From Saccoglossus kowalevskii (taxonomy: Eukaryota > Hemichordata > Enteropneusta > Harrimaniidae), in contig NW_003116448.1 in the NCBI RefSeq assembly GCF_000003605.2, forward strand, positions 592,132 to 635,388: a stretch of DNA of 43,257 nt. Direction: 5' to 3'. Shown in pieces: positions 1 through 43,257 of this stretch. Under the pieces are notes generated by a model. That model was not told the origin of the DNA. It did no database searches and worked only from the letters and a program-made list of their open reading frames with translations. Numbering within the stretch: position 1 is the first letter of the stretch; each line of letters begins with the position of its first letter. The position numbers and the translations under genes were made by a program.

Positions 1-967
1 TCCAACACTCACTTCCAGTTACCCAATTCATTTGTATATACCCCCTCTAGATAACTATAGATGTCCTTAGGAGGGGCATGTACAATTAAACGGGGAGTGC
101 TGGAGGGTAGGGGTAGGGTTAAGGATGGGGGTACAAAAGGAACTCTTTCCTTTAATTTTTTTATTTGATCGCAAAGATAAATTTTCTTTTAATTTTAAAA
201 ACCCTGTGAAATATAGGAAGGAATTACCATATGCAAATGAGTGTTGAAGACTAAATCATAACACTGTTACGAATGTTCCGAGGAATATATTGAATTGAGT
301 TCTGTACTGACCATGACACAGTTTTAGTGACAGACATGAAAACACAATGACGTCACGGTAATCCTGAATCAAATTTTCCCTATCATATCACTTACCGTTG
401 TTGCTTATGGATGTTTCAGTTTTAACCACGTAAAATAGACATAACAGAACCACGGGAAGCAACAGTGTTGTCTTCATCGCATCAACGAAATAAAAGTCGG
501 GATAAAAGCTGCCTTGATTCGACGTCACTTCAACTCCTTGTGAAAAGTAAACACTTCCGGTTGAGCGCGCCCTCTGGTGGCTATTTAATTTTCTTAGGTC
601 ATTTCTATGGTTTCATGCGAAGCTATCGTATGACGTTTCCTCGGACCTTCGGTTGTTATTGTTGTTAATAATAACAGGCGGGGCTGTTAATTTCATTTAT
701 TCAGTTTATTCAAACAGGTAGTCTACACCAAAACATGACTTGAAAACACAGTACGAATTCCAAGCCCGACACGGTTTATATGTATCCATTCTGTGATCCA
801 TTCTACAATATTTAAGTCAGGGCTAAGGATCCAGTCTGGAACGATTTCATTTAAAAGATCCGTTCTCTCTGGTACAACCTTTTTACCCGTGCACACTGCG
901 ACACGGCCAAGGAAGACACCTACTTTTAAGCAAGATTACTAGTATAACATAATACTAGTGACCAGTT
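1..967. promoter_or_regulatory. Upstream region of the FAM221B-like gene
   Basis: No coding exon is recognised here. A palindromic CRE (TGACGTCA) lies at 348-355. An ETS-like site (CTTCCGG on plus) is at 554-560, directly followed by a full match to the CTCF core consensus on the minus strand at 567-580 (CCACCAGAGGGCGC). The CpG-containing stretch around 540-660 looks promoter-like and could serve the plus-strand gene starting at 968 or an unseen minus-strand gene to the left. The small reading frame at 465-668 has no recognisable protein character. Confidence 0.4.
567..580 (-). promoter_or_regulatory. CTCF-like core motif
   Basis: The minus strand reads CCACCAGAGGGCGC, which fits every position of the CTCF core pattern CCASYAGRKGGCRS as known from bilaterians. 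An ETS-type CCGGAAG (minus) ends just upstream. This is a motif match only; occupancy is not shown. Confidence 0.45.
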
Positions 968-3900
968 ATGGACAGATCACGGGGAAAAGGAAAAGCGAGC
1001 AGCAGATCCGGCGGTGCGTCTAGAGGTGCGAGCAGAAGTGATGCCAGCAGCAGCAGAGCTGTTGTGCCACGAGGTAGACAGGACATGGTCGTTACCGGTT
1101 CATCCAGTGGAGGTGCCAGAGGTAGAGGGGGAGAAGTTATGCTGGCTCCGAAAGGTACAATCACGAGTGTCTTTAGTCAAATTTATTATTCTATTTATAA
1201 TAATTATTTTGATGTGCCGGTGTTGGACATTGTGTTTTTTTTTTTATTGTTTTTTTCCAAAATTGATATTTTAGGCTACACAATGAGACCAATCATTCCA
1301 GCTGAAAAGAAAGAATTAGTATCGGTTGCTAGGGCAATGCATAGAGAAAAATTTGGTCCAAGAGTTCAGGAATTATTCAATCCTGAAACTGAAGCAGCTG
1401 TGGAGGCCATCAAATCAGGTAGTTAACATGTGTTTCTGGATATGGAGGCTGACTGTGGAGCCAGACGGTCAGCGAGCATACGTGGCTAATTGCAAATCCA
1501 GACATTTAGCCTATGCAAGTGTCTCTAGCCAACTGTGGAAACGGACAAATGATCTTGTAATTGGATGTGGGATTAAAAGATAAAATGCAAAAAGTAAAAC
1601 TTTTTGCAGCTATAATTACCTAAGAAGTTTAATACAGAAAATGAAAAGAATTAGGGGGGTGGCAACATCATTCCTAAGAATTTGTCTCTGGAGTCATGAA
1701 CTAATTTACATATTCAATTTGATCCCCTCCCACAATTCACTAACTCATTTCCATGATCAAACATCCTGTTGAAATGGTACTACTTTATACTTGCATTTTT
1801 TTAAAGGGTGGTAGTCATAGCGTTGCACATGTGCAACATTTGTGTTGATAAACATTGATTTTCCCACAATCTAATGTGCTCTTCTAATGGAAATCACAAG
1901 TATGAGGTTTGACCTGGGCACGTCTTGAACTAATTACCGCCGATGACTTCTTCCATACATCCCAATCACCTAAAAAATACCTAATTAAAGCTTAGTAACA
2001 TTTCAGTTTGTACTCGTTGATCTCCGCAACAACCAAAGTCTTCCCATCTTTGTTTCTATGAGACCCATATATTTCGTGCATGCGTGGCGCGACGACTACT
2101 GGACGTTTAAACTTATTTCACAAATACCAGTAATCACAAATAATCACAACACTTAGTGAATGAATATTGCATTAACCTCTCCTTTGACACAAACTCACGT
2201 GATCAAAAATCCTGTGGCAGTGGTACTACTTATACTTGCGTTCTTTTAAACTTATTCCAGCAATCGAATCACTGCAATTTCAAGTGTTTTAAACAAATTA
2301 AAATACACCAGACCATTTGTCTTGATGTGGACAATAGCAATAACATTGAGACAAAAAATTCCAGGATAAAATTAAGAGTTAGTTCAACATCAAATGTTTT
2401 TTATAATTAATGGGCAGTCGCAGACACAACATGACATCTGTATAAAATTAAAAGTATGGATAGAGACAATGTTGTACTCTTGTGTCAATTACAGCTGAGG
2501 GTTAGTATTTACAAATATTTATAAATGCATTTACATGTATAAGCTAAAGTACAGGTTTCTGCCATTCACTGTAGTGAGACAATGTCTCATGAATTTGTAA
2601 GTATTTCAAATTGTATCTGCCATCGATGAAGAGCTCTTTTTACAAGACGCTTTGTACACCAATTCAATATGAAGATATTGATCAAAAAGTGACAAAGGAT
2701 GCACCTCTTCTATGGAGTTTTCTAAAAATATAATTTTTTTTTTAAATTATAAAAAATCTAAAAAATACAGTATGATAACAGAAATAAAAAAGATGTTTCA
2801 TATTACATTGATATTATAGCCCCATGACACTGTAATGAATCAATGAACATTGTCAAGTGATTTATGACTAACTTTCTCAAAAATAATTTGTGAAGGTTTC
2901 TTTCTTAAAAATCTTATGATTGTTCACTACAGGTGTCTACATTGGATGGCGTTGTCCAGAATTTAAATGGGACTGCATACGTGTGGGCAGAGATTCAAGA
3001 TGTTTCTGTGGGCATTTATTGTTAGAACATGCACCATACAATGGTAAGAATCAATTGTCCATCTGCCCTCAAGTAGGGAGATATGTATAGTGCAAATTGA
3101 GGCTGAGCTAATATCTTTCTTGTTGGTCTTAAATCTACTGATATTATGGATATTATGCATTATGGTGTTACCTAATTGCAAAGGTTGCTGAAACTTGTTC
3201 AACTTTCTATGCTCTTAAAATAACTCATCGTAATGTACATTACAAATGTTGTCCATGGGTGCGCCACCTATAGAGGCCTGTTTTACAGCATTTTTTGTAG
3301 AAAAGAGTATACAGAGAACACTTTTTTTCTATTTATTGGCTGCTTACATACAGGGTCATCTTTTGAGTTTTTTATGATTACTTAAACACATATATTTTAA
3401 AAACTGGTCTGTTTGCAATCTCAACCCTGCGTATCCAAACTACATACAAATGCAAACCGTCATTATTCTAAAGAGTTTAGAAATTCATAACCAGAAACAT
3501 TTTGTGTGCCACAATGAAATAAGCGTATTCAACAAGATGTGTAGTGACACTCATTTTTTACTTTTTTTTCTGTAAATATTCACGATATTCGGAAAAAAAA
3601 GAAATTTACATGATATACACTAAACTTGTTATACTGTAGAAAAGATATTCACTGAGTTTAATTTTAGCAGATTTAGTGTTGCTGGGATATTTAGTAGGTT
3701 TAAAATTCACTAGATTGTGAAGAAAACAAAATATACTATTTGAACATTCAGTAGGTTTTAATTTAATGACAGTGACAGTTGTACCAAATTAACTGTTAAC
3801 ATACAATTTGTCAATATGTTGGAATTTTTTGCATATGACAGGGCGCAGTACCAGAGTTCCATGCACGCAGGGTGGTTGTTTATGTAAAGCGTTTGCCTTC

Positions 3901-5807
3901 GTACCAGGAAGACCGGAAGATATAGGAGAGTTTTGGCACCAGAAAAGACGAGGATTTGACCGTAGTGCATGGCGTGCAAAATGCCGATGTAAACATACGC
4001 ATGAAGAACATGATCCAAATGGAATGAGGCGATGCAAGGCTGGAGGTAAGTGAGTGAATGAATGAATGAAAGACTGCCCTCATAGTCTAGTTCTGTGTTT
4101 ATGACTAGATCGACCGCGTGAGCTCACATAACGCTTACTTCAATCAAGGATAATTCAGTGTATCTTAGAGCACCTTGATACAATCAATCAAGTTGTCTTA
4201 GAGCACCTTGACACAACCAATCAAGTTGTCTTAGAGCATCTTGACACAACCAATCAAGTGGTCTTAGAGCACCTTGACAAAACCAATCAAGTTGTCTTAG
4301 AGCACCTTGACACAACCAATCAAGTGGTCTTAGAGCACCTTGACACAACCAATCAAGTTGTCTTAGAGCACCTTGACACAACCAATCAAGTGGTCTTAGA
4401 GCACCATGACACAACCAATCAAGTTGTCTTAGAGCACCTTGACACAACCAATCAAGTGGTCTTAGAGCACCTTGACACAACCAATCAAGTGGTCTTAGAG
4501 CACCTTGACACAACCAATCAAGTGGTCTTAGAGCACCTTGACACAACAAATCAAGTGGTCTTAGAGCACCTTGACACAACCAATCAAGTGGTCTTAGAGC
4601 ACCTTGACACAACCAATCAAGTGGTCTTAGAGCACCTTGACACAACCAATCAAGTGGTCTTAGAGCACCTTGACACAACCAATCTAGTGGTCTTAGAGCA
4701 CCTTGACACAACCAATCAAGTGGTCTTAGAGCACCTTGACACAACCAATCAAGTGGTCTTAGAGCACCTCAACACAACCAATCAAGTTGTCTTAGAGCAC
4801 CTTGACACAACCAATCAAATGAACAAATTCTTTATCTTTCACCAATTATCATATTCTCCTACATAATAACGTGAAGCAGTTTCAGTATAAACATCCCCAT
4901 AAATGAATAAAGTACCTTAGTAACTATAAAAGCAACATGTTCATTAGTGTCCCATGCAACATATACAATGCATATAAAAAAATATATTCTTTATTTTTAC
5001 AAAATTTGCATCACACTCAACAGTGGCACATTAACATATCGCTTGCTGTTCAATTTGTCTCTCCATTCAGTCAGGGGATGTGTTAAACTAAATATATACT
5101 AAATGTCACATGACATTTGAAAAATAAATTATTAATTTTCAAAATGGCAATTATAGTTGCCTTTATTTCAAACACTGGAATTTTAAAATATCATTTGAAC
5201 TTCAACTAACAGTTTCACAGAATTGTGTAAATCTGATTGGTTGTTTTATTCTCATTGTAGGGTGTAGATGCAGTGTCTTTGATTCTCCTTTTGTATGTGC
5301 AGCATGTGATAGACATTACGAGGATCATGAAACAGTGTTTGAAACTGAAGATGAACGTCATAGAAATGGAATCCCATATGGTAAGTCAGTAGGAAGTGAC
5401 TGTGAAATACTTTATTTTAGCTGGAATTAATTTTCGCTGAAAAAACTTTTTGGGTGATCGCCACTGCCCTTTAAGTGTTTCAATGGATCACAAAACACCT
5501 AGTATATGCTAGTAGTTGTGTAAAATCATTAAATGAATTATATGAAAGTGAACAAAATATAATAATGTCAGTTACAGATTATAATAGTTGGAAATTACGT
5601 ATACTTGCAGGTGAAGACTATCTACCGTTTGCCGAGATGCCAGAATTACGTAATATGGCTTTGACAGGACACGATGATAATCCTGGTATTTACAGTGCAT
5701 TAGTAGAAGGGGAAGGCAGCATACCTAGAAATCAGCGAGCCATCACCCAGGATACACCGTACCGACCTGCGCCATCTGGATCATCATTCAAACCTTCATA
5801 TGACTGA
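968..5807 (+). CDS. FAM221B: FAM221B-like protein (320 aa, six coding exons)
   Basis: Exons 968-1154, 1275-1418, 2933-3043, 3842-4045, 5261-5380 and 5611-5807 join with consistent phase 1 at every GT-AG intron and give 320 residues. The N-terminus (1-62) is Arg/Ser/Gly-rich. The next exon (GYTMRPIIPAEKKELV) and the following blocks (GWRCPEFKWDC; GRPEDIGEFW; CRCKHTHEEH) follow the FAM221 family pattern and resemble FAM221B more than FAM221A. Cys/His clusters recur at residues 134-143 (CFCGHLLLEH), 195-204 (CRCKHTHEEH) and 217-238 (CRC...CAACDRHYEDH), which suggests metal binding, although the family's biochemical role is not established. Human FAM221B is longer (about 400 aa), mainly because of its N-terminal tail. 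The start at 968 is the first ATG of the open exon. A poly-A signal AATAAA lies at 6079-6084. Confidence 0.9.
1865..2080 (+). repeat. Dispersed repeat, copy in FAM221B intron 2
   Basis: Shares AAGTATGAGGTTTGACCTGGG, CAATCACCTAAAAAA and CATCTTTGTTTC blocks, in order, with 29525-29690. Class unknown. Confidence 0.6.
4157..4820. repeat. 33-bp minisatellite in FAM221B intron 4
   Basis: About 20 tandem copies of a 33-bp unit (core CTTAGAGCACCTTGACACAA) lie between exons 4 and 5. The period is a multiple of three and the unit lacks stops in some frames, so it produces long artificial open frames on both strands. Units carry either GTTGTC or GTGGTC at one position: the two types alternate in the left part and GTGGTC becomes uniform to the right. 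Confidence 0.95.
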
Positions 5808-7575
5808 ATATGTCATCCATATGAAAGTATAATATGGTATCACCTCTCTTTTTCACCCAATCAAGTAGTATGTCTTTTTTTGGATTAATTTATATTAGGT
5901 GTTCCACAACAAAACCTGTATGAATAATAGTACGCTCATCCAATGTTCTGGGAGAAATTCACTGCATATGAACTCAAGTTCCATATTACATTTCAAAGGA
6001 ATATTGAGTAGAATACAAAAACACAGAGTACACTTACAAATTTGTGCTTGTTTTTTGTAAACTATTGTCATGATACACAATAAAGAAGTGGAAAACAAGT
6101 ATTATGCAGATTAGCTAATTAATATGCAAAGAATTATCAGTAATCCAACTACAGAAATAGTATGTGTGCACCAACCAAGTTTCCATCCATTTGAAGAAAC
6201 GTTTCGGATATAAACAAATTACAGTAGTTACTTAGTATGCTAATGTTTGAAAATTACTGATTCTCGTATGCCTGAGACATGTACAGTATATGCATGTACT
6301 CAATTTCAGGTAAATTACTTACAGAATAAATTCCAAGGCTAATTAGCTAATTAATATGAATAAATTAATTAGAATTTACCAAGTTTCAACATACTTGTGA
6401 AAATAATTGTGAATGTACACAAAAAAACATAAAAATTTGTTTATTATTCAAATTACCATGCATATATTTGTACCAATATCTAATCAGATCTTAAGTTCTC
6501 CATAAAGTATCTATTTTCTAAATTGCATTCCAATCCATCCTTGGGTTCTTGACAGTGGCGGATCCAGAGGGGGGGCCAAGGGGACCATGGCCCCCTCCAA
6601 ACGCATGAAAATGCATCTGGATTACGCATAGCATCGTCCGAATCGCACGGTCCCGTGTATTCGACCTATAGGCCTGGACCCCCCCCCAATACATTTTGCT
6701 GGATCCGCCCCTAATTCTTGAGATATTGATGGAATAATATTTGACACAGAGACACAGACATTACCTCAGATTTGTGCTTTTCACCCAGAGCCAAAAATAC
6801 ATGGTGAATAGGCCTCTTTGGTAAACCAATACCAATTATCCTGTGTAGTCATAATTATTTTCACAATCTCCTGATCTACGATTCATTGAGCCAAATTTGG
6901 ATGAAGTGTCATTATAAGCCTTTTTGTTGATATTTACAATACTGTGATGAAACAGAATGCTGTCTGTATAATTTCATTCAATTGGTTGTATTTGAATTTG
7001 TGTAAATAAACAATAGATTTCACCCACTCATGTATACCTAACTATATATTCTCTGTCAATGTATACATGGCATTTTATTACTTCATGTCTACACAGACTT
7101 TTATTTAATGTATTCACTGGTAATAAAAATGTTATCTGTATTAATCATGTTGATTTTTTATCTTTCACATATACTATATACACCCGCAATACAAAATGAG
7201 TGATAAACAAAATTCTCCTAATCCAAGCATTTTATTTATATTTTTCTTGTTCCATTTTATAAGTATCGGTATTAAGTTTCAGTTCTGGCAAAAAAGTAGG
7301 AGAAACTAGACTTGTTTGCATGAAAGCAGTCCTTTTTGTTTTAATTCTCGTACAATTTTGTTTTTCTTTTCTTTATCAAATTTGTTTGTTCTGTAATTTT
7401 CCCTCTAACTTATGGGTTATATGCAAATTACCGGTAATAGAAGCCAAGCTTAAAGGTGTGAATATTATAAATTAGTATCATAGTATCCAAATTTTCATGA
7501 CAAAGTTTTAATGGTGATGCCTAACATTGTATGGTCAATATTTGAAAGATGAATTCAATGTTTATTGTTTAAATG
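5808..7575. other. Convergent 3' intergenic region
   Basis: AT-rich sequence between the 3' ends of the FAM221B-like gene (plus) and the DUF1761-like gene B (minus). It holds a poly-A signal at 6079-6084 (plus), a TTTATT at 7561-7566 that reads AATAAA on minus just after the gene B stop, and the hAT-like MITE at 6553-6713. No further coding sequence is seen. Confidence 0.5.
6553..6713 (+). mobile_element. hAT-like MITE, copy 1 (161 bp)
   Basis: The left end is CAGTGGCGGATCCAG and the right end is its near-perfect inverted repeat (13 of 15 bases). The flanks are GTTCTTGA at 6545-6552 and ATTCTTGA at 6714-6721, an 8-bp target duplication with one mismatch. An 8-bp duplication and CA-G ends fit hAT elements. 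A second copy lies inverted at 17389-17547. There is no coding capacity. Confidence 0.75.
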
Positions 7576-9370
7576 TTAAAATCGCATTTTCTTAAGTTTC
7601 CCTTTTGCTGCTAACAGGACAAGTACCATGACGGCTATGCGAATCATATTGCGTATGATATTGAATGACGTCTTGCTGAACTCCAGTGATGTACTCAGCA
7701 GGGATACATTTAACACAGTTACTCCACCAATTACACTCAGCAATATACGTCCAGCACCACTGAAAGCAAAACCAGAATCAACTTTAAAGGATCACAATCT
7801 GCAATGCTATGCAACAAGCTATTGTAATGTGTGGAGCCAGGAAAAAAAGACCATGTAGTCAGACCTGTTGTTTATTCAGAACTGCATATCTAGGGGAATT
7901 TCCAGCTATTAAATCATAAGCCTAGCTAGCTTGGTCCATAATCATCCTGTGTAACATTAACATGTGGTTTCTAGTTTATTATAAATTCATTATTAGTCTA
8001 CAGGTATTATTACCTTGTGCGTTTTAATTGACAATCAGTACCCATACTGACTAACAAATTTGCAGCTACTTGCCCCCCCCCCCAAAAAAAAAAACAAAAA
8101 AAACAGCTATAATAGATATAATAGTACTATTCTGTGCATGATAATATGATCCATTTTGGTAAAGAACGATGTAGATAGACGATCCGATTTCATTTAATTG
8201 CATTTGTCAATGTACATCATTTCTAATTACAGATCAGCTACCTAGTCTGTCTGCAAGTCACATTTACGATAGATCTCCTAGGAAATCAACTCGTTAGAAC
8301 TTGTGTTACAGGCTACTTTCTAGTAAGGTTCACTTTCCAGTGGTTGACTTGCAGCTTAGTACATGTACTCAGTTATCAAGTCACTACAGAACACTTGTGA
8401 AGGCAACTTTGAGGTTTTCTTTGATGTAATGTTCCTTGGGATTCAGATGCGATGTCGATTGTTCAACATGTAATATTTCAACAACACTTTTAAAAGAACA
8501 AATTTCATAACATAATCATGCTTACACAATGAGCAGTGGCACATAAACTAGTAGATTGGAATGAAAGTTCATTCATCGGGTTATAAATGACTTTTTTCTT
8601 TATGAATTGATCTTAAGAAACAATAATTACCGGGTATATATATTTTTATTTACTGATTTTCAAACGAGAACAAATCTATGCGATAGTATACTTGTACATT
8701 GAATACTTGTTTTCAACAACAACAACAACAAAACTGCTGGGTGATATGGATAGTTCAGGGCACATTACATAATCCTGGATGCTTACATAATAAAACATGA
8801 TGCATCAACAGAAATCACATTTGGAATATCATTTTATTTCCTTTGATGTTTATTGCAGTTGCCTTTCCCTGTATTCCCTAGTGTACAGTATTACCTAATA
8901 GGTAAAATAAAGTTAGGGACGATCTCATATTCAAACACTTGGGTCAAACCGGGGTTAACCCAAACCGCTAAAATAAACTCCAATGGTTTCAAAGTCTAGA
9001 CAATAGACAGTGAGTCCCAGGATGGTCGCATGAATTTTCATAAAAACAGTGGTTCAAATCATTCTTTTTCACACCTTAGGTGACATACACCAACAAATGG
9101 AATTAAAACCTGTGTGTTTAATAAATAAGTTTCTCACCTGATTGTCAACAAAAATGGAAGTATATACTCCAACACCCATGCTATTCCGCAGTCAAAGCAG
9201 AACACTATCAATTTTGACAAAGTTATTCTTTCATCATACATTGCCTGATCATCATTGGCACCTATGAACTTCAGAAATGCGCTGGTCAGCGGTCTGGATG
9301 CATACCACGAGACGACATGGCTGGAAGTACTTGCTAATAACACAGATAAAATTGCCATATTCCAAGCAGT
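7576..9370 (-). CDS. DUF1761-like small membrane protein, paralogue B (134 aa)
   Basis: Coding exons are 9358-9138 and 7759-7576 on the minus strand (221 and 184 bp, phase-2 GT-AG intron). The ATG at 9358 is preceded by an AG acceptor at 9371-9372, so a 5' non-coding exon is expected; a strong donor (AAG|GTAAGC) at 9971 is a candidate. The protein has four hydrophobic stretches. It lines up with paralogue A at 12998-13728: WYASRP for WYSP, then an Ile/Val-rich third segment, then IIRNMIRIAVMVLVLL for FNTVRLAVMTFVML. The intron sits at the same phase and position in both. DUF1761 proteins are short multi-pass membrane proteins of unknown activity. Divergence is high, so function may differ from A. 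The plus-strand open frame at 7628-7858 is the antisense shadow of the second exon. Confidence 0.7.
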
Positions 9371-9973
9371 CTGTAATTAGGTTGTCAAAGTATTCATGAA
9401 TATTTTCACTGAGAATTCATGGCCTATGCATACACTGTATAGATACGATTGCTATAAATTAAATCAGATTTATTTCTTTTTCACCTGTATGCAATATATA
9501 TACCTACTGTCAAATATTTTAGCTGAAGACATTTTGGATATTTTGTATAAAATCTATTTTCACTAATGTTTGACGAGTTGAATGTAAAATACGAAAAAAA
9601 GTGGATTTAAATTTTTCATCCTGAAGCGAAAATACCATAAATAAATTCTCAGTAAAAATAAAAGTACTTTACAGTATAGCCCTAGGTAAGGTAATGAGCA
9701 CATGAACTTGTGACAAAAATACATCACCATGGCGAGATCAAAAACATGATAAATGTCACATCTATGTCAAAATAATTAAACATTTATTTCCCAATGAACA
9801 ATACCTTGTGCACTGCAAAACAAAGCTTTGCTGGTTTTTTGCAGGTACTAAACTTTGCAGGTTCTGCACAAGCTCAGTTGATATGTACACTACACAGATT
9901 GGGTTCAATGATGTGGAGAAAAGCTAGAATGAAAAGAAGTAACCTCTGTTTTCCCCAAGAGTTTGCTTACCTT

Positions 9974-11500
9974 TATGAATGGTAAAGAAAAAAACAACTT
10001 CAGATTACAGGTGCAGAGTCCGAATACTAAGGTCAGTTGAGGTCATCTAGGACAACATACATGTGCTTGGGCAATCTATGTCAACGAAGCTTTTCAACCA
10101 ATGGTTGGTATTGATTGAAGTGAGCAAAACAGTTTTACCGGTAATATTCACTGCATTCAATAGAAACCAGTGGTTATCACAGTTTGTTTAACTCATATTT
10201 TGTGCAAAAATAATTACCAGTAGAGGACCATATATTTTTATCTAGGTTTTGAACAAAGGAATAAAATATAAATATATTATAAAAGTCAAATAAATCCAAG
10301 TATAAAAGCCAACAAGTTTAAAGCAGGGGGAGTCGTCACCTACGCATGCGCGCCAGGTGGCCATAGCGCGTCATTGTTTACAAACAAGCGTCTACCTATT
10401 TGCGTTCTTAGCGAGTGTTATTATCATCGCTTGGAACTCAATTCCCACGCGTGCGCAGATGACAACCCTCCTGCTTCAACCTTTTCACCACCAGACTTTC
10501 CCGCCTAAATTTTTCTGTCCTTTTTTTCTTATATTCTTCAATATTTTTGGAAATGAACCCTAATTTTGGAGCCAACAGACAAAATTTGCGTCAATTTTCA
10601 ATTTTTAACAAAAAAATTAGACTATTTTTGTTTCAATCGTCTGAAGGAAAGTGTAGTTTATAAACAGGAGTGTATTGTGAATTTGTGATGAAAAAAGGAA
10701 ACTGGTGGTGAAATAGTTGGACAAAATGACATGAAAGTCGTCACAGGGCTTTGGTATACTGAGGGCACACAATTTCAAAGCGGACTAATTGATATGATGA
10801 ACATATTGAAGGGTGGCAAGGCATTCAGATTAAGCATCAAGGCAACTGCCGCTATGGCCTCTGTGAATTTAAGCTCTGTCTCTGCATGTTTAGGATTGCA
10901 GAGTAATTTTCAACATTTCATGATTTCCATGGACTTGCGAAATTTAAAAACAATACAGCTGACATACAAAACACGGACAAACTTTTGCCATCAATTCACA
11001 GATAATGATTTTTTTGTCGTAAATGGTGAGCAAAATAAACAGATTAGGGCACACACTTCAAAAGAGGGGGTGGGTATAAAGAATCTGCTGTTCATCGCAG
11101 TTACAATCAGATAATCAATTTACAAATTTATAATAATAAGAAGGAAACATCCAGACTTTATAGTTAGCATGAAAATGTTGCTCACTATTTGATTATGGGA
11201 AGCAAACTGAATTTTCTGATCATTAATCGACTTCAACACCAAATCATGGATTTGACTCCAATATTGCATGTCTTACCATATTTGCTTTATTAGTAGCACA
11301 TGTGCTTAAATGAAAGTGGCGTGTTCATGGCCAAAGAAATAATATATAAATGATTTAGTATACAAATCATATACAGCAATTCCAGACCCATATTTGACGC
11401 TGAAGTAGTGCTAGATGTTACTTACTACAATAGGTTACACACTTTGTTTTCACATTTACATAAGTTGTAACTAGAAATATAAACAACGGCTGCAAATCAG
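9974..11500. other. Non-coding stretch with a CpG/NRF1 promoter-like core
   Basis: Mostly AT-rich. A CpG-rich core at 10335-10470 has NRF1-type sites at 10343-10352 (CGCATGCGCG) and 10448-10457 (CGCGTGCGCA). It could drive paralogue B on minus through the candidate 5' exon ending at 9971. The open frame at 10731-11114 is low-complexity in protein character and was not recognised. Confidence 0.4.
10343..10457. promoter_or_regulatory. Putative CpG promoter with two NRF1-like sites
   Basis: Two near-consensus NRF1 motifs about 105 bp apart sit in the only CpG-dense segment of the surrounding 3 kb. By position and orientation it may be the promoter of the minus-strand DUF1761-like gene B. Confidence 0.4.
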
Positions 11501-11663
11501 AGGAATGATTGACAGACATTGCCCACAATGTTTTCTATTTTTGCTACAAAGTCAGGTACACCTAGACTTTGAAGCACGTCTGTCTTTCATTCATCTTTGG
11601 TCAGTCATCGTGTTGATTGCGTGTCCACAAATAGGCATTTGTCCAAGATGTTTAAGCACCACA

Positions 11664-11971
11664 ATGGAGAAGCAAGGAGTCAAAAAACCAGTTGAAGTGA
11701 GAACAAGAGTTGTCGATTTGTATTTTCGTGGACTGTCATTCGCTGAGATTGGAGATCGAAATGGTGTTTCAAAGCAGACAGCTCATAATATCGTCAAGCG
11801 GTTTGTTATCACCGAGAGTATACTGCCAGGAAACTGACGTTATAGACTATGTCCAATATTATAAAACATTGTGACCGCACATTTATGGACGGGAAATTCG
11901 ACAAAAACTACTTATGTATGGCAGCAACCCTCCCTGGACGTGTGATCGTGTGTTGCCAGCTTTTTAAAGCA
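11664..11971 (+). pseudogene. Decayed paired-domain (Pax/transposase-like) reading frame
   Basis: The frame from 11664 to 11834 reads as the first helix-turn-helix half of a paired domain (VVDLYFRGLSFAEIGDRNGV, then VSKQTAHNIVKRF and ITESILPG). After a stop at 11835 the similarity continues in the next frame from 11839 (VIDYVQYYKT, then after a TGA YGREIRQKLLMYG, which resembles the second, RED-type half). One frameshift and at least two stops break it. It has no introns and no conserved downstream domain, so a decayed mobile-element or orphan paired-like gene is more likely than a functional Pax gene. Confidence 0.6.
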
Positions 11972-12997
11972 ATTATTTTGTGGCATGTCAACCTTTTGGT
12001 TCTCATCATCAAGAACTAATAATCGAATAACATCCATTCTACTTCATGTATTCAATTTCATTATTGATATACTGGATGAAGTCTTCATAGGACATTTGTT
12101 GCAGGCACTTTGATCAATAATTCTGTAAAGATCAGTAGGTCAGCTAGTTCTGTAAAATAACTCTACGGGTAACTAATGTTCTTTACAGTGCCACCACTTT
12201 ATGCACCCCTCTCACTGAAATAACATGTGACGCAAATTGAAGTACGAAACTAAGTTGAGAGCCTCGATCGTTTATTGGAGGAGAAATTCAAAACTAATGT
12301 ATCGCCACTTTTATGGGCGGAGCTTTCTTACGATGCACTTCAAATTGCAGACATGCTGTCTGCATTATTTGTAACAACTTCTGTAAATGTGAAAACAATG
12401 TGTGTAATCTATTGTAGTAAGTTATCAACATTTAGCACTACTTCAGTGTCAAATCAGTGCCTGGAATTGCTGTAATGCAATTGATGGCTTACATGCACTT
12501 CTACTGGATACACACTTCTAATAGAGCAAATATTGTATATGGGCAGGGCATTACTGTGATGATGTTATCCAAACTATTAAGACGCAAAGAAAAAAAGTAC
12601 TTGGGGCAATATAAACATAAACCATGCTTGACACATACACATTCTCCTAGATTTAAATTTATAAAAGAACAAAATCTTTAGAACAAAATAATGTGTTTAT
12701 TAACTTCATATATTATTTCCATGGTTACATAAAGTGTTTTACCTAATCTAATTTTCTAATACCTCTTGCCATATTTCTGTGTGGGTTTAGCAATAACAAG
12801 GAGCAACAAATCTAGAAGTAACAGAAAAAGTTTTAGAACAATTTTTAAAATGTGTTTAAAACAAACATGATGTATCTAAGAAAGCAAGGAAACGTTTTAA
12901 AAAAAAAATAAACCTAACTAATGAATTTTGACTTTATATCATTACATTTTTTTCTTTCACTTTGAGAAAATGTAACTGCAGATATCTATTTTTGTCT
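11972..12997. other. No gene recognised
   Basis: AT-rich sequence with two short plus-strand open frames (12275-12475, 12457-12681) that show no recognised motif. It includes the 3' flank of DUF1761-like gene A (minus). Confidence 0.4.
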
Positions 12998-13728
12998 TTA
13001 ATCACTTCTGTCTAATGTTAACATAACAAAAGTCATCACTGCTAAACGCACAGTGTTGAAAGTAATGGATAAACCAAATACAGATGTGCTTCGTTCTTCA
13101 TATGCATAATGTGGTGCTTCTATCATGCTGTGGATGAAGCTAAATCCACCAGCTACCATGGCAACAGTACGCCAGTTACTACCGAGATCAATTCTCCTGT
13201 TAAAAAAAAAAAAGAAGAGGAAACAATGTTTTTTTGTAGTGAGGGTATGTCATCAGGGTTCACCAAGTCCCATTTCCCTGTCATGTAATATAAACCCAAA
13301 ATGTTTGCAATTTATTGATAAATATTTACAGAGATTTCTAATCTCTGAAAAACATCTGTGAAAAGCTTGGTGGTACAAAATTTCAGGATTTTCTACAACT
13401 CACGAACATTTTCTTTTGTCAAACTAGATCATTATACGTAATTCAGTATCACATACACTAGCTTCTATTAGGGGAAGATACTTTGATTTCATCTACATTA
13501 AACTGAGAAAAATAATATACTTACGGTAATGCGTGATCCAATGCACAAGCCAGCCCAAGATCTGATGTCAATCCAACAATAAATGGTGTGCAATTGCTGC
13601 TTATACCCTTGCAATCTTTACCAGTGGCTTTCAACCAAACATTACCAAACATATATGGAGAATACCACGCACAGCCAAGCATTTGGCTACATGCTGTAGC
13701 ACAAGCAATTGAAAGAAACGGCATTCTT
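12998..13728 (-). CDS. DUF1761-like small membrane protein, paralogue A (132 aa)
   Basis: Coding exons are 13724-13525 and 13196-12998 on minus (200 and 199 bp, phase-2 GT-AG intron). The N-terminal segment has the family's diagnostic tract around residues 15-35 (CAWYSPYMFGNVWLKATG), comparable to the WYSPLLFGKxWM pattern of bacterial and eukaryotic DUF1761 proteins. Further hydrophobic stretches at about 45-66, 78-90 and 106-128 predict a four-pass membrane protein. The ATG at 13724 lies four bases after an AG acceptor (13729-13730), so a 5' non-coding exon is expected; a donor-like AAG|GTAAAC at 14676 is a candidate. Paralogue B lies 3.6 kb downstream in the same orientation. Biochemical function is unknown. 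Confidence 0.75.
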
Positions 13729-15229
13729 CTGTCATAAAAAAAGACAGAAGATCAATCAAATATCATAATAATATAGTATAGTCAGGAAACTAATTGAACT
13801 AACTGGTTCTGAGATGCCATTTTGCATGGCAAATTGTAATTTGTAATTCAGGGCTGTAGAGGAGTTGGGGAAAAAAGATATGAATGACCCAGGGGCATGT
13901 TGGAATATTGGCCTCGATTTGAGTTAACCCTTAGACTGAAAAAAAAAAAAGAGTACAGCATGAATAAATATTCATTTTCATTGCTGCAGAAAAATAACAG
14001 ATGTAGAACCCCCCCCCCCCCTTTGACATGCAACAATGTAACTGTTTCTAAATATGCCAGTACTTATGTAATGCATTTTTATTTAGTTAAATCAGGGGCT
14101 TACTATTTGAATACAAACCTAGGAGCTGCATAAATTACAAATCAAATGTGGCATTACATAACTAATTAAAAAACAAAAATAAGATCAAATGTTAGTATTA
14201 AAGAAAAAATACAAAAACGAAAGTTGAGTAAAATGTTAAATTATTGGTATTAAGGGAAAAAAGTGTAAACAAATCACTTTTAGTTTTAGATTATTCTGAA
14301 AACTTTTGTCTGGTTTCCATGGCACTGACAAGGAATTGTTGGACTAATTGGCATATAACTAGCTAATCAAACAACATTGCTCTAACGACACACTTGTATG
14401 TAAATTAGTTTTATACAAATTGATCACAGTCAACAACATTAATTCGAAATTTTCGTTTCGAAATGTTAGTTTGAAGTTAATGCTTTCGACGATCACATCT
14501 ATAATTTACTATATTTCTCTGGGACAAACTTTTCAAACACACACACATAAAGGTGACTAAGACCACTGGACTCTCCCGACACCGACACCACGAGGAGAGG
14601 ATGACATAGAATGGAATGTTCATGGAATCAACATGCATACTTGCAGTTGTTAGGGTCATGAAAAATGCAGTTTACCTTAATAATCAGCAACAGTGCCAGT
14701 ACTTTGCGAAGTCAAGAGCCTTATTGATTTTTGAACGAGCACGCAAATCCCGAGATGCAAGTTTTGTAGCGTCAGGATGAGTTAAAAATGCACTTCCGGT
14801 GTATTGAGGGCGCTTGGTCAGCCGCGGGGGGGGGGGGGGTCGTCATTAATATAACATTTGCATTTTTTGTAACTGGCGACTGTTCTTGCGAATATGGAAC
14901 AACCATGAAAACTATAAAGAGCCTTATATATTTTTTTAACATTAGTAATTTATGGTAAATGTGTATAGGGTCGGCAAGGAGGATTTTCGTAGGCTGTAAT
15001 CAATTGTTTTTATTTTCGTAAGAATGTAATTTAAATAACTAAAAAAAGTAAATTCGTAGACATGGGCAAGCTGTAAAGTGAAATCACCTATTTTATTCGC
15101 CCATAATTTGTACTGCGATCTTATTTTTTCCAAGCATTTTAAAGCATTTTCCCCATTAAATGTTGTAATTCATGCGCAATTTCTAATTTTGATTCGTAAA
15201 CACAAATGGTCAAGTATAGTATCAGGGGT
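13729..15229. other. 5' region of DUF1761-like gene A
   Basis: AT-rich, with a short poly-C tract near 14010 and a 14-bp G run at 14826-14839. A CpG-containing segment at 14690-14840 could hold the promoter of gene A. No coding sequence is recognised. Confidence 0.35.
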
Positions 15230-15765
15230 AAAACTCGTCTCGTCTCTCTATCTCGTCCCCTTGAGGTACGGGATCGGGAAAGTCACTTATACCTTACTGT
15301 CAAATAAGGCACACACAACGAAATACGTTTCAGCTCTCGTCTTAGTCGGTCAATCGAGCACTCTATAAGACACAGCGCCCTGGGGAAAAGTCCCCAAGAC
15401 TGTCCAAGGCTGACCCAAGACTCTCTTAGACTGCGTCAAGGCTCGCCCCAAGTCTCTCCAGGACTCTCGACTGCCCAGGACTGCACTCTCTCTCTCTTCT
15501 GCGTCTATCGTGCTGTGTTCGTCAAGACCAACTCAAACTCTCTTTATTCATTTTCAAAACTCTGACCAATTACAATGCAGTAAAAAGACTCTAGGGCGTA
15601 ACCTTCAATCATAAAGCCAATCACACTAAGTACTGAATACGTCATATCTTTTGATTAATCGTTCACTACATTAATAACTATGGATGTCAGAATAGCGACG
15701 GTATCTTGTAATTAGTTCCAAATCACTGAGCCATGTTCCGTCCAAAACTTCAAATAGACCTAAAC
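15230..15765 (+). repeat. Interspersed repeat family, copy 1
   Basis: This segment shares order and wording with 21600-22010: a CTCGTC/CAGCGCC block, several AAGACT-type blocks, then CCAATCACAC, AAGTACT, ACGTCATAT and TTCCGTCCA. Copies are diverged and in the same orientation. No coding capacity or clear ends were found, so the class (SINE, solo LTR or MITE) is open. Confidence 0.6.
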
Positions 15766-17388
15766 GATGACAGACATAACACAGCAATTCAGCTAATAAT
15801 CAGCTAATTAAGTCGGTTAACAGATACGCAAAAACAAATTCATGACAATAGTATAGTATACAAAAGTAAAATGTAATTAGAAATTTGCTTTATCTGTAAA
15901 GTGTAAAAACCTATTTTTTACTTTCTATTTTACATTCTGTAAAAACATAAAATTCATTTTGTATCTCCTGTAACCTGTACCAGCTACCAACCCCCCATCC
16001 CCACCCCCGTTTGACATGAGAAAATCCGCATGCAGCAGTAGAAGTAGGAGATCCGAAAATAAACTTGAAAGTATGTTAAATATTCAAAATGTTACCAGCG
16101 TTTTTAAAACCTTAAAAACTTCACTGCCTCACATGTACTCGAAAGTTCAAGTGAAATTGATGTACTACGACCGGTCTACATGGTTGAATCTGTTGATGAG
16201 TTTAAATAATTAAAACAAGTCTTAGATTAGGACTGTAAGGACAGCGAAAATTTCATTTCAAAAATTTGGGGGAAATATTGACTTTAAATTGAGCACTGAC
16301 ATTTTCATTGGGCATAGTATTCTGTGTACCGACAGAAACTGGTGTGCCAAATTCCCTTTGATTTGTGGTAGTATTGCTAATATTAACATTTGCAACCCAT
16401 GATGACGGAATTATGCGTGTGTTGTTGTTGTTGTTGTTGTTGTATAGTAGCTTCAAGAATCAATACAAACAATACAAGTCTGTTTTCTATTTCATATTGA
16501 GTAATGAAAAACTAAAAATAAGAGTGATTCATTGGTTTTGTCTTACACTAATATGTTCATGTCCTGTATACAGTGCTACATAAAATATAATGACTGTCAA
16601 TGACAAAACGCGACAAAATGTGGGTATGTGAGCTGTTCCATGGGGTTGCCTATAGTTTTTGACTCTTGATAAAAGGCCAATTTGGCACCAAAAGTTATTG
16701 AATCGGTCATCCAGTGATCGGCATATTGCAAATATGTTGTAATAGATGGAATTATAATTTATGCATCCATTGATATATTCGTACTGTACACTAAAGTTTG
16801 TATTAACAAAAATCAGTATCAAACATTGTTACTCTGTTCTTGATTAACAGCGAGCGATAGTGACTGCGTTTGAGTTTGCCATAACAGCTGACTGTGGGAA
16901 TGGTACGTGTTTCGACATATACTCCATATTACGGTCTCGAAAGTCAACATATTGATTTTGTCAGACTGAGTGCCCAATATCGTACCCACCTTGAATGGAT
17001 CATATTTTGCTATAATGTACTTCGTGTCCTCACTAGAGACCGTCAATAGGTGCTTTAATATACCTGACATAAAATTTACGATGTACAGTCTTGGTGTGCT
17101 ATATGCTGGGATAGTGGGTCATTGTATTAAACAAAGCTAACCTATATTGCATTGATTGTCGAACTCGAACTTATTAGTTGATGCTAGGAGCCGAACAGTT
17201 GAATTATATTAAATTATATACGTGAAGGCTGTATGAATGATCATCCACAACGATATTCCGTTAAACCACGTTCTTCTAGTAACCGTGGTTAAACCTATAG
17301 AAAATATTGCCTATAGAAGGGAACATAACTGGGCACGTGTATATAAAGAGACCACTGATGATATATACCAGGTGCATACAGCAAACTA
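15766..17388. other. No firm gene; possible short exons on minus
   Basis: Contains a GTT microsatellite at about 16420-16442. Two minus-strand open stretches look mildly protein-like, at 16253-16420 and around 16600-16720 (MTDSITFGAKLAFYQESK), but no joining splice pattern or family was identified. Confidence 0.25.
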
Positions 17389-17547
17389 CAGTGGCGGATC
17401 CAGCAAAATGTATTGGGGGGGTCCAAGCTACGCTTAAGATATACGGACCGTAAATCGCAGAGAAGCTATGCGTAATCCAGATGATACGAATCGTCATGCG
17501 TTTTGGGGGGCATGGCCCCTCTGCCCCTCCCTCTGGATCCGCCACTG
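17389..17547 (-). mobile_element. hAT-like MITE, copy 2 (159 bp)
   Basis: Perfect terminal inverted repeats CAGTGGCGGATCCAG with flanking GCAAACTA (17381-17388) and ACAAACTA (17548-17555), an 8-bp target duplication with one mismatch. The interior is the reverse complement of copy 1 at 6553-6713 (shared blocks GGATTACGCATAG and CAATACATTTTGCTGGATCC). Non-autonomous. Confidence 0.8.
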
Positions 17548-17657
17548 ACAAACTACGTCACTGCCTGTGGCAGTATATCACAGCAGTTAATCGTTGAAAA
17601 ATAAAACAAAGAAAAATTCTGGTAATGCTGCACTAACGCCCAATCACTACTGGATAT

Positions 17658-17876
17658 TCAATTCGGTTTGGGATGGGGGATATTATTATAATTCATATAA
17701 TTCTGCGAGAACCTTTGTCCTGTAGCACCTGCATTTTGATAGCGTAAATTAACGTTTGTAGAACCAAGTGACATTTGGGCAGTGTCTACTTTTATTGGTA
17801 TGGTAGTTCTGAACCCAAATGATACTATAAATGTATCAGGTCCAGTGACTACATATGGAGCAACACGATATGCCAT
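17658..17876 (-). CDS. Possible small hypothetical protein (72 aa)
   Basis: A minus-strand open frame starts MAYRVAPYVVTGPDTFIVSF and ends in an Asn/Pro-rich tail. Its residue composition is more protein-like than its surroundings, and an internal CAG|GTGCTA could also act as a donor, making it the first exon of a longer gene. I do not recognise it. Confidence 0.25.
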   Translation of the reverse strand: MAYRVAPYVVTGPDTFIVSFGFRTTIPIKVDTAQMSLGSTNVNLRYQNAGATGQRFSQNYMNYNNIPHPKPN

Positions 17877-17959
17877 TATAATAAATGAAAAAGGGTAAAT
17901 TTCTCAGTTTGTTTACATACTTGGTGTTGGCAGAAGTGCTCGACTGTGGTAACAACCAG

Positions 17960-18883
17960 CTCTCAAAGACACGAGGCTGATTGTCTCTTGTGCATTTTGC
18001 AAACATCAATATTCACGTTTTGGACACAATCTCTGTATTTCTCTAACCATACCAAAAGAAGTGAAATATTTTACCAATTCTGATGCAATGGCCGTGTTTT
18101 TTGTAGCTTTTAGTCACCGTTGTTGCTGTGGGTGAGGGCGTCTTCATTTGAATAATAGACTGCGCCTATTTATATACTATGTCGGTCTCTAAAGTATCAA
18201 CCAGAACCAGGATGTACGTTATTTTCTGATTTGACAGGTATCAGATCTAGACAGATACGATGTATGTATAGATGCATGGTCACGAGTATACATACACGAC
18301 AGTCCCGAGATGTATTGGTGTATACAAGTGCCATTACGCGCTCGTACAGTTACGTCATTACATTACACAAGGTACTGTGATTGGTCAACACGTAATGCAC
18401 CCACACTGCTATGGTGTCAATAATAAAGATTTAATTCGGTACAGTTTGTATACTTAATATTCATTTATATCAACTCCTATCAAACGCGGTAATGGGAACA
18501 TCATTGTACGATACACTGGCAAATAATATTTGTAGCTCGTGGTTCACCTTTTTTAGCGTGACTGCCTGGTCGTCTGAGTATTTTTCGTGATACAGCAGGA
18601 TTTCGTCATAGAAACACCCATTGCAATTCAGTCTTGTATATCAGCATATATCGAGCGAGTTGCCCAAAGAGGCAATAGCACACATTCACCCTCTAGAAAA
18701 TACTCGGAGAACAAAGATTAAGAAGTACCAAACGACTAAAAGAGGGCACTGAGTAGAATTAATTACCATCACAATAGAATTGTGTAACAAATGACATTTG
18801 AAAAATTTACTTCCTTATCGTTCTTAAGAAAGTAACGCTACCACAAGACTCAACCACTTCAACACGGACTATATTCTTCTACG
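17960..18883. other. 5' flank of CD225 gene 1
   Basis: From about 18430 to 18883 this flank is repeated at 25130-25629, upstream of CD225 gene 2. It therefore marks the left part of the tandem duplication and carries the putative promoter. Confidence 0.55.
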
Positions 18884-21800
18884 ATGTCTGGCATAGGTAT
18901 GGCGTATATGATTATATCGGTATAGGCTTAATAATACAACAATGAAAAGTACGTTTCTCATAGACTATTTGTTGCCATGATTTATTTCCTTAGCTGACCA
19001 AGAAATGGTCTGCGTTGATGGGCATGTACAGCCCCAGACGGCTGTTGACCAACAACCATATCTCATATTTCATGAAAATGAACAGAAGGTAACGTCTTAA
19101 TTCTTTACTTATTTTCCATTGGTGTAAAACTACATTTTGAGCTAAGTCCCCGTGTCTAATTTATAATACTGACGAGATTGATGGGATGGCATTATGCAAC
19201 GAATATGTAAATTATGTGCGACGGCATTGTATTGTTGTACGATATCTGGTACTAAGCCCAAAAGAATCTTTCAAATCCAGACTTTGTATAAAAAGCAGAA
19301 AAAACTTATTATAACTAATATAATATACATTTTATATAAAACCAAAGAAATTATGCAACAGTAATAATCAGTTCTCTCAAACGTACATTTAAACAAATGG
19401 ATTTTAAAAAGTGAACATGGATGGCGCTGTGGACGTTCAAGTGGGGCGGGCGGTGTTTGATTTTGTAGCGTATTTTGCGTATTTTCATTGTTTTATCGAC
19501 ATAGTATGTATGCTTTGCTTTGGTTGACAATGAGCTAGTCGTATCGCTAGAACTATGTCCACCACTGTTGGGGTTTGTATGTTGTCAAACATTTAGTATA
19601 TTTGGTTTGGTGGAGACAAGGCGCAAGAAAGAGACGGTGTGAATATAATTAATGGTCATGTATCTTTCAAGTCAACTGCAATTAAGCGTACTGCTAGGGG
19701 TGAACCAGTGGTGGTGTTTAATTTTTTGTGAGAAAACATCGAGTAAAAGGTGTACAACATGTTGATTGTGAGGAAAATACATCGACTATTTTATTACATA
19801 TTTTTTAATTTTCAAAAAAAAAAAAAAAATAATTGTTTCAGCAACCTCCTGATAGATACACTCGATAAATTTAATAAGGATGAAATTGGCATGATAATCG
19901 CAGGTGATATGAATGTCAGAACTGGGTTAATTCAAGATTGGATAGAGTAGGATGATTCTAGATATGGCGATGGACTAAATTATGATTTATGTTAAATGGC
20001 AGATGTGAAGACTCAAGTAGCGGAGAGTTCAAGTATGGCCGTAGAGCATAGTATAGGTTAGTTGTTGAGAAACCAGAACAGTGTAACACCACCACCACCA
20101 CCATGTACAACGTATATAAATTTGGTTGTCTCAAAGATTGAATTTGTGCTGTTTTCTCGATTTTAGCCATATTCACCGGCTCATCGACCGGCGTTCCACC
20201 GCAGCTCACACATAACCCAAAGAAATACATGGTACAGTGCTGCGCGTCTTAGCAACATAGAACATTCTGTGACGTAGCTCCACCCCCGGGAATATCACTA
20301 TTTCGACAGGTTACGAAAGTTCAATCTTCGGGGTATGCAAGCTTTATATGTAAAGATGAAAAAACGGCTGTTCACTTTCGTTTTCTTCGCAAAGCAACTA
20401 ACCTTAGCTCTGAGTAATACAATAGTCGAAAGTGTATTAGAACTAGCTATTGTATTTTTTTCGCAAGGAAATAAAACTTAAATTTCTTATATTTTTCAGC
20501 GATGTATATGTGCAATACATGAATAGAATCCCAGCATTTCTCGTCTGTCTACGGAAATTCATATACGAGAGACTGAATGATTTACATGTATAAATGTTTT
20601 TTTTTATAATTGTTTTCTGTTGCCTTGTATGTTTCCCTTTAAGACTAATAAATATTATTATTGTTATTTAGGTTATATCTGCACGTGGTCAAGTAATGCT
20701 GGCGACTGCTGAAGCAACCCCAAAAGACTACTTGTGTATATCTATAATTACATGCTTATTTTGCTGTTGTCCTATTGGAAGTATTGCCATCATTAAATCG
20801 CTTGAAGTAAGTGGCATTCATTTTTTATTACCAGCCTATTCTAATTTTGAGAAAAAAAACAAGAAGAACTGTGAACTGTCTGTGTGTTAAGAAATCTGGG
20901 TGTGAGTGAACTATGGTTTAACCAGTCTAACAATGTTGTCATTGCGGGAAATTGAAGCACTTGACAATGTAATTAGAACAAAGCACAAGTCAACCATGAA
21001 TGTGTGCCAAGTGACTAACATACATTGTATCTTTAAGAAAGCAACTTGGCTGCCAGTCGGCCATCTTAGATCGCATCACTAAACTACTTCAGGTGCACGT
21101 TTTCCACATAAAGTACTAGACACGTGCAACGAATGGACTTATTCGGTCCAGTAGGTTTTGAAATAAAACTCATGACAGACGGAGACCCAAATACAAGTCC
21201 CCGTTTTTTTTTACCTCAATTCGAACGGGAACCAATAAAGCTGTGTGTGAACTACGTTACGTTATTTGTAAACGAGCACAATAGCTCGCTTACAAATAAA
21301 ATACAAAACACACTCCAAGAGTCTTGTTACTGCCCGACATGTGCGTAGAGTAGAGCACAAATCAGTTCATTCTCGGTTGAGTCAAAGGTTCACAACCCAC
21401 GATAACGTCTTCGACAACCAGCACGTGACTTTAAATAATATACGTCCTCCGTTTTGGAGCGCCTCGTCAAACCTCCAGACTGGCGTTGACATGCAAGGAC
21501 GAATATACGGCCAGTTTGTACGGCTACCATAAATCATATAGCCAAATCATGAAGAGAATATATTGCACGTATAACGGCTTAATTATAGTCTTATTAAACC
21601 TTATCTCAGGTACCAGGGGATCGATATATTCGCAACCCTTCGACCAAGCAAAACACACACAGAGATTGGAATCGTGTCAACTTCTCGTCTCAGCGCCACG
21701 TGGGGACTGGCCAAGGCTGGCTCGCCTGCCGAGAACTCCCCAAGACTCTGCCTGCCTCGTTTAGAGCTCGCCAAGACTAAGACTAGCTGTATTTACTTCT

Positions 21801-22562
21801 CAAAACTTTAACCTATCACATGGAAGTTTAAGAGCTCGAGGCGTGGCCTCCACACACTCCCCGGGGGGGGGGGGGGCACTCGCACGTAGCCAATCACACG
21901 AAGTACTTAACACGTCATATATATTTAATTAATTGTTCGCTATATAAGAGACTACACATACCAAACTGTCAGGAATAGCAATCCCTGACTAGAGTTCCGT
22001 CCAGCTACAGCATAAAGTATTGTAAATATAATGTGAATAATAATAATAATACAAATAACACGTGTATGAACTACGTGTTAAGAAATATATGTGTGAGCTA
22101 CATGTTAAGGAAGTTGTTGTGACAATTTTTCTGCTAAAATACTTGAAGCACAAATATTTTTATATATTGGAAATGAACAATACATTTGTATTCAATGCTA
22201 CCGCCATCAACAACGAAACTTGTACTAACAAGTTAATGCAGAATATATGGGACACATTACAACCACCTCTAAATCAATTACAGTCATGTAATAAGTAAAC
22301 ATGTATTACGACACGTTTTTTTTTTATTAAACGTGATTATGACAAGCCACGACACATCTTGTACTAAATTAATAACATTGTTTTTTTCAATTATCATTAC
22401 TAGGTCAGATCAGCTGTTCAATCTGGGAACATGCCACTTGCCAAAGAAGCTTCTTCAGCTGCAGTACGGATGAATGTTGCTGCTGTTGTGTACGGTGTCG
22501 GTATTGCTGCTATGATCCTTTTCTTGAGCTTTATGCGGTATATTAATTATAAGTATTACTGA
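18884..22562 (+). CDS. Dispanin/CD225 domain protein 1 (IFITM-like, 133 aa)
   Basis: Exons 18884-18896, 18994-19088, 20672-20806 and 22404-22562, all GT-AG with matching phases. Residues 1-54 form a polar N-terminus (MSGIADQEMVCVDGHVQPQT). Residues 55-81 carry the CD225 first membrane segment with CCCPIG, where the cysteines are the usual S-acylation site in this family. A conserved cytosolic loop follows at 82-105 (SGNMPLAKEASSAAVRMN), then a second membrane segment at about 106-126. Dispanins include the vertebrate IFITM proteins, which act in membranes and limit membrane fusion; whether this member does so is unknown. A poly-A signal lies at 22695-22700. A close tandem copy follows at 25630-29228. 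Confidence 0.9.
19843..20060 (+). mobile_element. LINE endonuclease fragment in CD225-1 intron 2
   Basis: The frame at 19843-19948 ends with MIIAGDMNVRTG, the GDxNxRTG motif of the APE-type endonuclease of CR1/L2/jockey-like LINEs. It continues in broken form (LNGRCEDSSSGEFKYG at about 19990-20045), as expected for the same domain. It is truncated, interrupted by stops, and preceded by a poly-A tract at 19815-19829. Confidence 0.65.
21600..22010 (+). repeat. Interspersed repeat family, copy 2
   Basis: Diverged copy of the repeat at 15230-15765, inside CD225-1 intron 3. It contains a 14-bp G run at 21863-21876 and ends near TTCCGTCCAGCTAC. There is no coding capacity. Confidence 0.6.
22060..22115 (+). 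repeat. Unexpanded 27-bp repeat seed in CD225-1 intron 3
   Basis: Two degenerate copies of the unit that is greatly expanded at 27560-28850 in the paralogue (TGAACTACGTGTTAAGAAA, then TGAGCTACATGTTAAGGAA). They sit at the corresponding place before the shared intron 3 tail. Confidence 0.7.
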
Positions 22563-24270
22563 TAATAGGCATTGTGCCAAACTGTGCAATATTTACCCAA
22601 TTACTGTAGGTCGTTAAAATGCTATTGTGTAGATATGATAGATTGCTATTTAGGATGTGAGTCCCTTGGGACATTTCATTTGATGTTATATTAAAATAAA
22701 CAATTATTAGAAATAAAACCTACCCGGAACGGCATAAATGAAACCTTCACCCATCATATCACAAATGCTGTCATTAATTCAGTGTTTTGTCCATTTCATC
22801 GATTGCCTGGTAAATATATTTGGAGCCATCTGACGACGAACCAACAGCAAACGTATCCTTGTCATTCCGCACAGGTTTCCACAACCTCGGCATAAGATCA
22901 AACAATACTTTCTTCTGCAAACCCCTTGGCTTTTTTCTTCATAATAAATAGACGGGGTATGGAACATCTCAAGCTGGTCATGTTCGCCATATAGAACATG
23001 TGACCAGCAATTTTTCATCAATCTTCGCATTTTAGTGCACCTTTTCCGTTTATAAAACAAGGCTCACACCATGTTAAATACACAATCACTAATCTGGGCT
23101 CAACATCGGATGTTTTGATAATCACTACTGTGCAGCCACTCTTTATGATGCATGGCTGTCACTAGATTTATAGCTGCCATTCTGTGCATATTTAAACTTA
23201 GTTCGATGATGGCCAAAATAATATACCGTCACAGTACTGTAGCTAATGATGCATTGTTAACAATCAACTACCCAGGTAACTGATTTTTAATCATGTTTGT
23301 ACCTCGGTGCCAAGATGGATAATATCGTGTTAAGATGGCAATGAGCCACAAAGCAGATGAAAGGAGAACACATATTGATATTTTATTAATAAACTGGGAA
23401 GCCATTTTGGCTGTACAGCAACAACAAAGCAAAGTGCGCATACTCAACAGCGCTAAGCATCATTATTAATTCAACGGTTCACACCACATTCCCCTTTTTG
23501 GGAAAAAGCTAGTTTAACTGCTTATAAGTACCACAAAGTGAATGTCCGATTTCAGGATAGTGTGAATAATGCAAAATACTATTAAGCCAGAAAAGTCAAT
23601 TGTAAAACAAGACAGTAATTCAATGTCAGCAATATATTGTTTCAGATATAACAAAATATCGATAAACAGCAATCCAACTACAATCTCTGAACATGCAATA
23701 TTGTATATTAACTGTCAGTATACATACAAATTGGGTTTCGTATTCTGCCTGTATGAGTAATATAGAGTTGTTTTACAATTGTGTATTCTAAATTCACAAT
23801 TGATAGATCCAGATTCATGTTGTGGGGTTTCCATGTCAACAATAGGAAGCTTATTCAATCAGTGGGTGTTTTCACAAAGTAAGATCTATCAAGTACTTGT
23901 GATTCAACTACTCTACTCTTCTTTTAGTCTTGAATCCATACTTCACCCACCCCCCAGCGGCAGTAATGAAAGTTACTTTACACGATGGCACTCGTCAAAA
24001 TTGATTTTATTTCAAAGACAAAGATGTTCGTCTTTCGACCCTAACAAACTACAATCAGGAACGCGCGTCTTTCATGCATCTCGCGAGATCTCGCAATTGT
24101 TCGGAAAATCACCTAATAGGTGGCACTATCAAAAATTTGCTTCTGAGTTTGCGCTTCATGAGTAATTCTGCAGGACGGAATCTGCAAGGAAGGGATGCAC
24201 TTATGTAGCACAAAAGAGGGGCATATGAATCTTTAGCAGGAATAAGCATGTTCTTGAGTGTCCCTTTTTT
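22563..24270. other. Intergenic region between the CD225 copies
   Basis: No firm gene. The minus strand at 22779-23060 has a protein-like stretch split between two frames around an A-rich run (second part around GLQKKVLFDLMPRLWKPV), probably a decayed copy of an unrecognised gene or element. A TCTCGCGAGA palindrome lies at 24079-24088 in a short CpG patch. Confidence 0.4.
24079..24088. promoter_or_regulatory. TCTCGCGAGA palindrome
   Basis: This exact 10-bp palindrome is a known core-promoter motif in animal genomes. It is followed by another CTCGC, in a CpG-richer patch (24058-24100). No gene start could be assigned to it. Confidence 0.35.
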
Positions 24271-24272
24271 GT

Positions 24273-25125
24273 TCACCATTGCCTGTGAAAATTCTTGGGC
24301 TCATGGTTATGGTCTTCAAGTTCATGAAACGTTTGCTGTAACTCCGCTAACTTGTCATGTACTGAGGGATACGGCTTTTGCACTGTGGTGGTTGAATGGG
24401 ACCAATGTTGACAATCATCATATTCATGGTGTAATGTAGAAAACTTTGCCCCGTTGGGAAGGCGAGAGGAGTCGGTCAGGGTCAATTTGAACCAAATCTG
24501 AAAAGCTGACCTTTCATGGCGATGGTATGTGAGGTGTAGTGACTGTGCTGTTCTTATCTATGGATGGCATAAAGACAGGACACATTTGGCAAAAATGTTC
24601 ATTGCGTTTCAACGTTTGTGGCATGTCAGCCAGGTTCAGAATCGAGATTTTACCTGATATGCTGGAATAAATATTAGAAGCAGGCCATTGCTTGTCATGT
24701 GATGTGATGTGACCGGGAGCGAGCGAGTTTCTAATCATATGGCTCAAGTGCAAATGTCTAACTGAGTTTTTGATTTCTGTAGGTAAGTATAGTTCAATGA
24801 AATCACCAGGCCAAAGGTTATTGACTTATGAGGTGTCCAACCAATGCGATGACTGCCCCCGTGGCAATGAACCACATGTATATGTTATTTTGTCTTTCAA
24901 AATGACTTAGTGAACACTTACGACATTAGCCTCCATAAAAGGAGTACCCGTATTTCAACGTCCTGATTCCCAACAATGAGGCCCTCAAACTTGAAATTAG
25001 TATTATCGCGACTGGTCAACTTTTTGAAACGATGAACCATCTGCTTGACGTGATGATTGACTTTATTGTGATGCCAAGACGTTTTGAGGCGGCCAGTAGA
25101 ACCATGTTTCCGTGTCGCACCAATG
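24273..25125 (-). mobile_element. Ty3/gypsy-like LTR-retrotransposon pol remnant
   Basis: Read on minus, fragments in order match the protease-to-reverse-transcriptase part of a metazoan LTR-retrotransposon polyprotein: TGTPFMEAN near 24926-24952, NLADMPQTLKRNEHFCQ near 24595-24650, SQRGKFSTLHHEYDD near 24405-24450 and LAELQQTFHELED near 24310-24350. Frames shift and stops interrupt it, so it is dead. No LTRs were found. It ends just left of the duplicated unit at 25130. Confidence 0.65.
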
Positions 25126-25629
25126 TCAACATTTAATTCGTTACAGTTTGTATACTTAATATTTATTTGTATCAGCTTCTATCAAACGGGGTAATGGAGA
25201 CATCATTGTATGTTACACTGGCAACATTGGGACTGCTATGTTTTGTTTTATTTGTAATAATATTTTTGTAGTTAGTGTTTGACCATTTTAGCGTGACTGC
25301 CTGGTCGTCGGATTTTTTCGTGATACATCATGATTTCGACTTAGAAATACCCGTTCGACTGTCGTCTTGTGAGTCTGTCGTCTTATATATCAGTATGTAT
25401 CGAACGCGTTTTCCAAAGAGACAATAGCACACATTCACCTTCTAACAAATACCCAGACCGAGAAGTATTTAATCCAAACGACCAAACCTGGGCGCTGAGA
25501 AGAATTAATTACCATCACAATAGAATTGTGTAACAAATGACATTTGAAGAATTTACTTCCTTATCGTTCTTAAGAAAGTAACGCTACCACAAGACTCAAC
25601 CACTTCAACACAGACTATATTCTTCTACG

Positions 25630-28600
25630 ATGTCTGGCATAGGTATGGCGTATATGATTATATCGGTATAGGCTTAATAATACATCAATGAAAAGTACGT
25701 TTATCATAGACTGTTTGTTGCCATGATTTATTTCCTTAGCTCAACAAGAAATGGTCTGCGTTGATGGGCATGTACAGCCCCAGACGGCTGTTGACCAACA
25801 ACCATATCTCATATTTCATGAAAATGAACAGAAGGTAACGTGTTAATTCTTTACTAATTTTCCATTGGTGTAAAAAGTATAGTTGATAGAGTTATTCAAC
25901 TTCATTTTGAGTTTTTTGCCGGTTGGTTTTGTTGGATCCTTGTTTACCATAGACCCTACAATAGAGGATTAACAGCTATTGCATTCTTTTTTATATTACA
26001 TGGTTTCGAATCATTACGTCTGTTAGCGCAACAGTCTTCCGTGTCTAATATAGAAAATGAACTGAGGAAATACATAAATCAACCATCTTACATGCCAAGG
26101 CACACACCATGTGCTCTTTAAATATCCAGCTGACCACATGCGTAATGTGTTTGAACAGAAAATTGCAACATGCAACTTTGTATTTCATTAGGTAATTGTT
26201 AAAACCACTGTTATCACCATCATGATTTTAAAAATTCCTCAATTTATTATACGTATTTATCATACGCAATATACGGTTTGTAATTGATTGCGTGATTTAA
26301 GGCAATGTATCAATGTGAATAGTATATTCATTTGTGGAGCAATCGAAATTGAGCATTAATCTAAATCCCAAATAACGTGTTTCGGAATGAGAAACATGTG
26401 ACTTGAAGAAACTAAAACATACAAATTTGTTCAAAATCATTGAAGAATCGTGCACATTTTATAGACACCAATGAAAACAATGTTACAAATATCAGCTTAC
26501 AGTGAATCTTTCATAAATCAACATAATACATTATAAGTACAAAATGTTTGAACATGATGTCCCCTGACAAAATGTAATCACGCCCTCAATTTGTAAATTT
26601 TTACAAGTTTATTTTTAAAGTAAAAAAGAATGTAGGATGTCTAGCAATATTGTAAAATTTAGAAATTATTCACGACAACTCACGAATACCAGTATTTGGA
26701 CAGATTATGAATAATCAATCTTCAAGTTATATTAGCATTGTAATTATTGAAAATTTCTTTTTCACTTTCGCAAAGCACTTAAGAAGTATATTTTACCCAG
26801 AGCTGAATAATGCAATAGCCAAAAGTGTCATAGAATTAGCTATTGTTTTTTTTCTGCAGGCGAATAAAATTTAAATTTAAAATTTTTTCAGCAATGTTTC
26901 CTGCCAATACATTAACACAATTCTAGCGTAGTCTCACCTGCCTACGGAACGTTGTATATAAGAGACTGGACGATTTACATGTATGGTCGTTCTTTATAAC
27001 TGTTTTCTATTGAATTGTATGTTTCCTTTTAAACCAATTCAAATGCTAATAAATATTATTATTATTGTTATTATTTAGGTTATGTCTCCACAAAGTCAAG
27101 TTATACGGGTGCCTGATATAGACGCCCCCAACGACTACTTGTGTATATCCATAATAATATGTATATTTTGCTGTTGTCCTATTGGATCTATGGCCATCTT
27201 TAAATCTCTTGACGTAAGTGCCATGCAATTTTAATTACCATCCTATTCACACTTTGAAAAAGAACTGTGTGAACTACTAGAATTTGTAAGTTAAGGAATT
27301 TTGTAAAGGAAGTCGTCCGAGCTATGTTTAAGGAAGCTGTATGTAAACTATGTCTTAAGTATGTTATTTGTAATTAAGGAAGATGTGTGTGAACTACTGT
27401 AAAACATGTCTTTTTAGCTAGCATGTTATTTTAGCTAATGTAAAATAAAGGATATTCTCACAATAAGATTGTTTACACTTTAGCTAAATTAAGATTCAGT
27501 TAATACATGCATTGGGTCAAATTCGCTAAAATGGCATGTAGCTATTTAAACATGTTTTACAGTATCTTAATGAAGCTGTGTGTGAACTATGTCTTAAGAA
27601 AGATGTGTGTGAACTATGTCTTAAGAAAGATGTGTGTGAACTATGTCTTAAGAATGATGTATGAACTATGTCTCAAGGAAGATGTGTGAACTATGTAAAG
27701 GAAGATGTGTGTGTGTATATGTGAACTATGTCTTAAGAAAGATGTGTGTGAAATATGTCTTGAAGAAGATGTGTGTGAACTATGTTATAAGAAAGGTGTG
27801 TGAACTATGTCTTGAAGAAGATGAATGTGTGAACTATGTCTTATGAAAGATGTGTGTGTGAACTATGTGTTGAGAAAGATATGTGTGAACTATGTCTTAA
27901 GAAAGGCGTTTGTGTGAACTATGTCTTAAGAAAGGTGTGTGTGAACTATGTCTTGAGGAAGATGTGTGTGTGTGCGTGTGAACTATGTCTTAAGAAAGAC
28001 ATGTGTGAACTATGTTTTAAGAAAGATGTGTGTGTGTGAACCATGTCTTGTGTGTGTGTCTTGAGGAAGATGTGTGTGTACTATGTCTCGAGAAAGATGC
28101 GTGATAACTACTTGAGGAAGATGTGTGCGAACTATGTGTTAAGAAAACCGTGTGTCAACTATGTGTTATGGAAGCCTTGTGTGAACTATGCGTTAAGGAA
28201 GCCTTGTGTGAACTATGTGTTTAGGAAGCCTTGTGCCAACTGTGTGCTAAGGAAACATTGTGTCAACTATGTGTTAAGGAAGCCTTGTGTCAGCTATGCG
28301 TTAAGGAAGCCTTGTGTCAACTATGTGTTAAGGAAACCTTGTGTCAACTATGTGTTAAGGAAACATTGTGTCAACTATGCGTTAAGGAAGCATTGTGTCA
28401 ACTATGTCTTAAGGAAACCTTGTGTCAACTATGTGTTAAAGAAACTTTGTGTCAACTATGTGTTAAGGAAGCTTGTGTCAACTATGTGTTAAGGAAGCCT
28501 TGTGCCAACTATGTGTTAAGGAAACCTTGTGTCAACTATGTGTTAAGGAAGCCTTGTGCCAACTATGTGTTAAGGAAGCCTTGTGTTAACTATGTGTTAA

Positions 28601-29228
28601 GGAAACCTTGTGTCAACTATGTGTTAAGGAAACCTTGTGTCAACTATGTGTTAAGGAAGCTTGTGTCAACTATGTGTTAAGGAAGCCTTGTGTCAACTAT
28701 GTGTTAAGGAAACCTTGTGTCAACTATGTGTTAAGGAAGCCTTGTGCCAACTATGTGTTAAGGAAGCCTTGTTTGAACTATATGTTGAGGAAGCCTTGTT
28801 TGAACTATATGTTGAGAAAGGCATGCGTGCTATGTGTTGAGGGAGTTATGTTGTAAAAATTGTTCCACTAAAAATCTGGAATTGGAAACGATAAATACAT
28901 TCGTATTCACTGCTACTACCATCAATGACAAAATTTGTACCACGATTTGAGACAGAATCAGAAAGACACAACCGTGCAATCAATTCCAATCATGTGAAGG
29001 TAAACATGTATTACAACAAGTCACAATACTACTTGTACTAAAACGAATAACATTGTTGTTGTTTTTTTCAAATATTTTTACTAGGCTAGGTCAGCTGTGA
29101 GATCCGGGAACATACCACTTGCCAAAGAAAATTCATCAGCTGCAGCACAATTAAATATTGCGGCAGTTTCAATCGTTGTCATCATTATTGCTGTGTACCT
29201 TTTCGTTCACTTCATGGGGTACTACTAA
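25630..29228 (+). CDS. Dispanin/CD225 domain protein 2 (IFITM-like, 128 aa)
   Basis: Exons 25630-25642, 25740-25834, 27079-27213 and 29085-29228, with the same phases as paralogue 1. The first 36 residues differ from paralogue 1 at a single position (Asp6 to Gln), whereas the membrane-domain exons are clearly diverged. CCCPIG is kept in the first membrane segment, as is the loop SGNIPLAKENSSAAAQLN. The second membrane segment is Ile/Val-rich, and the C-terminus is five residues shorter (ends FMGYY). An extra AG four bases inside exon 4 (29088-29089) is a possible alternative acceptor but would break the frame. Intron 3 carries the large 27-bp minisatellite. Confidence 0.9.
27560..28850 (+). 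repeat. 27-bp minisatellite in CD225-2 intron 3
   Basis: About 1.3 kb of tandem units of roughly 27 bp (core CTATGTGTTAAGGAAGCC). The left third is irregular, with GTGTGTG insertions. The right two thirds are regular, with TTGTGTCAA, TTGTGCCAA and ATTGTGTCAA variants. It generates open frames that are not genes. A few isolated units occur from about 27240. Confidence 0.95.
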
Positions 29229-32146
29229 TTACTAAGTATCAATGTGTCAACACTGCGATATTTACCCAATTACTATGGGTCGTTAATATTATACTCATCT
29301 TGTTGTTTCGTCCTGTTGCTGGACTTCATAAATAACTCTGGAGAATCTACGAGTTCTACTGCCAGATCAACATCATTTCTGGAAATGATTTATTTTGTGG
29401 TATCCATAACATGGTTTACTAAATGCTGGACATTTTCTGACAGAACGAGTGTTTTGAGTGGCTTTGATCTGCAGTCAGTACCTGTTAGTCAGTCAGTCAG
29501 TCAGTCAAACCATCCTTTCGTTCATTATGCGCTCTTCCAATGGAAATCCCAAGTATGAGGTTTGACCTGGGCGTGACAATCACCTAAAAAAATACCTATA
29601 AATAAAGGCTTGGTAATGTCTGCACAAGTCAAAGTCGCCATCTTTGTTTCCGAGGTTTCCATACTTTCCTAGGTGTCCATGTTTCCGAGGTTTCCGACAA
29701 TTCCATTCGACACACAAATTGGTGATAACTGTGGTCGAAGATTTGGGTGGATACTCTATAATTGATGAGTAGCTGAGAAAGACAGAGTATGAAATTGTTA
29801 AAAACTGTGGAATGCACATTGGTGAGTGAAATGGATGCTGGCATAAGGAGTGGGGGAAAAACACTTGCAATTATAGGCTTGTAACTAGCTCGGTGACTGG
29901 GCTGTTGCCTGTGAGATCAAATGTTTACTGACACCAATCTAGGATTAAATGGGGTGTTGTGACAAAAGGCACTTTGTCAGATCCAGTTGCTCTTGTAACA
30001 GAACAATTCAGTCATGGAAATTCTCTGTTTATTCCTTTTCATTGGGTATGGAATTGTCAGCTTCCCATGCCTTTGTCCTGCTAGTGTCAATAAAATTGCA
30101 ATGTTTATCAGTCCTAGCAAAAGCAAAATCAGCAGGTGAACGAAGACTAACCAAAACATCTAAATGGTGGTTAGCAGATAATTCCATTCTGTTGGCTGAA
30201 TGGAAGTCGAACAATGTGGCTAGGGTTAGGTGTGCTGACAAACAGCTGGGACAGTGCAGTCAGCTTGGTGGCCTGTGAAAAGCAGGTAACAATATGCTGT
30301 AAATCATAATAAAAAATTACTTCAACCGGCGATTGATAATGTATTGAGTTCTGCTGACACTGTAGTGGAAAGCACAGACTAACCCAGACATTTAACATTA
30401 GGCTCACTAATTTCAGATTGTCAGCATCCTTTCTTTTACGTTTTTGTCATATTACCTCAAACCCTGCAAATTGAAGTGTGCATGGAATCATGGGAAGAAA
30501 TTGTGTGCATTGTGATAACTGTCATAAAGGTGATTAACAGGTCATACTTGTTTTCAACTCTGAAAGGACAGTTGAAATCTACCAGGTGTGCTTGTGATTT
30601 ACATAACAAAATGTGTCTAAAACTTTGGAAGGAGAATGTGAATCTACCAGGTGTGCTGTTATTTGAATAGCAAAGGATGTTTTAATCTATGTGGTGTCAC
30701 CGAACCATGCCTATAAATTGGACAGACTCGGGACAGAGGGGGTCCATCATTTCAACTTGGTATCCATCTTTTCAACTTGGTATCTTGTGTGCTGCTACGA
30801 TATTGTTTGACAAGAAATACAGGCTACAATCATCATTCTGTGAAACTTGTATGAACTGCTCTGCGATCTCTTGCTTTCAGCGGTGCTTTCCAGAATACCA
30901 GCATTCATCTGCAAGCAAGACTCCTGTATTCATTGTTGTGTTGCAGAAGCATTGACTGTCGTCCATTATTACATCCTGGAACTGTGAGTTATCACCAATG
31001 CACACTTCCATAAGCAATCCCCTATTTTAGTGACTTTATTCATTGTATTTTTCTGTGCTTTATTTCTTGTAATTATTTTGAGAGGTATTAAAGCCAGGAA
31101 CTTTAACTTGATATTTTGGCGTATGTATATTTCATTTCCAGTACTATTGTTTTGTCTACCCCATACTAGCAGTGAAAGAACCCCCTGTCCAGTGTGAGTT
31201 CTGTGGGTACCCTCTCATTAGCGATAAGCAGGCCTTACACTGTGACACAGAGTCACTTTTTTGAAGATGGCAAAAACGTGATACTTGATATATTCAGTGT
31301 TGTGATTCTAAAATAAAAATATAAATTTTACAATCACCACATTTAAGTCACACCATTGTCAAAATCACCATAGCTTCGACTACAGACCAAACAGATGTCA
31401 TAATAGGCATTACATCACAAAGTTAATAATTGTGAGTTGGAACTCACTGTATTCAACACCAATATGGGAAGTTAGTTGTGCCTTGAGAAGGTGGGACAAT
31501 TTGACAAAATTGTCATCAAACATAAACATTTCAAAGTTTCATGAAATTCAACAACACAATTCACAGTTAGAAAATGGTAAAAACTTGAACGTTATTTAAA
31601 GCTGAATTTCATTAGCAATACAGTAACCTTGGACAGCAACTACTTGCCTGAGAGGCCTCTCCAAGCAGAAGTGCTTACAATTTTTACTTCGGCAGATTTT
31701 GATATATACACAGGCTGCATAAGCGAATGAATTATATTAAAAATAGTCTTATTTCACATATAAATTTGTTTATGTACATTGCCTTGCTGTATGAAAACTA
31801 CATTGATATGACAACACATAATATATATGTATTTTGATTTATAGTGTAATTTATATACAAAACAGCTGATCAATAACTTTTGAAATAATTTTCATCTAAG
31901 GTTGATTGCTACTGCTTAATGTGCCATTTTGTATACATATGGTGGTGAGAATATTTTGTGCCAAAATCTGTATTATTAATCAATTTATAATATTATTGAA
32001 TAGTATGAGGACGTTTTTTTCACTGTCAAATCTGTTATGACAAAAACTGTCAAGTAATATGCACAAAATTACATTTTAGCTGCAGTTTCCATTAACCACA
32101 CTATAAATACATTATTAGACATTATGTAAACCTTGTGAGCAAGCAA
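29229..32146. other. Intergenic, no firm gene
   Basis: A dispersed repeat at 29525-29690 matches 1865-2080. A two-copy degenerate repeat lies at about 30570-30690 (ATCTACCAGGTGTGCT). Around 31170-31263 a plus-strand open stretch has a Cys-rich tail (CEFCGYPLISDKQALHC) before a stop and could be an unrecognised terminal exon. Nothing else is recognisable. Confidence 0.35.
29525..29690 (+). repeat. Dispersed repeat, second copy
   Basis: Same blocks and orientation as 1865-2080, with a small deletion after TTTGACCTGGGC. No coding capacity. Confidence 0.6.
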
Positions 32147-32498
32147 CATTTAGTGATATTGAGATATGTTTTACATTTAGTGATATTGAGATATGTTTTA
32201 CATTTAGTGATATTGAGATATGTTTTACATTTAGTGATATTGAGATATGTTTTATATTTAGTGATATTGAGATATGTTTTACATTTAGTGATATTGAAAT
32301 ATGTTTTACATTTAGTGATATTGAGATATGTTTTACATTTAGTGATATTGAGATATGTTTTACATTTAGTGATATTGAGATATGTTTTACATTTAGTGAT
32401 ATTGAGATATGTTTTATATTTAGTGATATTGAGATATGTTTTATATTTAGTGATATTGAGATATGTTTTACATTTAGTGATATTGAGATATGTTTTAT
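32147..32498. repeat. 27-bp minisatellite downstream of C15orf40
   Basis: About 13 copies of a 27-bp unit (core TTTAGTGATATTGAGATATG), very regular, with a C/T variant at one position. Both strands are open through it, which is an artefact of the period. It lies about 380 bp beyond the C15orf40 stop. Confidence 0.95.
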
Positions 32499-32877
32499 AG
32501 TGACTTCATATTTATATTCATTTCCTTCAACATCAAATGGCACATACGTAAAAATAAAGAATATTGTAGTATTTTAAAAATTGTTGGGTAACATTCTACC
32601 TTGTGAGTGTTTTATTTTTACTCCTATATTGATTTTATTTTAAATAAATAAATTACCGTTATTAATTAAATCATCTATTTTTGTGTGAATAAACAAATCT
32701 AAATATGTATTTCAGATAATATGGACAATAGGCACTCAACTGTCGTTTTGTCATGCAAATGCATTGAAACAACTGAAATAATGAAAAAATGCTACACTAA
32801 GGCAGATGTCAACTAGAAAAGTTACCATTAAACACGGTAGTCAAAATGTTCCATTATCATTATCTGGACAACATAAG

Positions 32878-35800
32878 TCATCGTTCCATTTCAGCTGTGA
32901 GTTTTGTAACAATGTCGTCTAAAGATAATTTGTCTGCCATGATTTTCACTATCTTGCTTCGAGATCTCGACCCCTGTGAAAGACAATAAATTAAAGCATA
33001 AGTTGTATACATCACGTTTTCACAATTAAAAAGTTATCAAATAGTATAAATTCAGATGGCAAATAATATTAATGAATTATCTAATATAAATCAGATGCTA
33101 AATAATATAAATAAATTGTTAAATATATAAATGAGATGTCAAACAATGTAAATGAATTGTTAAATAATATAAATGAGATGTCAAAAAATATAAATTGTTA
33201 AATAATATAAATGAGAAGAAAAAAACAATATGGGATGTCAAATAATATAAATAAATTGTTAAATAATATAAATGAGATGTCAAATAATATAAATTGTTAA
33301 ATAATATAAATGAGAAGAAAAAAACAATATGAGATGTCAAATAATATAAATGAGATGTCAAACAATATAAATAAATTGTTAAATAATATAAATGAGAAGA
33401 AAAACAATATGAGATATCAAATAATATAAATGAGATGTCAAATAATATAAATAAATTGTTAAATAATATAAATGAGAAGAAAAAAAAATATGAGATATCA
33501 AATAATATAAATGAGATGTCAAATAATATAAATAAGATGCCAAATAATATAAATGAGATGTCAAATAATATAAATAAATTGTTAAATAATATAAATGAGA
33601 TGTCAAATAATATAAATGCGATGTCAGAAAAGCAGGCGATACAATCATCATACTGCTTCTGCTGATATTTGTGGTATTCTGGTGATAATCTCATATTAGT
33701 TTGTCTATAATGTTAAAAAAGAAGTAAAGCCAAACAAAATAATGCTGCCTAAAGAAAGACCTCCACAAATGTAGGAGAATGCAATTTAAATTTTTTTTAT
33801 ATATCACTTTTCATACTCTAGATATTCGACTTTTCATCAGTTTTATGTAGTCCACCATCTTGATTCTCCAGCAAAGGATTGCAGGTAAAGTGTGACATAA
33901 CATCCTTTGTTGTGAAAAATGGAGAAAATGTAATTATCTATAACGTGAGAAATACTGATGCAATTTTTTTTCAAATTTTCAGTGTGCATACTACACATGT
34001 ATATAATTATAGTAATAGAAATTAGAATGTTACAAATACACATAAAGTGAAAATATTGCTAAAAATCATTATTTTAATCGTTAAAAGTAGAATGACACTT
34101 TTTTGTCCCCTTTTTGTGGTCAATATGTGATATATCACTAATATAACCTACTCACATTGGTAAATTGTATACAATATAAGAAAATTTGAGCATTTGGTAG
34201 AAAAACTTTCAGCCAATTTGAAGTTCAACTTTTAAAGTTATAGATGAAATCATTTTCTCAATTTCTCAACAGAGGTTATGATGTCATACTTTACCCATAA
34301 TCCCTTGCTGAAGAATCAAGATGGTGGACTACATAAATTAATGAAAAGTTAAATATCTAGAGAATGAAAAGTGATATGAAAAAGCTGTAAATTTCATGCT
34401 CTTACATTTGCCGAGCTCTTTCATCTGGGAGTGTTATGTTGTTAAACTTGACTTTTCCTTTAATGATAATCTTACCCTATCTAATGAAACATCACTTTTT
34501 CTTACATTCAACACTAATGCTAGATATTTCACCAAAGTAGTGTTAGCTTCCCCATCCAAAGGAGGAGCTGCAATCTGTACACCAACACTTTCACTTGAAA
34601 TATCTGAATATTTAGAAAAATTACAAAAATATAAATATAAAATGAGCTTCAGTCACATCATACTCAAAAGTTGTGGTTTCCATATACATTTTTGTATTAG
34701 TATACCATATTTGCTCTATTAGAAGCACATCTCCAAGAGAAGAACACCTAACCAATTTATTGTAGTTATTGTATGCTGGATCATTAGAATACAAGATACC
34801 CATAATTTGACAACCAACAGCTAGCAGGATGCTAGGATGAAGTTGTTTACGCTTGTATGTGCACACAAGAACAGTAATTAGTTGGTATAACCAGTCACTC
34901 ATCTCCCAAAGGTATGAAAATAGCATGGTTTGCCACTAGTTATTAAATTTGCACATATTTAACAGAAAACAATTTTTGGATAACTTTGTCACAGTTGCTG
35001 CTCCATGCATGCCATATTGTGTCAGACATTGAATAACTCTATTGGTTTCAATTGGAATTTTTCAAAATTTTTACAAAATAAACTAAAATGTTTTGTGAAG
35101 AGGACATTAAGACGTGTTATTTATATTTTGTTTTTGTTTTTGTTTATAGCACACTATATCTGTCTCAATTTCTATCGCTTGAGTAAACTTTTAAAGGGCT
35201 GTGGTGGTCGTGCTGCACTTGTTTGAATTTCATGTAACAAATAATTATTTTACATGTGCTGTATCGAACAGGATGCGATGCAATGACCACCATCCTTTAA
35301 CAATGGCAATAGCATAACTACCGTATGTGGACATGTCTGAGAGGAAGAAAAATGATTTTATACCTGTTATTGAATTGTGTTTAGCACCTGGTTTAGCTTG
35401 TATGATAATGCTATGAGAGCCGTCTTTATTGAGAACTACTGGACCAGTTGTAGTTGTTGCTTTGCTTTCACAGCTAGCTTCCCCCTGCAGAAGAAACTAT
35501 AGTGTTAATGATGCAATACTTGATTGAGTGTTCTTTGCTAAATTCATGGTATTGACTACGTTGTCTGTGGAAACCAAAATATATCAGTGTCCATAAACCG
35601 CAGTGGTTTTTGGTAGTGTTGATTATGGCCAAATTATATCTTTAAGTGAGATGCTTTCAACATCATGTATGAGCAAAGTTCACAAGAAATTAAATAAATT
35701 ATTAGAAAAACAGTGGGAAAATGATATCCATAATGACAATAGAAAGCAAATTGGTGTCTCTAAGTTTTAAGATGAAAGTTACCTTGCCGATAACACTAAT

Positions 35801-36969
35801 GTTGAGCTACATGTGACCAAAACTAGATTCAGAGTTAGTGATCATTGTTTTAAAATTGAAACTGACAGACATAAACAGATTGCAGTTAATTCTACAACAT
35901 GTGATCAATGTATACAGACGAAGTTGAAGATGAAAACCATTTTGTTATCAATACTGCATCCATTTAACAAAACAGAAATGCATATAATTTTAGAACCAGT
36001 ATTGAGAGTGACAAATTTATTTCCATTATGAGCAACAAACATGTCACTTCTCATAGCTCAGTTCATTAATAATAATAACTTCATTGCCTCCATGTAAAAA
36101 GATTTACATAGGATAAGTACAGCAAACAAGATATATGTAAAAATATTGTACAAAAAAAAGAAAAACAAGAACATAACTAGTATTTAAATGTTAAATAAAT
36201 CTTTTTGCTGTGTAAATATAATTGGCAAGTTCTATAATTATGCCAGGATCTTTGCTTGAGAGTATAAATGTGAACTGTATATTTCATTGTTGGATGAAAG
36301 TAGTGTCATAATTTTGTGGATGAAGTTTTCCCTGTGTGTGTTATAATTTGGGCAATTCAATAGAAAAATGTTTTGCATCTTCAATTGAATTTGTGTCACA
36401 GTTATTGCATATTCTTTTGATTATAGGTTTCTTAGGAAATGAATATCTGCCTTCATTAATACCAGACAGTGACTGTGTCTTGAATGAGCTGGGAGCATTA
36501 ATAGTGTTTTGTTGTTGATTTTTTATCTTCTTTATTTGTTTTGTGATATATGATCATTTTTATCTTCTCCGGGAGATATTATAAGTTAATAAATACTATT
36601 ATTATGTGCGCTCTGGGTGTGCGCTTCTAGAATAATAATTCCTGGCTGTGCATTTAATTTTTTTTAATTATAATTAATTTATGTTCAGAAAATTTACACT
36701 GGTTTTCACACAATAATATAGTTTTCTTGTCTCGCTGGATATACAATGGTACATCTCTTTAACGACTGGGTGGCAAATTAGTGACCGATTTCTGATGGAC
36801 TTCCAACCTGACCTTGGCTGACCCATGGAGCTAGCTCCATGGCTGACCTATAATGTTTGTATTTTACCTTATTCGCCTTTACCTGTCCTTTCTTTTTTGG
36901 CATTCTATCAGATGTATGAATACATTTTGATGTCTGTAGAAATATTAGTGGTCTAGTGAACTTTATCAT
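32878..36969 (-). CDS. C15orf40: UPF0235/DUF167 protein, C15orf40 orthologue (148 aa)
   Basis: Minus-strand exons 36969-36868, 35484-35364, 34603-34476 and 32973-32878 join in frame (phases 0, 1, 0). The N-terminus ([20 protein letters not shown]) is basic and hydroxyl-rich, suggesting a mitochondrial presequence, and is followed by MPKKKG, which also starts the human short form. The DUF167 core includes [46 protein letters not shown] and [13 protein letters not shown], matching the family in order. Human proteins are of similar length. Two in-phase donors exist in exon 1 (after GQ and after VKANK), so five residues may be optional. It is head to head with NR2C2AP. The biochemical role of the family is unsettled. 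Confidence 0.92.
33058..33627. repeat. 21-bp minisatellite in C15orf40 intron 3
   Basis: Interleaved 21-bp units AATAATATAAATGAGATGTC(A) and AATAATATAAATAAATTGTT(A), with several longer variants carrying a GAAGAAAAAA insert. It creates Asn/Ile-rich artificial open frames. Confidence 0.9.
33766..34410. mobile_element. Non-autonomous element with ~150-bp terminal inverted repeats
   Basis: The left arm 33766-33915 and right arm 34265-34410 are inverted repeats of each other. Shared blocks include ATATCACTTTTCAT, CTCTAGATATT, TATGTAGTCCACCATCTTGA and GACAT. The outer ends begin CAAATGTA. No clear target duplication or coding frame was found. It lies about 65 bp from exon 3 of the C15orf40 orthologue. 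Confidence 0.75.
35580..36060 (+). mobile_element. LINE 3' ORF remnant (plus)
   Basis: Frames on plus read like the C-terminal part of a CR1/jockey-type LINE ORF2: [16 protein letters not shown], then [26 protein letters not shown] and, after a frameshift, [10 protein letters not shown]. This is the Cys-His segment typical of those ORFs. It is broken by stops and lies in C15orf40 intron 1. Confidence 0.65.
36061..36530 (-). mobile_element. LINE 3' ORF remnant (minus)
   Basis: On minus: [20 protein letters not shown] followed by [12 protein letters not shown], then after a frameshift [20 protein letters not shown]. It is the same LINE C-terminal segment as the neighbouring plus-strand remnant, but inverted. 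Broken by stops and shifts; located in C15orf40 intron 1. Confidence 0.65.
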
Positions 36970-37076
36970 TCAACCACACTTAAAGTATCGGCGGAATACC
37001 GAACCACAATAACACAAACTACGAGGAAACCCGGAAGTAAACAAATGCGCATGCGTGGGGTAGATTTTTTGCAATA
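36970..37076. promoter_or_regulatory. Bidirectional promoter of C15orf40 and NR2C2AP
   Basis: Only 107 bp separate the two divergent start codons. The interval holds an ETS site (CCGGAAGT, 37031-37038) and an NRF1 site (TGCGCATGCG, 37046-37055) but no TATA box. Both factors are typical of bidirectional housekeeping promoters. Untranslated leaders must be very short or overlap. Confidence 0.8.
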
Positions 37077-39618
37077 ATGGCAGCCTCCATTGGAAAACAT
37101 GCGTCCAAAATAAAGTGAGTATTTTTCAGTAAACTAAAGTCGTAACGGTAACAGGAGACTGTCGGTACCTAAAATACCAGTGCCTACCCAACAATTAGAC
37201 TGCTGTCAGTTCATCTACCAGTATCATGAATGTAGAATTTTAAAAAGCGACCTCAAATAACAGAAGTTTTTTTTTTCTACCTTTATTAAATAGTAACATG
37301 TATGAATGTGATACAAATGATAAAGAATATGTATGTATACGTCACTGAATGACTGATGAATAGTATGAAACAACGCTGGTTTAGATTGTGATAAAAGAAA
37401 AATTTCTTACTATGCATGATAATCTCTAAAACATGGAATTGAATTTGTACCTGTAATTATTTTGTAATCAAATGCGCCAGTCAATATAAACTATGAGCTT
37501 TCACCCCCCCTACAACAACAACAACCAACCACCCTAATTTGGTATGCGGGGACAAGAACAATATTTCGAGGTGCTAAATATATTATGCCCCACCCTCTAG
37601 GGTAAATAAAAATCTTATCCCAATCCAGCATATTCCTGCACTATTATTCCCTAGTTTTTTTTCCCATGTGAAATATTTCATGAGAAAATAGCAAACTCCT
37701 GAGTGCCATAATTGCCCCCACGTAACCCGAGAGGGGGGGTCAGGGTTTCCATGTCCACGACATTCAATTTCAGTGTTTAATAAAATTTGGCCTGGCCTGA
37801 AAAGAGACTTGCTTATAAATATTTTCTGTTACTAAAAACATGTTTTTTTTTTCATAGAGTGAGCTCTACTTTGAATCGTGATGTAAAACAATTTGGTAAA
37901 AAGTATATGTTTGATGATGATGAGGAAACGTGTTGGAATTCAGACCAGGTAAAAAAATGACAGTTGAATTAGAGAATAACAGCTAAAAATGAGCAAATAT
38001 TTGAATTCAGTGATTGTATTTCTGTCACATGTTTTAGTACTTTTGTTTCCAATGTGAACAAAAAAAAATTGTTCAATGTTGGTGATGGTGATGGTGATGT
38101 ACCGGTAGTTTACCATATAAAATAATATTTCAAACTTTGGAACAAGTGCAGATAAAATTTGGAATGGATACAGAATAATAAATTCCAATGTTTTCTGTTC
38201 TAGATATATAATAATGATGAATATAAAAGGTGTAAGGAAAGTTTCAAAATTGGGGGCACTGTTTGATCCGATTGGAACATATAATTTTTTCTTTTTACAG
38301 TATAATGAATGAAAAAACCTATGAACATAAAGTATTTACATCTCCAGTGCCGTGCCTTGAGTACATTATATTTTAAAATTTGTATGCATACCAGAATGAT
38401 TTTGTGAAATGAAAACTTAATTTTGTATGTTTTCAGTACTAAAACTATTGAGCAATATGAAATATGTGAGTCTACGGTCTCCATGAATTTTGTGATTGAT
38501 TGTTGTATGATTTGATTAAAAAGAAAATCTTAGGTTACCTCTAACAGTTTATTTGATACTGATCAAAAACGTATTAAATAAACTTTAGTACAGTTGTTTT
38601 TTGATGAATTTTTCTAAAAATTTATGATTAACATATGTTTTTTTATGCAATATCATAAACGTATGAGCTTTCAATAATGGAAATGCGGTACCAGTTTACT
38701 TGTAACAAAGATTGAAGCTGAACTTGAAATAAAAACAACAAATTATCTTTTCTTTCATAATAGGGCTCACCGCAGTGGGTAGTCATGGAATTTCCCCATC
38801 AAATCAGACTCCAAGAGCTGATGATACAATTTCAAGGAGGATTTGTGGGAAAAGAATGTTGGATAGAAGGTTGCCATGATGATGAAACAATGACAAAAAT
38901 TCTAGATTTTTATCCAGAAGATGTGAATTCATTGCAAATATCCTTTCTTTTGTAGATGGTTAGTTAGTCAGACATTTTATTGTTGTTTGCAGCTTTCATT
39001 GATGTTCATACTATAGACAAATTTTTGTTGCATAAACTTTTATTTTCTTCGCTATATATAAAATATGACCTTCACTGTGTCCTTCATTGTTGTAAATGAC
39101 CTTTGATTGTTAGCTTTTCATTGACACAAATGACCTTTCATTAAGGTAGGCAACTGCTCAAATAGATGAACATTTATCGTTATAGAAAAAAACCAATGGT
39201 TACATACATTATAATATTATGACAACATTGACACAGTTAACCTTTCATTGACATGGACGACCTTTCATTGATATGGACAGCATTCATTGACATAGATGAC
39301 AGATGACCTTCATTGATATGGGTGACCATCCATTGAACAGGTAACCTTCAATGATAAAGATGTTTCATTAACAATTCATTTAAAATGTTATAAATATAAA
39401 TGACCACCAAATCATTCATGCAAAAAATGGCATTTGGAAGTTATAACAAACTGATTCATACACACTACTATTCTCCTTAACTCACAGTTTTCCACTCTTT
39501 TCATTTACCCACAGATCAGCTGTTTACAAAAGTCAAAATTATATTTAACAGCAGTACAGATTTTTATGGAAGAATCACTATTTATAAATTGGACTTAATT
39601 GGAACTCAAATTACTTGA
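37077..39618 (+). CDS. NR2C2AP: Nuclear receptor 2C2-associated protein orthologue (141 aa)
   Basis: Exons 37077-37114, 37858-37948, 38764-38937 and 39496-39618 join in frame. The protein matches NR2C2AP along its length: VSSTLNRDVKQFGKKYMFDD with DEETCWNSDQ, QWVVMEFPHQIRLQELMIQF, FYPEDVNSLQ, and STDFYGRITIYKLDLIG. Human NR2C2AP is 139 aa and in mammals binds the orphan receptor TR4/NR2C2 and represses its activity; the fold is discoidin/F5-8C-like. Whether that partner is kept here is unknown. The third intron is AT-AC (U12 type); if unspliced, the frame ends five codons later. A poly-A signal AATAAA lies at 39633-39638. Confidence 0.93.
38938..39495 (+). other. U12-type AT-AC intron of NR2C2AP (558 bp)
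   Basis: Donor ATATCCTTT (38938-38946) is a full match to the U12 5' splice site. TCCTTAAC (39474-39481) matches the U12 branch site, 14-15 bases before the terminal TTCCAC (ends 39495). Removing it joins SLQ to SFHLPTDQL in phase 0, matching the family's SLQTFPIP...DRL pattern. No GT-AG alternative keeps the frame. Confidence 0.88.
39060..39390 (+). repeat. Degenerate ~20-bp repeat inside the U12 intron
   Basis: About ten imperfect copies of ACCTTTCATTGACATGGATG-like units, with spacing varying from 18 to 30 bp, occupy the middle of the AT-AC intron. Confidence 0.65.
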
Positions 39619-39639
39619 GTTTTTTAAAACTGAATAAAA

Positions 39640-42350
39640 CACATAGAATTTTGTAAACAGTCTGTATGACTAGTCTCTTCTGCAATTTCCAAAATGAATA
39701 ATTTAACTATCCTGTGCACATTGCCATGATGTGAATTTAATCATGTGCCAACATAATATGGTTGCTTCTCAGACAAATCTGATTAAAATTTGATGTTATT
39801 AATTTATTAAATGTTATTTATTTTATTGTATTAACAGTATTTTATTGTTTTCTATCATTTTTACGTTGTTTTAACATTTGATGCCCTACCTAGTGTTAAT
39901 TCAAAACAAAATAAATAGGAATTGACCATGGGTTGAATTACAATTCATTAGATGATGGCACTAGAGCTCTAAATACACCAAAATCTTTGTTGATCAGAGT
40001 GGATTTGTTTTGCAAATGATGAAGGTTTAAACATAGTACATCTTAGAACATATGTGCATACATTTCTATCACTGTTCAAAAACCTTGAAAACTCTGAAAG
40101 TTGGCACTTAACCAAGAATGGATCTTTTTATAGACATGAATGAAACTCACTCAAATTTTGTATATACTGTACAATGTTTTAATTTTCGTTGCTAGAAATT
40201 TCTGTGATTTCAGCATTTCCATGTAAGTAATTCATGGGAACAAAATTTCGCAAAAGTCACTGACACTCAGAACCCAGAAAACTTATCACTGCTAAAGAAA
40301 TTCATGATATTCCCTGATGCACAAACTTAAAGCAGTTTACAGCATATACATGTAGATCACAGGTTGATAAGAACTAAGGCTATGTAATAAACACAACTAA
40401 TTTTAATTAGTCAAAAAGAACTCTGGTACAATTGCATTCACAACATACTATGTGCATCTCGCATATAAAAGAACTAGCTTCGTCATAGAATAAATTTAAT
40501 TCTACCAGCTTTAGAAAACGAATGCACACATTTACAGTAACCTAGCATTTGAATTTTGTTTCTTAAAATGAGTTCCCTATTTGTTTGGTCTGCATAAATC
40601 ATTTTTCAAGCAAATTGCATGTGCTATTGTTGTTGTTATTATTGTGTTCTTATATATTGAATGCAGTTTTAAGATTTGAACAAATTGTTAGTGATGGAGG
40701 TTATCAGAGACATTGACTAAAATTAAAATATTCCTCCCATTTCATGAAAAATAAAGTCAGGTCAGGCTTTAAAAAATGTTGTATGTTCTATTTCAAATGC
40801 AGTCAATGAATATTTGTAAACAAACCAAATTATTAGGGCCTAATTTATTTAGAGGGAAGAAATAACTGTTCAATTCTGTGCTCCGCTAGAGGGAAGAAAT
40901 AACTGTTCAATTCTGTGCTCCGCTAAAAATACAGTCTCTCTCCTCCTTCACCCCTCCCCCAATGTTTTACCTATCAGGCCGTCCTCTCCCCGCTGCCCAA
41001 ACAATATTAATTGAAGACCGTCCTCTCCCCACATGATTTGTAAAGATTCACTGCTACCTTTTGACTTGCCACAAGCACATTTTCTCTATCAATGGAGGAA
41101 CTTGGGCTTTTGATTGTTGACAGTATTTGGTAGTTACAAATTTGTAGTTGTTGGAGACTGTGAGTAAAACTTAAAGATTCCTTCACTTTTCACGAAAATA
41201 ACGTCACTGAGTCTTAAAAATTGGTGTACGTTTTGTTTGACAGTTTGGAATTCGTGGTTGTCAGAGACTTTGACTACAAATGAAAGATTCCTTCAATTTT
41301 GTAATGTTCAGTTGACCACCTGTTGACGCTGTGCTCGTGTTAGCAGTAAGCGTGGAGAGTACTATGTCGTTGGGGCGCACTATATAGAATAGCCATGGCA
41401 ATAATGTAACATTTCAATTCTGGGTGTAAACTCAATTAATATCAAAACTAACAGAGAACAAAATATGAACGCTAAATAGTGAATAAAATGTTAAAGCATT
41501 GCACTTCATAAAAAAGTTTATAGAGTCTGGTTACAATAAAAAAATGTTGTTGCACTGGGCAGTTGATTAAAAACTTGTTCAACTCTACGAGAAATATTAT
41601 GTTTGATACCATAATTAACTTAAATGATCATTTTCGCCAAATTCCTGATAGTTAGTGTATATTTCTTATATAATTGTGATCATTTCGTTTCTTTGGTGTG
41701 TGTAAAGTTGCATTCCATTAGGTGGTGTATTGTATGTTTCACAATAAGCTTGTGGGAGATGTAACCTCGGGGTTAAAACCTTCTGAATACACCTGAATTT
41801 AGCAGCAGATTTATAAAGCACGACAACAAACTTTGTTGACTTGAAATTGGCAAGGTTAAATGTTGTCATTGTCATTAACAAATGACCTCGAGAAGCGTAT
41901 TTGTATCACTATCACAGTTACCGCTAAGTTGCCTTATTGCAATTCTCCCTTGGTCATATCTGACTACCCCGCGGGCAATCACCGCAATTGTGATGCCTGT
42001 TATGACATTATTTTTGTGTGGTCGTTATGAATTACCACTAACTGCGTACAACCATAACACCAATTCGGTACTATTAAATAAATCAGATAATAAATAAATG
42101 TTTCAATTTATATTTGCCTAAAGTTATATTCTCTTGTAAAATATAACGAACGGCTACTGCATCCTATATTATATATATATATTAGTATACTGTGTTTCTC
42201 GCTCAATATGTACCGAATGCCCGATCATAATAAAACCATATATTACCAGTACATGTAGCAATATGCAAAACACAGTAGGAGTATATAAATAGATATTGTT
42301 GATATAGTCTTGTTGGTGACAGATGTAACCTGCACTGAGCGCCGGACGCC
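39640..42350. other. Intergenic, no gene recognised
   Basis: AT-rich. The only structured item is a perfect 37-bp tandem duplication at 40851-40924. The minus open frame at 41666-41881 shows no recognised motif. Confidence 0.4.
40851..40924. repeat. Perfect 37-bp tandem duplication
   Basis: Two identical adjacent copies (40851-40887, 40888-40924) starting AGAGGGAAGAAATAACTG and ending GTGCTCCGCT. Absence of differences implies a recent event or an assembly artefact. Confidence 0.9.
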
Positions 42351-42388
42351 ATGATGTCCAGTACGACAGCGTATGAGCGATGTAACTG
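42351..42388 (+). CDS. Possible first coding exon of an unrecognised gene
   Basis: An ATG at 42351 opens MMSSTTAYERCN and runs into a strong donor (CTG|GTAAGT) in phase 2. No in-window acceptor continues it: the one at 42842 gives an immediate stop. Any further exons would lie beyond 43257, where the window ends in a TATAG acceptor-like sequence. Speculative. Confidence 0.2.
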
Positions 42389-43257
42389 GTAAGTAAAATT
42401 TGTGTAAAAACTGGTATCAGCCGCATGACGGCCGTCTTGCTGTAATTGCTTTAACGGTCCGTGCGATTCGTCGTGTGTTGTCGGTTCGTGACGTCGTGCT
42501 CGTAACCATTTCGGAGCATTGTGTCATGGGTTACGCATCAGAACAAAATTCCACTGATGTATCTAGCCATAAAATCGAATAGAGTACATGTCCTCAGACC
42601 CGTAAATTGAGCCCTAGGGGCACGTATCAACAGTTAAACCACGTTGAATGCATTAATTCCACGTGGAATAGGTGGACATGACGTGCGTATTCAGTAAGTC
42701 TGACTTCTACGTTTCGTACAATATGGCTTGCAATGGGATAACATCAAAATGTCGAATCTCAGGAAACAATTAGAATAAAATGAGATACAATGTTTAGTCT
42801 AAATAACGGCGTAACCTAATGTAAATATTTGTGTTGTTTTAGAAACGTCACGCCCTTCGGTTCACTAATGTTTTGTTTTCCCCTATGCCCGCGACGGTGA
42901 CAGTGGACACCGTCCCTGTTGAGAGATGGTGACAGTGGACACCGGACACCGTCCCTGTTGAGGGATGGTGACTGGAGAACTACATGTTGGTAAAATTCGA
43001 CTCCTCGATTCTAAACTTATTTCAGTTTTGGTTATTTCACTAATTGGCTGTGATCACGTGGAGTTTGAATAACTATAGTGTTGACTTTTAATAACAAAAA
43101 TATATTTATAAATTGTTTGATTCTTTGTGGTGTTTATCGTATCTGACTACAACTCTCGACTTTATGCGAATGTTGATCCTTGATTGCACATTGTAAATGA
43201 CCTCTATAACTGACCAAATAATTTTAATACGAACAAAATAACATGTTATTTTTATAG
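42389..43257. other. Right-edge sequence with a small tandem repeat
   Basis: No gene recognised. At 42894-42975 there are two imperfect tandem copies of GGTGACAGTGGACACC...GTCCCTGTTGAG. Confidence 0.4.

Follow-up and report, generated by a model that had tools for sequence, protein, structure and literature searches.

A probable U12-type AT-AC intron in an NR2C2AP-like gene of Saccoglossus kowalevskii

The last of the three introns in a gene that we take to be NR2C2AP-like is predicted to be a minor-class spliceosomal intron, U12-type and of the A subtype with AT-AC termini, a reading to which we give a probability of roughly 95%. The window analyzed was the whole stretch of 43,257 nucleotides of Saccoglossus kowalevskii DNA. 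Strong support for a U12-type AT-AC intron comes from the donor, the branch site, the distance between branch site and acceptor, the acceptor itself, the reading frame and the protein alignments across the junction. By established knowledge the intron is a member of the A-type (AT-AN) group of U12-type introns, and it is one more example of a well-known intron class.

Results

An NR2C2AP-like gene with four coding exons

Exon coordinates and translation define, within the window, a gene on the + strand with four coding exons and a 141-residue product. The coding part of exon 1 (37077..37114, + strand, as for all features of this gene) runs from an ATG, 5′ of which the translation has an in-frame stop, to the donor GTGAGT, which matches GTAAGT at five of six positions. 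Introns 1 (37115..37857) and 2 (37949..38763) are both GT-AG introns of the major (U2) type with TAG acceptors, the donor of the second being GTAAAA, with four of six matches to GTAAGT. Between them lies exon 2 (37858..37948), which encodes VSSTLNRDVKQFGKKYMFDDDEETCWNSDQ, and intron 2 is followed by exon 3 (38764..38937), which ends in ...DFYPEDVNSLQ; both exons were placed by translation and by alignment to the human protein. The coding part of exon 4 (39496..39618) contributes 40 residues and then a TGA, and AATAAA at 39633..39638 is a candidate polyadenylation signal.

We presume the gene to be NR2C2AP-like from comparison with a provisional human NR2C2AP sequence, not drawn from a database record. 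Against this provisional sequence, 67 of 128 aligned positions are identical and 94 are similar. The single gap faces residue ten of exon 4, and the intron 3 junction is free of gaps. The lengths are also similar, at 141 residues here and 139 in human NR2C2AP (TRA16). Pfam matches of the product point to the beta-sandwich families F5/8 type C, SUN and APC10. SUN (Sad1_UNC) alone among these lies above its curated cut-off, and there is no NR2C2AP-specific model among the matches. A PDB search with the product gave 13 matches, all of them weak, led by an HSP90 chain (E 0.15) and APC10 (E 0.6). Judging from its sequence, the 40-residue C-terminal segment belongs to a galactose-binding-like domain (F5/8 type C, SUN, APC10-like). 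Relatives were sought in viral_contigs (15 pattern-matching stretches) and genome_contigs (14 pattern-matching stretches); none of these stretches encodes one, and no orthologous intron came to light there, as expected of virus and prokaryote collections. The preliminary description called the product a small nuclear regulator; for the gene described here, such a role would derive from the human name and from a one-line statement in a human-cell paper, PMC9181716, that human NR2C2AP represses the nuclear receptor NR2C2/TR4.

Splice signals of the third intron

Intron 3 is 558 nt long with 31% G+C, and it is in phase 0 because 38 + 91 + 174 = 303 coding bases precede it. The preliminary description had placed an AT-AC U12-type intron at 38938..39495, and these coordinates are exact, with ATATCCTTTCTTTTG as the first bases and CTCCTTAACTCACAGTTTTCCAC as the last. 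Introns of this type are expected to have a donor near ATATCCTTT, a branch site near TTCCTTRAC, a YAC acceptor and no distinct polypyrimidine tract. Counting matches by position against U12 consensus strings, and not by a published PWM or SVM (SpliceRack, intronIC), the 5′ splice site ATATCCTTT (38938..38946) agrees with the AT-AC minor consensus ATATCCTTT at 9 of 9 positions and the branch site CTCCTTAAC (39473..39481) with TTCCTTAAC at 8 of 9. By comparison, the same donor matches GTAAGT at only two of six positions, versus five and four for the donors of introns 1 and 2. The branch site is close to TTCCTTRAC and falls in the last 40 nt of the intron, and its likely branch A is 39480. The 3′ splice site TTTTCCAC (39488..39495) is of the YAC type, and its last base lies 15 nt past the branch A. 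The earlier statement that donor, branch site and AC acceptor fit the minor spliceosome is thus borne out by all three elements.

The branch-to-acceptor distance of 15 nt is slightly above the optimum of 11-13 nt given in a passage of PMC6717393. An earlier CAG (39485-39487) sits between the branch site and the AC acceptor. The stretch before the acceptor is 72% pyrimidine in intron 3, against 72% and 78% in introns 1 and 2, so this measure does not tell the introns apart. The interior of intron 3 contains a degenerate, roughly 20-nt tandem repeat at window positions 39119-39326, one copy of which is CATTGACATGGACGACCTTT. An Rfam scan of the window at gathering thresholds gave no matches.

The junction and its alternatives

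Joining 38937/39496 yields ...DFYPEDVNSLQ/SFHLPTDQLFTKVKIIFNSSTDFYGRITIYKLDLIGTQIT followed by the stop, and at the junction NSLQ/SFHLP aligns without a gap to NSLQTFPIP of the provisional human sequence. An extra exon within 38938-39495 was considered and set aside; this gap-free alignment at the junction leaves no need for one. Retention of intron 3 gives ...NSLQ-ISFLL-stop (Ile-Ser-Phe-Leu-Leu), so that the reading frame closes after five codons and the 40 residues of exon 4 are lost; translation confirms both of these figures from the preliminary description.

We enumerated GT-AG, GC-AG, AT-AC, AT-AG and GT-AC joins with donors in 38910-38979 and acceptors in 39440-39559 that remain open to the stop at 39618. 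This gave 44 stop-free in-frame joins, three of which are GT-AG (38923-39519, 38952-39551 and 38952-39554). The assertion that none of the GT-AG options tried preserves the frame was therefore too strong, although each of the three deletes residues that align to the human protein: 38923-39519, the least damaging, removes 13 residues that align to the provisional human sequence, and the other two lose the beginning of exon 4. Five of the 44 joins (the favored one, two of the three GT-AG joins, one AT-AG and one other AT-AC) were scored with Pfam, together with the retained form. Among these six forms, only the join 38938-39495 passed the SUN-domain cut-off of 22, with 23.2 bits; one alternative join scored 14.6 bits, and for the three other joins and the retained form the domain was unlisted. 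Pointing the other way, the F5_F8_type_C family scored the join 38940-39485 slightly higher, at 25.2 bits versus 24.5 for 38938-39495. That the favored join restores the reading frame of a conserved protein is supported by the translation, by the gap-free junction with the provisional human NR2C2AP sequence and by the SUN score.

An ordinary GT-AG intron would run from donor 38923 (GAT/GTGAAT) to acceptor 39519 (CAGATCAG/CTG) and give a protein 13 residues shorter. It keeps the frame and is free of stops, but we regard it as very improbable: the segment it removes, VNSLQSFHLPTDQ, aligns to the provisional human sequence, the SUN-domain match is no longer listed by Pfam, the CAGs that end earlier, at 39487 and at 39514, are both passed over, and the perfect U12 donor is left unexplained. 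Those same two CAGs could instead be paired with the donor at 38938, giving an AT-AG intron as a minor or mis-spliced form. The CAG at 39487 is the nearest after the branch site, and AT-AG minor introns exist according to a passage of PMC8280824. However, 39487 is only 7 nt from the branch A, and use of either CAG shifts the frame and swaps the conserved residues of the last exon for unrelated ones, so there is very little chance that this is how the intron is spliced.

Terminal dinucleotides alone do not settle the class of an intron, as noted in a passage of PMC6717393, and major-class AT-AC or related introns exist, 85 of them being mentioned in part of PMC8280824. Removal of intron 3 by the major (U2) spliceosome nonetheless seems highly unlikely, as its donor agrees with the U12 consensus at 9 of 9 positions versus 2 of 6 for the U2 consensus, and its branch site agrees with the U12 consensus at 8 of 9 positions and lies at a suitable distance. 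The evidence argues instead for a U12-type AT-AC intron at 38938..39495.

Frequency of the motifs in the window

Each strand of the window has a single occurrence of the pattern A or G followed by TATCCTTT. Of 400 dinucleotide shuffles, 13 contained, on either strand, a strict ATATCCTTT donor and, no more than 1500 nt downstream of it, a CCTTRAC+AC module. Taken by themselves, the motifs are therefore only moderately unlikely; the real window has one pair of strict donor and branch+AC. When position is included, requiring the donor within 40 nt and, within 60 nt and in the right phase, a TCCTTRAC with an AC or AG suitably spaced after it, rates from 300 shuffles give a chance of about 1.7e-7 for the donor and the branch/acceptor module at the required place, an estimate that assumes independence and uses spans picked after the site was seen.

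The second ATATCCTTT, on the - strand at 27455-27447, is followed about 160 nt on by CCTTAAC at 27296-27290, and we judged this pair to be a decoy. Its branch-like CCTTAAC lies in an apparent degraded unit of a neighboring 27-nt tandem repeat, no - strand coding exon was seen around it, and it adjoins a CD225-like exon on the + strand. The decoy shows that a donor/branch pair is not by itself proof of an intron.

Other features of the window

The NR2C2AP-like gene stands head to head with a gene on the - strand at 34434-36969 that we provisionally take to be C15orf40/UPF0235-like, with a DUF167 match at 34434-34652. The start codon of this neighbor is about 107 bases from that of the NR2C2AP-like gene, with the first exon placed by eye, and it is possible that the two genes share a promoter. 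Two CD225-like exons on the + strand (20672-20890 and 27079-27234) are similar in sequence by eye, which suggests a duplication. A large array of 27-nt repeats with + strand open frames occupies 27565-28820, and a 33-nt tandem repeat of 19.9 copies, with an open frame on each strand, lies at 4163-4818 between two FAM221-like exons. An open frame on the + strand at 11475-11837 matches HTH_23, a helix-turn-helix of homeodomain-like type, at 25.0 bits (cut-off 24.6) and is possibly a paired-type or transposase fragment. On the - strand, a DUF1761-like exon at 13521-13751 scores 30.9 bits, just below the curated cut-off of 31.

Discussion

Given that its last intron runs from AT to AC with minor-class signals, the gene probably needs the minor spliceosome, and established knowledge of such introns indicates that the full protein probably cannot be made without it. 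By the pathway known from other species, U11 and then U6atac would pair with AUAUCCUU, and U12 would pair with CUCCUUAAC, bulging an A that is probably 39480. We propose that the AC at 39494-39495 would be chosen because it is a suitable acceptor and its distance is workable. Splicing there would then restore the last 40 residues of the galactose-binding-like domain; were intron 3 left in place, the protein would stop five codons on.

The intron shares with known U12-type AT-AC introns the donor ATATCCTTT, the CCTTAAC branch site, the short distance from branch to acceptor and the CCAC acceptor, and, as is familiar for such introns, it is a single one beside two U2-type introns. Compared with minor introns generally, the only difference found is that it is in phase 0, which is less common among them at about 22% on average, according to a passage of PMC10639083. 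A minor intron in an animal gene is unsurprising, since the same paper describes relative enrichment of minor introns in some protostome groups, including molluscs. The AT-AC termini and U12 donor are also shared with the A-type (AT-AN) minor introns that depend on CENATAC; a passage of PMC8280824 reports that CENATAC depletion affected 92% of A-type introns, a result from human cells.

A more far-reaching reading is that the AT-AC intron is an ancient feature of NR2C2AP, an inefficient A-type intron kept across animals so that slow or retained splicing sets the amount of full-length protein. We consider this unlikely, at around one chance in ten by our reckoning; if it were true, the retained form would lack the last 40 residues.

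Our literature search covered open-access papers, with supplementary gene lists and minor-intron databases outside its scope, and found none that combines NR2C2AP with 'minor spliceosome' or 'minor intron'. NR2C2AP together with U12 and intron retrieved only PMC6135864, which in the part retrieved concerns rat bilirubin, and a match for TRA16 with minor spliceosome, PMC11384962, refers in the matching part to a similarly named stem-cell marker and is irrelevant here. Neither the intron database paper PMC7367187 nor the CENATAC paper PMC8280824 mentions NR2C2AP in its main text. Since supplementary lists and databases lay outside the search, the gene may well be present in published minor-intron lists.

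The intron described here adds one candidate to the genes with minor introns. Its exact junction matters for annotation, because gene finders that allow only GT-AG introns would miss the 40 C-terminal residues that this gene encodes or put them in the wrong place.
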